Shown here: piece after piece, positions 1-56,492 of the stretch
Layout: the number at the start of each line of letters is the position of its first letter
Position numbering within the stretch: position 1 is the first letter of the stretch
NCBI GenBank assembly: GCA_002787695.1
Contig: PCXL01000008.1
Span: forward strand, 1 to 56,492
Source: Candidatus Zambryskibacteria bacterium CG10_big_fil_rev_8_21_14_0_10_42_12
GTDB taxonomy: Bacteria > Patescibacteriota > Minisyncoccia > Phycocordibacterales > 1-14-0-10-42-12
Length of the DNA: 56,492 nucleotides
Direction: 5' to 3'
Translations under genes and position numbers: made by a program
Notes under the pieces: generated by a model
Told to the model about the DNA's origin: nothing
Seen by the model: only the letters and a program-made list of their open reading frames with translations
Database searches by the model: none

Positions 1-159
1 AAGTTTCAAGAGATGATTTTTCCAGAAGGCGTTTTATACGACTATTCGACATTTGGAACCACAAAAACAGCCCATATTTACAGGCTAAAACAGCTAATTG
101 ATACTCCAAATTCTACTATGGTGCCCCCGCGAGGAATCGAACCTCGAATAACGGCTTAG
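1..159 (+). CDS. C-terminal end of a probable site-specific recombinase (partial)
   Basis: Frame 1 is open from the window edge to a TAG at 157-159, giving about 52 C-terminal residues. The tail has the look of the C-terminal end of large serine recombinases from Parcubacteria (my recognition, not a search): a FPEGVLYDY-like stretch, then IYRLKQL, then PPRGIEP. The last 13 or so codons are read antisense through the tRNA-Arg gene, so the stop codon is supplied by the tRNA sequence. That arrangement is typical of integrases that use the 3' end of a tRNA gene as attachment site. The N-terminal catalytic part lies outside the window, so the family call is tentative. It could also be an unrelated protein whose frame happens to run into the tRNA. 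Confidence 0.5.
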   Translation, partial: KFQEMIFPEGVLYDYSTFGTTKTAHIYRLKQLIDTPNSTMVPPRGIEPRITA

Positions 160-193
160 AAGTCCGCAGTTATATCCATTTAACTACAGGGGC
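119..193 (-). tRNA. tRNA-Arg (anticodon TCT)
   Basis: On the minus strand this folds as a full cloverleaf. The acceptor stem is GCCCCTG with CGGGGGC, the anticodon loop is CTTCTAA (anticodon TCT), the T arm carries GGTTCGATTCC, and CCA is encoded at 119-121. The 3' end converges on the recombinase reading frame, which overlaps it. A perfect palindrome lies upstream at 207-230. Confidence 0.93.
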
Positions 194-206
194 AAGTGAG
201 GATCAT

Positions 207-230
207 AATACAAAAGCTTGCTTTTGTATT
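207..230. repeat. 24-bp perfect palindrome upstream of tRNA-Arg
   Basis: AATACAAAAGC followed by its exact reverse complement, in the promoter-proximal region of tRNA-Arg. No T tract follows on either side, so it is a poor terminator; its role is unknown. The remaining bases between here and tRNA-Val (231-351) show no gene. Confidence 0.5.
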
Positions 231-351
231 ATATCCGATCGCCGCCCATGCATGATATTTCATACAGGGGCTTTATAACGACTCATTTATACCATAAATA
301 GTTGCTAAACGTAGATTTTTTTCGTATGCTGTCCTTGTTTTAGGGAACTTT

Positions 352-424
352 GGGCGATTAGCTCAGTTGGTAGAGCAACCCGTTTACACCGGGAAGGTCG
401 CAAGTTCGAGTCTTGCATCGCCCA
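352..424 (+). tRNA. tRNA-Val (anticodon TAC)
   Basis: Acceptor GGGCGAT pairs with ATCGCCC. The D arm is GCTCAGTTGGTAGAGC, the anticodon loop TTTACAC gives TAC, and the T arm carries GTTCGAGTC. The CCA end is not encoded. An intrinsic terminator follows directly. Confidence 0.93.
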
Positions 425-428
425 CACG

Positions 429-463
429 AATAAAAACATCAGACATGACTGGTGTTTTTATTT
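429..463 (+). terminator. Intrinsic terminator after tRNA-Val
   Basis: AATAAAAACATCA (429-441) pairs with TGGTGTTTTTATT (450-462). The hairpin lies upstream of the ATG at 473 and covers a GTG at 452 that would otherwise be a possible start for the next gene. Confidence 0.65.
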
Positions 464-472
464 CAAAAATTT

Positions 473-1840
473 ATGGACACAATCAAAAAAGAAGTCGGAC
501 TCAAAATACCTGCATGGCTTATTGCAATAGTCGGTATACTTGCGGCCGCAGGCCTCTTTTTTGTTGTGTTATCTCTCGCTGCTTTACGAGCGGATGAATA
601 TACGTTGCCAAAGGGACTGTTTGCACAAACAGAGGATAATTTTGATTTTGGTCCACAACCTGTTCTCTCTGATCCAAACTATTTCAAGACGGTGCGAGAC
701 AAAATGCTCGAAGAGAAACTGAGTTTTATTGAAGCAGATCTTTCAGCTATGAAGGTGACATTGTATAAAAATGGAGAAAAAGAGATAGAAGTACCAATTG
801 CCACAAAAGGTAGGGAAGGTTCGTGGTGGGAAACGCCAGCAGGCATATATAAAATCGAATATAAAGCAGAAAACCATTTTTCATCATTCGGTCATGTGTA
901 TCAGCCATATAGCCTGGCTTTTCAAGGAAACTTCTTTATTCATGGATGGCCATACTATCCGGATGGCACCGATGTTCCGCGTTCGTATTCTGGCGGATGT
1001 ATTCGTCTAGAGACTGAAGATGCGGAAAAAATTTTTGCACTAGCGGAAAAAGACATGCCGGTGCTTGTATTTGAAGACGATTTTAAAGGAGATGAATTTT
1101 CATATGATGCACGTATTCCAGGTGTGACCGCGGATTCATATTTAGCGGTTGATTTGAGTAACAATTTTGCGTTTCTTTCCGAGGAAGCAGACAAAAAATT
1201 TTCTGTAGCTTCAATTACTAAACTCATGTCTGCGGTTGTAGCGACAGAATATATTAATATAGAAAAAGAGGTTGTGGCAGGTACCGACCTTGCATCAACA
1301 TCAATTCCTCGTATTAAACCTGGCGAAGTCCACACCGTCTATTCATTGCTCTACCCACTGTTGCTCGAATCTTCAAATGAGGCCGCAGAAGTTATTGCGG
1401 ATTCAATCGGGGAGAGCTGGTTTGTTGATCGTATGAATACCAAAGCAGATGCTATCGGACTTACCGACACGCATTTTGCAGATGCCTCAGGTGAAAAGTC
1501 TGCCAATGTTTCTACTGCAGAAGACCTCTATCGTCTTGCAAAGTACCTCTATCACAATCGGAAATTTATCCTTTCTCTCTCGGTAGATAAACTGGGATTC
1601 AATGTGTATGGCGATTCATCATTTACTGGTCTTCAAAATCTCAATGATATTCCTGGACTCAGCGGATATATGATTGGTGCAAAAGTGGGGCAGAGTACTT
1701 CGGCAGGACAGACTATGTTGGCAGTCATGGAATTGCCACTTCAAGGAGAAATCCGTCCTGTTGCTATCGTGGTGTTGGGGTCAGAGGATAATAAACGAGA
1801 TGTGAGATTGATTGCTGAGTATCTCCTCAGTCGATATTAA
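473..1840 (+). CDS. L,D-transpeptidase / D,D-carboxypeptidase fusion protein
   Basis: A 455-residue envelope enzyme acting on peptidoglycan peptides. After a short cytoplasmic start comes one membrane segment (about residues 14-34). A YkuD-type L,D-transpeptidase domain follows, with an HGW motif near residue 157 and the catalytic SGGCIR near 172-177. Then comes a penicillin-binding D-Ala-D-Ala carboxypeptidase domain: SITK near residue 246, SSN near 300 and KVG (usual KTG) near 404. The two families are normally separate proteins. I chose ATG 473 over GTG 452 because the latter lies in the terminator stem of tRNA-Val. No Shine-Dalgarno is visible. The RluA-like gene follows 2 nt after the stop, so the two are probably co-transcribed. 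All catalytic motifs look intact. Confidence 0.88.
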   Translation: MDTIKKEVGLKIPAWLIAIVGILAAAGLFFVVLSLAALRADEYTLPKGLFAQTEDNFDFGPQPVLSDPNYFKTVRDKMLEEKLSFIEADLSAMKVTLYKNGEKEIEVPIATKGREGSWWETPAGIYKIEYKAENHFSSFGHVYQPYSLAFQGNFFIHGWPYYPDGTDVPRSYSGGCIRLETEDAEKIFALAEKDMPVLVFEDDFKGDEFSYDARIPGVTADSYLAVDLSNNFAFLSEEADKKFSVASITKLMSAVVATEYINIEKEVVAGTDLASTSIPRIKPGEVHTVYSLLYPLLLESSNEAAEVIADSIGESWFVDRMNTKADAIGLTDTHFADASGEKSANVSTAEDLYRLAKYLYHNRKFILSLSVDKLGFNVYGDSSFTGLQNLNDIPGLSGYMIGAKVGQSTSAGQTMLAVMELPLQGEIRPVAIVVLGSEDNKRDVRLIAEYLLSRY

Positions 1841-1842
1841 AC

Positions 1843-2571
1843 ATGAATATTTCTGTATTGTATGAAGATGATGACGTGTTGGTTCTTGATAAACCAGCGG
1901 GTCTATTGGTGCACGGTGATGGGAGAAGTGTGGAAGAAACACTCGTTGATTGGATTCACGAACAGTATCCCGACATTCAGGATGTTGGGGAAGATGCGCG
2001 TGTGGCAACAGGAGAGATCGTAAAGCGCCCTGGTATTGTGCATCGTATTGATCGTGACACCTCGGGCGTTATTATTGTATGCAAAACCGCTGAGAGTTTT
2101 GCGCACATGAAGCGACAGTTTCAAACGCGACAGGTAGAGAAACACTACAAAGCTTTTGTCTACGACAATATAAAAGAAGATGAAGGAGTTATCGATAAGC
2201 CAATCGGTAGAAGTCCAAAAGATTTTAGACAATGGTCCTCAGAAAATAATGCGCGCGGGGAATTGCGTGAAGCAGAAACGCGCTGGAAGAAGATTATTTC
2301 CACAAAAACCTGTGCTTTCTTAGAAGTCATACCTAAAACAGGCAGAACGCACCAGATTCGGGTACATTTAAAATATATAGAACATCCGATAGTTGCAGAC
2401 CCGCTCTATGCGCCACAGAGGGCCAAGCTTCTGGGGTTTGAAAGGTTGGCTCTGCATGCCCATCAGATCTCATTTGAGACGGTTTCAGGTAAAAAGGTTT
2501 CTGTTGAGGCTCCGTATCCGAGAGACTTTGAGAAAGCTATTGAAACAATTGCCAAAGAAGAAACCCTGTGA
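1843..2571 (+). CDS. RluA-family RNA pseudouridine synthase
   Basis: A 242-residue protein that isomerises uridine to pseudouridine in rRNA or tRNA. The catalytic motif RIDRDTSG is visible near residue 68, preceded by KPAGLLVHG and followed later by [11 protein letters not shown], all typical of the RluA/RluC/RluD group. There is no N-terminal S4 domain, so it is a short form and the exact target uridine cannot be told. It starts 2 nt after the upstream transpeptidase stop, and its end lies 16 nt before rplS, which suggests one operon. Confidence 0.9.
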
Positions 2572-2587
2572 TACTCTATGTCGCGTT

Positions 2588-3073
2588 ATGGCAGAAGTCT
2601 TCTCTCCAGTAAACATAAAAGAACGACAGGCGCTTGATGTCCGAGCGGGGGATACAGTTCGTGTGCACCAGAAGATTCAAGAAAAAGGTAAAACTCGCAT
2701 TCAGATTTTTGAAGGACTCGTCCTTGCGGTAAAGCATGGCAAAGAAGCGGGTGGTACATTTACGGTTCGTCGTGTAGCAAGTGGAGTAGGAGTTGAGAAG
2801 ATTTTCCCAATCTATTCTCCAATGATCGACAAGATCGAGATCGTAAAGCGATCAAAGGTTCGTCGCGCAAAGCTTTACCACATTCGTGACAAGGCCGCTA
2901 AAGATATCCGCCGCCAGATGAGAAATATCCGAGAGGTTCCAGATATGCCAGAGATTGAAGAAGAGGTACTTGCCTCAGAAGCTCCAGAAGTAACAGAAGC
3001 AGAAGTGGTAGAGGAAAAGCCGGACGAAACTCCTTCAGAAGAAACCTCAACAGAAGATAAAAAAGAAGAATAA
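2588..3073 (+). CDS. rplS: 50S ribosomal protein L19
   Basis: The 161-residue bL19 protein sits at the 30S-50S interface. Family features include [12 protein letters not shown], the [10 protein letters not shown] strand, the [14 protein letters not shown] block and the basic [12 protein letters not shown] segment. The open frame extends further upstream, but ATG 2588 gives the normal N-terminus (MAEVF...). The last 45 or so residues form a Glu-rich acidic tail, longer than in most bacteria, a habit shared by rpsF in this window. A strong intrinsic terminator follows immediately. Confidence 0.96.
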
Positions 3074-3074
3074 A

Positions 3075-3098
3075 ACAAACGCCCCTGGGCGTTTGTTT
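3075..3098 (+). terminator. Intrinsic terminator of rplS
   Basis: ACAAACGCC, loop CCTG, GGCGTTTGT, then a short T-rich run, starting 2 nt after the rplS stop. Confidence 0.85.
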
Positions 3099-3140
3099 CG
3101 TATTGAAAGTTCAGAAAACTTTGAGTATAGTGATGTTGAT

Positions 3141-3226
3141 GCGCAGGTGGCGGAATTTGGTAGACGCGCTGCCTTGAGGTGGCAGTGCCCGTTTAGGGCG
3201 TGGAGGTTCAAGTCCTCTCTTGCGCA
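3141..3226 (+). tRNA. tRNA-Leu (anticodon GAG)
   Basis: A class II tRNA of 86 nt. Acceptor GCGCAGG pairs with CTTGCGC, the anticodon stem CTGCC/GGCAG holds loop TTGAGGT (anticodon GAG), and a long variable arm (GTGCCCGTTTAGGGCGT) precedes the T arm. CCA is not encoded. The terminator hairpin starts 1 nt downstream. Confidence 0.93.
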
Positions 3227-3227
3227 C

Positions 3228-3268
3228 AATAACAAAAACGCACTCCTTAGGAGTGCGTTTTTGTTATT
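3228..3268. terminator. Bidirectional intrinsic terminator
   Basis: AATAACAAAAACGCACTC pairs with GAGTGCGTTTTTGTTATT around a 5-nt loop. It serves tRNA-Leu on the plus strand and the convergent small membrane protein gene on the minus strand, whose stop codon lies inside it. Confidence 0.85.
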
Positions 3269-3617
3269 TCTTTAGCATATACCACAGGGCGAGTGGTGCA
3301 CCCCAGTTTGTCCATCGCTCAAAGAAATCCCAAATAGGATCTCCGCCAAATGGCCATCTTATGAGTGCGGTCCAAAGCCCCCAAAACGCCATCCAGAGTA
3401 CGAGTGGTCGCATTGGTTTTATAAGCACCAGGAGTGCAAGTGCAACATCCATAATGCCCACAACCAACAGCATGGTGACTATGGTATCTGGATTGGTGAT
3501 ACCAAAAGTTTCAAAATATTTAAACCACCCCTCTTTTCCTTGGAGCGCGAATACACCGTGTCCGAGGAATTCTCCGGCAACTGCGATTCGAAGAATCCAC
3601 ATTATTTTATCGTTCAT
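3264..3617 (-). CDS. Small DoxX-like membrane protein
   Basis: A 117-residue protein with about four hydrophobic segments and the pattern of the DoxX/SURF4-like family: ILRIAVAGEFLGHG at the start, then a GITNPDTIVTMLLVVGIMD helix and a conserved Trp-rich end (WMAFWGLWTALIRW). Function is unknown for this group; some members link to thiosulfate or redox metabolism. It stands alone, convergent with tRNA-Leu, and shares the bidirectional terminator. It could be placed in a related four-helix family. Confidence 0.7.
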   Translation of the reverse strand: MNDKIMWILRIAVAGEFLGHGVFALQGKEGWFKYFETFGITNPDTIVTMLLVVGIMDVALALLVLIKPMRPLVLWMAFWGLWTALIRWPFGGDPIWDFFERWTNWGAPLALWYMLKK

Positions 3618-3746
3618 ATGATTAGCTTAGTTTCTAATATACATTACTATGCATATATCATAGCTCCGTTTATAAAAAAATTTTGTATACCTGTGTATTT
3701 GTGTCAGTGATTCGCTTGCGGTATAAATAACACTCGGAGGTTTGCC

Positions 3747-3905
3747 GTGTTTGAGATCTTTAGTCCGCTGTACGCGGTTGCTGGTGACATGTACGATACG
3801 CTCTCGAACCCACGAGAATGGTTCTGGGGCATCGTTGAACTGTTGCGCGAAACGGTTGTTGCAACCAGTAGCGCCGTGCGGCAATTCGGTGGTCGGTTAC
3901 TTTGA
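3747..3905 (+). CDS. Small hypothetical protein, 52 aa
   Basis: A GTG-started frame with a strong Shine-Dalgarno CGGAGG 6 nt before the start, ending in an intrinsic terminator 21 nt downstream. The peptide begins MFEIFSPLYAVAGDMY and has a hydrophobic stretch around NPREWFWGIVELL; no known family is recognised. The SD-plus-terminator architecture is what supports it as a real gene. It belongs to the GC-richer, SD-led class of small single genes seen across 3.7-16 kb. Confidence 0.6.
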   Translation: MFEIFSPLYAVAGDMYDTLSNPREWFWGIVELLRETVVATSSAVRQFGGRLL

Positions 3906-3925
3906 CCACGCTTCGCAAATCAGGG

Positions 3926-3963
3926 CGCCAGTCTCGTTTGAGTCACTGGCGTCTTTCTCTTTA
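3926..3963 (+). terminator. Intrinsic terminator of the 52-aa gene
   Basis: CGCCAGT (3926-3932) pairs with ACTGGCG (3945-3951), followed by TCTTTCTCTTTATT. Confidence 0.7.
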
Positions 3964-3994
3964 TTGTCACAAACAGTGTTTTTACAAACTTGTC

Positions 3995-4023
3995 TTGTAA
4001 CCTTAATTCATTATTGAGATAAT
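3995..4023 (+). promoter_or_regulatory. Promoter of the HNH gene
   Basis: TTGTAA, 17-nt spacer, GATAAT. The second ATG of the gene (4031) lies 7 nt after the -10 box, as expected for a leaderless mRNA; the first ATG (4025) would be upstream of the likely transcription start. Confidence 0.55.
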
Positions 4024-4030
4024 AATGAAT

Positions 4031-4525
4031 ATGGCTATATCAAATTGTAAAAATTGTTCAAAAAATTTTTATGTTAAGCCTGCTCATCTTAAATCTGGCA
4101 AAGGTCTCTATTGTTCTCTTTCCTGTAAATACAAAGGAACTCGTACAGGTAAGCTGGTATCCTGCTCACAGTGTGGCGTATTGGTCTACAAAAAGAAAAC
4201 AGAATTAAATCGCTCTAAAAGCAAAAAGTATTTTTGTTCAAAATCGTGTCAGTTTAAGTGGAGGAATAGAAACTTTATTGGCGAAAAACATACTAATTGG
4301 AAACATGGAAAATTTACATATAGGGGAATTTTAGAGAGGAGTAATGTGCCAAAAGTGTGTCGCTTATGTAAAACCACGGACAAGCGTGTTTTGGCGGTTC
4401 ATCATATTGATCATAACCATGAAAATAATGTATTTGAAAATTTAGCGTGGCTTTGTCATAATTGCCACCACCTTGTCCATCACTATAAGCAGGAGAGGGC
4501 TAGGTTTATGGCGGTTGTGGTGTAA
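4031..4525 (+). CDS. HNH endonuclease-like protein with zinc fingers
   Basis: A 164-residue protein. The N-terminal half has two Cys4-type zinc fingers (CKNC...CSLSC and CSQC...CSKSC). The C-terminal third carries an HNH nuclease core: CRLC, VHHIDHNHENN, then LAWLCHNCHH. HNH proteins of this form are usually DNA-nicking or cutting enzymes of mobile or homing type. The start is set at ATG 4031 because the promoter leaves no room for ATG 4025 in a leaderless transcript. The last five codons and the stop lie inside tRNA-His, so the tRNA supplies the end of the protein. That overlap suggests the gene arrived next to the tRNA. Confidence 0.8.
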   Translation: MAISNCKNCSKNFYVKPAHLKSGKGLYCSLSCKYKGTRTGKLVSCSQCGVLVYKKKTELNRSKSKKYFCSKSCQFKWRNRNFIGEKHTNWKHGKFTYRGILERSNVPKVCRLCKTTDKRVLAVHHIDHNHENNVFENLAWLCHNCHHLVHHYKQERARFMAVVV

Positions 4526-4581
4526 TGGTAACACTACAGTTTGTGGCACTGTCGATCCGGGTTCAATTCCCGGCAATCGCC
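4510..4581 (+). tRNA. tRNA-His (anticodon GTG)
   Basis: Acceptor GCGGTTG pairs with CAATCGC, with an extra G at 4510 facing C at 4581 (the G-1:C73 pair that marks tRNA-His). The anticodon loop is TTGTGGC. CCA is not encoded. The first 16 nt overlap the HNH frame. Confidence 0.93.
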
Positions 4582-4657
4582 CAAGTTTAGGAATAAGAGA
4601 CGACAAGGGGCCTAAGTTAGGAATAAATAACGTTGTATGCTTCAATAGAGTTTCTCT

Positions 4658-5083
4658 ATGCAAACTTATTCTGCCACTAGGCGTTTCTGGATGTTCACGT
4701 ACGCAAACACAGTTTTTGTTGTTCATTTTTTACTTGTGCTGATGAATGTTGTGGGCTGGATTTTCCCGGGACCAATTTTTTATGCGTATCTTACAACATG
4801 GTTTCTGGCTGTTGCGGTCGATATTCTTTTCGGTGTCTGTCCTCTTACACAGATGGAATTTAACATAAGGAAAAAGCTTGATCCTGAAGCCAAGTTTGAA
4901 AAGTCGTGCATGGTGCATTACATCCGTAAATGGCGCGGATTAGCTCCACGATCTCCCGAATCTGATGCACCGAAAACATGGAGACAAAAACATTCGATCG
5001 TCTTTATCATGGTGCCGCTCTTGGTCGTAAGTCTTATCTGGCAAACGCTCGTCTATGGGCGAGATATTTTTTATTTTGCGTAA
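4658..5083 (+). CDS. DUF2784-like small membrane protein
   Basis: A 141-residue protein with three hydrophobic segments (about residues 18-36, 40-58 and 112-130). The CPLTQMEFNIRKKLDP stretch after the second helix resembles the CPLT..E motif of DUF2784 proteins, whose function is unknown. No Shine-Dalgarno is seen; a small hairpin (ATAGAG...CTCTAT) sits just before the chosen ATG, and an in-frame ATG at 4691 is an alternative start. It is followed by a -10-like TATGAT and the first of the five start-codon elements. Confidence 0.65.
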   Translation: MQTYSATRRFWMFTYANTVFVVHFLLVLMNVVGWIFPGPIFYAYLTTWFLAVAVDILFGVCPLTQMEFNIRKKLDPEAKFEKSCMVHYIRKWRGLAPRSPESDAPKTWRQKHSIVFIMVPLLVVSLIWQTLVYGRDIFYFA

Positions 5084-5097
5084 ATATACTGTTCGGG

Positions 5098-5103
5098 TAT
5101 GAT
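5098..5103 (+). promoter_or_regulatory. -10 box in front of start-codon element 1
   Basis: TATGAT lies 6 nt before the upstream ATGA of element 1, so a leaderless transcript would begin at or next to that upstream ATG. No convincing -35 is present. Confidence 0.4.
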
Positions 5104-5109
5104 GTCGGG

Positions 5110-5230
5110 ATGAATCCCGTTAGAGGCCGCGGTCACTAACGCGCATATAATAGTTATGAATATGTTTGTAGGTATTAGTACATATAACCAGCTTGTTGCT
5201 ACCCATCGCGACCTGCCTCTAACGGGATGA
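5110..5230 (+). repeat. Start-codon element, copy 1
   Basis: First of five copies. ATGA direct repeats (5110-5113 and 5227-5230) flank a 113-nt body. The outer stem pairs 5114-5127 (ATCCCGTTAGAGGC) with 5215-5228 (GCCTCTAACGGGAT), 14 bp. A 3'-side bulge ACCT (5211-5214) separates it from an inner stem CGCG/CGCG (5128-5131 with 5207-5210). The apical region is AT-rich and holds TATGAATATG. The AT of the nucleotidase start codon is paired in the outer stem. Read from the upstream ATG, a frame of only 9 codons is open. Confidence 0.9.
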
Positions 5231-5814
5231 AAAACCAGAAGCATATCGGACTGGATTTTGATGATGTGATTTTTGATATGTGCGGGTCTATTGTTGAGTA
5301 TCACAATAAAAATTACGGGACAAATTTGACACGCGATGACATGGTTTCTTTTGAATTTTCCGATGTATGGAAATGTAGTATCCCAGAAACGCAACGGCGT
5401 GTGTGGGAATTTTTTGATTCTCCTGAACATCAGGTGAGCGAACCCGTGCCTGATGCAATAGAACATGTAAAAGAATTACTGGATAACTACAAAGTTACTA
5501 TTGTCACCGCGCGTCCAGAAACACACATGGTACCGACAAAAAAATGGCTGGAGAACCATGTGCCGGAACTACTCCCATATATGCATTTTACAAATGGTTT
5601 TGGTGGCGGAGTAAAGAGAGAAAAAGGGGAAGTGTGTAAGGAGCTTGGTATCGATATTTTTGTCGAAGACGCACCAATTCATATAGAAAGTGTTTCAAAA
5701 ACAGTGCCTCAGGTGTATCTCTTTGATATGCCGTGGAACAAAGCGCTTGTTGATCTGCCTAAAAATGTAGAACGGGTGCATTCATGGGCTGATTTGCGTG
5801 AGAAACTCCTGTAA
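5227..5814 (+). CDS. HAD-family 5'(3')-deoxyribonucleotidase-like protein
   Basis: A 195-residue HAD hydrolase. The nucleophile motif DFDDVIFD is near residue 10, motif II is TARPETH near 97, and the C-terminal VEDAP near 147 supplies the metal-binding acidic residue. Length and motif spacing match NT5C-type nucleotidases, which dephosphorylate (deoxy)nucleoside monophosphates. Its start codon is the 3' end of start-codon element 1, so initiation is expected to depend on that structure. No Shine-Dalgarno is present. Confidence 0.8.
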   Translation: MKNQKHIGLDFDDVIFDMCGSIVEYHNKNYGTNLTRDDMVSFEFSDVWKCSIPETQRRVWEFFDSPEHQVSEPVPDAIEHVKELLDNYKVTIVTARPETHMVPTKKWLENHVPELLPYMHFTNGFGGGVKREKGEVCKELGIDIFVEDAPIHIESVSKTVPQVYLFDMPWNKALVDLPKNVERVHSWADLREKLL

Positions 5815-5823
5815 AGTCAGATA

Positions 5824-5852
5824 TTGACTTTAGTATAAAATAATGCTATTAT
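5824..5852 (+). promoter_or_regulatory. Promoter of the secreted protein gene at 5895
   Basis: TTGACT, 17-nt spacer, TATTAT, about 40 nt before the start. A short hairpin (CCCC...GGGG) precedes the Shine-Dalgarno. Confidence 0.6.
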
Positions 5853-5894
5853 ATAATTAGGTACCCCTTACTAAAGGGGGAGGAGAAGCTTGAC

Positions 5895-7049
5895 ATGAGG
5901 ATTCAGTTTTCGGCCATGATTCTGGCCATTTTTTCGTTCGTTTCGGTGTTGCCGGCCGAAGAGCAGCGGGTCATCGAGCCTACCTACATGGTTGGTTCTG
6001 GACTGACGAAGGACGGGCCGACGGCTCGCGATCTCGCGAACACCACTGCAAAGCTTTCGGCGGAGCGGAGGAGCCAGTTTCACTGCGTTCCGGAGTCGCT
6101 GCTGGTTTCCTACGTCGGGGAGGTCACATCCTTTACCGACGCGGACTGTGATGGTGTGGCGGAATACGTTCACACCATCTGGAGTCAGAGAGCGGGTCGA
6201 TCACTCGAGTTCGGATACTTGGTCCAAGACCAAGACCGAACCATTCACTCGTCTACAACGAGAGGGTTGATCTCGATCGATCCAACCTACCAGAAAAACC
6301 AGCGACTCTTTGGGAAAGAGATCGAGGCGGCCATGATTCACACGAGCCAGAGCCTTTTCGATCCGAAGCGGACCGGGGATTTCTTTCTGATCGGCGGCGA
6401 AGGTCCGTTGATCGAGAAGGAGGTACTTGTCGAACAAGACGAGAAGGGCGAGGTTGTGCGAGAAATATTGGTGAATACAGCTGTCAATCCGTACCTGGGG
6501 TTTGGTCCCCAGAATTGTCTCGACTTCGCGTGGCACAAGCCAACGCAGAGCTTGCTCTGTATCGGTGAGTGGCAGGTGTACGACGACGAGGAGCCAGTCT
6601 CCGGACTCTGGGTCATCCCGAGAAAACTCAGTGGCCAGCTCGATTGGGAGCGCCCACGATTTTTCTGGTCCATCAGCGAGAACGTGAAATACGCGGGGCT
6701 CGCGGCGGACGAGACAGGGGTTTACCTGTTCATCGTTGCGACCGACCAGTCGGGTCCACTTGCAACCTCATGGCTGGTACACGTGACTCTGCAACGGAAT
6801 GGTCACGAAGGGCCTTTCGGAGCGGCTTATCACGTGATCAGTCACGATCTGGCGGATCCGACGGTTCGACAACCGATCGCGATCGCCAAGGAGGGATTGC
6901 GGGTAGTGCTGGCGTCGTACTGGGGTAACCAGGTGACGCATGACATATACCATGTATCGAGGGACGGACAGAAGGTCAGACCGTTTGCGCTAGGTTTTGG
7001 CAAACCAGGCGGAATGGTCGTCCAAAAAATCCGTCCCGGCAAAGGCTAA
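5895..7049 (+). CDS. Secreted protein of unknown function
   Basis: 384 residues with a clear signal peptide (MRIQFSAMILAIFSFVSVLPA, cleavage likely near residue 21). No domain is recognised with confidence; an FTDADCDGVAEY stretch looks like a calcium-binding Asp-rich loop of an exported repeat protein. The frame is visibly GC-richer than its neighbours, has a strong GGGAGGAGA Shine-Dalgarno, its own promoter and its own terminator. These features set it apart from the leaderless, AT-rich genes around it and suggest separate ancestry. Confidence 0.75.
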   Translation: MRIQFSAMILAIFSFVSVLPAEEQRVIEPTYMVGSGLTKDGPTARDLANTTAKLSAERRSQFHCVPESLLVSYVGEVTSFTDADCDGVAEYVHTIWSQRAGRSLEFGYLVQDQDRTIHSSTTRGLISIDPTYQKNQRLFGKEIEAAMIHTSQSLFDPKRTGDFFLIGGEGPLIEKEVLVEQDEKGEVVREILVNTAVNPYLGFGPQNCLDFAWHKPTQSLLCIGEWQVYDDEEPVSGLWVIPRKLSGQLDWERPRFFWSISENVKYAGLAADETGVYLFIVATDQSGPLATSWLVHVTLQRNGHEGPFGAAYHVISHDLADPTVRQPIAIAKEGLRVVLASYWGNQVTHDIYHVSRDGQKVRPFALGFGKPGGMVVQKIRPGKG

Positions 7050-7075
7050 CCAACCAAATCCTGCTTTGGCAGGTA

Positions 7076-7101
7076 GGCGCGCTCGCGAGAGCGCGCCTTT
7101 T
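7076..7101 (+). terminator. Intrinsic terminator of the secreted protein gene
   Basis: GGCGCGCTC, loop GCGA, GAGCGCGCC, then TTTTC. A smaller hairpin CCTGC/GCAGG lies directly before it. Confidence 0.85.
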
Positions 7102-7104
7102 CAT

Positions 7105-7374
7105 GTTTAAAAAAAGAATATTCTGTGAACAATTTTGATACCTGTGGACAACTTTATAGGACATTTCATTAAAAGAATGTGGAGATTCAAACCTTTCCTA
7201 TAGGACACCTTTGACAGTGGGGATTATTTGAATCGCAAGAGCCATTCTTCATGAATTTGTTCATAATCGAGAGGTATAATTAGTCTCAGCGAACGGCAAG
7301 ACTCTCGTGGGAAGTCTTGGCTATAGTTTTAGTGGTTCATCTCACTTTATACAAATTATCAACTAATTATTAGT
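7105..7374 (+). promoter_or_regulatory. Leader region of the surface protein at 7375
   Basis: A gene-free stretch. It holds two direct repeats TATAGGACA (7155-7163 and 7198-7206), a TATAAT at 7276-7281, and a stem-loop CAAGACT/AGTCTTG in the untranslated leader. The -35 is not clear. The GGACA repeats resemble motifs around the regulator gene at 45269. Confidence 0.4.
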
Positions 7375-9555
7375 ATGTTTATGAATACAATTATTCAAAA
7401 AATAACCATGCGAAGTGCGATTGCTCTCGGAGCAGGACTCGCTTTGCTTGGTTCAATGCTTATCGCAATCCCTGCGTATGCAGAATCTCCAATAGGGTGT
7501 AGTGCCGACAATAGTGTTGTGAATATCTCATCAGATAAAATTGCTGCTGAAGAAGGCGAAACAATCACCTTTACTGTTGAGGCAGGTAATCCTACGTCTG
7601 TAAATGGATGCGATATCACAAATAGAACGATGACACTCACATTACCAGATGGTAGTACGGTACCATTTGGTCCAGTCAACTATCCAAATGGTACTGCAGT
7701 AGCAGTTGTGGGCAGTGCTCCATATATTGCAAATTCCGCAAATCTTTCTGGAGGTTTTTGGGTTGCAAATGTTACATGGGACGGAACATTGAAAGCTGTA
7801 TCTGATCAACCCTCAACTGGTTCAAAAAATGCTGTAGTGAACGAAGTTGAAGATCTTGAAGTTTCAAAAACAGCCGTTCCTTCATTCGAACGACGAATCA
7901 CGTGGACTATTGATAAGAGTGTAGATATTGACGAACACAATCTTTTGACAGGACAGAGTGGAGAATCAACATACACTGTTGCACTTGTAAAAAATGTTGA
8001 AGAAGCAGGATATAAAGTAGATGGTGTTATCACTATCCATAACCCAAATGATACAGAAAGTGCAACAATTGCATCTGTAGGCGATGTTATTTCTGGGTAT
8101 GGAAATGCAGATACGGTAAATTGCGGTGTGACATTCCCACACGTTCTTGCGGCAGGAGGTACGCTTGAGTGTACATATTCATCATCTCTACCAGATGATA
8201 CTACGCGTACAAACACTGCAACAGTAGTAACAAGTGGTTTCATTGACGGGGGATCTGGTGAAGCATCTGTCGATTTTACAGGTGTGAATCCAACATTGAC
8301 AGGTTTTGAAACTGTTAATGTTACAGATACGGTGGAAGGTTCGCTCGGTTCATTCTCTGATTCTGGTAATGCAATGTATACACGTGAATTTATATGTGAT
8401 GCCGATGAAGGAAATCATCCAAACACAGCTACGATTGTAGAAACACAACAAAGTGATGATGCGTTCGTTGACGTAATTTGTTCAACACCGTCAGTCACTG
8501 TTGAAAAAACAGGTGCAGAGCTGTCAAAGATTGGCGATGAAGCAACGTATACATTTCTAATCACAAACACAGGTGACACAACTTTGTATCTTGAAAGTAT
8601 AGTGGATGACAAAATTGGTGACCTAACAAATTCAAGCAACTATGACAGTAGTACGTGTGGTGCAAGCTTGGCACCGGCAGGTAGTTGTACAATCATCTCA
8701 ACTATTACTATCCCTGGTGATGCATCAGATCCATTTATTAACACCGTTGATGTGACATATGACACAGCTGAAGCGCTTGATGGATTTGAGGCAACGGCGT
8801 CAGATAATCATGAGACAGAACTATTTCAACCATCAGTTGAAATAGTAAAGTCTGGTCCTTCAGAAGCTGCAGTTGGTGATGAAATTACGTATAGCTTTAC
8901 GATCAACAATACAAGCTCTTCTGACTCACCAGACCTACTTATTGACAGTATTGTCGATAATGTAATTGGTGATCTGTCAGCAGAAGCAAGTGGGGCAGGA
9001 TGTGATACTCTCGCGCAGGGAAGTAGCTGTAACTTTAATGTGAATTATACGATTGACGCAGGGGACCCAAGTCCACTCGTAAATACGGTTGTGGTTCACT
9101 ATCACCCAGCAGAGTTTCCGAACGATATTACAGATGACGATAGTCACACACTTAATATCATTCAGTTAGAATTTGCTGGATGTACGCCGGGATTCTGGAA
9201 AAACAATATTGAAGGGGTGTGGGAAACATATGCTCCAACAAATGAATTCATCAATGTGTTCGGCGTAAGTAGTTTCTCAATTGGAAAAGGTAAGAAAGGC
9301 GTACTAGATCCAAACTTGCTTGAGGCACTTAATGCAAATGGAGGAGGTATTGATGCACTTGCTCGTCATGCCGTAGCCGCACTCTTGAATGCTGCGCATG
9401 GAGACGTGGCATATCCATGGACAGAAGCACAGATTATTTCAGCAGTTCAGGCTGCATTTGCGAGCGAAGACTACGAATCTCTCAAGAATCAGCTTGCGGG
9501 ATTCAATGAAGAAGGATGTAGCATTGACGCTCATGGAAATCCTATTACTGAGTAG
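7375..9555 (+). CDS. Large surface protein with repeated DUF11-like domains
   Basis: 726 residues. A signal peptide ends near AYAES (about residue 36). The body is built of beta-sandwich repeats of the DUF11 type; VEKTGAELSKIGDEATYTF and VKSGPSEAAVGDEITYSF are two matching repeat starts. A C-terminal module begins CTPGFWKNN, a motif seen at the ends of bacterial surface and exported proteins, and carries a helical tail. It is probably displayed on the cell surface. It has an unusually long structured leader and its own terminator. In-frame ATG 7381 is an alternative start. Confidence 0.8.
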   Translation: MFMNTIIQKITMRSAIALGAGLALLGSMLIAIPAYAESPIGCSADNSVVNISSDKIAAEEGETITFTVEAGNPTSVNGCDITNRTMTLTLPDGSTVPFGPVNYPNGTAVAVVGSAPYIANSANLSGGFWVANVTWDGTLKAVSDQPSTGSKNAVVNEVEDLEVSKTAVPSFERRITWTIDKSVDIDEHNLLTGQSGESTYTVALVKNVEEAGYKVDGVITIHNPNDTESATIASVGDVISGYGNADTVNCGVTFPHVLAAGGTLECTYSSSLPDDTTRTNTATVVTSGFIDGGSGEASVDFTGVNPTLTGFETVNVTDTVEGSLGSFSDSGNAMYTREFICDADEGNHPNTATIVETQQSDDAFVDVICSTPSVTVEKTGAELSKIGDEATYTFLITNTGDTTLYLESIVDDKIGDLTNSSNYDSSTCGASLAPAGSCTIISTITIPGDASDPFINTVDVTYDTAEALDGFEATASDNHETELFQPSVEIVKSGPSEAAVGDEITYSFTINNTSSSDSPDLLIDSIVDNVIGDLSAEASGAGCDTLAQGSSCNFNVNYTIDAGDPSPLVNTVVVHYHPAEFPNDITDDDSHTLNIIQLEFAGCTPGFWKNNIEGVWETYAPTNEFINVFGVSSFSIGKGKKGVLDPNLLEALNANGGGIDALARHAVAALLNAAHGDVAYPWTEAQIISAVQAAFASEDYESLKNQLAGFNEEGCSIDAHGNPITE

Positions 9556-9581
9556 GGAATCCTAAAACTCGTAAGAGTTGA

Positions 9582-9614
9582 AACAAACCGCGCGGTAATC
9601 CGCGCGGTTTGTTG
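9582..9614 (+). terminator. Intrinsic terminator of the surface protein gene
   Basis: AACAAACCGCGCGG, loop TAAT, CCGCGCGGTTTGTT. Confidence 0.85.
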
Positions 9615-9653
9615 TTGGTGGTATGATAGAGGAGGAAAGAGGAGGGAATGATC

Positions 9654-9803
9654 ATGTCTATCATGAGTCCGGCACCTTGCCCATGTTATGCTGACCCGCC
9701 GTACGGTCACTGTAGCAATCCAATGGCGTGCCCGTACTATCGAGAAGTGGTGATGGAAGGGTTGCATCCCACACAACACATAATCCTGCGGGAAGTCGTT
9801 TAA
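9654..9803 (+). CDS. Small Cys-rich protein, 49 aa
   Basis: Starts at ATG 9654, 7 nt after GGAGGG; an in-frame ATG at 9648 is too close to the Shine-Dalgarno. The peptide contains CPCY, GHC and MACPYY, so four Cys that could bind a metal. It lies 38 nt upstream of another Cys-rich SD-led gene (9842), and the two probably form one unit. No family recognised. Confidence 0.6.
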   Translation: MSIMSPAPCPCYADPPYGHCSNPMACPYYREVVMEGLHPTQHIILREVV

Positions 9804-9841
9804 ATCATCCGTGAAGGAGACCGGTTGAAGGAGGAAAAGAA

Positions 9842-10183
9842 GTGAGCATATATATGGAGGACATATACTGTCCGCATACACCAGAGGAACGAGAGGGTGA
9901 TGCGTGCGACTGTCCTGCTTGCAACATCTGCGGTATTAGGGTCGTTGAGGAACATCTCGACGAGCACGAGAAAGCGTGCAAGTTGCAGATAGAGGCATGT
10001 CGCAACGCGTGCCATAGAAATAGTGGCGCGAGATGCATGTTTAGGTGTTGCCCTCAGTGTGGTAGCCCAAAGAGTTCGATTCCTTTCACGAGAGCCGAGC
10101 TTTGCGAGGTTGGTCAACTGATGGGGCGGTGCATGCGAGGTCCAGAGAATGATTCGCCGGACATGCCGGCGGAACTTCTCTAA
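9842..10183 (+). CDS. Cys-rich hypothetical protein, 113 aa
   Basis: GTG start with GAGG 7 nt upstream. The sequence has many paired Cys and His: CPH, CDCPACNICG, CKL, CRNACH, CMFRCCPQCG. This suggests several zinc-binding knuckles. No domain is recognised. It is GC-richer than the genome average and ends in a strong hairpin shared with the convergent P-type ATPase gene. Confidence 0.65.
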   Translation: MSIYMEDIYCPHTPEEREGDACDCPACNICGIRVVEEHLDEHEKACKLQIEACRNACHRNSGARCMFRCCPQCGSPKSSIPFTRAELCEVGQLMGRCMRGPENDSPDMPAELL

Positions 10184-10185
10184 TA

Positions 10186-10215
10186 GTGGCGTGCGTCGCT
10201 TGCGACGCACGCCAC
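10186..10215. terminator. Bidirectional hairpin terminator
   Basis: GTGGCGTGCGTCGC pairs with GCGACGCACGCCAC over a 2-nt loop, between convergent genes. The T tract is weak on the plus strand. Confidence 0.65.
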
Positions 10216-10219
10216 ACTG

Positions 10220-12769
10220 CTATCTTTGTTTTGCGAATTTCTTGAACAACTCAATGACAATGAGATTGGTGATGCCGATCGCAATAACTCCAAGGAGCCA
10301 TATTGGCGGAAGAGCAACGGTACCAAGAATGTTTTGCATAAACGGCATATAGACAGCAAGTGCCGTGGTAGAAAATCCGAGTAGAACACCACCAGTGAGC
10401 CACCAGTTGCCAAACGGATTGTAAGAAAGAATTGACCGCTCTAGATTTCGCATAGAGAATGCGAGGAAGAGAATATACGATGCGAACGCCGTGAAGGTAA
10501 AGGTGCGTACGAGGGTTTCATCAAAGCCCATGCGGAGCAAAACAATATAGGTTACAAACAAAACCATGCTCGAGAGGAGACCGCGCCACACGGTGAAGAG
10601 GCGTATTTTTTTATCAAAGAGATTTGTTTTTGGCGGATGCTTGCTGTGACCAAATGCATCTGATCGTTCAAAGGTAAACGCCATCGCGGGGAAAATATCT
10701 GCAAAGAATTTCACGAACAAAATTTGTAGTGCAGTGAGGGGAAGGGGGAGTGAAATAATGATCGATCCGCCGACGAGCATCAGTTCATCAAAAGAATCTG
10801 CCAACAGATAGGTGATCACGGAGCGCATTTTGCGGAGCACATTTCGTCCTTCAAAAATAGCCTCGACAATCGTTTCAAAATTGTTGTTGAGCACGATGAG
10901 GTCAGAGGAGGCATGAGCAACATCAGTCCCTGCACCCATAGCAACGCCGATGGCCGCGCGTTTTAGTGCGGGCGCATCGTTAACGCCGTCTCCGGTAACC
11001 GCTACAACTTCGCCTTGTTTGGTATAGAGTTCGACCAGGCGTAGTTTGTGCTCTGGTGTTACGCGAGCAAATACAGTTGCACGATCGAGCTTGAACAGTA
11101 ATTCGGTGTCTGTCATGTCTTCGATATCAGCACCTGTAATAACAAGAGAATCTTTCTTCCAGAGTCCGATTTCTTGTGCAACCGCTTTTGCTGTCCCTGG
11201 GTGATCGCCCGTCACAATAACTGTTCTTACACCAGCTTCGCCAATTTCTTTTACTGCCGCAGGGACCGTTTCTCGTACTGGATCACGGAAACGAATGAGT
11301 CCTTGATATGTAAAATTGTTTTGCGTAACCAGATCACTCACTTTTGTATCATCTGCCACTACATGTGATACGACACCGAGTACACGTTCGCCATTTTCTG
11401 CATATGTCGTAATGTTCTGTTTGATATCAGCAACTACGGTTTGGTTGTCACTCACTTTTTCTAAGAGTACGTCCGGTGCACCGAGAAGGGACACAATTTT
11501 TTGGTTGTCATATGAAAAAACAACCGCAGAAAATTTGTAAGAAGAATCAAAAGGAAACATTTCGAGTACCTTCATCTGTTTAGAAATTTCAACAAGTCCT
11601 GGCTTGCTCTCAACCGCATGTGCGATGGCGCGTTCAACGGGGCGTCCGGACAACTCTTTGGTTTCCGGATTTTTTGCGATATCTATATTGAGTCCTGCTT
11701 CGAGTAACACATCATCTTCGGTTCCATGAAAAGCATCGACATGAACAAGTTTGAGGGAGGCTTCTGTGAGAGTCCCTGTTTTATCAGTGAGTATGAGAGT
11801 GGTTCCACCTAGTGTTTCGGTGGCAGACATTTTTCTTACGACACCTTGTTTCTTTGCAAGTGTTTCAGCACCAATGGCGAGCACAACAGACATGGCAATA
11901 GGCATGCTCTCTGGCACGGCAGAGACGATCACAGCAATTGCAAGCAGTAGAATTTCAGTAACAGGGAATCCAGCATAGAGACCGATACCAAAAATAAAAA
12001 GACCGAGCACAATCAGAATGAGAGAAATTATTTTTGCGAGACGAGAGACGGCTTGTTCGAGCGGGGTTCTGTCTTCCTCCGCGTTTTCTACAAGCTCTGC
12101 GATTTTACCGATCTCCGTATCTTCTCCGGTAGCCACGACAACACCTTCTGCTTCACCAACCGTAAGTATCGTACCGCCCCAAACCATGTTGGTACGGTCG
12201 CCAAGGGGTGTATCTTGTGCGATCTCACCGAGCTCCTTTTTTACAGCGAGTGATTCTCCGGTAAGAATAGCTTCGTCAGCCTCGACCCCTTTTGCTTTTA
12301 TGAGACGTATGTCTGCAGGAATGCGGTTGCCTTGGCGAAGCAAAACCACATCGCCTGGCACAATTTCGTATGAATTTATATATGTAACAGAGCCGTTTCG
12401 GCGAACACGTGTTTTGTGAGTGATATATTTCTCAAGTTTTGCAATGGCGTTGTTTGCTTTGTATTCCTGAAAGAATCCTAAAAATATATTTACGAGAATT
12501 GCGACACCTACAAAGATCGCCTCAGTTGTTTTATCAAGAAAAAAAGATAATAAAAAAGCGATTACAAGAACGCCGACGAGTGGATTGAGTATTTGGTGGG
12601 CGAGGAGTTTAACAATACTGACTTTTGTACTTTGTCTGATAGAGTTTTTACCGTATTTTTTAAGACGTTTTTTAACATCTTCGTCAGTGAGTCCGTCTTC
12701 ATTACTCTCGAGATTGTGAATGAGCGTATTAAGAGGCTCTGTCCAAGGAGCTTGCAACATATCTTTCAT
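10220..12769 (-). CDS. Cation-transporting P-type ATPase (P2, Ca2+-type)
   Basis: 849 residues from the chosen ATG at 12769; an upstream in-frame ATG would add 24 residues that do not match the family. The N-terminal cation-ATPase domain is followed by the actuator TGES, the phosphorylation motif DKTGTLT near residue 330, the nucleotide-binding domain, the TGDGVNDAPALKRA hinge motif, and a C-terminal block of six helices. P2 ATPases export Ca2+ or exchange other cations. It is divergent from mscL, 55 bp away; both relate to ion balance. Substrate is inferred. Confidence 0.9.
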   Translation of the reverse strand: MKDMLQAPWTEPLNTLIHNLESNEDGLTDEDVKKRLKKYGKNSIRQSTKVSIVKLLAHQILNPLVGVLVIAFLLSFFLDKTTEAIFVGVAILVNIFLGFFQEYKANNAIAKLEKYITHKTRVRRNGSVTYINSYEIVPGDVVLLRQGNRIPADIRLIKAKGVEADEAILTGESLAVKKELGEIAQDTPLGDRTNMVWGGTILTVGEAEGVVVATGEDTEIGKIAELVENAEEDRTPLEQAVSRLAKIISLILIVLGLFIFGIGLYAGFPVTEILLLAIAVIVSAVPESMPIAMSVVLAIGAETLAKKQGVVRKMSATETLGGTTLILTDKTGTLTEASLKLVHVDAFHGTEDDVLLEAGLNIDIAKNPETKELSGRPVERAIAHAVESKPGLVEISKQMKVLEMFPFDSSYKFSAVVFSYDNQKIVSLLGAPDVLLEKVSDNQTVVADIKQNITTYAENGERVLGVVSHVVADDTKVSDLVTQNNFTYQGLIRFRDPVRETVPAAVKEIGEAGVRTVIVTGDHPGTAKAVAQEIGLWKKDSLVITGADIEDMTDTELLFKLDRATVFARVTPEHKLRLVELYTKQGEVVAVTGDGVNDAPALKRAAIGVAMGAGTDVAHASSDLIVLNNNFETIVEAIFEGRNVLRKMRSVITYLLADSFDELMLVGGSIIISLPLPLTALQILFVKFFADIFPAMAFTFERSDAFGHSKHPPKTNLFDKKIRLFTVWRGLLSSMVLFVTYIVLLRMGFDETLVRTFTFTAFASYILFLAFSMRNLERSILSYNPFGNWWLTGGVLLGFSTTALAVYMPFMQNILGTVALPPIWLLGVIAIGITNLIVIELFKKFAKQR

Positions 12770-12823
12770 GATACTAGTATAACCGAATACGCTTTTCAGT
12801 AATCGGTACTTACTCACATATAT

Positions 12824-13246
12824 ATGAAGAATCTTTTTCAAGAATTTAAAACATTTGCACTTCGTGGCAATGTGATTGACCTAGCAGTCGGTGTGATTAT
12901 CGGTGCGGCGTTTGGGAAAATCACGACATCCTTGGTGACAAATATTTTTACTCCGATTTTGAGTCTACTGACGGGTGGTGTAGATTTTACTAACCGTATC
13001 TGGACGTTGCGTGGACCAGAACTCAATGAGGTAGGGGACGTAGTGCGTGAAGGTGTGGTGATTAGTTATGGTCTGTTTATTCAGAGTATGATCGACTTTG
13101 TTATTATTGCATTTGCGATCTTCCTCTTTATCAAAGCAATAAATACGATGCAAAGGAAAGAAGAAGAGAAGCCTGGTCCTACAACAAAGCCCAAGGACAT
13201 TGAACTTCTAGAAGAGATCAGGGATACATTGAAAGCTAAAAACTGA
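12824..13246 (+). CDS. mscL: Large-conductance mechanosensitive channel
   Basis: 140 residues, the usual length. The N-terminal amphipathic helix (MKNLFQEFKTFALRGNVID) runs into the pore-lining helix LAVGVIIGAAFGKITTSLV, a periplasmic loop, the second helix (SMIDFVIIAFAIFLFIKAI) and a C-terminal coiled helix. It opens under membrane tension to release solutes on osmotic downshock. No Shine-Dalgarno is seen. The upstream ATGA of start-codon element 2 begins 5 nt after its stop codon. Confidence 0.95.
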   Translation: MKNLFQEFKTFALRGNVIDLAVGVIIGAAFGKITTSLVTNIFTPILSLLTGGVDFTNRIWTLRGPELNEVGDVVREGVVISYGLFIQSMIDFVIIAFAIFLFIKAINTMQRKEEEKPGPTTKPKDIELLEEIRDTLKAKN

Positions 13247-13251
13247 TGTAC

Positions 13252-13379
13252 ATGAATCCCGTTAGAAACCGCGGTCGCTTGATATTACAGCAGAGTATGG
13301 ATATGCTATCGAACATATTTAACAATATAACTATGCAGTGTCTTGGTTTAACGACCGCGACCTGTTTCTAACGGGATGA
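13252..13379 (+). repeat. Start-codon element, copy 2
   Basis: ATGA direct repeats (13252-13255, 13376-13379) flank a 120-nt body. The outer stem pairs 13256-13269 (ATCCCGTTAGAAAC) with 13364-13377 (GTTTCTAACGGGAT). The bulge ACCT is at 13360-13363. The inner stem CGCGGTCG (13270-13277) pairs with CGACCGCG (13352-13359), 8 bp. From the upstream ATG a 40-codon frame stays open and stops at TAA inside the 3' arm, 5 nt before the downstream ATG. The apical sequence is related to that of copy 3. Confidence 0.92.
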
Positions 13380-13864
13380 AAACAAACACTAAATTTATAA
13401 TCGCTATTGCGTTACTCGTTGTTGCCGGGTTATTTTTCTGGGGTAAGCAGAATCAGTCAGTATCAATAATGTTTTGGAATGAGACGGGGATTGAATGTCT
13501 GTCAGACGGACACGTAAACCTAGCACAGCATATTCACCCGGCCATCAGTGTGACTATGGATGGAGAACCTGTTGCGATACCGGCAAATATCGGGGTGACA
13601 AGTACCTGTATGGCAGAAGTTCATACACACGATGCGTCTGGAGAGATACACATTGAAACAGTTGAGGCAGGAAAAGAGTTTGGCGTAGGTGATTTCTTTG
13701 TGGTTTGGGGTGAAGATTTTGCAAAGGAAGGATATCGTCGTTCTGTGACGGTAAACGGGGTAGAAGTTGATGTAGAGACATATACCATGAAAGATCATGA
13801 TGAGATCATTGTTTCGTACATATCTGAGGGTATTGCAGATGTGGGTGTCGAAGTAAAAATATAA
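13376..13864 (+). CDS. Membrane-anchored His-rich protein of unknown function
   Basis: 162 residues. One N-terminal membrane segment (about residues 6-24) is followed by an exported domain with HIHP, CMAEVHTHDASG and EIHIE motifs. The same pattern, HTHD-x-SG-x-IHIE followed by a GDFF-x-VWG segment, occurs in small envelope proteins of many prokaryotes without an assigned role; the histidines could bind metal. Its start codon is the 3' end of start-codon element 2. No Shine-Dalgarno. Confidence 0.75.
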   Translation: MKTNTKFIIAIALLVVAGLFFWGKQNQSVSIMFWNETGIECLSDGHVNLAQHIHPAISVTMDGEPVAIPANIGVTSTCMAEVHTHDASGEIHIETVEAGKEFGVGDFFVVWGEDFAKEGYRRSVTVNGVEVDVETYTMKDHDEIIVSYISEGIADVGVEVKI

Positions 13865-13880
13865 AACATAAAACGTGAGC

Positions 13881-13911
13881 GCGCCCGCACGGATGAAATC
13901 CGTGCGGGCGC
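13881..13911. terminator. Bidirectional hairpin terminator
   Basis: GCGCCCGCACGGAT, loop GAA, ATCCGTGCGGGCGC, between convergent genes. Confidence 0.75.
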
Positions 13912-13915
13912 TTCG

Positions 13916-14224
13916 CTAGTCTTTCCGATCCGCAAATTTGCAGAGTTGTCGGAGACTTTTCTGCGTCTCTTCACCAACCTCGCCATCAGCGCGCAGGCTG
14001 TCCGTTGCAAATCCTGAGCCGAGTAGTGCGAGTTGAATTACTCGGACAACACTCTTGCCCATTTCTTGGCCGTTTCTCTCACGGTCTTGCATGTACGCAA
14101 ATGCGTCGAGCGCATCGGGATGATCGGGTGGTAGTCCGAGGACCGTCCAGATGGCCGCACGACATTCCCGAGCGTGATTGTATGGTGTGACAGCTTCGTT
14201 TCCTGCGGCTTTCTTTTTCGCCAT
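13916..14224 (-). CDS. Hypothetical protein, 102 aa
   Basis: A GC-richer gene with a strong AAGGAG Shine-Dalgarno 7 nt before ATG. The protein is soluble and charged, starting MAKKKAAGNEAV; it has no recognised domain and no signal peptide. It is divergent from the next SD-led gene at 14380 and shares a terminator with the convergent gene upstream. Confidence 0.65.
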   Translation of the reverse strand: MAKKKAAGNEAVTPYNHARECRAAIWTVLGLPPDHPDALDAFAYMQDRERNGQEMGKSVVRVIQLALLGSGFATDSLRADGEVGEETQKSLRQLCKFADRKD

Positions 14225-14379
14225 CAGATCTCCTTGGGCTTATGGCTCCGCACAGACCTTATCATGAGTTTATGCAATTTTCCATATTGCGATTGACTCT
14301 CACATGTATACATAGTACACATATACTCGGATACACGAGAGTGTACTCATGCCAATAGTGAATCGGAGGAGGAATAGCA
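14225..14379. promoter_or_regulatory. Divergent promoter region
   Basis: Separates two divergent SD-led genes. It contains TTGACT at 14293-14298 and, further on, TATACT at 14322-14327, but these are not at ideal spacing. GGAGGAGG at 14366-14373 is the Shine-Dalgarno of the plus-strand gene. Confidence 0.4.
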
Positions 14380-14895
14380 ATGACAGTTCGTAGGCCGGCA
14401 CCGCCAAGTCTGCTTGTTGCGTATAGAGATCTCGGCGTGCTCAAGATTCCGCCAGCCTATCAGCACGACATCCAGCTCGCTCGCTTTCGAGCGCAGTACC
14501 CGAAAGGGATCCAGTTCAATCCGTTGCTTACTGATGATAATTTTTCATCGTGTGGGCACATGCTGAGGCCGTGGGATAAGGTGCGCGTACGGGTTTTTCG
14601 CCTAGGTGACTCCGCACCCACGAATGTGGTGATCAAAGAGATGTCCACGGAGTCCGTGTTCGTGGGTGCACAGGGTTTGTCGCTTGTGTTCACTCACATG
14701 CAGGACAAACTGGAGAATGGCAGGCGATACGTCGCACCACTACCTCGAGCGCTCGCACTGAACGATGGAACAGCACTCAAGGTACCCTGCTTTAGGTTCG
14801 ATTCGGAGCTTGGACATGAATTCCAGCTCGGATTCTACTACGCGCCATGGTTGCATACGAGCGACCTCATCTTGCAGTTTGAACGCGTATCATAG
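14380..14895 (+). CDS. Hypothetical protein, 171 aa
   Basis: Strong Shine-Dalgarno GGAGGAGG before ATG and a strong terminator after the gene. The predicted protein is soluble, begins MTVRRPAPPSLLVAYRD, and has alternating hydrophobic strands (KVRVRVFRL, NVVIKEM, SVFVGAQGLSLVF) suggesting a beta-rich fold. No family recognised. GC-richer than the core genes. Confidence 0.65.
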   Translation: MTVRRPAPPSLLVAYRDLGVLKIPPAYQHDIQLARFRAQYPKGIQFNPLLTDDNFSSCGHMLRPWDKVRVRVFRLGDSAPTNVVIKEMSTESVFVGAQGLSLVFTHMQDKLENGRRYVAPLPRALALNDGTALKVPCFRFDSELGHEFQLGFYYAPWLHTSDLILQFERVS

Positions 14896-14921
14896 TCGCA
14901 GAACGCGTTCGTCACATCTGT

Positions 14922-14954
14922 GAGCCGTCGGTCATCCGACGGCTCCGTTTTTTT
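14922..14954 (+). terminator. Intrinsic terminator
   Basis: GAGCCGTCGG, loop TCAT, CCGACGGCTC, then CCG and a run of T. Confidence 0.85.
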
Positions 14955-14982
14955 GAATAAGTAAATTTTTTGTGATTGATTT

Positions 14983-15402
14983 TTATAAAAACGAAGACCG
15001 CCCGAGTGTGGGGCGGTCTGTTTGGTTGGTTCGCGGATGCGTCGTTTTCGATGCGTCGATGTTGCGGATGTAGGTCCACAGACTGTTTTGTACATCTTCT
15101 GCTTCTTTGCGGGATAGGAAAACGCGAACAACAACACTCACGTGTGTTGTTTTGTGGGTGACAGGGTCCATCATCTTAAAGACGTCACATCTGATGAAGA
15201 ATCGACGATTTCTCTCGATGTGTTCGTTGCATCGAGGGTTCTTGTTTTGAGGACCCTGAAAGCTGTCTATTGCCTCGGCAACAAACTCCTGTCCGACGAC
15301 GGGTACCCAGCGATCTTGTGGATAACCCGAAATGTACATGAGTCCACCTGTGGCCATGCACAATAGTGCGATTGCAATTAGTGAGAGTAAGGTGCGTAGC
15401 AC
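14983..15402 (-). CDS. Hypothetical membrane-anchored protein, 139 aa
   Basis: GTG start at 15402 chosen because GGAGG lies 8 nt upstream; the open frame extends further. One N-terminal membrane segment (TLLSLIAIALLCMATGGLMY) is followed by an exported or cytosolic domain with RCNEHIERNRRFFIRCDVF, in which two Cys could form a disulfide. No family recognised. The last 10 or so codons run through the terminator hairpin of the gene itself. Confidence 0.6.
   Translation of the reverse strand: MLRTLLSLIAIALLCMATGGLMYISGYPQDRWVPVVGQEFVAEAIDSFQGPQNKNPRCNEHIERNRRFFIRCDVFKMMDPVTHKTTHVSVVVRVFLSRKEAEDVQNSLWTYIRNIDASKTTHPRTNQTDRPTLGRSSFL
14995..15019 (-). terminator. Intrinsic terminator inside the 3' end of the 139-aa gene
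   Basis: AGACCGCCC pairs with GGGCGGTCT, with a T tract on the minus strand. Confidence 0.7.
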
Positions 15403-15450
15403 GATGTCGTCCTCCGACGGATATCTTAGCATGTCTCTTGTAAAACAAAA

Positions 15451-15478
15451 GCGCCCTCGTCATGGGGGACTGGGGCGC
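15451..15478 (-). terminator. Intrinsic terminator of the 71-aa gene
   Basis: On the minus strand a GCGCCCC.../GGGCGC hairpin is followed by TTTTGTTTT. Confidence 0.65.
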
Positions 15479-15519
15479 GGGGTGCAGTGCAGGCTGCGGA
15501 CAGAATCGGTCAGATGAGC

Positions 15520-15735
15520 CTAGGCGGCCGGTGGAAGATCATTCTGTGATCCAATGATCTTGTCGATCATCAAGCCGATCTTTTCTGCACAAGGGATACC
15601 GTGAATCATGGCCTCAACCTCGGCGATTTCTGCAGGAGACTGCTCTCTGAGGAGTTCGCACATAAGCAGAGCCGTACCAACAGAAAAGGTATCCGTTTGT
15701 TTGATAGGTAGGGGAACAACAGTAGTATCAGGCAT
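15520..15735 (-). CDS. Hypothetical protein, 71 aa
   Basis: Start at ATG 15735, preceded by AGAGAGGTG; the longer upstream frame overlaps the neighbour's terminator. The peptide begins MPDTTVVPLPIKQTD and is mainly helical, with QSPAEIAEVEAMIHG and AEKIGLMIDKIIG segments. No family recognised. It is one of a run of three SD-led minus-strand single genes, each with its own terminator. Confidence 0.6.
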   Translation of the reverse strand: MPDTTVVPLPIKQTDTFSVGTALLMCELLREQSPAEIAEVEAMIHGIPCAEKIGLMIDKIIGSQNDLPPAA

Positions 15736-15806
15736 ATGCCTTTTCACCTCTCTAGGGAGCATATTAAACACATGTATATAAAAAGTCAATATTATATAAA
15801 ACAAAA

Positions 15807-15831
15807 GCGCCGCGTCTACGATGACGGGCGC
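15807..15831 (-). terminator. Intrinsic terminator of the gene at 15853
   Basis: On the minus strand GCGCCCGTC pairs with GACGCGGCGC (one bulge), followed by TTTTGTTTT. Confidence 0.65.
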
Positions 15832-15852
15832 CGGGCGAGACACGGTGAGTGT

Positions 15853-16077
15853 CTAAATATCAAGTTTGTCGGCGAGCTCTAGGAGTCGATGGTCTGGTTC
15901 GGCCCAGACTCTTTTGTCGCGAAGAGGTTTTACCTCTACGGCTATTGAAACATGCAAGCCTGCTCTCTCTAAGTCACGAAGTGTATTTCGGACCTCGCGA
16001 GATTGCCACAAGTGTTCGTTGATCCGTACCGTCAAGTCGCCAGCTCTTTTTTCCAGGGTTTCCGAAGGGTCGTTCAT
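15853..16077 (-). CDS. Hypothetical protein, 74 aa
   Basis: Start at the second ATG (16077), which has GGAG 6 nt upstream; ATG 16089 has none. The protein is predicted helical, charged and possibly coiled coil (SETLEKRAGDLTVRINEHLW, then VRNTLRDLERAG). No family recognised. Its own promoter is not clear. Confidence 0.55.
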   Translation of the reverse strand: MNDPSETLEKRAGDLTVRINEHLWQSREVRNTLRDLERAGLHVSIAVEVKPLRDKRVWAEPDHRLLELADKLDI

Positions 16078-16192
16078 GTACTGCTCCATAAGAGAGGGTA
16101 ACGAATATTAGATGAATTTGTCAAAAACAAGGTATTCGACCTGTGGGTAGGGTGAGTCCGTGCATAGGTTTCAGTTAGTTTTGGAGTCTTAT

Positions 16193-16221
16193 TTGACAAA
16201 CTCCCACCTATAAACTATTAT
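16193..16221 (+). promoter_or_regulatory. Promoter of secE-nusG-rplK
   Basis: TTGACA, 17-nt spacer, TATTAT, the best sigma-70-like promoter in the window, about 90 nt upstream of secE. Confidence 0.8.
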
Positions 16222-16228
16222 TGTCTTA

Positions 16229-16250
16229 CGCCCGTGAGGCGTTTTTTAAT
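16229..16250 (+). terminator. Possible attenuator in the secE leader
   Basis: ACGCC, loop CGTGA, GGCGT, then six T, about 10 nt after the promoter. The stem is only 5 bp, so it may act as a weak early terminator. Confidence 0.4.
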
Positions 16251-16312
16251 TGGTTGCAGTATCGTTATCGTGTATTCTATATACTAAGTACTAGTTACTA
16301 ACTACTAATATC

Positions 16313-16492
16313 ATGGGTATCATCAACTACATCAAGGAGACACAGGCAGAAGCACAAAAGGTTTCTTGGCCAACACGAAAGCAGACAACATGGCTCAGTG
16401 CTATTGTGATTATCGTTTCCATTTTGGTTGCGCTCTATCTCGGACTTTTCGACTTTATCTTTGCTCGACTACTCGGAGGATTCGTTTTATAA
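16313..16492 (+). CDS. secE: Preprotein translocase subunit SecE
   Basis: 59 residues, a short single-span SecE. The amphipathic start GIINYIKETQAEAQKVSWPTR carries the conserved KVSWP motif, followed by one membrane helix (SAIVIIVSILVALYLGLFDF). It clamps SecY in the translocon. Position directly before nusG and rplK is the usual bacterial order. Confidence 0.95.
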   Translation: MGIINYIKETQAEAQKVSWPTRKQTTWLSAIVIIVSILVALYLGLFDFIFARLLGGFVL

Positions 16493-16553
16493 ACTAATTT
16501 TATAGATAGGTTTTCTATTACCTGAAACCTATCTACCTAGTACCTACTTAATT

Positions 16554-17096
16554 ATGGCTAAACAAAAACTTGCAGAACGCAATTGGTATGCGATACATAC
16601 ATACTCTGGTTACGAAAACGCAGTGATGAGAAATCTCAAACAGCGTGTGGAGTCTTTGGGTATGGAAGATAAAATTTTCAACGTGATCGTGCCAGCAGAG
16701 AAGAAAATCAAGGTGAAAGGCAACAAGCGCGTAGAAGAAGAAGAAAAGATATATCCGGGATATGTGCTCGTCGACATGATCGTAACTGATGATTCATGGT
16801 ATGTAGTGCGCAACACACCTCGTGTGACAGGATTTGTTGGTTCAGGAGTGTATCCTGTACCACTTGAGAAAAAGGAGGTTGATTCTATCTTTAAGCGTAT
16901 GCAAACCGATACGGTAAAACACAATATCGATATCACGAAAGACGAAACTGTCATCATTGTTGATGGTCCGTTTAAAGATCTGGAAGGAAAAGTTTCAGAA
17001 GTTGATGAATCACGCGGAAAAGTACGCGTATTGGTTTCAATGTTTGGTCGTGAGACACCAGTAGAACTCGATTTCTTGCAGATAAAGCGTATCTGA
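16554..17096 (+). CDS. nusG: Transcription termination/antitermination factor NusG
   Basis: 180 residues. The N-terminal NGN domain starts NWYAIHTYSGYENAV, includes YPGYVLV and NTPRVTGFVG; the C-terminal KOW domain has VIIVDGPFKDLEGKV. NusG binds RNA polymerase and couples it to the ribosome or to Rho. It lies 61 nt after secE and 67 nt before rplK, consistent with one operon. Confidence 0.97.
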   Translation: MAKQKLAERNWYAIHTYSGYENAVMRNLKQRVESLGMEDKIFNVIVPAEKKIKVKGNKRVEEEEKIYPGYVLVDMIVTDDSWYVVRNTPRVTGFVGSGVYPVPLEKKEVDSIFKRMQTDTVKHNIDITKDETVIIVDGPFKDLEGKVSEVDESRGKVRVLVSMFGRETPVELDFLQIKRI

Positions 17097-17163
17097 TAAA
17101 ACCTTGTAAATTAAGGAGGGAATGGTACTATGTGCCTGCCTCGTATAGTTTTAAATCTTAAAA

Positions 17164-17586
17164 ATGGCTAAGAAAGTAATCAAAGTAGTAAAAATCCAGG
17201 CGATGGGTGGTGCTGCAACACCGGCTCCTCCTTTGGGGCCAGCACTCGGAGGTGCGGGTATCAACATTGGTGAATTCGTAAAGCAGTTCAACGATAGAAC
17301 AGCAGAACGACGCGGTGAAGTGGTGCCAGCAGTGATCAATGTGTACGAAGATCGTACATTTGATTTCATCCTCAAGACTGCGCCAACGTCTCAGATGATT
17401 TTGAAGGCAATTGGTCAGAAAAGTGGATCCGGAAAGAATACCGTAAAGAAAGTGGGAACAATCAATAAAGCGCAGATCAAGGAAATTGCCGAATACAAAA
17501 TGGCGGATCTCAATGCAGGATCTATCGAAGCAGCAATGAAAATTGTTGAAGGAACCTGTCGAAGCATGGGCGTGGACGTGAAATAG
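17164..17586 (+). CDS. rplK: 50S ribosomal protein L11
   Basis: 140 residues, the usual length, with the N-terminal VKIQAMGGAATPAPPLGPALG (proline-rich) and C-terminal rRNA-binding motif TINKAQIKEIAEYKM. L11 binds the GTPase-associated centre of 23S rRNA. The gene is normally followed by rplA, which is absent here. A hairpin formed by the last codons and the sequence after the stop follows directly. Confidence 0.97.
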   Translation: MAKKVIKVVKIQAMGGAATPAPPLGPALGGAGINIGEFVKQFNDRTAERRGEVVPAVINVYEDRTFDFILKTAPTSQMILKAIGQKSGSGKNTVKKVGTINKAQIKEIAEYKMADLNAGSIEAAMKIVEGTCRSMGVDVK

Positions 17587-17640
17587 GTAACGTCCACGGG
17601 CCGGAGCGCGACGGCGCGAGGCGGGCCCGCGCAACTTTTC
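17571..17640 (+). repeat. GC-rich hairpin cluster over the rplK stop codon
   Basis: CGTGGACGT (17571-17579) pairs with ACGTCCACG (17590-17598), holding the stop codon TAG in the loop. A second GC-rich hairpin block follows (CGGGCC with GGCCCG around a GCGC/GCGC core), then CTTTTC/GAAAAG. This is markedly GC-rich against its surroundings. Confidence 0.55.
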
Positions 17641-17690
17641 AGCAGAAAAGTATGTGTGGGTTGATGTGAAATAATCTATACAAAACCACA

Positions 17691-17722
17691 CAACAAAAAC
17701 TCCTCTTGGGGAGTTTTTGTTG
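17691..17722 (+). terminator. Intrinsic terminator of the secE-nusG-rplK unit
   Basis: CAACAAAAACTCC pairs with GGAGTTTTTGTTG. Confidence 0.85.
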
Positions 17723-17748
17723 TCTATAAGAAAGGCTAAGATAGCGAT

Positions 17749-18840
17749 ATGAACAAACAGGGGGCGCTACCGGACTCATATATTCAGAGACTTATCGCAT
17801 CAGGACATATAAAAGGGGCTACATTTGACCATGTGCGTCCAGGGTCACTTGACTTAAGGCTTTCCGAAGAAGTGTACAAGGTTGAAAGTATTTTTCAGCC
17901 ACGCCGAGGAGAAAAGGTGAGAGACGTACTTTCTCGCATTAAAGCGGAGCGACACGATCCTGCAAAACCAATTGCGAGAGATGCGATTTATCTTTGGCGA
18001 CTCAATGAAATACTAGCGCTTCCGCAAAGTGTATATGCCTACTGTAATCCAAAGTCCTCCACGGGACGTCTTGATCTCCATGTGCGCCTCATTGCGGATG
18101 GAGTGCCACGTTATGATTCTGTCTGGCCAAAAGGTTTCCATGGAGAGCTGTGGGTTTCACTCATGACTAAATCGTTTCCAACCATTGTGTCGCCCGGAGA
18201 TTCGCTTAACCAAATACGGTTTTTCAATGCGGATACGCGTATGAGTGATCTGGAACTCGAGATGGAGCACCATAAGAGTCCATTAATTTATCATCCAGAT
18301 ACACAAAAACCGATCGGGTTTGATGAGCTTGAAGGTCAGGATGGCGATGGTACGATATTGCTTTCAATCGACCTTGAGAGTTCTGTGGCTGGTTATGAGA
18401 GTATTACATCATCACATGTTGTCGAGCTTGCCCGCAGAGATCATGATAAGGACATTTTCTTTAAACAAGTGTATGCCGAAAAAGGAGCGCTGCGTTTGGA
18501 GCGAGACAAATTTTATATTCTTTCATCTTACGAATCTGTGGTGACGCCGCCTGATCTGGCCTGCGAAATGGTGCCGATGGATGAACGAAGTGGCGAGTTT
18601 CGTTCGCACTATGCTGGATTTATTGATCCGGGTTGGGGTTGGGGTAAGGAAGGTGAAGGGAAAGGGAGACAGCTCACCCTCGAGGTGCGTCCATTTGAAG
18701 ATATTGTAGTGCGTCACAAACAACCGATTGCAAAAATTCGTTTTGAACGCCTCATTGAACCACCTGAAGTACTTTATGATCTTACTGATTCAAATTATAT
18801 TGCCCAGCGTGGTCCAAAACTAGGAAAGTTTTTTGTGTAA
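17749..18840 (+). CDS. dcd: 2'-deoxycytidine 5'-triphosphate deaminase, long form
   Basis: 363 residues, about twice the ordinary Dcd length, matching the long two-domain form (PF06559-like). It converts dCTP to dUTP. Visible features are PGSLDLRLS near the N-terminus, CNPKSSTGRLDLHVR (catalytic-site region of the Dcd fold), the C-terminal copy with FIDPGWGWG and a closing AQRGPKLGKFF. The gene heads a thymidylate-synthesis cluster with folA, thyA, glyA, tmk and dut. A TAAGAT lies 9 nt upstream as a possible -10. Confidence 0.88.
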   Translation: MNKQGALPDSYIQRLIASGHIKGATFDHVRPGSLDLRLSEEVYKVESIFQPRRGEKVRDVLSRIKAERHDPAKPIARDAIYLWRLNEILALPQSVYAYCNPKSSTGRLDLHVRLIADGVPRYDSVWPKGFHGELWVSLMTKSFPTIVSPGDSLNQIRFFNADTRMSDLELEMEHHKSPLIYHPDTQKPIGFDELEGQDGDGTILLSIDLESSVAGYESITSSHVVELARRDHDKDIFFKQVYAEKGALRLERDKFYILSSYESVVTPPDLACEMVPMDERSGEFRSHYAGFIDPGWGWGKEGEGKGRQLTLEVRPFEDIVVRHKQPIAKIRFERLIEPPEVLYDLTDSNYIAQRGPKLGKFFV

Positions 18841-18846
18841 AAGAAG

Positions 18847-18865
18847 CCGCACCTATAGGGTGCGG
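18847..18865 (-). terminator. Intrinsic terminator of thyA-folA
   Basis: CCGCACC pairs with GGTGCGG; the folA stop lies in the hairpin and the T-rich run (CTTCTTTT) follows on the minus strand. Confidence 0.65.
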
Positions 18866-19347
18866 GTATCCTTACGGTAGACGACAAACCTGAGAGCAAA
18901 TGGATTGTTCGTGTCGGCTTCCACGTTCGTCTCACTCTCTATGGCTAGCGACGCAAAATCCAAGGATGGAAAGAATGTGTCACCCTCAAATTCACCATCG
19001 ATATGAGTGACGATAAATCGAGACACGAGAGGTAAACTCGCCTCATAGACCGCACGTCCTCCTATGATGATTGGTTCGAACTGGACGAGGTTAAGTGCAG
19101 TTTCGAGATCAGCAGCGATAACAACCCCTGCTATTTCATCTTGACTGCGCGAGAGTACAACATTTTCTCTGTGCGGTAGCGGCTTGCCGATGGACTCGAA
19201 TGTTTTACGGCCCATAATTACGCTTTTGTTGAGCGTGTGTGATCGGAACCACTTCATGTCTGCCGGCAGACGAGGCCAAGGCAGAGCATTCTTGTTGCCA
19301 ATTAGACCGTTACGGTCCATGGCGACGATGATGGACAGATTCTTCAT
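18853..19347 (-). CDS. folA: Dihydrofolate reductase
   Basis: 164 residues, the usual length. DHFR regenerates tetrahydrofolate from dihydrofolate made by ThyA. Motifs are LSIIVAMDRNGLIG, LPWPRLPADMKWF (substrate site), VIMGRKTFESIGKPLP and IIGGRAVYEA (NADPH site). It overlaps thyA by 4 nt (ATGA), so the two are translationally coupled. It belongs to the GC-richer gene class. Confidence 0.96.
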   Translation of the reverse strand: MKNLSIIVAMDRNGLIGNKNALPWPRLPADMKWFRSHTLNKSVIMGRKTFESIGKPLPHRENVVLSRSQDEIAGVVIAADLETALNLVQFEPIIIGGRAVYEASLPLVSRFIVTHIDGEFEGDTFFPSLDFASLAIESETNVEADTNNPFALRFVVYRKDTRTL

Positions 19348-20192
19348 ACGGCCATTTCTGCCTTGATAGAGGGATCATGCTCGTAGTTTTGCAGCTTAAC
19401 GAGCTTGTAGACATCGTTCGGCTCCTTAAGCTTCTTCGTGTCAAGATCGGCAAGGGAGCGTACTTCCGGATTAATCCAGATCGATGGCTTTTGTTTCGGC
19501 GTTCTTGAGAGCTGCTCGTCGACAGCATCGAAGTGATTGTGGTAGATATGCACATCACCCAATGTGAGGATGAGTTCATACGGTTCTTGATCGACGAGTT
19601 GGGCAACGAGATGTAGTAACAGCGCGTAGGATGCGATGTTGAACGGAACTCCTAGGAACATGTCACATGAGCGCTGGTACATGTGCAAGGAAAGTTTGTT
19701 GTTGGCCGAAAAGAACTGGAACATCATGTGGCATGGCGGGAGAGCCATTTTATCCAATTCACCAGGATTCCACGCCGTAACTATAAGACGGCGATCATGA
19801 GGATTCGTTTTGAGGCGTTCCACTACATCGGCCAGCTGGTCCATATGACTTCCGTCAGGTGCAATCCAATCTCGCCACTGCACCCCGTATACTCGCCCCA
19901 GATCTCCGTCGTACGCCGCTTTGGGTTTCCAGTAGGGTGCATTTGCATTATCTGTCCAGATATTGCAACCGAGACGCACAAGTTCGTTGTTGTCTGAACT
20001 GCCACCCATGAACCATAGCAATTCAGCAGCCATTGAGCGGAATGCGAGCTTCTTGGTTGTTACAGCGGGAAACCCGTCAGCCAAATTGAAGCGCAGCTGT
20101 TCTGCGAATAAGGCCCTGGTTCCTCCATTGCGGCCGTCTCGATCTATGCCGGTGTCTCTGATTTTCTTCAGTAGGTCAAGATAGTTTCTCAT
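19344..20192 (-). CDS. thyA: Thymidylate synthase
   Basis: 282 residues. It methylates dUMP to dTMP using methylene-tetrahydrofolate. The catalytic Cys is in LPPCHMMFQFF, followed by the signature RSCDMFLGVPFNIASYA and later LGDVHIYHNH. A good Shine-Dalgarno TAGGAG precedes the ATG, unlike the glyA/tmk/dut genes on the other strand, and its composition is GC-richer. It forms a coupled pair with folA, divergent from glyA, which supplies its one-carbon donor. Confidence 0.97.
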   Translation of the reverse strand: MRNYLDLLKKIRDTGIDRDGRNGGTRALFAEQLRFNLADGFPAVTTKKLAFRSMAAELLWFMGGSSDNNELVRLGCNIWTDNANAPYWKPKAAYDGDLGRVYGVQWRDWIAPDGSHMDQLADVVERLKTNPHDRRLIVTAWNPGELDKMALPPCHMMFQFFSANNKLSLHMYQRSCDMFLGVPFNIASYALLLHLVAQLVDQEPYELILTLGDVHIYHNHFDAVDEQLSRTPKQKPSIWINPEVRSLADLDTKKLKEPNDVYKLVKLQNYEHDPSIKAEMAV

Positions 20193-20238
20193 AAGGTACT
20201 CCTAAATTATATATTACTTTTTATATCTATGGACACAA

Positions 20239-20269
20239 TTGATTTCAAGATTGGTTTGTGTGCTAAAAT
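20239..20269 (+). promoter_or_regulatory. Promoter of glyA, leaderless type
   Basis: TTGATT, 19-nt spacer, then TGC-TAAAAT (extended -10). ATG of glyA lies 6 nt after the -10 box, so the mRNA should start at or next to the AUG. Confidence 0.6.
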
Positions 20270-20275
20270 GCCGTT

Positions 20276-21448
20276 ATGAAAGACAAAGCTATCGAATCTC
20301 TGATAAAAGCCGAGAGGGCACGGCAGAAAAAAGTTATCAACCTTATTGCATCTGAAAACTATGTTTCCAAGGATGTGCTAGACGCACTTGGTTCTGAACT
20401 TACCAATAAATATGCGGAAGGATATCCGGGCGCTCGATACTATGGTGGTAATGAAATAATGGATAAGGTGGAAAATCTTGCAAAAGAACGTGCACTCAAA
20501 GCATTTGGCCTCTCAAAAAACGGGTGGGCAGTGAATGTGCAACCACTCTCGGGAAGTCCGGCCAATGTTGCAGTGTACCTAGGACTCGTAAAACCGGGAG
20601 GAAAAATCATGGGTATGTCACTTGATCATGGGGGACACTTGACCCATGGACACAAAGTCTCTATTACCGGAAAAATGTGGCAACAGGTGCCGTATGGAGT
20701 TGATGAGAAGACTGAAAAAATAAATTACGAAGAGCTTAAGAAAAAAGCGGTCGCAGAAAAACCAGATATTATTGTCGCAGGATTTACAGCGTACCCCAGA
20801 AAAATTGAATGGAAAAAATTTAGAGAGATTGCAGATGCATGTGGAGCCTATCTCATGGTGGATATGTCGCATATCGGAGGGCTGGTTGCTGGTAAAGCGT
20901 ATCCATCGCCATTTCCATATGCAGATATCGTGACAACAACAGTTCATAAAACACTGCGGGGACCTCGCGCTGCTATGATTTTTTCTAAAATTGACGAGAG
21001 AGATATTCCAAAGAAAATTGATAAAGCTGTATTTCCAGGGATGCAGGGTGGTCCGCATTTAAACCAAATTGCTGCAGTCGCGGTGACACTAAAGGAAGCA
21101 ATGGAACCGTCTTTCAAAACATATGCCAAGCAAGTGATTAAAAATGCACAAACACTTGCGACAGAACTCAAGAAACGCGGCTGGAGAATAATTTCTGGAG
21201 GAACAGACTCACATTTGATACTGGTTGATACATGGATGGAAGGAAAAGGAATTGGTGGAAAGGAAGCAAGTGATAGGCTTGAGAAAGCGGGAATTATTGT
21301 AAACAAAAACACTATTCCGTTTGATAAGCGAAGTCCGGTTGACCCTTCGGGGATTCGCCTCGGCGCTGCTGCGGAAACGACGCGAGGAAAAACAGAAAAA
21401 GATTTTGTAAAAATTGCTGAGAAAATAGACAACATCTTGCGCGCATGA
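20276..21448 (+). CDS. glyA: Serine hydroxymethyltransferase
   Basis: 390 residues, slightly shorter than the usual 415. This PLP enzyme converts serine and tetrahydrofolate to glycine and methylene-tetrahydrofolate. Visible are NLIASENYVS, NKYAEGYPGARYYGGNE, the PLP-lysine motif TTTVHKTLRGPR and the C-terminal GIRLGAAAETTRG. It overlaps tmk by 4 nt. The short leader and lack of Shine-Dalgarno indicate a leaderless transcript. It feeds ThyA. Confidence 0.97.
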   Translation: MKDKAIESLIKAERARQKKVINLIASENYVSKDVLDALGSELTNKYAEGYPGARYYGGNEIMDKVENLAKERALKAFGLSKNGWAVNVQPLSGSPANVAVYLGLVKPGGKIMGMSLDHGGHLTHGHKVSITGKMWQQVPYGVDEKTEKINYEELKKKAVAEKPDIIVAGFTAYPRKIEWKKFREIADACGAYLMVDMSHIGGLVAGKAYPSPFPYADIVTTTVHKTLRGPRAAMIFSKIDERDIPKKIDKAVFPGMQGGPHLNQIAAVAVTLKEAMEPSFKTYAKQVIKNAQTLATELKKRGWRIISGGTDSHLILVDTWMEGKGIGGKEASDRLEKAGIIVNKNTIPFDKRSPVDPSGIRLGAAAETTRGKTEKDFVKIAEKIDNILRA

Positions 21449-22143
21449 AAAAAGGAAAACTGATTGTACTAGACGGCACGGATGGATCGGGTAAGGCGAC
21501 ACAAGTTGCACTGCTTAAAAAGCGACTGCAAAAAAACGGGGTCAAAGTAAAAACAATCGATTTTCCTCAGTATAAAAACAATTTCTTTGGGAAGCTTATT
21601 GGTGAGTGTTTGGCAGGAAAGAGGGGTGATTTTATAAAAGTTGATTCTCGTATTGCATCTACTCTGTATGCTGCAGACAGATGGGAAACGAGTCGAAAAA
21701 TTTATAGCTGGTTAGAGCAGGGGTATGTTGTTATCGCTGATAGGTATGTAAGTTCAAATCAAATTCACCAAGGCGGTAAAATTAGAAACAACAAAGAAAG
21801 ACGAGAATTTCTAAAATGGTTAGATGATTTAGAGTTTAAGGTTTTTAAAATACCACGACCCGACTTGCTTCTATATCTTCATTTACCGGTTAAACTAAGT
21901 TTTGAATTATTACAGAAAAAATCTCTTACCAAAAAGAAACATTATTTAGAAGGAAAAAAAGATTTAGCAGAAAGTGATGTGAAGCATTTGGAGGATAGTC
22001 GTAAAAGTGCACTGAAATTAGTGAAAGAAAGTAATCAATGGGCGCAAATTGAGTGTTCAGAAAAAGGGCACATCCTTTCTCGCGAAGAAATTAACGATAG
22101 AATATTTGATGTATTGCATAAGAAACTTGGTTTGAAGAAATAA
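21445..22143 (+). CDS. tmk: Thymidylate kinase
   Basis: 232 residues. It phosphorylates dTMP to dTDP. The P-loop is DGTDGSGKAT near residue 10, followed by DFPQYKN and the DRYVSSN motif (dTMP site) near residue 98. It overlaps glyA by 4 nt and dut begins 5 nt after its stop, so all three are co-transcribed. It is longer than the usual 205-210 residues, mainly in the central helices and the C-terminus; it resembles the archaeal/eukaryal-like form. Bacterial homologues carry the same P-loop. Confidence 0.93.
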   Translation: MKKGKLIVLDGTDGSGKATQVALLKKRLQKNGVKVKTIDFPQYKNNFFGKLIGECLAGKRGDFIKVDSRIASTLYAADRWETSRKIYSWLEQGYVVIADRYVSSNQIHQGGKIRNNKERREFLKWLDDLEFKVFKIPRPDLLLYLHLPVKLSFELLQKKSLTKKKHYLEGKKDLAESDVKHLEDSRKSALKLVKESNQWAQIECSEKGHILSREEINDRIFDVLHKKLGLKK

Positions 22144-22147
22144 TAAT

Positions 22148-22570
22148 ATGCAAATCAAAATTAAAAAATTACATCCTGAGGCAACATTGCCCACGTATGG
22201 GCGTGCAGGAGATGCGGGGATGGATTTGTATGCAGTGGAAGAGGCAAGGGTTGTGCCTGGTGAGACGGCGCATATTAAAACAGGATTATCATTTGAATTG
22301 CCTGAAGGATATGCGGGTCTTGTGTGGGATAAGAGTGGTCTATCGTTTAAACATGGAATTAAAGTAATCGGGGGAGTGCTCGACTCAAATTATCGTGGAG
22401 AATTGATTCTCGGTGTGATTAACTTGGGAAAGGAAGCATACACATTTGAAAAAGGTCACAAGGTTTCTCAAATGCTTATCCAAAAAATAGAACGAGCTGA
22501 GTTTATTGAGGCGGATGAGCTTTCTGATACTGTGCGTGGAGAACAAGGGTTTGGAAGCTCTGGGAAGTGA
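22148..22570 (+). CDS. dut: dUTP diphosphatase
   Basis: 140 residues of the trimeric type. It hydrolyses dUTP to dUMP, the substrate of ThyA. The five motifs are present: DAGMDLYA, WDKSGLSF, GVLDSNYRGEL, GHKVSQMLIQK and the C-terminal RGEQGFGSSGK. It completes the dCTP-dUTP-dUMP-dTMP-dTDP route in this cluster. Confidence 0.96.
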   Translation: MQIKIKKLHPEATLPTYGRAGDAGMDLYAVEEARVVPGETAHIKTGLSFELPEGYAGLVWDKSGLSFKHGIKVIGGVLDSNYRGELILGVINLGKEAYTFEKGHKVSQMLIQKIERAEFIEADELSDTVRGEQGFGSSGK

Positions 22571-22576
22571 TTTTTT

Positions 22577-23545
22577 ATGGAAAAAGGGAATATCAATGAA
22601 AAAATTGCGCTCGTTGGTGGTGGCAGCGGTGTCTATCAGATAGCGCGTGCTCTTAAATTTATTCGTCCGAATATTGTGACAGTGCAAACCGTGTTTGATA
22701 GTGGAGGACATTCCGGCGCTTTGCGGGATGAGCGTGGCATGTTGCCACCCGGAGATATACGTCGTGCCATTTTGGCTTTGGCGGATGAGCATGTCGAGCG
22801 TAATTTGCGTAAAATCCTTTCGTATCGATTTCCGGCTAAAAACGGTTCGTCACTTGATGATGTGAATATGGGCAATCTGTTACTCACGGCACTTACTGAA
22901 ATTACTGGCACATTGCCGCAGGCGATAAACGAAATGTGTATGTGGTATGGAGTGAAAGGGAAAGTGCTGCCGGTCTCGCTCGATGATGCGCATATAAAAG
23001 TACAACTTTCCGATGGTTCATTTATATTGGGGGAAAAATATATTGATACGAGATCAATTAATGATGATCGGACGATTGTTGGCGTGAGTCTAGAACCTGA
23101 TGCTCATTTATATGTTGAAGTCTACGACGAGCTCCTAACGGCAGACAAAATCGTGTTGTGTCCTGGAGACTTGTATACATCTTTGCTCCCAAATCTAATC
23201 GTGAAAGGATTTGCAGATGCACTTAAAGAGAGTCGAGGTGAACTTATGTATGTAACAAATATTATGACTAAGAAATCTGAAACAGGAGGATTTACTGCGA
23301 ATGATTTTGTAAAAACAGTAGAGAAATATCTGGATGGAAAGAAAATCGATACAGTGATTGTAAATGACTCCGAAATTTCGAAAGACATTTTGGATTCCTA
23401 TAAAGAGCAAAAATCTGAACCTGTTTCTATAAATGGCGATCTTGCAAAACTTGTGAAGCGCGTGATAAGGGCAGATCTTGTAGATATTGGTGGAGGCATC
23501 GTGCGTCACAATGATAGAACAGCATCACTAATCGCGGAGTTATAG
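22577..23545 (+). CDS. YvcK/CofD-like gluconeogenesis factor
   Basis: 322 residues with the family fold: ALVGGGSGVYQIARAL at the N-terminus, SGGHSGALRDERGMLPPGDIRRAIL, then NMGNLLLTALTEI and PGDLYTSLLPNLIV. In Firmicutes YvcK binds UDP-GlcNAc and influences carbon flow and cell shape. It starts 6 nt after dut and may belong to the same transcript. Confidence 0.9.
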   Translation: MEKGNINEKIALVGGGSGVYQIARALKFIRPNIVTVQTVFDSGGHSGALRDERGMLPPGDIRRAILALADEHVERNLRKILSYRFPAKNGSSLDDVNMGNLLLTALTEITGTLPQAINEMCMWYGVKGKVLPVSLDDAHIKVQLSDGSFILGEKYIDTRSINDDRTIVGVSLEPDAHLYVEVYDELLTADKIVLCPGDLYTSLLPNLIVKGFADALKESRGELMYVTNIMTKKSETGGFTANDFVKTVEKYLDGKKIDTVIVNDSEISKDILDSYKEQKSEPVSINGDLAKLVKRVIRADLVDIGGGIVRHNDRTASLIAEL

Positions 23546-23559
23546 GTCGTGTAAACTTG

Positions 23560-23568
23560 TGCTATTAT
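23560..23568 (+). promoter_or_regulatory. Extended -10 of argS, leaderless type
   Basis: TGC-TATTAT with ATG 7 nt after the box. No clear -35. Confidence 0.6.
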
Positions 23569-23575
23569 CCCTCTC

Positions 23576-25270
23576 ATGCAGGACGCAATCAAACAGTGGG
23601 TTAAGGAAATACTTGGTACAGATGCAGATTTTGCCGTGGAGTATCCGGCCGTTTTGGAGCACGGAGATTATGCAGTCAATATCGCAATGGTTGAAGCGAA
23701 GAAAGAGGGAAAAAATACACGAGAACTTGCAGAAAGTTACAAAGAAAAACTTGATGCAAATCTTTTGCCAGACATAGAAAAGATAGAGGTTGCTGGGCCA
23801 GGTTTTATAAATATTTTTTTGAAAAAAGAATTTTTTGGTAAAACAGTTGGTGAGATTTTAGAGAAGAGAGGGGAGTACGGAAAAAATAAAACACTCAATA
23901 AAAAAATAAGTTACGAATACACTAATACAAATGTTTTAAAACCGATGCATATCGGACACCTCATGGGCAATGTGATTGGTGAGTCGCTTTCAAGAATTGC
24001 TGAATGGAATGGGGCAGATGTATTGCGTAATACATATCAAGGTGATGTGGGGCTTCATATTGCTAAAACGATTTGGGGTCTACAACAGTTGGAAGGCATT
24101 AAAGATTCAGGTAACTTGTCTGCAGATGTAACGTATGTTGGGGAAGCCTACGCAAAAGGTGCGGCAGCTTATGAAGATGATGAATTGGCACAAGCAGAGA
24201 TAAAAGAAATAAATAAAAAAGTGTATGACGGCACCGACACCGAGATTGAAAAATTAAAAGATTGGGCGAAAGATGTAAGCCTCCGTCATTTCAGAGAGCT
24301 GTATAAGATTCTTGGAACCACTTTTGATGATGAAATGTTTGAAAGTGAGGTGGCAGAAGATGCGCTTACGATTGTTAATGAATACAAAGAAAAAGGAATA
24401 TTTGAAGAAAGTGATGACGCGATAGTTTTCAATGGCAAGAAATATGATGAGGCACTGCATACACGCGTGTTTGTAACGTCACAAGGCGTACCAACATATG
24501 AAGCAAAAGATATTGCGCACGCATTACGCAAATACAAAAAGTATCATTTTGATGAGTCGCTTATTATTACAGCCAACGAACAGGATGAATATTTTAAGGT
24601 GGTGCTGACGGCACTTGCGCATATTAATCCAGAGATAGCAGAGAAAACAACGCATATTTCGCACGGCATGCTCAAACTCACAACCGGGAAAATGTCTTCG
24701 CGAACAGGCAATATCATCACGGGCGAAGCATTGCTCGAACAATCTTTTGCGGGAGTACAAGAAAAAATTCAGGAAGAAAAAGAGGGTTTGGTGAGTACAG
24801 ATGATGTGCAAAATATTGGAGTCGCTGCTATTAAATACACAATACTAAAGCAGGCACCGGGTCGAGATATTATCTTTGATTTTGAAAAATCACTTTCATT
24901 TGAAGGAGATTCGGGACCATATTTGCAATATACAGCGGTTCGGACAAAAGCAATCAAAGAGAAAGCAAAGACAGAAGGAGTTTCTCATAATGTAGAAAGA
25001 TCAGAGAGTTTTGGTGCGCAGACTATTGAGAGGATGTTGCACAGATTTCCTGAAGTTGTAAAACGTGCTCATACAGAACTCGCGCCACAAGCAATCACTA
25101 CGTATCTCATAGAACTTGCAAGTGCCTTCAATACATTTTATGGTGCGGAAAAAATTGTAGACAAAGACGATGTAAATTCTCCTTATAAACTTGCACTCAC
25201 AGAAGCGGTGGGGCAGGTGGTACGAAACGGGCTATATCTCCTAGGAATTAAAACTCCGGAGAAAATGTAG
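23576..25270 (+). CDS. argS: Arginyl-tRNA synthetase
   Basis: 564 residues. N-terminal Arg-S domain, then the class I catalytic domain with VLKPMHIGHLMGNVIG (HIGH) near residue 120 and KMSSRTGN near residue 370, then a DALR anticodon-binding C-terminus with APQAITTYLIELASAFNTFY. It charges tRNA-Arg; a tRNA-Arg (TCT) gene is at the window start. The start lies 7 nt after an extended -10 box. Confidence 0.97.
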   Translation: MQDAIKQWVKEILGTDADFAVEYPAVLEHGDYAVNIAMVEAKKEGKNTRELAESYKEKLDANLLPDIEKIEVAGPGFINIFLKKEFFGKTVGEILEKRGEYGKNKTLNKKISYEYTNTNVLKPMHIGHLMGNVIGESLSRIAEWNGADVLRNTYQGDVGLHIAKTIWGLQQLEGIKDSGNLSADVTYVGEAYAKGAAAYEDDELAQAEIKEINKKVYDGTDTEIEKLKDWAKDVSLRHFRELYKILGTTFDDEMFESEVAEDALTIVNEYKEKGIFEESDDAIVFNGKKYDEALHTRVFVTSQGVPTYEAKDIAHALRKYKKYHFDESLIITANEQDEYFKVVLTALAHINPEIAEKTTHISHGMLKLTTGKMSSRTGNIITGEALLEQSFAGVQEKIQEEKEGLVSTDDVQNIGVAAIKYTILKQAPGRDIIFDFEKSLSFEGDSGPYLQYTAVRTKAIKEKAKTEGVSHNVERSESFGAQTIERMLHRFPEVVKRAHTELAPQAITTYLIELASAFNTFYGAEKIVDKDDVNSPYKLALTEAVGQVVRNGLYLLGIKTPEKM

Positions 25271-25276
25271 TCAAAA

Positions 25277-25285
25277 TGTTATAAT
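25277..25285 (+). promoter_or_regulatory. Extended -10 promoter of the 43-aa gene
   Basis: TGT-TATAAT at 25277-25285, followed by AGGAGGG and ATG 25306. Confidence 0.55.
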
Positions 25286-25305
25286 AGTGTCAGGAGGGAA
25301 CCTTT

Positions 25306-25437
25306 ATGCACGCACTCATGCGCTATCATAATGGTTTCGTACTTGTACAGCTGAGCAATAGCGGTTTGGCCATCTACTTGTTTGATGAGGATGGATGGTT
25401 GACCAGCCTGCTCATTCTGGGAGTCGCAGATCAATGA
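25306..25437 (+). CDS. Small hypothetical protein, 43 aa
   Basis: An extended -10 box, a Shine-Dalgarno AGGAGGG with 7-nt spacing, and a terminator hairpin starting right after the stop all support expression. The peptide starts MHALMRYHNGFVLVQ and is partly hydrophobic. No family recognised. It belongs to the SD-led small gene class. Confidence 0.6.
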   Translation: MHALMRYHNGFVLVQLSNSGLAIYLFDEDGWLTSLLILGVADQ

Positions 25438-25461
25438 GGGCGAGGCTATGTACCTCGCCCC
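25438..25461 (+). terminator. Intrinsic terminator of the 43-aa gene
   Basis: GGGCGAGG, 7-nt loop, CCTCGCCC. Confidence 0.75.
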
Positions 25462-25537
25462 AATTTGTATCTATTTTTTTGGATTAGTGTACTCGAGAAG
25501 GAGTAATGTGGTAATCTCTTGTGCAGAGGAACTTGCC

Positions 25538-25708
25538 GTGACAACACGTACACTAAACCCAGCGGCTGAAGAATTAAGGAGACAAATCGCCGAACGCGTC
25601 GAAAAGTTGAGAGCTATTCAAACAGAGTGCAAACATGAAAGCATGCAGTACTCGGGCGATGATGTTCATGATCCGGGAATATGTCTCGATTGTGGTCTCG
25701 GGGCTTGA
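25538..25708 (+). CDS. Small hypothetical protein, 56 aa
   Basis: GTG start at 25538 chosen because AGAGG lies 8 nt upstream in a context (TTGCCGTG) identical to that of the gene at 3747; GTG 25508, behind AAGGAG, is possible. The N-terminal half is a charged helix (AAEELRRQIAERVEKLRAIQ); the C-terminal half has CKH...CLDCG, a likely zinc knuckle. No family recognised. It ends in an intrinsic terminator. Confidence 0.55.
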   Translation: MTTRTLNPAAEELRRQIAERVEKLRAIQTECKHESMQYSGDDVHDPGICLDCGLGA

Positions 25709-25730
25709 ACGTTCTTGGACTTGGATTCTG

Positions 25731-25759
25731 AAGCGGTGCTCTAAAGGCGCCGCTTTTTG
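25731..25759 (+). terminator. Intrinsic terminator upstream of ileS
   Basis: AAGCGGTGC pairs with GCGCCGCTT, then TTT. The TTG at 25757, a possible earlier ileS start, lies inside it. Confidence 0.7.
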
Positions 25760-25792
25760 AATAAAGGCATTTTTACTGCTATATTTTCACCT

Positions 25793-28700
25793 ATGGATGG
25801 AGAAGCCTACAAATCTGATATAGCAAAAAGAGAGGAGGGAATACTCAATTTTTGGAAAGAGAACAACATTTTCACAAAAAGCCTAGAGAAAGAATCTCCA
25901 AAAGGGGAGTTTGTTTTCTATGATGGACCTCCATTTGCAACAGGACTTCCTCATTATGGTCACTTATTACCGGGCACGATCAAAGATGTGATTCCACGAT
26001 ACAAAACCATGCGGGGGTACCATGTCTCGCGCAGGTGGGGTTGGGATTGTCACGGACTTCCGGTAGAAAACTTGATTGAAAAAGAACTTGGGCTCGAAAC
26101 AAAAAAGGATATTGAAGTCTATGGTGTAGAAAAATTTAACGAAGCGGCACGTGATTCAGTTTTGCGTTATGCAGATGATTGGCGAGAGATTATTCCACGA
26201 TCGGGTAGATGGGTTGATATGGATAATGACTACAAGACCATGGAAGCTTCGTATACCGAAAGTGTCTGGTGGGCATTTAAGAATTTGTACGATAAAGGAC
26301 TGGTATACGAAGGATTCAAGTCTATGCATATTTGTCCGCGATGTGAGACGACGCTTTCAAACTTTGAAGTGAATCAAGGATACAAAGATGTTACTGATAT
26401 TTCGGTGTATGTGAAATTTAAGCTTATTGGTGAACCGGATACATATTTGCTTGCATGGACAACTACGCCTTGGACATTGCCCGGCAATGTTGCTCTCGCA
26501 GTTGGAGAGGATATTGATTATGTTGAGATTGAAAAGAAAGATATGGGTGAGGGTAAGCTCATAAAATTTATTTGTGCAAAGGAGCGGCTCGCACCTCTTT
26601 TTGGGAGTGACGATTTTGAAATTCTGAGAACGATAAAGGGTAAAGATCTTATCGGTAAATCATACGAACCACTTTTTGATTACTATGCAAAAGATGAGTC
26701 ACTTAAAAATAGGGAGAATGGTTGGAAAGTATACGGAGCAGATTTTGTAACCACAGAAGATGGTACAGGCATCGTGCATATCGCCCCCGCATTTGGAACG
26801 GATGACATGGAGCTTGGTAAAGAATACGATTTACCATTTGTGCAACATGTCACCATGGATGGACACATGAAGCCGGAAGTGGCTGATTTTGCCGGAATGA
26901 TGGTGAAGCCGAAGAGTGAAGATGAAAAAGAGAGGCTCTCTACAGATATTGCGGTACTTAGAGTGCTTCAAGAAAATGGTGCCTTTTTTGATAAAGAAAA
27001 AATCACGCACTCGTATCCGCATTGTTGGCGCTGTGATACACCGCTTTTAAACTATGCAGCAAGTTCTTGGTTCATTGAGGTTTCTAAAGTACGTGAGAAA
27101 CTAGTCAAACTTAATAACGGAGTTTCGTGGGTTCCAGAAAGCATTGGAGAAAATCGTTTTGGAAACTGGCTTTCGGAAGCAAAAGACTGGTCTATTTCAC
27201 GAGGGCGTTTTTGGGGTGCACCACTTCCAGTATGGAAGTGTGCATCGTGCAATAAGGTAGAGGTACTTGAGAGTATTGATGATCTCAAAAAGCACACAAA
27301 AACAAAAAATACATACTATGTGATGCGACATGGTGAGTCCGATCACAATGTCGGAAACTTTATCAGTACTGATCCGAACAATAATTCGCATTTGACTGAT
27401 GTAGGCAGGGAGCAGGTTCTAAAAACTGCAGAAAATTTGAAAAAAGTTGGTATCACCAAAATCATTACATCACCATTTGCGCGCACAAAAGAAACGACAG
27501 AGTTAGTCGCAGGTATTCTTGGTATTTCAAAAGACAATATCATTCACGATGAGCGAGTCGGAGAACTCAAGGTGGGGGATGTATACGAGGGTAAAACGAT
27601 TGATGAATATCATGAGTTTTTCACGAGTGTGAAAGACAGATTCATGAGAGCGCCAGAAGGTGGCGAGACTCTCACTGACCTCGTGAGACGCGTTGGTGAA
27701 TTTCTATACTCACTTGAATCAACATATGAAGGTGAAAACATTCTGATCATAAGTCATGAAGCAACAATCAATACGATGCATATGGTGACAGACGCAAAGA
27801 GTATTGATGATGCGGTTTCTATAAAACTAGACGATCATGAGAATCCAAAAACAGCCGAAGCAAAAGAATTAGGATTTTGGAATGCGCCACATAATAAAAA
27901 CTATTGGATTGATCTTCATAGGCCCTATATTGATGAAGTAGAGGTATATTGTGATTGTGGAGAAAAAATGAGCCGTATTCCGGAAGTTTTTGACACGTGG
28001 TTTGACTCCGGCTCCATGCCGTATGCACAAAACAACTATCCTTTTAAGCATAAAGAAGCATTTGAAAACAAAGAGCTGTTTCCGGCTGATTTTATTGCAG
28101 AAGGATTAGACCAAACGCGTGGATGGTTTTATACGCTCTTGGTGCTTAACGGGTTGCTTTTTGATGAATCTCCATACAAACATGTAGTTGTAAATGGATT
28201 GGTGCTTGCAGAAGATGGCAAGAAAATGAGTAAGCGTCTCAAAAACTATCCGGAACTTTCAGTAGTTTTTGATAAGTATGGTGCCGATGCGCTCCGCTAC
28301 TATTTGATGTCATCTCCTGCGGTTCGTGCTGAAGATGTCGCTCTTTCCGAAAAGGGTATTGATGAAGTGGCAAAGAAAAATATCGGACGCTTGGTAAACG
28401 TACTTTCGTTTTATGAAATGTATCAAGGTGAAGTTAGTGATATGAGTGATGTGGTAAAAGGTGAGTATGTGCTTGATAGGTGGATTCTTGTACGACTGTT
28501 TGAAACCAGAAATGAAGTGACAACATCGCTTGATGCATATGAGATAGACCGTGCCACACGACCGCTCGCTGTTTTTATTGACGATCTTTCAACATGGTAC
28601 CTCAGACGATCACGTGATCGGTTTAAATCAGGAAATGAGACAGATGAAATACAGGTGCGTACGACACTGCGGTATGTACTCCGGGAGTTTGCAAAGCTCG

Positions 28701-29281
28701 TGGCACCTTTTATGCCGTTTATTGCTGAACATATATATATAAGAGTGAAGCTCGATACAGATGCAGAAAGTGTTCATTTGGTAGAGTGGCCGGAAGAAGC
28801 TCGGGTAGACCAAGATCTTTTAGGTAATATGGAGCGCACGCGCGCCATAGTGTCTCTTGCACTTGAAGCACGGGCGAAAGCTAATATCAAAGTACGTCAG
28901 CCGCTTGCATCGCTCGCAATTCCGGAGGCGCTTCATGATGATTTGCTAGAGCTCATCAAAGACGAAGTAAATGTCAAAGTAATTGAGACTGGTACGAAAG
29001 AACTCTCGCTCGATACACATATTACGGATGAACTCAAAAAAGAGGGAAGGATGCGCGACATTGTCCGCCTCATTCAAGACGAACGCAAGAAAAATAATTT
29101 TGTACCGAGCGATATGGTGGATGCAACATTTGATGCGAGTGATGAACTTAAGGAAATTATTGAAGAATTTAGCAAAGTCATTAAAAAAGAAACCGGCCTC
29201 AAAGATATCGAATTCAAAGAATTATCGGGCGAAAAACGAAAAATTGATGATCTGGAGATAGGGATTGTGCTTAAAAAATAA
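25793..29281 (+). CDS. ileS: Isoleucyl-tRNA synthetase with inserted histidine-phosphatase domain
   Basis: 1162 residues from ATG 25793. Class I synthetase features are the HYGH motif (GLPHYGHLLPG, residues 51-61), the CP1 editing domain with TTTPWTLPGN, and KMSKR at 811-815. Between VLESIDDLKK (about residue 500) and DLHRPYIDEV (707) lies an extra domain of about 200 residues: a complete phosphoglycerate-mutase/histidine-phosphatase fold with YVMRHGES (His 513 expected to be phosphorylated), TSPFARTKET, HDERVGELKVGD and IISHEATIN (second His, 655). The reading frame is continuous and both sets of catalytic residues are intact. The type is the eukaryal/archaeal-like IleRS. recO follows 1 nt after the stop. 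Confidence 0.95.
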   Translation: MDGEAYKSDIAKREEGILNFWKENNIFTKSLEKESPKGEFVFYDGPPFATGLPHYGHLLPGTIKDVIPRYKTMRGYHVSRRWGWDCHGLPVENLIEKELGLETKKDIEVYGVEKFNEAARDSVLRYADDWREIIPRSGRWVDMDNDYKTMEASYTESVWWAFKNLYDKGLVYEGFKSMHICPRCETTLSNFEVNQGYKDVTDISVYVKFKLIGEPDTYLLAWTTTPWTLPGNVALAVGEDIDYVEIEKKDMGEGKLIKFICAKERLAPLFGSDDFEILRTIKGKDLIGKSYEPLFDYYAKDESLKNRENGWKVYGADFVTTEDGTGIVHIAPAFGTDDMELGKEYDLPFVQHVTMDGHMKPEVADFAGMMVKPKSEDEKERLSTDIAVLRVLQENGAFFDKEKITHSYPHCWRCDTPLLNYAASSWFIEVSKVREKLVKLNNGVSWVPESIGENRFGNWLSEAKDWSISRGRFWGAPLPVWKCASCNKVEVLESIDDLKKHTKTKNTYYVMRHGESDHNVGNFISTDPNNNSHLTDVGREQVLKTAENLKKVGITKIITSPFARTKETTELVAGILGISKDNIIHDERVGELKVGDVYEGKTIDEYHEFFTSVKDRFMRAPEGGETLTDLVRRVGEFLYSLESTYEGENILIISHEATINTMHMVTDAKSIDDAVSIKLDDHENPKTAEAKELGFWNAPHNKNYWIDLHRPYIDEVEVYCDCGEKMSRIPEVFDTWFDSGSMPYAQNNYPFKHKEAFENKELFPADFIAEGLDQTRGWFYTLLVLNGLLFDESPYKHVVVNGLVLAEDGKKMSKRLKNYPELSVVFDKYGADALRYYLMSSPAVRAEDVALSEKGIDEVAKKNIGRLVNVLSFYEMYQGEVSDMSDVVKGEYVLDRWILVRLFETRNEVTTSLDAYEIDRATRPLAVFIDDLSTWYLRRSRDRFKSGNETDEIQVRTTLRYVLREFAKLVAPFMPFIAEHIYIRVKLDTDAESVHLVEWPEEARVDQDLLGNMERTRAIVSLALEARAKANIKVRQPLASLAIPEALHDDLLELIKDEVNVKVIETGTKELSLDTHITDELKKEGRMRDIVRLIQDERKKNNFVPSDMVDATFDASDELKEIIEEFSKVIKKETGLKDIEFKELSGEKRKIDDLEIGIVLKK

Positions 29282-29282
29282 T

Positions 29283-29879
29283 ATGTATCACACCTATTCA
29301 ACAGACGCTATCGTGCTTGAAAGTAAAGCAATGGGAGACTCGAGTCGGCTCTTGTGGCTCTTTACCAAAGACTTTGGTCTTATTTTGGCAGATGTTAAAA
29401 GTGCGCGTGGACATCTTTCAAAACTGCGTCCTTCAATCCAAACATATTCGTATGGTCTATTTACACTTGTGCGCGGCAAACGCGGATGGAAGGTGATCAA
29501 TGTTATTGGAAAAGGAAATCATTATTATGAACTTCGTTCGACACGTAGTGATGCAATAGAAGCACTTGCGCGCACGAGTCATGTGATGAGAAAACTTATT
29601 GGTCTTGATGATGTGGTCCACGAGGATGTATTTTCGTTATTGTCCCAAGGTATTGAACAAATGAAATGTAGTAATGCTACTGAATCATGCGTTATTGAGT
29701 CTGTGATGGTATGTCGCATGCTCGGGAGGCTCGGCTACATGACACATGAAGGTTTGCCACAATTGCTCGTAAGCCCGTACCTCAATTTCTCAGAAGAGCT
29801 TTTGGCTGCTGCAGTGCCTATGCGAGCGGCGCTCAATAGGCGTATTAATGCATCTCTAAAACAAACTGGTTTGTTATAA
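29283..29879 (+). CDS. recO: DNA repair protein RecO
   Basis: 198 residues. The N-terminal OB fold reads TDAIVLESKAMGDSSRLLWLFTKDFGLI, then ADVKSARGHLSKLRPSIQ, as in RecO; the rest is a helical domain. No zinc-binding Cys cluster is present, and it is shorter than the usual 240. RecO loads RecA on SSB-coated DNA. ATG 29283 follows ileS by 1 nt; an upstream ATG inside ileS is less likely. Confidence 0.85.
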   Translation: MYHTYSTDAIVLESKAMGDSSRLLWLFTKDFGLILADVKSARGHLSKLRPSIQTYSYGLFTLVRGKRGWKVINVIGKGNHYYELRSTRSDAIEALARTSHVMRKLIGLDDVVHEDVFSLLSQGIEQMKCSNATESCVIESVMVCRMLGRLGYMTHEGLPQLLVSPYLNFSEELLAAAVPMRAALNRRINASLKQTGLL

Positions 29880-29913
29880 CAGAAGCAGGCTTACTTCTCG
29901 TCATGTGCGCGCG

Positions 29914-29922
29914 TGTTATAAT
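29914..29922 (+). promoter_or_regulatory. Extended -10 of the gene at 29931, leaderless type
   Basis: TGT-TATAAT with ATG 8 nt after the box. Confidence 0.65.
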
Positions 29923-29930
29923 TTTTCAAT

Positions 29931-31841
29931 ATGGATCAAGATCCTAAAGATAGGATAGAAAAAATAAAATCAAAGCTATATTCTCGCAACTATAATCCGA
30001 GTCATGTCGGTAAGCGAACAGGATTTGAGCAGAGTGAGACACGTGGTGCGACAGATTGGCAGTCAGGCAATAAAATTCCAGAACTTCTTGCGCAAAGTGC
30101 GGAGAACGGCAGTACATCAGTGTGGCCAAAACGTATCTTCGCCAGTTCTTTGATTTTTTTTGTGATTGCTGCCGGTATCGCGATTTACATGTTCCTCGGA
30201 GGACTCAATGCGGTATCTACAAAAAATGTTGACATTGAAGTTGGTGGCCCGATCTCTATAGCGGCAGGTGAGCCGAATGAGTTTGAGATTTCAATAAAAA
30301 ATAGTAACAACGTTGCGCTTGAAAATGTACATCTGCTTGTCATATATCCCGAAGGGGCACGTGACACAAACACAAAAGCTCCGCTGACATCAAGAGAGCG
30401 TATTCCGCTTGAAAACATTCCATCTGGGCGTCTTTTGAGACAACCGCTCTCATTTATCGCTTATGGCGAAAAAGACAGCGTGCAGTCTTTGAAATTGGCT
30501 CTTGAGTATACGGTTACCGGATCAAACGCAACTTTTGTGAAGGAAAAAATCCATGAGGTGACTATTTCTTCAGCTCCACTCATTGTTGATGTGAGCTATC
30601 CGAGCGAGGTTTCCTCTGGGCAATTATTCCAGTTCAAGATTGACGTTTCTTCAAATACTACGGCAGACATGGAGAATGTTGTGTTACGTGTTGAATCGCC
30701 ATTTGGATTTACGATAGAAAGTGCGCAACCTGAAATGATATCTCAAAATGTGTGGAATATCGGCGCTCTTAAACCAGCTGAAAAGAAAACAATTTTACTC
30801 TCTGGTCGTCTGCAAGGACAGGACAATGATGAACGTTCATTCCGATTTTATGTAGGTACAGCTACGGCAGACGGGCAAGATATTGAGACTGAGATCTTTT
30901 CACTCATTGAAACACTCGCCATCAAACGATCATTTATTACATTGCAAAGTACTATCAATGGCAATCGGGGCGAAGAGATCGTGCTTTCTGGTGGACGATT
31001 CAATAACGCGACTATTAGATGGCAAAATGCGACTGGAGATAAACTGAGTGATTTGGTTATAGAAGCACGTATTGCGGGGGCACCACTTGATAGAAGTAGT
31101 ATCAGTGTAACAAATGGATTCTATCAGTCAGTGAGAGATACAATCGTGTGGGATAAATCAACATTACCTGCTCTTGGAACAATTGATGTGGGTGAAGAAG
31201 GGGAGTTGAGGTTTAATTTTGATACGAAAGCAGGTGCATTTAATGAGAGTGAGGGTGTGATAGATATAATCCTCACAGCGCGAGCATCACGTGCTACGGC
31301 AAGTGGGCGAGAGACTGTCGCGTCTGAAGCCACACAAAAAATTCGTCTTGCTGCAAACTTAGGCCTTTCGGGACGGGCTGTATATTCAGTGGGGCCTTTC
31401 GAAAATACGGGACCTATTCCACCGCGAGCAGAACAAAGTACAACGTATACCATTTTACTCTCTACAACAGCATCATTTGGTGATGTTACGGGCGTGGTTG
31501 CGAGAGCAAAGTTGCCACCATCTGTTGAATGGCTCGGTGTAGTGAGTCCAACGAGTGAGTCGGTAAAGTTTGATCAGGGCAGTCGTGTGCTTACTTGGAA
31601 TCTGGGTACTGTTCGGGAAGGTACAGGAACCACACGATCCGCGAGAGAACTCGCGTTCCAAGTGCGTATCACCCCAAGTGTAAACCAAGTTGGGCGACCT
31701 GGGGTATTGGTTGACGAGGTTGAGATTCTTGGGCAAGATAGCCGTGCAGGAACCAGCCTGATTGATCAGGTAGGACAGATTACCACCAGTATCTCAACTG
31801 ATCCACAATATAATCAAACGGACGGTCTCATAACCCAATAA
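29931..31841 (+). CDS. Membrane-anchored surface protein with DUF11-like domains
   Basis: 636 residues. A cytoplasmic tail of about 65 residues precedes one membrane helix (RIFASSLIFFVIAAGIAIYMF); the rest is extracellular and beta-rich, with repeated domains having ENVHLLVIYPEG and GRAVYSVGPFENTGPIPPRAEQ-type strand patterns near the C-terminus. Type II topology with an outside C-terminus. The promoter leaves no leader. Start-codon element 3 begins 4 nt after its stop, so glyS may be co-transcribed. Confidence 0.8.
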   Translation: MDQDPKDRIEKIKSKLYSRNYNPSHVGKRTGFEQSETRGATDWQSGNKIPELLAQSAENGSTSVWPKRIFASSLIFFVIAAGIAIYMFLGGLNAVSTKNVDIEVGGPISIAAGEPNEFEISIKNSNNVALENVHLLVIYPEGARDTNTKAPLTSRERIPLENIPSGRLLRQPLSFIAYGEKDSVQSLKLALEYTVTGSNATFVKEKIHEVTISSAPLIVDVSYPSEVSSGQLFQFKIDVSSNTTADMENVVLRVESPFGFTIESAQPEMISQNVWNIGALKPAEKKTILLSGRLQGQDNDERSFRFYVGTATADGQDIETEIFSLIETLAIKRSFITLQSTINGNRGEEIVLSGGRFNNATIRWQNATGDKLSDLVIEARIAGAPLDRSSISVTNGFYQSVRDTIVWDKSTLPALGTIDVGEEGELRFNFDTKAGAFNESEGVIDIILTARASRATASGRETVASEATQKIRLAANLGLSGRAVYSVGPFENTGPIPPRAEQSTTYTILLSTTASFGDVTGVVARAKLPPSVEWLGVVSPTSESVKFDQGSRVLTWNLGTVREGTGTTRSARELAFQVRITPSVNQVGRPGVLVDEVEILGQDSRAGTSLIDQVGQITTSISTDPQYNQTDGLITQ

Positions 31842-31845
31842 CGAT

Positions 31846-31976
31846 ATGTTCCCGTTAGAAACCGCGGTCGCTCATCTGGTAGACAAACAAAACAATATGT
31901 TTAATATGATTAACAATATAATAACACAGCGTTTCGGTCTTATATTTATGACCGCGACCTGTTTCTAACGCGATGT
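31846..31976 (+). repeat. Start-codon element, copy 3 (partly degenerate)
   Basis: ATGT direct repeats (31846-31849, 31973-31976) flank a 123-nt body. Left arm TTCCCGTTAGAAAC (31849-31862) faces GTTTCTAACGCGAT (31961-31974); a C-C and a T-T mismatch break the base of the stem. Bulge ACCT is at 31957-31960; inner stem CGCGGTC/GACCGCG is intact. The upstream ATG opens a 40-codon frame ending at TAA in the 3' arm, as in copy 2, although a one-base deletion puts it in a different frame. Apical sequence resembles copy 2. Confidence 0.9.
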
Positions 31977-33292
31977 CACAAGAAGGAAATGTCACAATGG
32001 AAAAAATCGTATCTCTCTGTAAGCGTCGCGGTTTCGTGTTTCAAGGCTCTGAAATCTATGGAGGACTTCGTGGTACGTGGGACCTCGGACCACTCGGAGT
32101 TTTGCTCAATAACAATATAAAACGAGAGTGGTGGAAGATGTTTGTTGAAAGTAGAGAAGATATGTATGGGCTCGATGCTGCCATTTTAATGAATGAAAAA
32201 GTATGGGAGGCTTCAGGGCACACAGGTGCAGGTTTTTCAGATCCACTTGTAGAATGTGAAAAATGCAAAAGACGATTTCGTGCTGATCACCTTGAAAATA
32301 AGGAAGTGTGTTCTGAGTGTGGAGGCAAACTGGGCGAAGAACGAGATTTTAATTTAATGTTTGAAACAAAGGTTGGGGCCCAAGGAGATGTAAAAAGTTA
32401 TTTGCGTCCGGAAACTGCACAAGGTATTTTTGTAAACTTTAAAAACGTTGTTGACTCAATGTCGCCTAAAATACCGTTTGGTATTGCCCAAATTGGCAAG
32501 GCTTTTCGTAATGAGATCGCACCGCGTGAGTTTCTTTTTCGCGTTCGTGAATTTGAACAAATGGAGATTGAGTATTTTGTAAAAGAAGAAGATTGGAAGG
32601 AAAAATTTGAAGCATTACGGGCAGATATTCAAAAATGGCATGCACATATCGGCTTATCATCTGAAAACATAAAAGAACATGAAGTTCCTGAAAATGATTT
32701 AGCTCACTATAGTAAGCGAACAATTGATTTTGAATACAACTATCCTGGCAAAGGTTTTGATGAGCTTGCAGGGTTTGCATACAGAACTGATCATGATTTG
32801 AAAAACCATATGGAAGCGAGCGGTGTTTCGCTCGAGTATGTAGAACCGGACGGCAATAAGTTTATTCCGCATGTTCTCGAGCCTTCCTTTGGTGTTGGCC
32901 GTGCGTTTACTGCTGTGCTAGCTGAGGCATATACCGAAGATGAGATGGGAGGAGAAACGAGAACGTTGCTCAGGTTGCCGGCATATCTTGCACCCTATCG
33001 TGTTGCTGTATCGCCACTTCTCAAAAATAAACCAGAACTTGTAGAAAAAGCACGAAATGCATTCTCTGACCTTAAAAAGGAATTTGGCAATGTTGCATGG
33101 GATGATAATGGAAATATCGGTAAACGTTATAGGAGACAAGATGAAATTGGTACACCGTACTGTGTCACCATTGATTTTGATACAATAGAGAAAGATGACA
33201 CGGTGACAGTTCGCGATAGAGATACAGGCGAGCAGGTGCGCGTAGCAGTAGGTGACCTCGTAAACTATTTCCGTGAGAAGTTTAATAGCTAA
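31973..33292 (+). CDS. glyS: Glycyl-tRNA synthetase, single-chain type
   Basis: 439 residues of the alpha2 class II type: KIVSLCKRRGFVFQGSEIYGG at the start, CEKCKRRF...CSECGG zinc motif, LRPETAQGIFVNFKN (motif 2 region) and EPSFGVGRAF (motif 3). The element-derived ATG gives eight extra residues before the family's normal start; an in-frame ATG at 31997 (MEKIV) would give the usual N-terminus without the element. It charges tRNA-Gly. Confidence 0.95.
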   Translation: MSQEGNVTMEKIVSLCKRRGFVFQGSEIYGGLRGTWDLGPLGVLLNNNIKREWWKMFVESREDMYGLDAAILMNEKVWEASGHTGAGFSDPLVECEKCKRRFRADHLENKEVCSECGGKLGEERDFNLMFETKVGAQGDVKSYLRPETAQGIFVNFKNVVDSMSPKIPFGIAQIGKAFRNEIAPREFLFRVREFEQMEIEYFVKEEDWKEKFEALRADIQKWHAHIGLSSENIKEHEVPENDLAHYSKRTIDFEYNYPGKGFDELAGFAYRTDHDLKNHMEASGVSLEYVEPDGNKFIPHVLEPSFGVGRAFTAVLAEAYTEDEMGGETRTLLRLPAYLAPYRVAVSPLLKNKPELVEKARNAFSDLKKEFGNVAWDDNGNIGKRYRRQDEIGTPYCVTIDFDTIEKDDTVTVRDRDTGEQVRVAVGDLVNYFREKFNS

Positions 33293-33303
33293 TTCTCACG
33301 TGT

Positions 33304-34005
33304 ATGACAAATAAAAAAACTCCCATTGCCCTCATATCGGGAATTGTACTTATCGCTATATTAATTATTGCGTTTCTTTCTTATAAAGAAGCGAATCTAC
33401 CTGAAGAACCGAGAGAGGAGCCAGCTATCACTGAAGAGAAGAATGACAAAGTAGAAATTGTTTCAATTGAAGAAAATACTGATGCGCTTGCGATTGATGT
33501 TGAGTATCCGACAGTTGGTAGTCCGATGATTGATAATGATTTGCGCATGTTTATAGAAGATCAGATCGCGGAATTTAAGAATAATACGGGTGGTTTTGCG
33601 ATTCCTGGAAGACAAAATATTCTGACTATTAAGGTGCTTGATGTATATCGTGACGACGAGACCGTGAGTGTAAAGTTTTCCGTATACACAGATACAGGCG
33701 GAGCTCATGGACTCGGTATTATTGTGGGCAAAAATTACAATCGCACTACTGGAACTGAACTTTTTGTAGATGATGCACTTAGTATGATGAGGGAGACATT
33801 GTGGAGTTTGTCAGAAAAGACACTTACACATTTTCGAGATGAGATGGGTGAAGTCTTGTTTGAAGACGGACTATCTCCACAAACAGAAAATTTTAAGAAT
33901 TTCACGATTAGTGAGCAGTATATTACATTCTATTTTGCACCATACCAGATCGCCGCATACGCACTTGGGCCACAAGAATTTACTGTGGAACGTATAGACG
34001 AGTAA
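33304..34005 (+). CDS. Membrane-anchored DUF3298/DUF4163-type protein
   Basis: 233 residues. One N-terminal membrane helix (ALISGIVLIAILIIAFLSY), a Glu/Pro-rich linker, then an extracytoplasmic domain like those of RsiV and PdaC: VEYPTVG, FSVYTDTGGAHG, then the C-terminal FYFAPYQIAAYALGP, typical of DUF3298. Relatives sense or bind lysozyme or attach to cell-wall enzymes. It begins 11 nt after glyS. Confidence 0.75.
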   Translation: MTNKKTPIALISGIVLIAILIIAFLSYKEANLPEEPREEPAITEEKNDKVEIVSIEENTDALAIDVEYPTVGSPMIDNDLRMFIEDQIAEFKNNTGGFAIPGRQNILTIKVLDVYRDDETVSVKFSVYTDTGGAHGLGIIVGKNYNRTTGTELFVDDALSMMRETLWSLSEKTLTHFRDEMGEVLFEDGLSPQTENFKNFTISEQYITFYFAPYQIAAYALGPQEFTVERIDE

Positions 34006-34032
34006 CAATACACACGCTCTTAAAGTGAGTAG

Positions 34033-34041
34033 TGGTATTAT
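34033..34041 (+). promoter_or_regulatory. Extended -10 of the gene at 34051, leaderless type
   Basis: TGG-TATTAT with ATG 9 nt after the box. Confidence 0.5.
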
Positions 34042-34050
34042 ATAAGAGAC

Positions 34051-35121
34051 ATGGGAGCCCACGAAAAGGAACCACATACATTTATTCATATAAGTGCAGC
34101 AAGCGTTGTTAAGGCAATTTTAATCATTGTTTTCTTTATTGCACTCTATGTACTTCGCGACATTGCCCTTGTCTTACTTACGAGTATTGTTGTCGCATCT
34201 TCCATTGAACCGGGTGCACAGTGGTTTATTGCGAGAAGGGTACCAAGAGTGCTCGGGGTGCTCACTATTTACCTTGGTACCGCATTATTGCTTTCGGGGA
34301 CGTTTTACTTTCTTTTCCTACCATTTTTAAACGAAACAACCTCGTTCTTGTCTGAATTGCCAAGCACAGCAAGTCAGGTCTCACTTTGGAATCCGCTTCA
34401 AGAGGGGGGCGAGGGTATTGCTGCCACATTTGCTCCAGGACTTTCAATAGGTGATGTGGTAGGCAAATTACAAAGCACGCTTGTAAATCTCGGTGGTGGC
34501 GGATTCTTGAGTGCTGCGAGTGCCATTTCCGGTGGCGTACTGAGCCTTCTGTTAATTATTGTCCTTTCATTCTATTTGGCAGTGCAGGATGATGGAGTAG
34601 GAAAGTTTCTCAAGATTATTGTGCCACTCAAGCAAGAGCCGTATGTTATTGATTTATGGAAGCGAACACGATCAAAGATTGGTAAATGGCTTCAGGGGCA
34701 ACTACTTCTCGGTGTGCTCGTGATGGTGCTTGTCTATCTAGGACTTACGCTCATTGGTGTGCAACATGCGCTTCTGTTGGCGGTACTTGCTGGAATCTTT
34801 GAACTTATCCCACTCTTTGGACCGATTATCGCCTCTATTCCCGCGATTGCGTTTGGATACATAGATGGTGGCGTATCTCTTGCACTTATTGTGACGGGTC
34901 TCTATGTCATTGTGCAGCAGTTTGAGAGCCATCTTATCTACCCACTCGTAGTGAAGAAAGTCGTTGGAGTGCCACCAATCATTTCTATTATTGCCCTTGT
35001 TATTGGTGGGAAACTTGCTGGTTTCTTGGGTATTATCCTTGCGGTTCCTGTGGCGACCGTATTTATTGAGATCTTAGATGATATGGAGAAGCAGAAAAAA
35101 GCTCTCAAGGCTTCTTCCTAG
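34051..35121 (+). CDS. AI-2E family transporter
   Basis: 356 residues with about eight membrane helices, matching PF01594. Motifs include the N-terminal helix pair and the C-terminal GIFELIPLFGPIIASIPA and PLVVKKVVGVPPIISIIALVIGGKLAG signatures. Family members export small molecules, ions or signals; the substrate cannot be told. ATG lies 9 nt after a -10 box. Confidence 0.88.
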   Translation: MGAHEKEPHTFIHISAASVVKAILIIVFFIALYVLRDIALVLLTSIVVASSIEPGAQWFIARRVPRVLGVLTIYLGTALLLSGTFYFLFLPFLNETTSFLSELPSTASQVSLWNPLQEGGEGIAATFAPGLSIGDVVGKLQSTLVNLGGGGFLSAASAISGGVLSLLLIIVLSFYLAVQDDGVGKFLKIIVPLKQEPYVIDLWKRTRSKIGKWLQGQLLLGVLVMVLVYLGLTLIGVQHALLLAVLAGIFELIPLFGPIIASIPAIAFGYIDGGVSLALIVTGLYVIVQQFESHLIYPLVVKKVVGVPPIISIIALVIGGKLAGFLGIILAVPVATVFIEILDDMEKQKKALKASS

Positions 35122-35159
35122 TTTTGCTCTCCTCTCGCTAATGCGGTAATCTTCTTCTG

Positions 35160-36602
35160 ATGGATAGTAAAAAGCCGTTTTATATAACTACTACACTTCC
35201 GTATGTAAATGCGGAACCGCATGTTGGTTTTGCTATGGAGCTTATTCGCGCTGACGCGGTGGCGCGTTACAAAACCCTCATGGGACATGATGTGTTTTTT
35301 AATACAGGCACTGATGAGCATGGCCAGAAACTCTATGATGGTGCGAAAGAAAAAGGTGTAAGTCCTCAAGAATTTGTAGATCAGTATGCGGAGAGTTTTA
35401 AAAAATTACTACCAGCTCTTGGTATTACGAAGGATGTGCATTTTATTCGCACAACAGATGAAGCACATGCCAAAGCAGCTCAGGAATTTTGGAAGCTGTG
35501 TGATAAGAATGGATATATTTATAAAAAAGAATACAAGGTTAAATACTGTGTAGGGTGCGAGCTCGAAAAAACAGAATCAGAGTTGATTGACGGTAGGTGT
35601 CCTATTCATCCAAATAAGGAGATAGAGATCCGTGAAGAAGAAAATTATTTCTTTAAGTGGAGCGAGTTTGAAAAACCTCTTTTAGATTTTTATGATACGC
35701 ATCCCAATTTTGTAACACCTGATTTTCGATTTAATGAAATTAAAGAATTTATTAAACGAGGGCTGCAGGATTTTAGTATATCGAGGCTTAAAGAAAAAAT
35801 GTCATGGGGTGTACCGGTCCCCGGAGATCCGGAACACGTCATGTATGTGTGGTTTGATGCGCTCACAAACTATATATCAACACTTGGTTGGCCAGATAAC
35901 ACGGAAGCATTTGAAAAATTTTGGATAAACGGTACGCCGGTTCAGTATGCAGGGAAAGATAATCTTCGCCAACAATCTGCTATGTGGCAGGCGATGCTTA
36001 TGGCAGCCGGACTTCCTAATTCTCATAGAATTATTATTAATGGATTTATTACAGGAGAAAGTGGTGTAAAGATGAGCAAGTCTTTGGGCAACGTAGTGAA
36101 TCCATATGATGTGGTTAATGAATATGGAACGGATGCGCTCCGATATTACCTACTCCGTGAAGTGAGTTCATTTGAAGATTCTCCATTTACGATGGAGCTT
36201 TTCGCGCAGGCATACAACTCTGGTTTGGTAAACGGTATCGGCAATCTGACGAGCCGCGTGATGAAACTCGCGGAAGACAATATCGACGAACCGATTTTAA
36301 TCGAAGAAAAAGATTTTGATAGTGAATATCAAAAAGCGTTTGAAGAATTTGATCTTAAAAAAGCTGCTGATTTTGTCTGGGCAAAAATAACTGAAATCGA
36401 TACGTTTATTGAACAAGAGAGACCTTTTTCTGTGGTGAAAGAAGATAAAGAAAAGGGAAGAGAACTGATTGCGCACATGGTTCAAAATTTGAACTCTATT
36501 GCATACCATCTGCAACCATTGTTACCGGAGACCTCAGAGAAGATTTTTGAGGCAATTTCTCACAATAAAAAGCCAGAAACTCCTTTGTTTGAGCGCAAAT
36601 AA
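35160..36602 (+). CDS. metG: Methionyl-tRNA synthetase
   Basis: 480 residues. TTTLPYVNAEPHVGFAMELI carries the HIGH variant; a zinc knuckle CVGCELEKTESELIDGRCPIHP and KMSKSLGN follow. It lacks the C-terminal dimerisation domain found in many bacteria. It charges tRNA-Met. No Shine-Dalgarno. Confidence 0.96.
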   Translation: MDSKKPFYITTTLPYVNAEPHVGFAMELIRADAVARYKTLMGHDVFFNTGTDEHGQKLYDGAKEKGVSPQEFVDQYAESFKKLLPALGITKDVHFIRTTDEAHAKAAQEFWKLCDKNGYIYKKEYKVKYCVGCELEKTESELIDGRCPIHPNKEIEIREEENYFFKWSEFEKPLLDFYDTHPNFVTPDFRFNEIKEFIKRGLQDFSISRLKEKMSWGVPVPGDPEHVMYVWFDALTNYISTLGWPDNTEAFEKFWINGTPVQYAGKDNLRQQSAMWQAMLMAAGLPNSHRIIINGFITGESGVKMSKSLGNVVNPYDVVNEYGTDALRYYLLREVSSFEDSPFTMELFAQAYNSGLVNGIGNLTSRVMKLAEDNIDEPILIEEKDFDSEYQKAFEEFDLKKAADFVWAKITEIDTFIEQERPFSVVKEDKEKGRELIAHMVQNLNSIAYHLQPLLPETSEKIFEAISHNKKPETPLFERK

Positions 36603-36677
36603 ACATTCTTACTCTTTGGAGATTACATGTCCTTACGCTTTTGTTTTATGTAAATATGTTCTAGGATGTGATGGTTT

Positions 36678-37679
36678 ATGAAAAAGCTTCCATCAACCTC
36701 TCAAATATTTATTGATCTGGCGCCTGAATTTGGTGCGGAAGTTATCCTTGATGATTCATATGGTTATGCAGGCCTGATTAAGTTTCCAAATGGAATAAAG
36801 AAATACTTTAAATACAATCATCTAGATGTAAACACTCTTGGATCAAGCGAGATTGCACGGGATAAAGATTATGCGGCGTTGTTTCTTTCAAAATTTGGGT
36901 ACCATACAATCCAAGGGGACACGTTTTACTCAAAAGAATGGGCAGAACATATCGGATCGAACAAAACAATAGATAAAGCATACGCATATGCGGAAAAAAT
37001 AGGATATCCAGTATTTGTAAAACCCAATAATTCAGGGCTCGGATTTGGTGTTGCGTTGGCGTATTCAAAAGAGGAATTGCGTATTGCTCTTAAGGAAGCG
37101 CTTATTTATGACAAAATCGTAATTGTTCAAAAAGCTTATCTTGGTATGCATGATTTTCGAATTGTTGTATTCAAAGGTGAGATCGTATGTGCGTACAAAA
37201 AAACACCATTGCATATAGCGGGTGATGGTAAAAAAACAGTTCAAGAGTTATTTGATCAGAAGAAGCAAAAACTAAAGGAATCAGGCCGTGGTATGTCGGT
37301 TGAATTAGAAGATTATCGAATTCAATTTGAATTAAAAAGAAACAAACTAGATAACAATTCTATTTTAGAAACAGGGCAGGATATATGTCTTTTACCAAAT
37401 GCTAATATGTCACAAGGAGCAGACGGAATTGATGTTACGGAAGACATGTCACAAAAATGGAAAGAGTGGGCAGTTCAGGTAGCACGAGATATGAATCTCG
37501 TATTATGTGGTATAGATGTGCTTGTTAAAAACGATATAAAAGGTGAAGTAGGGGAGCATGTTATTCTGGAAGTTAATCATTCTCCGGGATTTCAGCACTA
37601 TGCGACACTTGGTGATATGGCACAAAAGAGAGTTCAAACGTTATACAGAGACATATTTACATATTTAGCCCATGAATAA
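36678..37679 (+). CDS. ATP-grasp ligase (cyanophycin synthetase / RimK-like)
   Basis: 333 residues. The ATP-grasp core has IGYPVFVKPNNSGLGFGV (lysine and glycine-rich loop), IVQKAYLGMHDFRIVVF, and a C-terminal ILEVNHSPGFQHY with metal-binding Glu and Asn. This matches C-N ligases that join amino acids to peptides; the substrate is unknown. Its end overlaps the TatD gene by 8 nt, so they are co-translated. Confidence 0.8.
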   Translation: MKKLPSTSQIFIDLAPEFGAEVILDDSYGYAGLIKFPNGIKKYFKYNHLDVNTLGSSEIARDKDYAALFLSKFGYHTIQGDTFYSKEWAEHIGSNKTIDKAYAYAEKIGYPVFVKPNNSGLGFGVALAYSKEELRIALKEALIYDKIVIVQKAYLGMHDFRIVVFKGEIVCAYKKTPLHIAGDGKKTVQELFDQKKQKLKESGRGMSVELEDYRIQFELKRNKLDNNSILETGQDICLLPNANMSQGADGIDVTEDMSQKWKEWAVQVARDMNLVLCGIDVLVKNDIKGEVGEHVILEVNHSPGFQHYATLGDMAQKRVQTLYRDIFTYLAHE

Positions 37680-38514
37680 TTACAGAGCTATAGACATACA
37701 CTGTCATACGAACTTTGCGGCGTTTGACGAAGATAGAGATGAAGTGATCAGTCGTACACTTGACGCGGGTGTATACATGATAAATGTGGGCACACAAAAA
37801 GATACCTCAAAGAGTGGCGTAGAACTTGCCCAAAAATACGAGAAGGGTGTGTATGCAACTGTAGGACTTCATCCGATACATACTGATAAATCATTTCATG
37901 ATGAAGCAGAAATAGGCGAAGGTGGAAGTAATTTTAATTCTCGAGACGAAGTGTTTGATGCAGAATATTATCGAGAGTTGGCACAAGATCCTAAAGTTGT
38001 TGCAATTGGTGAATGCGGACTTGATTACTTTAGAACAGATAAAGAGTCAGAACAAAAACAGAGAGATGCGTTTATTGCACAAGTACATGTAGCAAATGAG
38101 GTAAGGAAGCCAATGATGCTTCATGTGAGAAATGGACAAGATGGGCGCAGCGCATATGCTGATGTGCTCGATATTATAAAAAGTGAGGCGACAGTTTTGG
38201 GTAACGTACATTTTTTCGCAGGTTCAAAAGAAGACGCAAAGAAATTTCTAGACCTCGGTTTTACGCTCTCTTTTACAGGTGTTATTACGTTTGCCAAAGA
38301 ATACAAAGAATTGGTTGAATTTGTGCCAGACGATATGATCCATGCAGAAACTGACGCACCCTATGTTGCACCTGTTCCAGAGCGCGGTAAGCGCAATGAA
38401 CCATTGTTTGTAACCCATGTGGTGGAGAAAATGGCCAGCATCAAAGGTAAGGCCGTGGAGGACATGCAGGCAATTTTGAGAGCAAATACCGAGCGTCTCT
38501 TTAAAATTGTATAA
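37672..38514 (+). CDS. TatD family metal-dependent hydrolase
   Basis: 280 residues. TatD signatures: AIDIHCHTNFA (metal-binding HxH), ATVGLHPIH, AIGECGLDYF and HAETDAPYVAP at the C-terminus. TatD enzymes are DNases or deacylases. It overlaps the ATP-grasp gene by 8 nt and lies upstream of rpsF. Confidence 0.9.
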   Translation: MNNYRAIDIHCHTNFAAFDEDRDEVISRTLDAGVYMINVGTQKDTSKSGVELAQKYEKGVYATVGLHPIHTDKSFHDEAEIGEGGSNFNSRDEVFDAEYYRELAQDPKVVAIGECGLDYFRTDKESEQKQRDAFIAQVHVANEVRKPMMLHVRNGQDGRSAYADVLDIIKSEATVLGNVHFFAGSKEDAKKFLDLGFTLSFTGVITFAKEYKELVEFVPDDMIHAETDAPYVAPVPERGKRNEPLFVTHVVEKMASIKGKAVEDMQAILRANTERLFKIV

Positions 38515-38526
38515 AAATCTAGATTA

Positions 38527-38555
38527 TTGAATAAAATAGGGGTTTGTGGTACTAT
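38527..38555 (+). promoter_or_regulatory. Promoter of rpsF-ssb-rpsR
   Basis: TTGAAT, 17-nt spacer, TACTAT, with a TGG just before the -10. About 25 nt of leader precede the rpsF ATG. Confidence 0.6.
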
Positions 38556-38586
38556 CCCACCGTTATTACCTTAAAAACATAACGTT

Positions 38587-39096
38587 ATGCAGAATGAATT
38601 GACCGTCTACGAGACAGGGTTCCATTTGAATCCGAGTCTTCCAGAAGGAGAAGTGTTGGGTAAGGTCACAGACCTTAAGGATCACATCTCTTCACGTGGC
38701 GGCGTATTCATCTCAGAAGGTTTTCCTACACTTCGACCGCTTACGTACACAATCGTGAAGCGGATCGGTAACGAAAACAAGAGATTCAACCAGAGCTATT
38801 TTGGATGGATCAAGTTCGAGATGACGCCAGAGGCTATCGTGGACTTTAAAAAAGTATTGGAAAACGATAATGATATTATTCGTTTCCTTATCATAAAGAC
38901 TGTGCGAGAAGACACCATGATCTCTACTCGTCCAGAGTTCAGACTTCCAGGAGAAGAAAAAGTGGAAGATGAAGCAGGGCAATCAAACGAGGAAGAAAAA
39001 GAGGATCTTACACCAGAAGAAGAGGCTGAAATAGACCGATCTATCGATGATCTGGTATCATCAACAGATAAGGAAGAAGAAAATAAACAAGAGTAA
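38587..39096 (+). CDS. rpsF: 30S ribosomal protein S6
   Basis: 169 residues. The ferredoxin-like S6 core is visible: YETGFHLNP, LKDHISSRGGVFISEG, FGWIKFEM, RFLIIKTVRED. A C-terminal acidic extension of about 60 residues (Glu-rich) is longer than in most bacteria. S6 binds S18 in the 30S platform. Start-codon element 4 begins 2 nt after its stop. Confidence 0.93.
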   Translation: MQNELTVYETGFHLNPSLPEGEVLGKVTDLKDHISSRGGVFISEGFPTLRPLTYTIVKRIGNENKRFNQSYFGWIKFEMTPEAIVDFKKVLENDNDIIRFLIIKTVREDTMISTRPEFRLPGEEKVEDEAGQSNEEEKEDLTPEEEAEIDRSIDDLVSSTDKEEENKQE

Positions 39097-39098
39097 CT

Positions 39099-39224
39099 AT
39101 GTATCCCGTTAGAGACTGCGGTCAGGGGTATGTAGTATTATGTAAGTATTATGGTTGAATGGGTGGAACATTATCAAGATAACCGAGAGGGGCGTCGTAT
39201 GACGACCTGTCTCTAACGGGATGT
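39099..39224 (+). repeat. Start-codon element, copy 4
   Basis: Direct repeats ATGT (39099-39102, 39221-39224), extending to ATGTAT, flank a 118-nt body. The outer stem pairs 39103-39116 (ATCCCGTTAGAGAC) with 39209-39222 (GTCTCTAACGGGAT), 14 bp. The bulge is ACCT (39205-39208); the inner stem is weaker here (GTCA/TGAC plus C-G). The apical region contains two TTATG. From the upstream ATG a 19-codon frame is open. Confidence 0.9.
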
Positions 39225-39676
39225 ATATCAACAAAGCGCTTATTTATGGCAATCTAACTCGTGATCCAGAGATCAAGTCTCTGCCGTCAGGGAGTAAGGT
39301 GGCAAATTTTTCCGTAGCAACAAACCGTGTTTGGAAAGATAAGGATGGGCGCAAGCAGGAATCGACTGAATATCACAACATAGTTACTTTTGCGCGACAG
39401 GCAGAGCTTGTCGGACAGTATCTTCGAAAAGGGAGTGGCGTGTACATTGAAGGACGTCTCCAAACACGTAGTTGGGATGGACAAGATGGAAACAAGCGAT
39501 ATCGTACCGAAATTGTAGCAGACACCATTCAGTTTGGTCCACGAGGTGGGTCATCTGACGGAGGACCATCACAGGACACAGGTGGTACAAACTCTGCGCA
39601 GGCTCCAGATGACAATACACCGGATGCTATTGAGTATCCGGAAGAAGATATAAATCCCGAAGATATTCCTTTCTAG
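39221..39676 (+). CDS. ssb: Single-stranded DNA-binding protein
   Basis: 151 residues. OB-fold start INKALIYGNLTRDPEIK, then VANFSVATNRVW and GVYIEGRLQTRSW, and a flexible Gly/Gln-rich tail ending in DINPEDIPF, the acidic DxPF tip that recruits repair proteins such as RecO. Its start codon is supplied by element 4. It lies between rpsF and rpsR, the usual order. Confidence 0.95.
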   Translation: MYINKALIYGNLTRDPEIKSLPSGSKVANFSVATNRVWKDKDGRKQESTEYHNIVTFARQAELVGQYLRKGSGVYIEGRLQTRSWDGQDGNKRYRTEIVADTIQFGPRGGSSDGGPSQDTGGTNSAQAPDDNTPDAIEYPEEDINPEDIPF

Positions 39677-39708
39677 TTACTAATTACTAAGTACCAAGTA
39701 CTGATCTT

Positions 39709-39909
39709 ATGACTCAAGATTACTTCAAAGCAAATCAAATCAAGAATATTGATTACAAAGATATTGAAATTCTTAAGAAATTCCTTAACCCACACGGCCG
39801 AATCAATAGCCGAAAGCGTACAGGACTTTCTGCAACCCATCAGCGCATGTTGGCTCAAGCAATCAAGCGCGCTCGATACATGGCTTTGTTGCCGTTTATC
39901 ATAAAATAA
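39709..39909 (+). CDS. rpsR: 30S ribosomal protein S18
   Basis: 66 residues; bS18 pattern [19 protein letters not shown], then [25 protein letters not shown]. It completes the rpsF-ssb-rpsR unit and ends in a terminator. Confidence 0.97.
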
Positions 39910-39919
39910 AGAAAATTCA

Positions 39920-39952
39920 CAAGAAAACCCGCTCGAAAGAGCGGTTTTCTTG
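39920..39952 (+). terminator. Intrinsic terminator of rpsF-ssb-rpsR
   Basis: AAGAAAACC-GCTC pairs with GAGC-GGTTTTCTT (one C bulge). Its 3' flank holds TATACT (39953-39958), the -10 of the next gene. Confidence 0.8.
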
Positions 39953-39965
39953 TATACTGTACCCA

Positions 39966-40352
39966 ATGTGGTTTTTTGGTGAGAGCAAAAAAGAGAGACG
40001 ACAAAAACAAATCACGCGCATAGCGCATGTAGGTATTTTGATGATTACTGGTCTCTATGTGTTTAAGTATATTCCGATGAAAATATGGGGGAGTAATATC
40101 TTGTCGGACGCATCGTTCCATATCATCGTTACTTTTTTCTTACTGTATGTTGTTTGGTTTTTTATAGACCAAAACAAAAAATGGCATGTGCCATTTTTTG
40201 TGATTTCTGGGATTATAGTGGCTGTTGTAGCTTTTGATCGTATTGCAGTAACAGCACATAATGGAGCAGGACTTTTGTTGGGTATTTTGATTTCTCTCAT
40301 CTCAATTTTGTGGGTGGAGAGAAAGCAACTGAAACAAACCTTTGATTTTTAG
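39966..40352 (+). CDS. Small integral membrane protein, 128 aa
   Basis: Three to four hydrophobic segments (about residues 20-36, 48-67, 75-93 and 98-116) with a basic N-terminus and Lys/Gln tail. No family recognised. ATG lies 7 nt after TATACT, so the transcript looks leaderless. It overlaps convergent efp by 4 nt. Confidence 0.7.
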   Translation: MWFFGESKKERRQKQITRIAHVGILMITGLYVFKYIPMKIWGSNILSDASFHIIVTFFLLYVVWFFIDQNKKWHVPFFVISGIIVAVVAFDRIAVTAHNGAGLLLGILISLISILWVERKQLKQTFDF

Positions 40353-40915
40353 TTGTTAACACGCTCGACGTATTCTCCTGTTTCAGTGTTTACACGAATA
40401 GTTTCGCCGGGAGAGATAAACATAGGCACGTTTACCACCGCTCCTGTTTCAAGAGTCACTTGTTTATTGCCGCCTTGTGCAGTATTTCCTTTAACATTCG
40501 GTGGTGCTTCTGTAACTTTGAGCTCAACTTTAATAGGGAGTTTAAGTCCGATGATGTCGTCATTGAATGTCATGGCATTTACTACCATGTTCTCTTTGAG
40601 ATATTTACCCTGTTGCCCAACTGCTTCTTCAGTAAATTTCATGCGTTTGCTCGGGTCATTAGGTTCACAGAACCACCATTCTCCTTTATTGTTGTATAGA
40701 TATTTGACATCTATTGTGGCAATATCTGCTCGCTCAGCTTTCTCTGATTGATGAAATGAGTATTCTGTTACTTTTCCGGTAATAAGGTTTCTCAGTTTGG
40801 TTTGGTTAACTGGCTTTCTTTGTTGTTTGCGAAATACGTGTGAAGAGACAACTTCGAATGGTTGTCCGTCCATCACAATATATTTTCGCTCTGTAATTTC
40901 GTTGTATTCAAGCAT
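40349..40915 (-). CDS. efp: Elongation factor P
   Basis: 188 residues. KOW-like N-domain, EFP central domain and C-terminal OB domain (GAVVNVPMFISPGETIRVNTETGEYVER). EF-P relieves ribosome stalling at polyproline. The loop that is usually modified reads RKQQRKPVNQTK; by alignment with E. coli EF-P the tip lysine position is occupied by Gln, so the usual EpmA-type lysylation would not apply. Start at ATG 40915 (MLEYN); an upstream frame exists. It overlaps the convergent membrane gene by 4 nt. Confidence 0.93.
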   Translation of the reverse strand: MLEYNEITERKYIVMDGQPFEVVSSHVFRKQQRKPVNQTKLRNLITGKVTEYSFHQSEKAERADIATIDVKYLYNNKGEWWFCEPNDPSKRMKFTEEAVGQQGKYLKENMVVNAMTFNDDIIGLKLPIKVELKVTEAPPNVKGNTAQGGNKQVTLETGAVVNVPMFISPGETIRVNTETGEYVERVNN

Positions 40916-40954
40916 AATGGAAAGAAATGTATCACAGAGAAGGGAAATAGAAAA

Positions 40955-40985
40955 GCGCCGCAAAAGTTGTTTGCTCAGGCGGCGC
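40955..40985 (-). terminator. Intrinsic terminator of the gene at 41008
   Basis: On the minus strand GCGCCGC pairs with GCGGCGC around a 17-nt loop, then TTTTC. Confidence 0.65.
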
Positions 40986-41007
40986 CTTCTGGGGGAAAGG
41001 GTGTTTC

Positions 41008-41442
41008 TTACTGAAGTACGGCTTCTTGGGTTGACGGCTGCTCATCGTCAACCAAAGAGCGTACTGCTTCTACCCACATACCCATGAAGTCTTTACTTTG
41101 TCCTTTCAGATGAAGTGAATCCACACTGAACGATGTGGTGACAGGCTGATGTGTGGGTAGAGGGTGTGCCGACGTGGTAAGAGCAATGATCTTGTAGTGA
41201 GGGTTCAGTTCTTTGACGAGAGCAACAATCTCGCTGTATTGGTCGTGAGCAGTCGAGATGGCGATGACGTTGCAAGCACCGAGCACGTGTTTGATGGGCG
41301 TGTTGCTCAGGTCAAAATCCATACTAAACTGCACAACCTCCACGAGGGGCAGATGTTCGAAAGCGGTGGTAAAACCACAGCTTACCCAACGGCGGATAAA
41401 AGTATCTTCTTCGGTCGTCGAAACGATAACCGCTATACGCAT
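41008..41442 (-). CDS. Hypothetical protein, 144 aa
   Basis: Strong Shine-Dalgarno AGGAGG before ATG and a GC-rich terminator after it place it in the SD-led class. The sequence MRIAVIVSTTEED, then VEVVQFSMDFDLSN and NVIAISTAHDQYSEIVALVKEL suggests a small Rossmann-like or receiver-like alpha/beta fold, but no family is recognised. It lies between efp and recA on the same strand. Confidence 0.65.
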   Translation of the reverse strand: MRIAVIVSTTEEDTFIRRWVSCGFTTAFEHLPLVEVVQFSMDFDLSNTPIKHVLGACNVIAISTAHDQYSEIVALVKELNPHYKIIALTTSAHPLPTHQPVTTSFSVDSLHLKGQSKDFMGMWVEAVRSLVDDEQPSTQEAVLQ

Positions 41443-41495
41443 CAGAGACCTCCTAGTTGAGTTTATAGCATATTGGTTAAAGAAAGACGAATCAG

Positions 41496-42542
41496 TTACT
41501 CTTCCTTTTTCATTTTGTCACGAATTTCTTTGAGAATTTGTTCTGAGAGTTTCTTATCTTCTTTGAGCATTTGGCGGGTGGCGTCATATCCGCGCGCAAG
41601 CTTGGTCTCACCATATGAATAGGAAGCGCCAGATTTTTGAATGACGTCATACTTTTCACCGAGCGCGATAATTTCACCTTCACGAGAAATACCTTCGTTA
41701 TACATAAGATCAAATTCAGTTTGTTTGAATGGGGCAGCAACTTTGTTTTTAACAACTTTTACTCGTACACGACCACCCATAATTTCTTCACCTTTTTTGA
41801 TCTGAGCAATGCGTCGTATATCAAGACGTACTGACGTATAGAATTTGAGCGCCTTGCCGCCAGGGGTTGTTTCTGGGTTGCCAAACATAACACCTATCTG
41901 CATGCGGATTTGGTTTATAAAAATAACGATAGTCTTAGTTTTTGCGACAAGGGCAGTGAGTTTCCTAAGTGCTTGAGACATGAGCCGAGCTTGTTTACCC
42001 ACATGATGAGCCCCCATTTCTCCTTCGATTTCGTCTTTTGGTGTCAGTGCCGCCACAGAGTCAATGACAATGACATCAACTTTACCTGATCGGACGAGCG
42101 ACTCCACGATCTCAAGAGCTTGTTCGCCTGTATCTGGTTGAGAAACAAGTAGATCATCGATTTTAACACCAATACGTTGTGCATATTCGGGGTCGAGCGC
42201 ATGTTCAGCGTCGACAAAGGCGCAGATGCCGTTTTTTCTTTGTGCCTCCGCTACTACATGCAGAGAAAGGGTGGTTTTACCAGATGATTCTGGTCCATAT
42301 ATCTCTATGATTCTGCCACGGGGTAGACCACCAACACCGAGGGCGTTGTCGAGTCCGATAGAGCCCGTAGGAACCACATCAACATTGGTCTTAGGCTTGG
42401 AACCTAAAGTCATGATGGCTTCTTCGCCGAAACGTGAACGGATTTCTTTGAGAGCAGAGTCTATATTTTTCTCACCCTTCTTTTCTTCAGGGGCAGGGGA
42501 ATCTTCTGAGACACTCTTCTTAGTTGTTTTTTTGCTCGGCAT
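41496..42542 (-). CDS. recA: Recombinase RecA
   Basis: 348 residues. Walker [10 protein letters not shown], the strand exchange core ([18 protein letters not shown]), loop L2 region and C-terminal domain are complete. It has a longer, Lys/Glu-rich N-terminal extension ([20 protein letters not shown]) before the usual core. It catalyses homologous pairing. The gene upstream on this strand overlaps its first 23 nt. Confidence 0.98.
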
Positions 42543-42930
42543 AGGTTTGAGTTAGTTTATCGCTTACGAATGGAGATCGTTCATGCATGAGCTGAAGCGT
42601 CTCACTAATTTCGCGACCAAAACGGTCTTTGGCGGCTAATACTACCTCATTATACCCCTCTTTAAGTACGACGGCATTTGAAAAATTTCCATTTTCATGG
42701 ATTGCTACATTTTTGCCATTTATAGTCATGTGCGTAATAGAGTGTGTACTTCCTTCAATATATACGACTGGCTCATGTACAATTTCACCATTATACGGCT
42801 CTGTAATATGAAGTATGGGTCCCATGATAAGACCTCGGGCTTCAAAAAGGGTGTAACCCACAATAAATAGAACGACACAGGCGGTAAGAATTTTCTTTAT
42901 GGCGTATGAGGGACTTTTAAGAGAGATCAT
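42520..42930 (-). CDS. Membrane-anchored protein with a bacterial Ig-like domain
   Basis: 136 residues. One N-terminal membrane helix ([18 protein letters not shown]) and an exported beta-sandwich domain with [19 protein letters not shown] and [17 protein letters not shown], the pattern of glucodextranase-like Ig domains. It lies between ftsK and recA on one strand, 5 nt after ftsK and overlapping recA by 23 nt, so the three form one operon. Confidence 0.75.
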
Positions 42931-42935
42931 TGATG

Positions 42936-45080
42936 TTATTCGTCTTCTTCGTTATCACCGCCAAACCCAGCATCAATCACGGGGCGCGGTTTTGATCCAT
43001 CTGCTTCTCCGATGACTCCTCGTTCGTGGAGTATATCCATGAGTCGAGCGGCGCGTGAATATCCTATGCGAAGTTTACGTTGCAGGTATGATGTTGATGC
43101 TTTTCCGGCTTCTATAACCACTTGTCGGGCATCTTCGTACAGATCATCGTCTGCATCGTCGTTCCCAATAGTCATTCCGGAGGTAATATCAGTATTGCCT
43201 GCAGCACCAAGGTCAATTTCATCAGGAAGTAGGTCTTCGTATGTTTTAGTGAGGTGCTTTACAAGGTTCTTCACTTCGTCTTCTGAAATGAAAGCAGACT
43301 GAATACGAGACGGTTTTGCCATATCTCCAGAGAGAAAGAGCATGTCGCCGGCTCCCAGCAGTTTCTCGGCACCTGCCATATCTAATATGGTACGCGAGTC
43401 TATCTGAGATGCAACCTGAAGAGCAATACGTGCTGGAACGTTTGCTTTAATAAGTCCAGTAATGACATTTACGGAAGGGCGCTGTGTTGAGAGTACGAGA
43501 TGGATGCCGACCGCACGACTCATTTGTGCAAGACGCACGATACCTGCTTCAAGTTCGCGAGGATAGGCCTGCATAATATCGGCTAGTTCGTCGATAATAA
43601 CTACAATATACGGCATCACTTCAGGTCCCCCTTCTTCTATTTCACCGTCATGCTCTTCAAGGTATGGTTCGAGGATGGTTTTGTGATATGACTGAATGTC
43701 GCGCACTTTTTCTTTATTTAGCACATCGTATCGGTGCTCCATTTCTTTTGCAGTCCATTTGAGGGAGAGTATGGCTTTTTTGGCGTCTGTAATAACAGGT
43801 GTTAAGAGATGCGGAATACCATTGTAAAGGGTAAGCTCGACACGTTTTGGGTCCACCATGATGAACTTGAGTGATGTTGGTGAATTTCTATAGAGAAGCG
43901 ACGTGATAAGCGTGTGAATAGTAACTGATTTACCCGAACCGGTTGCGCCAGCAATCAGCATGTGAGGTGCTTTGGCAAGATCAGCAAATTGAGACTTTCC
44001 AGTGATGCCTTTGCCCAAAGATATGAGCAATGGTTTTTCTGATGACTGAAAATCTTGCCCACCAATAAGACTTGCGAGCCCCACGGTTGATCGTGCAGTG
44101 TTTGGTACTTCAATACCTACGAGTGATTTACCGGGAATAGGCGCCTCTATGCGGATTGGATATGCGGCGAGCGCAAGTTCAAGATTATTCTGAAGTGCGA
44201 GAATTTTTGAAAGCTTTACACCTTCAGCAGGTTTTAGTGCGTAACGTGTAACAGATGGTCCGATAGTGACCTCATCCATTTCAACAGGGATACCAAAATT
44301 TTGCAGAGTTCTCTTTATAAGGTTTGCGCTCGCCTTGATGTCGCCGGTTGCCGGTGTGCCCCTATCTTTTTCAAGTATTGAAAGGGGAGGGGGAGTAAAT
44401 GGAATGTATTGGGAAATTGGTTTGTAATCCGTCTCTATATCAGGAATTTTCTTCGTGATTTTTTGTGGCGCATATGTATGTACGGGCACATCCTCATCTT
44501 TGTCGTCGGTATCTGACTCGTCTTCAGAAATAGTTTCTTCGTCTCCTGTTGTAACCACAAGATTATCTTCCTCGTCGCCATCTTTTTTGCCAAAGAGGCC
44601 AAAGAAATTAAAGCGAAGCGGAGTATCGTACATCAGTATGACGCTCACGAGTGTTAGGCCCAAAAGGATCACGACAGAAGCAGGAACACCCAAGAAAGAT
44701 GACAGAGGTTGTGCAACAAATGAGCCGAGCATCCCTCCGTAGTTTGGAGAGAGTAGAGCAATGAGTCCGAGTGATGAGATAAATAATACGGCACCCCCGA
44801 TAGCTTGAAATATGACAACGCGCTCAGTGAGTGATCTGAAATAGTTTATGGATACCATGAAAAGTACGATGGGTACTAAATAGTATCCGATACCAAGGAG
44901 CGTGCTAAACCATTTGTACAGGTACTCTCCGCCGGTGCCGGCGCCATGGAATCCTGCTAAGGAAAATATGATGGCAATAACCGCAAGTGCTATTGCAAGT
45001 ATGGTGTGTCTCGATTCTTCTTTTAGCATTTTAAGTCCTTCAACAAAAGATGATGATTCAGACTTTTTCTTTCTACCCAT
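42936..45080 (-). CDS. ftsK: DNA translocase FtsK
   Basis: 714 residues from ATG 45080. Four N-terminal membrane helices, an acidic linker, the RecA-like motor with Walker A GATGSGKSVTIHTL and VVIIDELAD (Walker B), and a C-terminal winged-helix gamma domain (RKLRIGYSRAARLMDILHERGVIG). It pumps DNA at the septum during chromosome segregation. I chose ATG 45080 because an extended -10 (TGC-TACAAT) lies 11 nt upstream, which places ATG 45113 before the transcription start. Confidence 0.95.
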   Translation of the reverse strand: MGRKKKSESSSFVEGLKMLKEESRHTILAIALAVIAIIFSLAGFHGAGTGGEYLYKWFSTLLGIGYYLVPIVLFMVSINYFRSLTERVVIFQAIGGAVLFISSLGLIALLSPNYGGMLGSFVAQPLSSFLGVPASVVILLGLTLVSVILMYDTPLRFNFFGLFGKKDGDEEDNLVVTTGDEETISEDESDTDDKDEDVPVHTYAPQKITKKIPDIETDYKPISQYIPFTPPPLSILEKDRGTPATGDIKASANLIKRTLQNFGIPVEMDEVTIGPSVTRYALKPAEGVKLSKILALQNNLELALAAYPIRIEAPIPGKSLVGIEVPNTARSTVGLASLIGGQDFQSSEKPLLISLGKGITGKSQFADLAKAPHMLIAGATGSGKSVTIHTLITSLLYRNSPTSLKFIMVDPKRVELTLYNGIPHLLTPVITDAKKAILSLKWTAKEMEHRYDVLNKEKVRDIQSYHKTILEPYLEEHDGEIEEGGPEVMPYIVVIIDELADIMQAYPRELEAGIVRLAQMSRAVGIHLVLSTQRPSVNVITGLIKANVPARIALQVASQIDSRTILDMAGAEKLLGAGDMLFLSGDMAKPSRIQSAFISEDEVKNLVKHLTKTYEDLLPDEIDLGAAGNTDITSGMTIGNDDADDDLYEDARQVVIEAGKASTSYLQRKLRIGYSRAARLMDILHERGVIGEADGSKPRPVIDAGFGGDNEEDE

Positions 45081-45091
45081 ATACAGAGCCA

Positions 45092-45100
45092 ATTGTAGCA
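45092..45100 (-). promoter_or_regulatory. Extended -10 of ftsK-Ig-recA
   Basis: On the minus strand TGC-TACAAT with ATG 11 nt after the box. Confidence 0.5.
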
Positions 45101-45189
45101 TGAAGTACTCCATAAATATTCCAGACTACTGTGAGGAAAGTCTTATTTAAGGGGCCGGATTAGTGCTTACAGAGGTAATTACAAGAGAC

Positions 45190-45300
45190 AATTTGCATTA
45201 GTCCTTTAGAAGCGTATAATGGACATAGTTGCAATAAAGGACATTCTGTGATATAATATAAGACACATATGATGTCTGTTATAAAACAAGAAACAAAGGA
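45190..45300 (+). promoter_or_regulatory. Promoter with repeated GGACA boxes
   Basis: TGA-TATAAT (45249-45257) is an extended -10, with ATG 11 nt after it. Around it lie AATGGACAT, AAAGGACAT (before the -10), AAAGGACAT (in the first codons) and the inverse GTCCTTT upstream. The set is a candidate operator for the downstream regulator. Confidence 0.45.
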
Positions 45301-46105
45301 CATAATTAAAAAGACAATGTCTTTATCACGCACAAACGAAAATGGTTCGGAATATTCTAATTTATATAAGCGATTTGAAAAAATAGCGGCAGCTTTTTAT
45401 TTGGTCACTAACCATTTGTCTGATACAGATCCACTAAAAAAGGACATGCGCGAAAAGACAATCGGACTCCTAAACCTAGTGAGTGATCTCCTTACGAAGT
45501 CCTATATCACCAGTGTGATGGCTAAGGACAAAATTGAAGCGCAGTGTGCACAACTCGTGTCGTTACTATCGATGTCTGCACAAGCCGGTATTATTACTAC
45601 TACAAACTCTCAAATTATAGATACGGAAATCAAAAAGACGTTAGTCATGTTCGATAACCTCTTTCATAAGGATGGTTTTGATACAACCCTCGGAGGAAAT
45701 TTCTTTGGAGGAGTGTCACTCGATGCAAAAAGAGAACAGGGGATAATAGATGATATAAAAGACAATTATCAGGGAATCTATAAAAGACAAATTATTGACC
45801 ATGCAGGAAATGAAAAACATGAATATAAGACGCGGGGTGTTGATGCGCTAAAAAGGACAGATTCGGTGTCAGTAAAGGAGTATGATAATGGAAATGGTAA
45901 TGGTTTGAAGCCTCGAAAGAAGAACAGACGTGACTTTATATTGTCTGTAATATCACAGAAAGGTGAAGTAACAATAAAGGACATTTCTTCTGTTTTCAAG
46001 GGTTGTAGTGAAAAGACAATCCAGCGTGAGTTAATCGCGCTTGTTAACGATGGTGTTGTCTCTAAAGAAGGGGAGAGACGCTGGTCGCGATACAAGCTTT
46101 CGTAA
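45269..46105 (+). CDS. DNA-binding regulator with C-terminal winged helix
   Basis: 278 residues. The N-terminal 180 residues are helical and of unknown type (SNLYKRFEKIAAAFYLVTNHL is one helix). The C-terminal 60 residues, after KPRKKNRRDFILSVISQKGEV, form a DeoR-like helix-turn-helix with KDISSVFKGCSEKTIQRELIALV and GVVSKEGERRWSRYKL. It probably binds the GGACA motifs in its own promoter (inference). No Shine-Dalgarno. Confidence 0.75.
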   Translation: MMSVIKQETKDIIKKTMSLSRTNENGSEYSNLYKRFEKIAAAFYLVTNHLSDTDPLKKDMREKTIGLLNLVSDLLTKSYITSVMAKDKIEAQCAQLVSLLSMSAQAGIITTTNSQIIDTEIKKTLVMFDNLFHKDGFDTTLGGNFFGGVSLDAKREQGIIDDIKDNYQGIYKRQIIDHAGNEKHEYKTRGVDALKRTDSVSVKEYDNGNGNGLKPRKKNRRDFILSVISQKGEVTIKDISSVFKGCSEKTIQRELIALVNDGVVSKEGERRWSRYKLS

Positions 46106-46611
46106 TTTAAAAATGATGTTTTTTGCTTTGACTTTTGGACTATTTTTAAGTAGTATTGCGGCCAAGTGGGTTATCCACATTTTTCTTTTGCCGTAGCTAT
46201 ATTATGCAACGTATAATACGTGGAGCTAAAGAAAAGTAAGGTTGTGTCTTTTATTTCGTCTCTATTAATACTCGGAGGCGAACAGAGGATATAACCCATT
46301 CGGTTGTATTGAGCACATTGACATATTTATAGAGAAAAATTTTACAGAAACGAGTCGGTCGTTACCTTTGTTCAGTATGATGAAAGTTTAATGAAAGACC
46401 ATGATCGACAATCAGTCCTCGCTTCTATCCTATTTGTATGTCGATAGTGCAGATAGATGATAGTAGAACACAGCACTGTATTCCTCCGTGAAAACGGATA
46501 GTGCTGAAAATTATTATTAGCGACAGAGAAATCTGTCACTATACTTTATCGGATTAAAAAAACTTCCCATTTTATTTATAAGTAATTAGGGGAGAAACAA
46601 ATTGATTAAAC
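46106..46611. promoter_or_regulatory. Gene-free region before the S-layer gene
   Basis: Holds a perfect DnaA-box consensus TTATCCACA at 46171-46179, a hairpin CAGCACT/AGTGCTG with an inner CCGT/ACGG stem and GAAA loop (46474-46508), a GACAGA/TCTGTC hairpin followed by TATACT near 46538, and a Shine-Dalgarno-like AGGGGAG about 15-20 nt before the ATG. The leader of the S-layer gene therefore appears long and structured. No open reading frame of note. Confidence 0.45.
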
Positions 46612-48516
46612 ATGACTAAAAAGTCACTTATAGCAAAAGTTGCAGGTCTTGCAGTTGCAGCCGGTCTTGCTCTCGGAACAGTTGTTCCAGCACAGGCAGC
46701 TACGATTGAAGAGTTGCAGGCACTTATTGCACAGCTCCAGTCACAGATCGCCGCTCTTACAGGTGGTACTACAACTGGTGGTGCAGCAAGCTGCAGTTAC
46801 GTATTTACACAGAACCTAACAGTAGGTTCAACAGGTGCAGAAGTTATGAATCTCCAGAAGGTTCTTAACATGGATCCTCTAACACAGGTATCAGTATCAG
46901 GTGCAGGCGCACCAGGATCAGAGACTTCATACTTCGGTCCAGCTACTCGTGCAGCAGTTATTAAATTCCAGAACAAGTACTCAGCAGAGGTCCTAGCCCC
47001 AGTAGGTCTCAATGCAGGTACTGGATATGTTGGTCCATCAACACGAGCTAAGCTCAACATGATGTGTACTTCAACTGGTACAGGAACTGGTACTGGAACA
47101 GGTACAGGAACTGGAACAGGTTCAACAACAGGAACTGAGGGTTACATGGTTGTAACTCTTAACGCATCTCCTTCAAACGGAACAGACGTTAAAGAAGGTG
47201 AAACAAAAGATGTTGTGTCTGTAGAAGTTGAAGCATTCAACTCAGACATGACAATCAACCGCGTTGACATCAACTTCAACAAGCGACCATGGTTGTACTT
47301 TGAAGAGTTCGAGCTTCTTATCGGAGGACAGAGCGTATGGGAAGAAACTCTTTCTTCATCTGACTTCATTGAGGTTACTGAAGGATCAGACTATCGTCTA
47401 CGTATTGCAGGTCTAAGCGCAGTGATCGAACAGGGTGACGAAGCGGACATCGTTCTTCGCGCAAAAGCACGTTCAGGCACTGACAAGACAACAACAACAC
47501 TTACTGCTACATTCCAGGCAAACTCAATCCGTGCAACAGACACAAAAGGTCTTTCACATGAGGAGCCAAACAGCGCCCTTGCAGGTCGAACATTCGACTT
47601 TGAAACAGGCACTCAAGGTAACGTAGAAGCAACTCTTAACTCAAACTCTCCAAAGGAGCGATGGGTAAAAGTTACTGACAGTGGTGACACTGATGGTGTT
47701 GAACTTATGCGATTTGATCTTGAGGCAGAACAGCAGGATATCAACGTGAACGAACTTCGCTTCGCTATGGCTACAAATGGTGGTATCGAAGCAGATGACC
47801 TCTTTACGGATGTATATCTTGCCGACGAATCAGGTAATAAACTTGAATCAGCTTCAACAATCGGTACAACAACAATCTTTACAACTCTTGATGGTAGCGG
47901 ATTCGATATCTCAAAGGGTGCAAAGAAGACATATCGACTTATGGTTGATGTTGCGGACGCAGATAATACTGGTGTAAACAGTGCAGTTGCATCTACATCT
48001 TTGACTGCAAACACAACCAACATTGTTGCAGAAGATACAGACTTTGAAACAGCAACAGTGAGCTCTGTAACACTTACAAGCAATGATGTTCACTTCAATG
48101 AAGTTGTTGCAAATGTAAGCGGTCAGTCAGCATCATTCACTGGTCTTGGAAACAATGACTACCTTGCAAACGTAACATTCTCATTCACGCTTACAGCTGA
48201 CGGAGGAAACGTATACGTAAGCAAGACACCAGCTACATTTGTTTCAACCAGCACAACAGCTTCAAGCGCAAGCTTGACATCTATCAGTGCAGGTACAGCA
48301 CCTGGTGATACGTCTACTGTTTATGAGATCACATCAGGTTCATCACGAACCTTTACGTTCTCTGGTAGCATCAACAACCTTAACGGCACAGCAGGTACGA
48401 AGAAATTTGAAATTACTGCTATCAACTGGGGTTCAACTTCAGGTTCACCAGCAGCAAACTCAACAGACTTCGAACTTGATAGTCTTGAGGTTAACGCAAC
48501 TGTTACAGCAAGCTAA
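46612..48516 (+). CDS. S-layer-like surface protein with peptidoglycan-binding domain
   Basis: 634 residues. A signal peptide ends near VPAQAA (residue 29). A short coiled coil (ELQALIAQLQSQIAALTG) follows, then a PG_binding_1 domain (LTVGSTGAEVMNLQKVL...YFGPATRAAVIKFQ), a Gly-Thr repeat linker encoded by a minisatellite, and a long beta-rich C-terminal part. Similar architectures are predicted surface-layer or abundant cell-surface proteins in Parcubacteria. Strong codon uniformity and the structured leader suggest high expression. It ends in a strong terminator. Confidence 0.85.
   Translation: MTKKSLIAKVAGLAVAAGLALGTVVPAQAATIEELQALIAQLQSQIAALTGGTTTGGAASCSYVFTQNLTVGSTGAEVMNLQKVLNMDPLTQVSVSGAGAPGSETSYFGPATRAAVIKFQNKYSAEVLAPVGLNAGTGYVGPSTRAKLNMMCTSTGTGTGTGTGTGTGTGSTTGTEGYMVVTLNASPSNGTDVKEGETKDVVSVEVEAFNSDMTINRVDINFNKRPWLYFEEFELLIGGQSVWEETLSSSDFIEVTEGSDYRLRIAGLSAVIEQGDEADIVLRAKARSGTDKTTTTLTATFQANSIRATDTKGLSHEEPNSALAGRTFDFETGTQGNVEATLNSNSPKERWVKVTDSGDTDGVELMRFDLEAEQQDINVNELRFAMATNGGIEADDLFTDVYLADESGNKLESASTIGTTTIFTTLDGSGFDISKGAKKTYRLMVDVADADNTGVNSAVASTSLTANTTNIVAEDTDFETATVSSVTLTSNDVHFNEVVANVSGQSASFTGLGNNDYLANVTFSFTLTADGGNVYVSKTPATFVSTSTTASSASLTSISAGTAPGDTSTVYEITSGSSRTFTFSGSINNLNGTAGTKKFEITAINWGSTSGSPAANSTDFELDSLEVNATVTAS
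47077..47121 (+). repeat. Minisatellite coding for a Gly-Thr linker
   Basis: Repeats of ACAGGAACTGGT and close variants encode a (TG)n linker between the peptidoglycan-binding domain and the surface part. Confidence 0.75.
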
Positions 48517-48556
48517 CGCTTAATGTAATAAGTACGGTGTGAGCGAGTAATCGCAA

Positions 48557-48600
48557 ACACATAACAAAAACCGCCCTTTGGGGCGGTTTTTGTTATGTGT
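48557..48600 (+). terminator. Intrinsic terminator of the S-layer gene
   Basis: ACACATAACAAAAACCGCC pairs with GGCGGTTTTTGTTATGTGT, a long near-perfect hairpin. Confidence 0.9.
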
Positions 48601-48648
48601 TTATATACTGTATATCTGCATCTCTATATCTCTTGTATCCTTATCCTT

Positions 48649-48695
48649 TTACCAAGGTTCAACCTTTGTATATTGCAAAGGTTGAACCTTGGTAA
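48649..48695. repeat. Double REP palindrome
   Basis: TTACCAAGGTTCAACCTTTG, a 7-nt spacer, and the inverse CAAAGGTTGAACCTTGGTAA, two REP units in opposite orientation. It lies 186 nt from the transposase stop. 48601-48648 shows nothing else. Confidence 0.85.
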
Positions 48696-48880
48696 AATAA
48701 TAGATAGTAATGTTTAGTAAGGTTTGTTTTTAAAATAGAACAGGGAGCAGGGGAGGTTTCGGCACAATTGTGTTATTGAACTTTGATAATAAGGTATTTG
48801 TCTAGATAATGGCTCTGTGTTGAGAGTGTAGAGACTCGCTTCATGTTCTTCATAAAGTTAGAAGAGGGTGTGGATAACTT

Positions 48881-49570
48881 TTAAGCAATTACCAAGGTTG
48901 AACCTTTGTAATCAGGTATATCAAAATTTATCCATTCATCTATAAATGCTATAAATTCACCTGCAGTTTCAAAGTATTGAGGAGCAGATTCTTTTTGAAG
49001 GATTTTTCCCTGGTGTCTTTGTTTATCAGTAAAATCAAGAAAACTTGAATATGTATATGATCGTAAAAATGCTTTCCCCTCTTCCCTGTTCCATGTTCGT
49101 TTCTTTTGCCAATCTGATTCTAATAATTTGATTGGATTGAGGTGTATATAGGCAAATAGATATTTGAGATATGTATCTGTATGAGCGTGTTTAGCTTTAT
49201 ATCGACCTTGAAATAAAGCTCCTGATCGGTCATATTTTTTATTGAAATACATGGAATATGCAGTCACTAGTTTTTGCATGAATTTCCCCAGATTCATTTG
49301 ATCTGTGGTTTTAATGAGTATATGAAAATGATTTGGCATCAAACAATACGACACAATGTCTACAAGTGTTGAGGATCTATCTTGAGAGCAGATTGCTTCT
49401 AGAGTCTTCCCTTGCTCCCTAATATTTACTCGTTGTGTGTTATTTGCAATATACAGTAAAGATAAAAATCGCTCATAATCTTGTGTATCTAAGAACACAT
49501 CTCGTTTTTCCGTACCTCTATTATAGACATGGTAGAACTCATTTGGTGCCAACGCTACAGTATGCTCCAT
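48881..49570 (-). CDS. REP-associated Y1 (IS200-like) transposase
   Basis: 229 residues. NEFYHVYNRGTEKRDVF is the Y1_Tnp start; YCLMPNHFHILIKT gives the HUH motif, and the catalytic Tyr is expected around SMYFNKKYDRSGALFQGRYKAK. Such proteins mobilise or process single-stranded REP hairpins. Its last codons (YKGSTLVIA) are read through a REP unit, and further REP units lie on both sides of the gene (48649, 49580, 49658). This is a complete REP-RAYT unit. Confidence 0.9.
   Translation of the reverse strand: MEHTVALAPNEFYHVYNRGTEKRDVFLDTQDYERFLSLLYIANNTQRVNIREQGKTLEAICSQDRSSTLVDIVSYCLMPNHFHILIKTTDQMNLGKFMQKLVTAYSMYFNKKYDRSGALFQGRYKAKHAHTDTYLKYLFAYIHLNPIKLLESDWQKKRTWNREEGKAFLRSYTYSSFLDFTDKQRHQGKILQKESAPQYFETAGEFIAFIDEWINFDIPDYKGSTLVIA
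48889..48911. repeat. REP unit in the 3' end of the transposase gene
   Basis: TTACCAAGGTTGAACCTTTGTAA, overlapping codons of the transposase C-terminus. Confidence 0.85.
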
Positions 49571-49579
49571 GAGTTTATT

Positions 49580-49602
49580 TTACAAAGGTTGAACCTTTGT
49601 AA
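49580..49602. repeat. REP unit upstream of the transposase
   Basis: TTACAAAGGTTGAACCTTTGTAA, 10 nt upstream of the transposase ATG (minus strand). Confidence 0.85.
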
Positions 49603-49625
49603 AAGGTATGATTGTGGATAACTCG

Positions 49626-49654
49626 TTGTATTCTGTTTCTTTGAAAGATATAAT
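49626..49654 (+). promoter_or_regulatory. Promoter of the 48-aa membrane protein
   Basis: TTGTAT, 17-nt spacer, TATAAT. The REP unit at 49658 would form a hairpin at the 5' end of this transcript. Confidence 0.6.
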
Positions 49655-49657
49655 TTT

Positions 49658-49680
49658 TTACAAAGGTTCAACCTTTGTAA
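49658..49680. repeat. REP unit in the leader of the 48-aa gene
   Basis: TTACAAAGGTTCAACCTTTGTAA, ending 5 nt before ATG 49686. Confidence 0.85.
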
Positions 49681-49685
49681 AGGGA

Positions 49686-49832
49686 ATGAAAGATAACCCA
49701 GTGAACAATTTCTTCAAATTCTTCTTTGGATTTTGGGGTCTAATCGTACTCAGTTTGATTGTGATCGGTATCATCACTGTGTATGAATATTCACTTGATT
49801 CTGGTGAATCGGTTGTTGAAGCGTCGTCTTAG
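49686..49832 (+). CDS. Small membrane protein, 48 aa
   Basis: Starts at ATG 49686; the longer frame upstream runs through the REP unit. It has one membrane helix (FWGLIVLSLIVIGIITVYEY) after a Phe-rich start (VNNFFKFFFG), and a short acidic tail. A sigma-70-like promoter and a REP hairpin precede it. No family recognised. Confidence 0.6.
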   Translation: MKDNPVNNFFKFFFGFWGLIVLSLIVIGIITVYEYSLDSGESVVEASS

Positions 49833-49858
49833 ACTAGAGGTGGGTTTCTTAGTTTAAT

Positions 49859-50200
49859 ATGTTTAGTATGTCTCAACATATGTTCGGGGCATTTTTATGT
49901 ATGAAAAATTGTGTGAACAGGGATGGGCGCATCTCCATATTCGGATGTGGTGAGGATCTTTTTTGTTTCGATACACATGTGTGTTATTCGAAATATAGAA
50001 GGAGTTGTCATAAATTTACAGGGTCGTGTAGTTGCAGACTATGTGGGCAGAAATGTTCTAATAGAAGAAAAGGAGGATCTAACGTAAGTGTCGCACAATA
50101 CACAGGCGACAGCTGTTATGTTGTGCAAAGAAAAATGGACGTAAACATCTCGTGGGCTCAAAAAATAAAACATTTCTTTCAAAACCTGTTTTCTAGGTAA
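49859..50200 (+). pseudogene. Ambiguous or decayed coding region
   Basis: The longest open frame (113 residues) is unnaturally rich in Cys and Arg over its middle part. A shorter frame, GTG 49950 to TAA 50087, gives a more protein-like sequence (VVINLQGRVVADYVGRNVLIEEK). Another frame starting ATGTATGAAAAA reads a short peptide just upstream. These pieces lie in different frames, suggesting a frameshifted or decaying gene of unknown family rather than one intact CDS. The rplJ promoter starts right after. Confidence 0.3.
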
Positions 50201-50229
50201 TTGACTTCCCTATTCCTATCCGGTATTGT
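50201..50229 (+). promoter_or_regulatory. Promoter of rplJ-rplL
   Basis: TTGACT, 17-nt spacer, TATTGT, about 170 nt upstream of rplJ and just before the L10 leader. Confidence 0.65.
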
Positions 50230-50235
50230 ATTTCT

Positions 50236-50325
50236 CGCAAGGTCAGAGACAGTGGGCTCCGCAATAGCGGATTAAAGTTGCCTGCCGAGATCTTTCTCCT
50301 ATTTTTAGGTGTCCTTGCATCGAGC
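50236..50325 (+). ncRNA. Ribosomal protein L10 leader
   Basis: Conserved features of the L10 leader are visible: GAGACAGTGGGC, a TCCGC-AATA-GCGGA hairpin, then GCCTGCCGAGATC pairing back to the first block, and a later hairpin around CTATTTTTAGG. In bacteria L10(L12)4 binds this structure and represses its own operon. Its place, between promoter and rplJ, fits. Confidence 0.75.
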
Positions 50326-50396
50326 TATACTTTGGGATTTATTCTGGAGTTAGTTCACTACAGGTCGGTTCTTTATCAATATAACCATATGTATAT

Positions 50397-50885
50397 ATGG
50401 CAATATCACGAGAAAAAAAGACAGAAGTGCTCGCACAGCTTAAAGATGCTGTAGGTACATCTGATTCTCTGGTGTTTGTTAATTTCAAAGGCATTAGCGG
50501 AAATGATACAACTCTTATGCGCCAAATGCTTCGGTCAAAGGAGATTGGCTATACAGTTGCAAAAAAATCATTAACACGTCGTGCACTAGATGAAGCAAGT
50601 ATTGCAGGCAGCATGCCTGATCTTCCGGGCGAGTTTGGTCTTGTGTATGGAAAAGACCTTATTGCACCTGCACGAGAAATCTATGTGTTTGAAAAGAAAT
50701 ATCCAGAGAGTCTTAAAATTACCGGAGGTGTGTTTGAGGGAAAGTATATGTCACGCGACGAAATGCTTTCGATCGCAACAATTCCTGATACACCAGTTCT
50801 CCGAGGAATGTTTGTAAATATTGTGAATAGTCCAATTCAGCGTTTCGTAATTGCGCTTGATCAGATTGCACAATCGAGAAATTAA
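50397..50885 (+). CDS. rplJ: 50S ribosomal protein L10
   Basis: 162 residues. SREKKTEVLAQLKDAVGTSDSLVFVNFKGISGNDTTLMRQ matches uL10; the C-terminal helix that binds L12 dimers is present. It forms the base of the ribosomal stalk. It is preceded by the L10 autoregulatory leader and followed by an AT-rich inverted repeat, then rplL. Confidence 0.95.
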   Translation: MAISREKKTEVLAQLKDAVGTSDSLVFVNFKGISGNDTTLMRQMLRSKEIGYTVAKKSLTRRALDEASIAGSMPDLPGEFGLVYGKDLIAPAREIYVFEKKYPESLKITGGVFEGKYMSRDEMLSIATIPDTPVLRGMFVNIVNSPIQRFVIALDQIAQSRN

Positions 50886-50890
50886 AAGTG

Positions 50891-50985
50891 TAAAAATCAA
50901 AATGAAAAATGACAGTGTAAAGTTAAAAATTTTCTAATTATACATTTTGAATTGTAATTTTGATTTTTGAGATTTAAATTTTAAA
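50891..50985. repeat. AT-rich imperfect inverted repeat between rplJ and rplL
   Basis: Left part AAAAATCAAAATGAAAAATG and right part ATTTTGATTTTTGAGATTT can pair imperfectly. The left arm shares TCAAAATGAAAAAT with a copy inside 23S rRNA (55062-55152), pointing to one dispersed repeat family. Confidence 0.6.
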
Positions 50986-50994
50986 TTAATTATT

Positions 50995-51477
50995 ATGGCA
51001 GACGAAGTAAAAAATGAGGGAGAAGCAGTTGTGGCTCCCGCAGAAGAAACAAAAGCAGAAACAGTAGCTGAAGCTCTTGTAGAAGAAGAGGGGGAAGAAG
51101 TAGAAGTTCCTGCAAAATTTAAAAAGATCGTAGAAGAAATTGAAGGTATGTCAGTACTCGATCTTCACGAACTAGTAAAAGTATTTGAGAAGAAATTCGG
51201 CGTATCAGCTGCAGCAGTGGCGGTTGCTGGTCCTGCGGCTGGTGCCGGAGAAGCAGCAGAGGAGAAAGATAGCTTTAATGTAGAACTTGCAGATGCAGGC
51301 GCACAGAAAATCGCAGTTATTAAAGCTGTGAAAGAAGTGCTGGGTCTTGGTCTCAAAGAGGCAAAAGATCTTGTAGATGCAGCACCTTCTATTCTTAAAG
51401 AAGGAATGAAGAAGGATGAGGCAGAAGCTCTCAAGAAATCAATCGAAGAAGCCGGAGGTAAAGTTAATTTGAAATAA
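50995..51477 (+). CDS. rplL: 50S ribosomal protein L7/L12
   Basis: 160 residues, about 35 longer than usual because of an N-terminal Glu-rich extension ([18 protein letters not shown]...). The N-terminal dimerisation helix ([19 protein letters not shown]), Ala/Gly hinge and C-terminal domain ([24 protein letters not shown]) are all present. It recruits translational GTPases. Its last codons form half of a perfect 42-nt palindrome. Confidence 0.95.
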
Positions 51478-51498
51478 TTATTTCAAATTAACTTTACC
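51457..51498 (+). repeat. Perfect 42-nt palindrome over the rplL stop codon
   Basis: GGTAAAGTTAATTTGAAAT (51457-51475) is followed by AATT and its exact inverse (51480-51498). The stop TAA (51475-51477) lies in it. A second structured block follows (CCCGTACCACTCT at about 51503 with AGAGTGGTGCGGG at about 51565). Confidence 0.75.
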
Positions 51499-51608
51499 GG
51501 AGTCCCGTACCACTCTGGGCGCAGCGCGCGCCGAATAGGCAGATGTAGCGCTTGCCCGTAACAAAGAGTGGTGCGGGGAGGTGGAAGAATAAACTTCAAT
51601 ATCAAATC

Positions 51609-51638
51609 AAAAATCCCCTACTCTATAAAGGGATTTTT
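51609..51638 (+). terminator. Intrinsic terminator of rplJ-rplL
   Basis: AAAAATCCC pairs with GGGATTTTT, then GTTTTG. Confidence 0.8.
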
Positions 51639-51698
51639 GTTTTGACATGGTCGCAATATACCTATCTCTTCTCGTCAATTTTTTCTTACGTCTCATTC

Positions 51699-51707
51699 TG
51701 TTAAAAT
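51699..51707 (+). promoter_or_regulatory. Extended -10 in front of start-codon element 5
   Basis: TGT-TAAAAT; the upstream ATGG of element 5 lies 10 nt after the box, where a leaderless gene would start. Confidence 0.5.
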
Positions 51708-51717
51708 GCTCATGCAC

Positions 51718-51841
51718 ATGGATCCCGTTAGAAGCCGCGATCGCTTGTGGTATATAAAAACTGTATGGTCGATATTCTCATTTATCAGATAAATATGGCA
51801 GAGAACGAAGGAGTGATCGCGATCTGCTTCTAACGGGATGG
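51718..51841 (+). repeat. Start-codon element, copy 5
   Basis: ATGG direct repeats (51718-51721, 51838-51841), extending to ATGGAT, flank a 116-nt body. The outer stem pairs 51722-51735 (ATCCCGTTAGAAGC) with 51826-51839 (GCTTCTAACGGGAT). The bulge is ATCT (51822-51825). The inner stem CGCGATC (51736-51742) pairs with GATCGCG (51815-51821); here both arms changed relative to CGCGGTC/GACCGCG of copies 2 and 3, a compensatory change. A 24-codon frame is open from the upstream ATG. Confidence 0.92.
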
Positions 51842-52422
51842 ATATTCTAGAAAAACTTTTTGGAGGAGTGGCTAAGGTAAGAATGATGCGACTGTTTTTA
51901 TTTAACCCAGACACCGCTTTCCCCATGCCTAAAATTGCAAAGCGTATCAAGGCCAAACAAGGAGATGTGCGCAAAGAGCTTACCGTCCTTGAAAAGATAG
52001 GGCTTGTAAAAAGAAAAGCAACAACGTATGGCAGAAGAAAAATGCAGGGGTATGTGCTCGACCCCTCATTTCCCTATTTAGAAATGCTTGATAAATTTTT
52101 AACATCTGCACGGCCGCTGACCGACAAGGAGATGATAAGAAAGTTGTCGCGTTGCGGAAAGATAAAGATGGTTGTGCTCGCTGGTATTTTTTTGAAAGAC
52201 CCAGACAGCCGAGCTGACATGCTTGTCGTGGGCGATCAATTAAAACCAAAAGCTCTGCAAAATGCGATATCCGCGATTGAAGCGGATATGGGAAGAGAGC
52301 TCAATTTTGCTGCTTTTGAAACTCCTGACTTTAAATATCGTATGAGTGTCTGCGACAAGCTTGTTCGAGACATATTTGACTACCCTCATATTACAATCCA
52401 CGACAAGATCTCGGTATCTTAA
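51838..52422 (+). CDS. Winged-helix regulator with nucleotidyltransferase-like domain
   Basis: 194 residues. The N-terminus (MDILEKLFGGVAKVRMMRLFL...FPMPKIAKRIKAKQGDVRKELTVLEKIGLVKRK) is an ArsR/MarR-type winged helix; the rest (IKMVVLAGIFLKDPDSRADMLVVGDQLKP) resembles a minimal nucleotidyltransferase domain. Function unknown, likely a transcriptional regulator. Its start codon is supplied by element 5. Confidence 0.75.
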   Translation: MDILEKLFGGVAKVRMMRLFLFNPDTAFPMPKIAKRIKAKQGDVRKELTVLEKIGLVKRKATTYGRRKMQGYVLDPSFPYLEMLDKFLTSARPLTDKEMIRKLSRCGKIKMVVLAGIFLKDPDSRADMLVVGDQLKPKALQNAISAIEADMGRELNFAAFETPDFKYRMSVCDKLVRDIFDYPHITIHDKISVS

Positions 52423-52518
52423 AAGCTTGCTATAATAAAGATAGAGCAATTAGCTCTTAGTACACTTATTATTTATTAGGTTAATTTCAGTCGCGGTTTT
52501 ATTGCGACACTCATTTTT

Positions 52519-53214
52519 ATGGTTTTACAAACATGGGGAGATGTACTCACTGCATCATTTCAGGATTTGTGGCGTGCAGTACTAGTTTTTGTTCCCAATC
52601 TCGTAATCGCACTTATTATTGTGCTTTTGGGTTGGGCGATCGGTGCACTTATTGGAAGAATTATTGCGCAAGTTGTTCGATCGATTAAGCTTGATGCCGC
52701 ACTACAGAGTGCGGGAATCGATGCCCTGCTTCGACGAGGAAATGTGTCACTTGATTCAGGCGCATTTCTCGGAGGGCTGGTGAAATGGTTTATCATCATT
52801 GTGTTCTTGGTCGCAGCGTTTGATGTGCTCAAGCTCAATCAGGTAAACATCTTTTTACAACAGGTTGTACTACTCTATCTTCCACAGGTAATTGTGGCAG
52901 TTCTTATACTGCTTGTTGGAGGTGTTGTCGGTGATTTTATGAGTCGCGTGGTTTCTGCATCAGCAAAAACCGCAAGTGTCTCATCTGCAAATTTTCTCGG
53001 CACCGTCACTCGTTGGGCTGTGTGGATTTTTGCAATTCTCATTGCACTTTCTCAGCTCGGTATTGCGACTGCATTTATCCAGACACTCTTTACAGGTTTC
53101 GTGATCGCTTTGGCACTCGGACTTGGATTGGCGTTTGGACTTGGAGGACAAGATGCTGCTAAGGACGTTATTGAAAAGGCTCGACGAGATCTCTCGTCTG
53201 GCCGAGGAGAGTAA
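52519..53214 (+). CDS. MscS-like multi-helix membrane protein
   Basis: 231 residues with four to five helices. The N-terminal QDLWRAVLVFVPNLVIALIIVLLGWAIGALIGRIIAQVV and a repeat of the same pattern later match the TM_helix (PF05552) repeats of MscS-related proteins. It ends LGLGLAFGLGGQDAAKDVIEKARRDLSSGRGE, matching the MscS pore-helix tail without the beta domain. It could be a small mechanosensitive channel. An intrinsic terminator follows. Confidence 0.8.
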   Translation: MVLQTWGDVLTASFQDLWRAVLVFVPNLVIALIIVLLGWAIGALIGRIIAQVVRSIKLDAALQSAGIDALLRRGNVSLDSGAFLGGLVKWFIIIVFLVAAFDVLKLNQVNIFLQQVVLLYLPQVIVAVLILLVGGVVGDFMSRVVSASAKTASVSSANFLGTVTRWAVWIFAILIALSQLGIATAFIQTLFTGFVIALALGLGLAFGLGGQDAAKDVIEKARRDLSSGRGE

Positions 53215-53235
53215 CGCCGGCTACAGGTACATTAA

Positions 53236-53270
53236 TTTCAAAAACCGCCTATTCTAGGCGGTTTTTGAAA
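53236..53270 (+). terminator. Intrinsic terminator before the rRNA promoter
   Basis: TTTCAAAAACCGCCTA, loop TTC, TAGGCGGTTTTTGAAA. Confidence 0.85.
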
Positions 53271-53296
53271 TACGTGTCGATTTTTCCCATATAAGG

Positions 53297-53324
53297 TTGA
53301 CTTTTTTAGTGAATTGACTATACT
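53297..53324 (+). promoter_or_regulatory. Promoter of the 23S rRNA gene
   Basis: TTGACT, 16-nt spacer, TATACT, about 400 nt upstream of mature 23S. There is no 16S or tRNA between promoter and 23S. Confidence 0.65.
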
Positions 53325-53356
53325 AGACCACGCATGAATACGATTCTTAGAGAAGG

Positions 53357-53422
53357 GCGGATACACTAACAGGTACCTGGTACTTTAAATCGTGTATCCG
53401 CTCCTCTCGGAGCGGATTTTTT
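53357..53422 (+). promoter_or_regulatory. Terminator/antiterminator switch in the 23S leader
   Basis: ATCCGCTCC (53396-53404) pairs with GGAGCGGAT (53409-53417), then TTTTTT: a canonical terminator. An earlier arm GCGGATACAC (53357-53366) can instead pair with GTGTATCCGC (53392-53401), which shares six bases with the terminator stem, so the two structures exclude each other. Confidence 0.6.
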
Positions 53423-53424
53423 GC

Positions 53425-53725
53425 TCGCGATCTCCAAGGTTTCGGCTTTGGAGATCGCGGGTTGAAAACAGCCTGCACACAAGAACTTTGACAAACAAAA
53501 CCCACCCTAGTCACTTTTGTACTTTTGTATAAAAAGGGGTCGCTAGAGGTGGATGAATCATGCATTTGTGTGAAAACAAATGCATTAACACAGGTAAACT
53601 TATTAGATAACATCTAATAAGAAAACTGCTGTATGAAAATCGATTTCACGCAGCAGAATACATAGAGAATTGTGCAGTATCTTTAGACTGTATGATTCTC
53701 ACAAAAAAGCGGTTCTTAGATTTCC
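53425..53725 (+). other. Structured 5' leader of 23S rRNA
   Basis: No gene. Contains a hairpin CGCGATCTCCAA/TTTGGAGATCGCG, CTTATTAGAT/ATCTAATAAG, CTGCTG/GCAGCAG and further stems, probably pre-rRNA processing structures. A lone TTGACA at 53488 has no matching -10. Confidence 0.45.
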
Positions 53726-54220
53726 TAATGGGAAATCAAGGGCGTATGGTGGATGCCTAGGTTCTAAAAGGCGATGAAGGACGTGGTAAAACTGCGATAA
53801 GCTTCGGGGAGGTGTTTAGCAACCTTTGATCCGGAGATTTCCGAATGGGGAAACCCAACAACTTTGGTTGTTGTCTTTGCGCGATTTCGTGCATTGAAGC
53901 GTACCCGGGGAAGTAAAACATTTCAGTACCCGGAGGAAAAGAAACTAATAAGAATTTCGTGAGTAGCGGCGAGCGAAAGCGAAAAAGCCCAAACCTATGT
54001 ACTTGTACATGGGGGTTGTAAGACGACAGCGTCGCATTTATGTGAGGAGAGTTACAAAATACATTGTTAGAAAAAAGTGCTGGAAAGCACTACCTTAGAA
54101 GGTAATAGTCCTGTATTTTAAAACATTGTATCTCTTTTGCTGTTGTTCTTGAGTACTTCGAGACATGAATAGCTCGGAGGAATCTGCCAGAACTAACTGG
54201 TAAGGCTAAATACTTTTAGA

Positions 54221-54262
<42 letters not shown>

Positions 54263-55027
54263 GTCCGGAAGGACGGTGAAATAGACCTGAAACCATATGT
54301 CTACAAGGAGTAGGAGTCGCCACACCTCTTTGTGCTGATAGATTGTTGAGTGCCATATTTTGAGATGAAGTAATTGGTGTATCAATCTATAAGTGCAGTG
54401 AGGTGTGGCCGACGACTGCGTGCCTATTGAAGAATGAGCCAACGAGTTTTGGTGTATGGCGAGGCTAAGTCCCTATGGGATGGAGCCGTAGCGAAAGCGA
54501 GTATGAATAGTGCGTCTAAGTCTTGCACCAAAGACCCGAAGCGTTGTGAGCTTACCATGAGCAGGGTGAAGTCGTGAGAAATCACGGCGGAGGCCCGAAC
54601 CGGTTGGTCGTGCGACTCCATCGGATGACTTGTGGTAAGGAGTGAAAAGCTAATCGAACAACGTAATAGCTGGTTCTCTCCGAAATAGCTTTAGGGCTAG
54701 CGTTATGTGAACCCTTGGGGGGTAGAGCACTGGAAGGATTAAATAGGGAGAAATCTCGTTAATCCTATCAAACTCCGAATACCCAAGATTATTGCATAGC
54801 AGTTAGACTCCGGGGGCTAAGCTCCGGTGGTCAAAAGGGAAACAGCCCAGATCTCAAGTTAAGGTCCCTAAATCCATGTTAAGTGCAAGGAAGGTGGTGA
54901 TATTTCTCTGACACTGAGGAGGTTGGCTTAGAGGCAGCCATCCTTTAAAGATAGCGTAACAGCTCACTCAGTAAGAGATTTTGCGCCAAAGATAATCGGG
55001 GCTAAACATGGTACCGAAACTGAGGGC

Positions 55028-55190
55028 TTCGTTCGCATCTCACTGCGTTCGAGCGAACTAAATGTAAAATGCAAATCTCAAAATGAAAAATTATTGTGTC
55101 GCCATAGGCGACTCCACAATTTTAAACTTTGATTTTTAAATTTTGATTTTAGCGAGCAATCGAGCATAGCGAGATGCGAGCGGAGCGGTA
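55028..55190 (+). repeat. AT-rich insertion in 23S helix 45
   Basis: The hairpin that follows ACCGAAACTGAGGGC in E. coli is about 20 nt; here it holds about 160 nt. An outer stem (CGCATCTC with GAGATGCG) encloses the AT-rich repeat (55062-55152) with TCAAAATGAAAAAT and its imperfect inverse, around a TCGCCATAGGCGA tip. Confidence 0.65.
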
Positions 55191-55928
55191 GGAGAGTATT
55201 CCATTCGCGCTGAAGGCAAAGGGGTGACCCATGCTGGAGTGTATGGAAGTAAGAATGTTGGCACAAGTAACCGCAATGGAGGTGAAATCCCTCCACGCCG
55301 AAAGACTAAGGTTTCCTTGGCTATGTTGATCAGCCAAGGGTTAGTCGGGCCTAAGGGGATGGCGAAAGCCGGACCCGATGGACACATGGTTAATATTCCA
55401 TGACTTGTATAGTAAGTGACGGGAGGACGGAGTGTTGTACTTAAAGCGGATAATTGGATTTCCGTTTGTATCGTGAGGACGTATTCTAGGCAAATCCGGA
55501 ATACACAAATCCGAGCGAAGCATAAATGTTTTGGCTACGGCCAGGGCAAATTTTAAGGAGCATGCTTCCAAGAAAAGTCTCTAAACTTATTACTATGCAA
55601 TCCGTACCGTAAACCGACACAGGTAGTCAGGTCGAGAAGACCAAGGCGAACGAGTGAGAGGTCCTCAAGGAACTCGGCAAAATAGCAGCCGTAAGTTCGC
55701 GATAAGGCTTGCCCATAGCAATATGGGCCGCAGCTAAAGAATCCCTGGCAACTGTTTATCAAAAACACAGCTCCCTGCGAACTCGCAAGAGGATGTATAG
55801 GGGGTGACGCCTGACCAATGCCAGAAGGTTAAATATCGGCGGTGTACGACATTGTGTGCATAAAATTTTGTGCACAGAATGTTGTATGCTGACTGATATA
55901 AGCCCTGGTGAATGTCGGCCGTAACTAT

Positions 55929-56265
55929 AAGTTGACCGTTGTAGTTACGTAAATAAATCTTGCTATATGCTGGAAACTCCGAGTATTTCAAACTAGGCAT
56001 TTAATACAGTAATGTATTAACGAACCCTAAAAATGTTTGAATGCGGACAATCAGCAGGAAAGACTTTCCTTTTCTTAATTTTTTTAGGAGAAGGAAGAAT
56101 CCTCAGAGACTACACGCAAGACAAACTAGATTTATAATTGGATAGTCGACAAATCTAGGATGATGATATAGTCCGATCTTTATGGCAACATAAAGCTAAC
56201 AACGTGGTGCGATAAAAATGATAAATAGTTAGACAGTATCAGACAATTACAAAACTACTTTTATG
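55929..56265 (+). ncRNA. Group I intron in 23S rRNA (position 1917 type)
   Basis: A 337-nt insert splits the universal helix-69 sequence after GTAACTAT, with 3' exon AACGGTCC; the intron ends with G (56265). P1 is an 8-bp pairing of exon GTAACTAT with intron GTAGTTAC, with the diagnostic U-G at the splice site. Core elements follow in order: Q-like AATCAGCAGGAAAG, R-like TCAGAGACTACACG, S-like GATATAGTCC. No homing endonuclease frame is inside. Confidence 0.9.
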
Positions 56266-56492
56266 AACGGTCCTAAGGTAGCGTAATTCCTTGTCTGGTA
56301 AGTTCAGACGTGCACGAATGGCGTAATGACTGGGGAACTGTCTCGAGGACTCGCTCGGTGAAAATACAATACCGGTGAAGATGCCGGTTACCTGCAGTTA
56401 GACGAAAAGACCCCAGGAGCTTTACTGCAACTTGGTATTGCGGTTATGTTTCAACTGCGTAGCATAGGTGGGAGACTTTGAAGCATTTCTTT

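What the first reader, a model, noticed from the sequence alone, without database searches (positions are those of the whole stretch)
48640..49690. Complete REP/RAYT unit with REP inside coding and leader sequences
A Y1 transposase is surrounded by five REP units (two in a back-to-back pair). One supplies the transposase C-terminus and another forms the 5' leader of a small membrane protein, 5 nt before its ATG. REP capture as a gene leader is a possible regulatory use.
Basis: seen in the sequence. Interest (0 to 1): 0.6.

Follow-up and report, generated by a model that had tools for sequence, protein, structure and literature searches.

The report
Patescibacterial RAYT-type transposase with cognate palindromes
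A single-copy "hairpin-reading" transposase gene in a tiny-genome Patescibacteria bacterium sits among copies of one 21-letter palindrome that is also scattered between other genes; its relatives show an apparently undescribed twist, because about half of them also carry their own palindrome inside the transposase reading frame, and that inner copy has changed in step with the flanking copies.

Summary
Observation confirmed. A Y1/HUH transposase gene (49570-48881, minus strand) and five copies of TACAAAGGTTSAACCTTTGTA lie where stated. Its predicted fold best matches E. coli RAYT bound to a REP hairpin (PDB 4er8). The palindromes lack the GTAG tag and the protein is below NCBIfam's RAYT cut-off, so this is a RAYT-like variant, not a proven RAYT.

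The C-terminal copy is the regular downstream copy: relatives have one palindrome ~39 nt before the start codon and one at the stop codon, overlapping the ORF end in 46/77. The "leader" copy lies 4 nt before a conserved small membrane protein; none of 8 homologues has it. It is probably a lineage-specific insertion; regulation is untested.

The larger result is in relatives: 73/148 genes contain, in frame, a copy (>=14/15) of the palindrome flanking that same gene, against 16/1176 for swapped flanks; 64/71 lie in one loop before the HUH motif, in all three codon phases. E. coli rayT lacks this. The window's gene has no loop copy. New variant of a known kind; the inner copy's function is inferred.

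The parts
48881..49570 (-). Y1/HUH transposase gene, RAYT-like, 229 aa; HUH = H81-F82-H83; invariant Y141 as the likely catalytic tyrosine (assignment inferred)
   Evidence: PF01797 E 1e-12; invariant columns; AlphaFold model pLDDT 90.7; Foldseek best hit 4er8
49578..49604 (.). Upstream palindrome copy (U), 7 nt before the transposase ATG, 27-nt perfect palindrome
   Evidence: relatives: U centre median 39 nt before ATG
48890..48910 (.). Downstream palindrome copy (D), encodes residues 221-227 YKGSTLV just before the stop codon
   Evidence: D arm overlaps the ORF end in 46 of 77 relatives; tail low confidence in the model
48650..48694 (.). Back-to-back (REPIN-like) pair of palindromes, inverted relative to each other, 3 nt apart
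   Evidence: a second such pair at C9:60924/60955 of the same genome
49657..49681 (.). Palindrome copy in the leader of the divergent small-protein gene, 4 nt before its ATG; with U it makes an inverted pair 51 nt apart
49686..49832 (+). Conserved small membrane protein, 48 aa (MKDNPVNNFFKFFFGFWGLIVL...); start ATG 49686, so the leader palindrome is untranslated
   Evidence: weak but family-like matches in 29 of 98 relatives, same start and FFKF..GF motif; upstream of rplJ also in L151 and L154
49400..49414 (-). Site homologous to the in-ORF palindrome of relatives; here CAAGGGAAGACTCTA (QGKTL), not palindromic
   Evidence: alignment column table; own-flank match only 10/15

Best explanation
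This is a RAYT-like (REPtron-type) unit of a Patescibacteria genome. The Y1/HUH protein is expected to recognise the single-stranded hairpin formed by its cognate 21-nt palindrome, cut beside it with the conserved tyrosine and copy or move palindromes singly or as inverted pairs, which explains the dispersed intergenic copies; the gene itself stays put as a single copy bounded by an upstream copy (before ATG) and a downstream copy (at the stop codon). SHOWN here: matching palindromes on both sides of each gene that differ between genes; dispersal of the same palindrome in the genome; a different palindrome for the second Y1 gene of the same genome; RAYT-like fold. INFERRED: hairpin binding, cleavage, mobilisation. 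The copy in the C-terminus is the downstream copy read into the frame; the copy before the small membrane protein is a dispersed copy that landed in the shared divergent leader. In about half of the relatives a further copy is embedded in the transposase frame in one loop and has stayed identical to the flanking copies while these changed (shown); I think it is kept matched by the transposase's own action on it (conversion between copies) and serves as a cis site on its own gene or mRNA, i.e. self-limitation (inferred, the weakest step).
For: 13 genomic copies, 0 in control, 8 outside the window, none inside a confidently identified gene. Foldseek top hit 4er8, RAYT with REP hairpin, E 2.9e-5; NCBIfam REP_Tyr_transpos hit by 14/14 members. 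77 of 104 loci with room on both sides have matching U and D palindromes, 8% (96/1234) when flanks are swapped. Second Y1 gene of the genome has its own palindrome, 8 genomic copies, 3 of them around that gene. In-ORF copy: 73/148 against 16/1176 swapped, 63 perfect against 2, 64/71 in one loop, codon phases 38/3/23, 56 distinct sequences; first sample 22/96 perfect against 0/759; second sample 45/54 at >=13/15. E. coli rayT negative.
Against: No GTAG guide at the palindromes; below the NCBIfam RAYT cut-off; copy number low for REPs; U and D direct in 39 and inverted in 38 loci, whereas RAYT genes are described as always flanked by inverted REPs (PMC2817692). 27 of 104 loci had no matched pair. 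No activity data. Neither Y1 gene of this genome has a loop copy.
Confidence: 0.8

Rival explanations
1. A classic IS200/IS605-type insertion sequence whose ends are the hairpins: the whole gene transposes and the palindromes are left- and right-end hairpins.
For: Same HUH/Y1 core and hairpins at both ends; Foldseek also hits IS608 and ISDra2 TnpA; direct orientation of the two end hairpins in half of the loci.
Against: Single copy in this genome, paralogues only ~45% identical; IS200 NCBIfam model 18 bits against 46 for RAYT; eight palindromes dispersed without the gene.
Confidence: 0.1
2. The palindrome is a transcription-factor operator or a terminator family, and its proximity to the transposase is incidental.
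For: Several copies lie in leaders or just after genes; a perfect 21-nt palindrome also suits a dimeric repressor.
Against: Flanking palindromes match each other per locus and differ between transposase loci; two Y1 genes of one genome have two different palindromes; all 7 relatives with the AAGGTTSAACCTT core have the transposase family; no terminator call at the palindromes.
Confidence: 0.05
3. The in-ORF copies of relatives are merely recent, neutral, repeated insertions of the palindrome into a tolerant loop (like RPE in Rickettsia genes), without function.
For: The loop is variable in length; genes with a copy are slightly longer there (64 against 61 residues); some copies lie elsewhere in the frame (7 of 71); the trait needs at least 16 changes on the quick tree.
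Against: In the phase-0 group the copy sits at the same alignment column in most loci, with no length change against copy-less members, while its sequence differs and tracks the flanks; dissimilar proteins (40-50% identity) with perfect copies imply maintenance rather than recent arrival everywhere.
Confidence: 0.3
4. The in-frame copy is conserved for the peptide it encodes (x-G-x-[ST]-x), e.g. as a DNA-binding loop.
For: Copy-less members, including the window protein (QGKTL), keep a similar G-x-[TS] peptide.
Against: Codon phase differs between groups (38 phase 0, 23 phase 2, 3 phase 1; peptides RGSTS, SEVGLP, YEAKPR), yet the DNA palindrome matches the flanks in all.
Confidence: 0.08

Closest known systems
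RAYT / TnpA-REP and REPtrons (E. coli rayT, Stenotrophomonas, Pseudomonas; PMC2817692, PMC8266576)
   Same: HUH/Y1 single-copy gene, palindromes on both sides, cognate palindrome family dispersed mostly between genes, palindrome and protein change together, pairs of palindromes; fold closest to 4er8.
   Different: No GTAG tag; nearly perfect palindrome with one central base; about 10 copies rather than hundreds; flank orientation not regularly inverted; in relatives an in-frame inner copy, absent from E. coli rayT.
TIRYT / TIRtrons (PMC3733652) and Y1 subclass 2.6, 'atypical secondary structures' (PMC6006769)
   Same: RAYT-related gene flanked by self-complementary repeats without GTAG; some form small repeat families; flanking repeats can overlap the gene's 5' or 3' end ('5'ov', '3'ov').
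   Different: No GGGGWSAS consensus; membership of subclass 2.6 not tested; no inner copy described in the passages read.
IS200/IS605 elements (IS608, ISDra2)
   Same: HUH/Y1 core, hairpins at the ends.
   Different: No multiple full copies, no TnpB, weaker profile match.
Rickettsia palindromic elements and other intragenic REPs (PMC3733652)
   Same: Palindromic repeats carried in frame inside protein-coding genes.
   Different: Those lie in unrelated host genes; here the host gene is the palindrome's own transposase, at one recurrent loop, with sequence tracking the flanks.

Membership tests
RAYT (REP-associated tyrosine transposase) | Y1/HUH transposase with HUH motif and single catalytic tyrosine | tested here: met
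   PF01797 over cut-off; H81-F82-H83 and Y141 invariant in 42 sequences
RAYT (REP-associated tyrosine transposase) | Curated family model over its cut-off | tested here: not met
   NF047646 46 bits, cut-off 80; all 14 members hit it, IS200 model hit by 1
RAYT (REP-associated tyrosine transposase) | RAYT-like fold | tested here: met
   4er8 best of the PDB, E 2.9e-5, TM (target) 0.64
RAYT (REP-associated tyrosine transposase) | Gene flanked by its REPs | tested here: met
   U and D copies in the window; 77/104 relatives
RAYT (REP-associated tyrosine transposase) | Flanking REPs in inverted orientation | tested here: not met
   39 direct, 38 inverted across relatives; direct in the window by the central base
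REP | Dispersed, mainly extragenic palindrome | tested here: met
   13 copies, the 8 outside the window overlap no confident gene; gene boundaries by eye from ORF lists
REP | High copy number (usually >100 per genome) | tested here: not met
   13 copies in 675 kb
REP | GTAG (or GTGG) tetranucleotide 5' of the palindrome | tested here: not met
   no GTAG in 13 aligned copies, none adjacent in the window copies
RAYT (REP-associated tyrosine transposase) | Cuts and mobilises its REP | not testable with these tools
   needs biochemistry
IS200/IS605 | Multiple near-identical full copies in or between genomes | tested here: not met
   one copy in this genome, the other Y1 gene is 45% identical

The most novel reading that the evidence does not exclude
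In a large Patescibacteria (Paceibacteria) family of RAYT-like genes, the transposase carries its own recognition palindrome inside its reading frame as a functional cis element: the protein acts on its own gene or mRNA through it, and the copy is kept identical to the flanking copies as specificity changes.
Probability: 0.45. Interest if true: 0.75.

Novelty: new variant of a known kind. Interest (0 to 1): 0.58.

Why it matters
RAYT/REP systems are known chiefly from Proteobacteria; here a related system is widespread in ultra-reduced Patescibacteria (141 of 238 class genomes), with one palindrome family per gene. The 56 different palindromes paired with sequenced transposases are a natural data set for decoding how these enzymes read hairpins. 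An in-frame copy of the recognition site inside the enzyme's own gene, maintained through changes of sequence and in different codon phases, would make self-regulation or copy-to-copy conversion by a domesticated transposase directly testable.

Tried and rejected
Peptide-level explanation of the inner copy: rejected for the family, three codon phases. Recent IS: rejected as first choice, single copy. Terminator reading of the palindromes: no terminator-like call; the terminator-like perfect hairpin 48555-48602 is a separate structure after the 46612-48516 gene. Rfam: 14 sub-threshold hits, all below gathering scores, mostly answering to the hairpins themselves; ignored. PDB search by sequence profile: nothing at E<=0.01. 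Reading of the small protein from the upstream ATG 49608 (which would translate the palindrome): rejected because homologues start where ATG 49686 starts. My first flank-pair detection missed palindromes overlapping stop codons and was redone. The careful tree did not finish; only the quick tree was used. Literature: full-text searches and targeted finds turned up no description of REP inside rayt genes; the library lacks most subscription papers, so this is not proof of novelty.

Full report
WHERE. The window is one whole contig of a 675-kb, 26-contig genome, about 98% complete. Named records of the nearest relatives are Nomura-, Zambryski-, Taylor-, Kaiser-, Yonath-, Vogel- and Lloydbacteria and other Parcubacteria/Paceibacteria, so the host is taken to be a Patescibacteria of that class (inference; the genome itself is unnamed).

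OBSERVATION. The sequence holds a Y1 transposase gene, 49570 to 48881 on the minus strand, matching PF01797, and five copies of one palindrome. Thirteen exact cores exist in the genome, none for the control pattern; allowing two mismatches adds none. Aligned, all 13 copies reduce to TACAAAGGTTGAACCTTTGTA with unrelated sequence outside. The eight copies outside the window lie between genes: just after a thioredoxin-reductase-like gene, an HtpX-like gene and a small membrane-anchored gene, and before genes that look like aspS and cysS (gene names are my reading of the translations). Some weak short ORFs overlap copies there, none of which I take for a gene. Two of the eight form an inverted pair, as do the two at 48650-48694.

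WHAT THE PROTEIN IS. NCBIfam's REP-associated transposase model is the best family hit, 46 bits but under its cut-off of 80; the IS200 model gives 18 bits. All 14 members of a first alignment hit the REP model. The structure model is confident (pLDDT 90.7) except for the last residues, those written by the palindrome and the two after it. Its best match among solved structures is 4er8, the E. coli enzyme bound to a REP hairpin, followed by IS608 and ISDra2 enzymes and Thg1 proteins. HUH and tyrosine are invariant in 42 relatives.

ANATOMY IN RELATIVES. Homologues occur in 38 of 60 nearer genomes and 141 of 238 class genomes. Each gene tends to have its own palindrome, repeated before the start and at the stop. 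With the corrected search, 77 of 104 loci with room on both sides have a matching pair; swapping flanks between loci gives 96 of 1234. The upstream centre lies a median 39 nt before ATG and the downstream copy overlaps the end of the frame in 46 of 77. In the window these are 49578-49604 (7 nt before ATG) and 48890-48910 (residues 221-227). So the palindrome in the C-terminus is the normal downstream element. Overlaps of flanking repeats with such genes were drawn before ('3'ov' in PMC3733652). The second Y1 gene of this genome (C9, about 45% identical) has a different palindrome, AAGGGTGCCCCTT, in 8 genomic copies, three of them around that gene. All seven relatives with the AAGGTTSAACCTT core have a member of the transposase family, though 31 genomes have the family without that core, as expected if each gene has its own palindrome.

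THE INNER COPY. Scanning each frame for a palindromic 15-mer that matches its own flanks gave, for 148 loci, 73 with at least 14/15 against 16 of 1176 with swapped flanks, and 63 perfect against 2. Of 71 placeable cases, 64 lie 8-40 (mostly 21-28) residues before the HUH motif, between the first helix and the strand that carries it. A site-based test on 96 loci of the first sample gave 22 perfect own-flank matches against 0 of 759 swapped, and palindromic sequence in 28% against 0.8% of other codon positions. A second sample of 54 loci, fetched afterwards, gave 45 with at least 13/15. Fifty-six different sequences occur. Codon phase is 0 in 38, 2 in 23 and 1 in 3, so the DNA, not the peptide, is what is kept. 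In the phase-0 group the copy sits at one alignment column, without length difference from members that lack it, which speaks for an old element whose sequence followed the flanks rather than for a fresh insertion each time. Presence is scattered on the tree (at least 16 changes, shuffled mean 23.6, quick tree only). E. coli rayT, a control, has flanking GTAG-tagged REPs but no inner copy. In the window gene the site reads CAAGGGAAGACTCTA and is not palindromic; the second Y1 gene has no inner copy either. The window is therefore a member of the family without its most striking feature.

THE LEADER. The ORF at 49686-49832 belongs to a small membrane protein family whose members start at the same place; two of nine also precede rplJ. 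None of eight homologues has a palindrome of 7-bp arms like this one in the 120 nt before the start, save one unrelated GC-rich hairpin in L151. The palindrome ends 4 nt before ATG and would form a 12-bp hairpin in the mRNA, which could hinder initiation, but the whole 91-nt stretch folds only modestly better than shuffles (z -1.5). A regulatory role is possible and untested.

HOW IT PROBABLY WORKS. By analogy with TnpA-REP (PMC8266576) the enzyme should read the hairpin in single strands, cut nearby and spread palindromes. Shown here: matched flanks, dispersal, one palindrome per gene, fold. Inferred: cutting, movement, and any role of the inner copy. I favour upkeep of the inner copy by the enzyme's own activity with a self-limiting effect; a neutral tolerant-loop insertion is the main rival and I give it about 0.3.

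VERDICT. Real, and a new variant of a known kind (RAYT-like units without GTAG, in Patescibacteria, with an in-frame self palindrome in relatives). For strict RAYT/REP membership several defining features fail (GTAG, copy number, curated cut-off, regular inverted flanks), so I claim 'works like' and not 'is'.

Noticed in passing
L038-L246 (e.g. L038:1650-1666, L043, L069, L218): In-frame copy of the locus's own flanking palindrome inside the transposase gene in about half of the relatives; became the main result.
   Followed up: yes
window 49686-49832: Conserved small membrane protein family (NK-FFKF-GF) in Paceibacteria, sometimes directly before rplJ-rplL; no Pfam family matched over its cut-off.
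   Followed up: partly
window 48555-48602: Perfect 22-bp inverted repeat with a 4-nt loop after the 46612-48516 gene, terminator-like and usable in both directions, separate from the palindrome family.
   Followed up: no
G000:C9:46146-46921: Second Y1 transposase of the genome with its own palindrome family (AAGGGTGCCCCTT, 8 copies).
   Followed up: partly
window 50973-51084: Sub-threshold Rfam match to the S15 leader (25.3 bits, gathering 39.5) next to the rplL start; probably chance.
   Followed up: no
class-wide search, e.g. G293, G189, G214: Some genomes under 1 Mb carry 8-12 divergent members of this transposase family, a large share for such reduced genomes.
   Followed up: no
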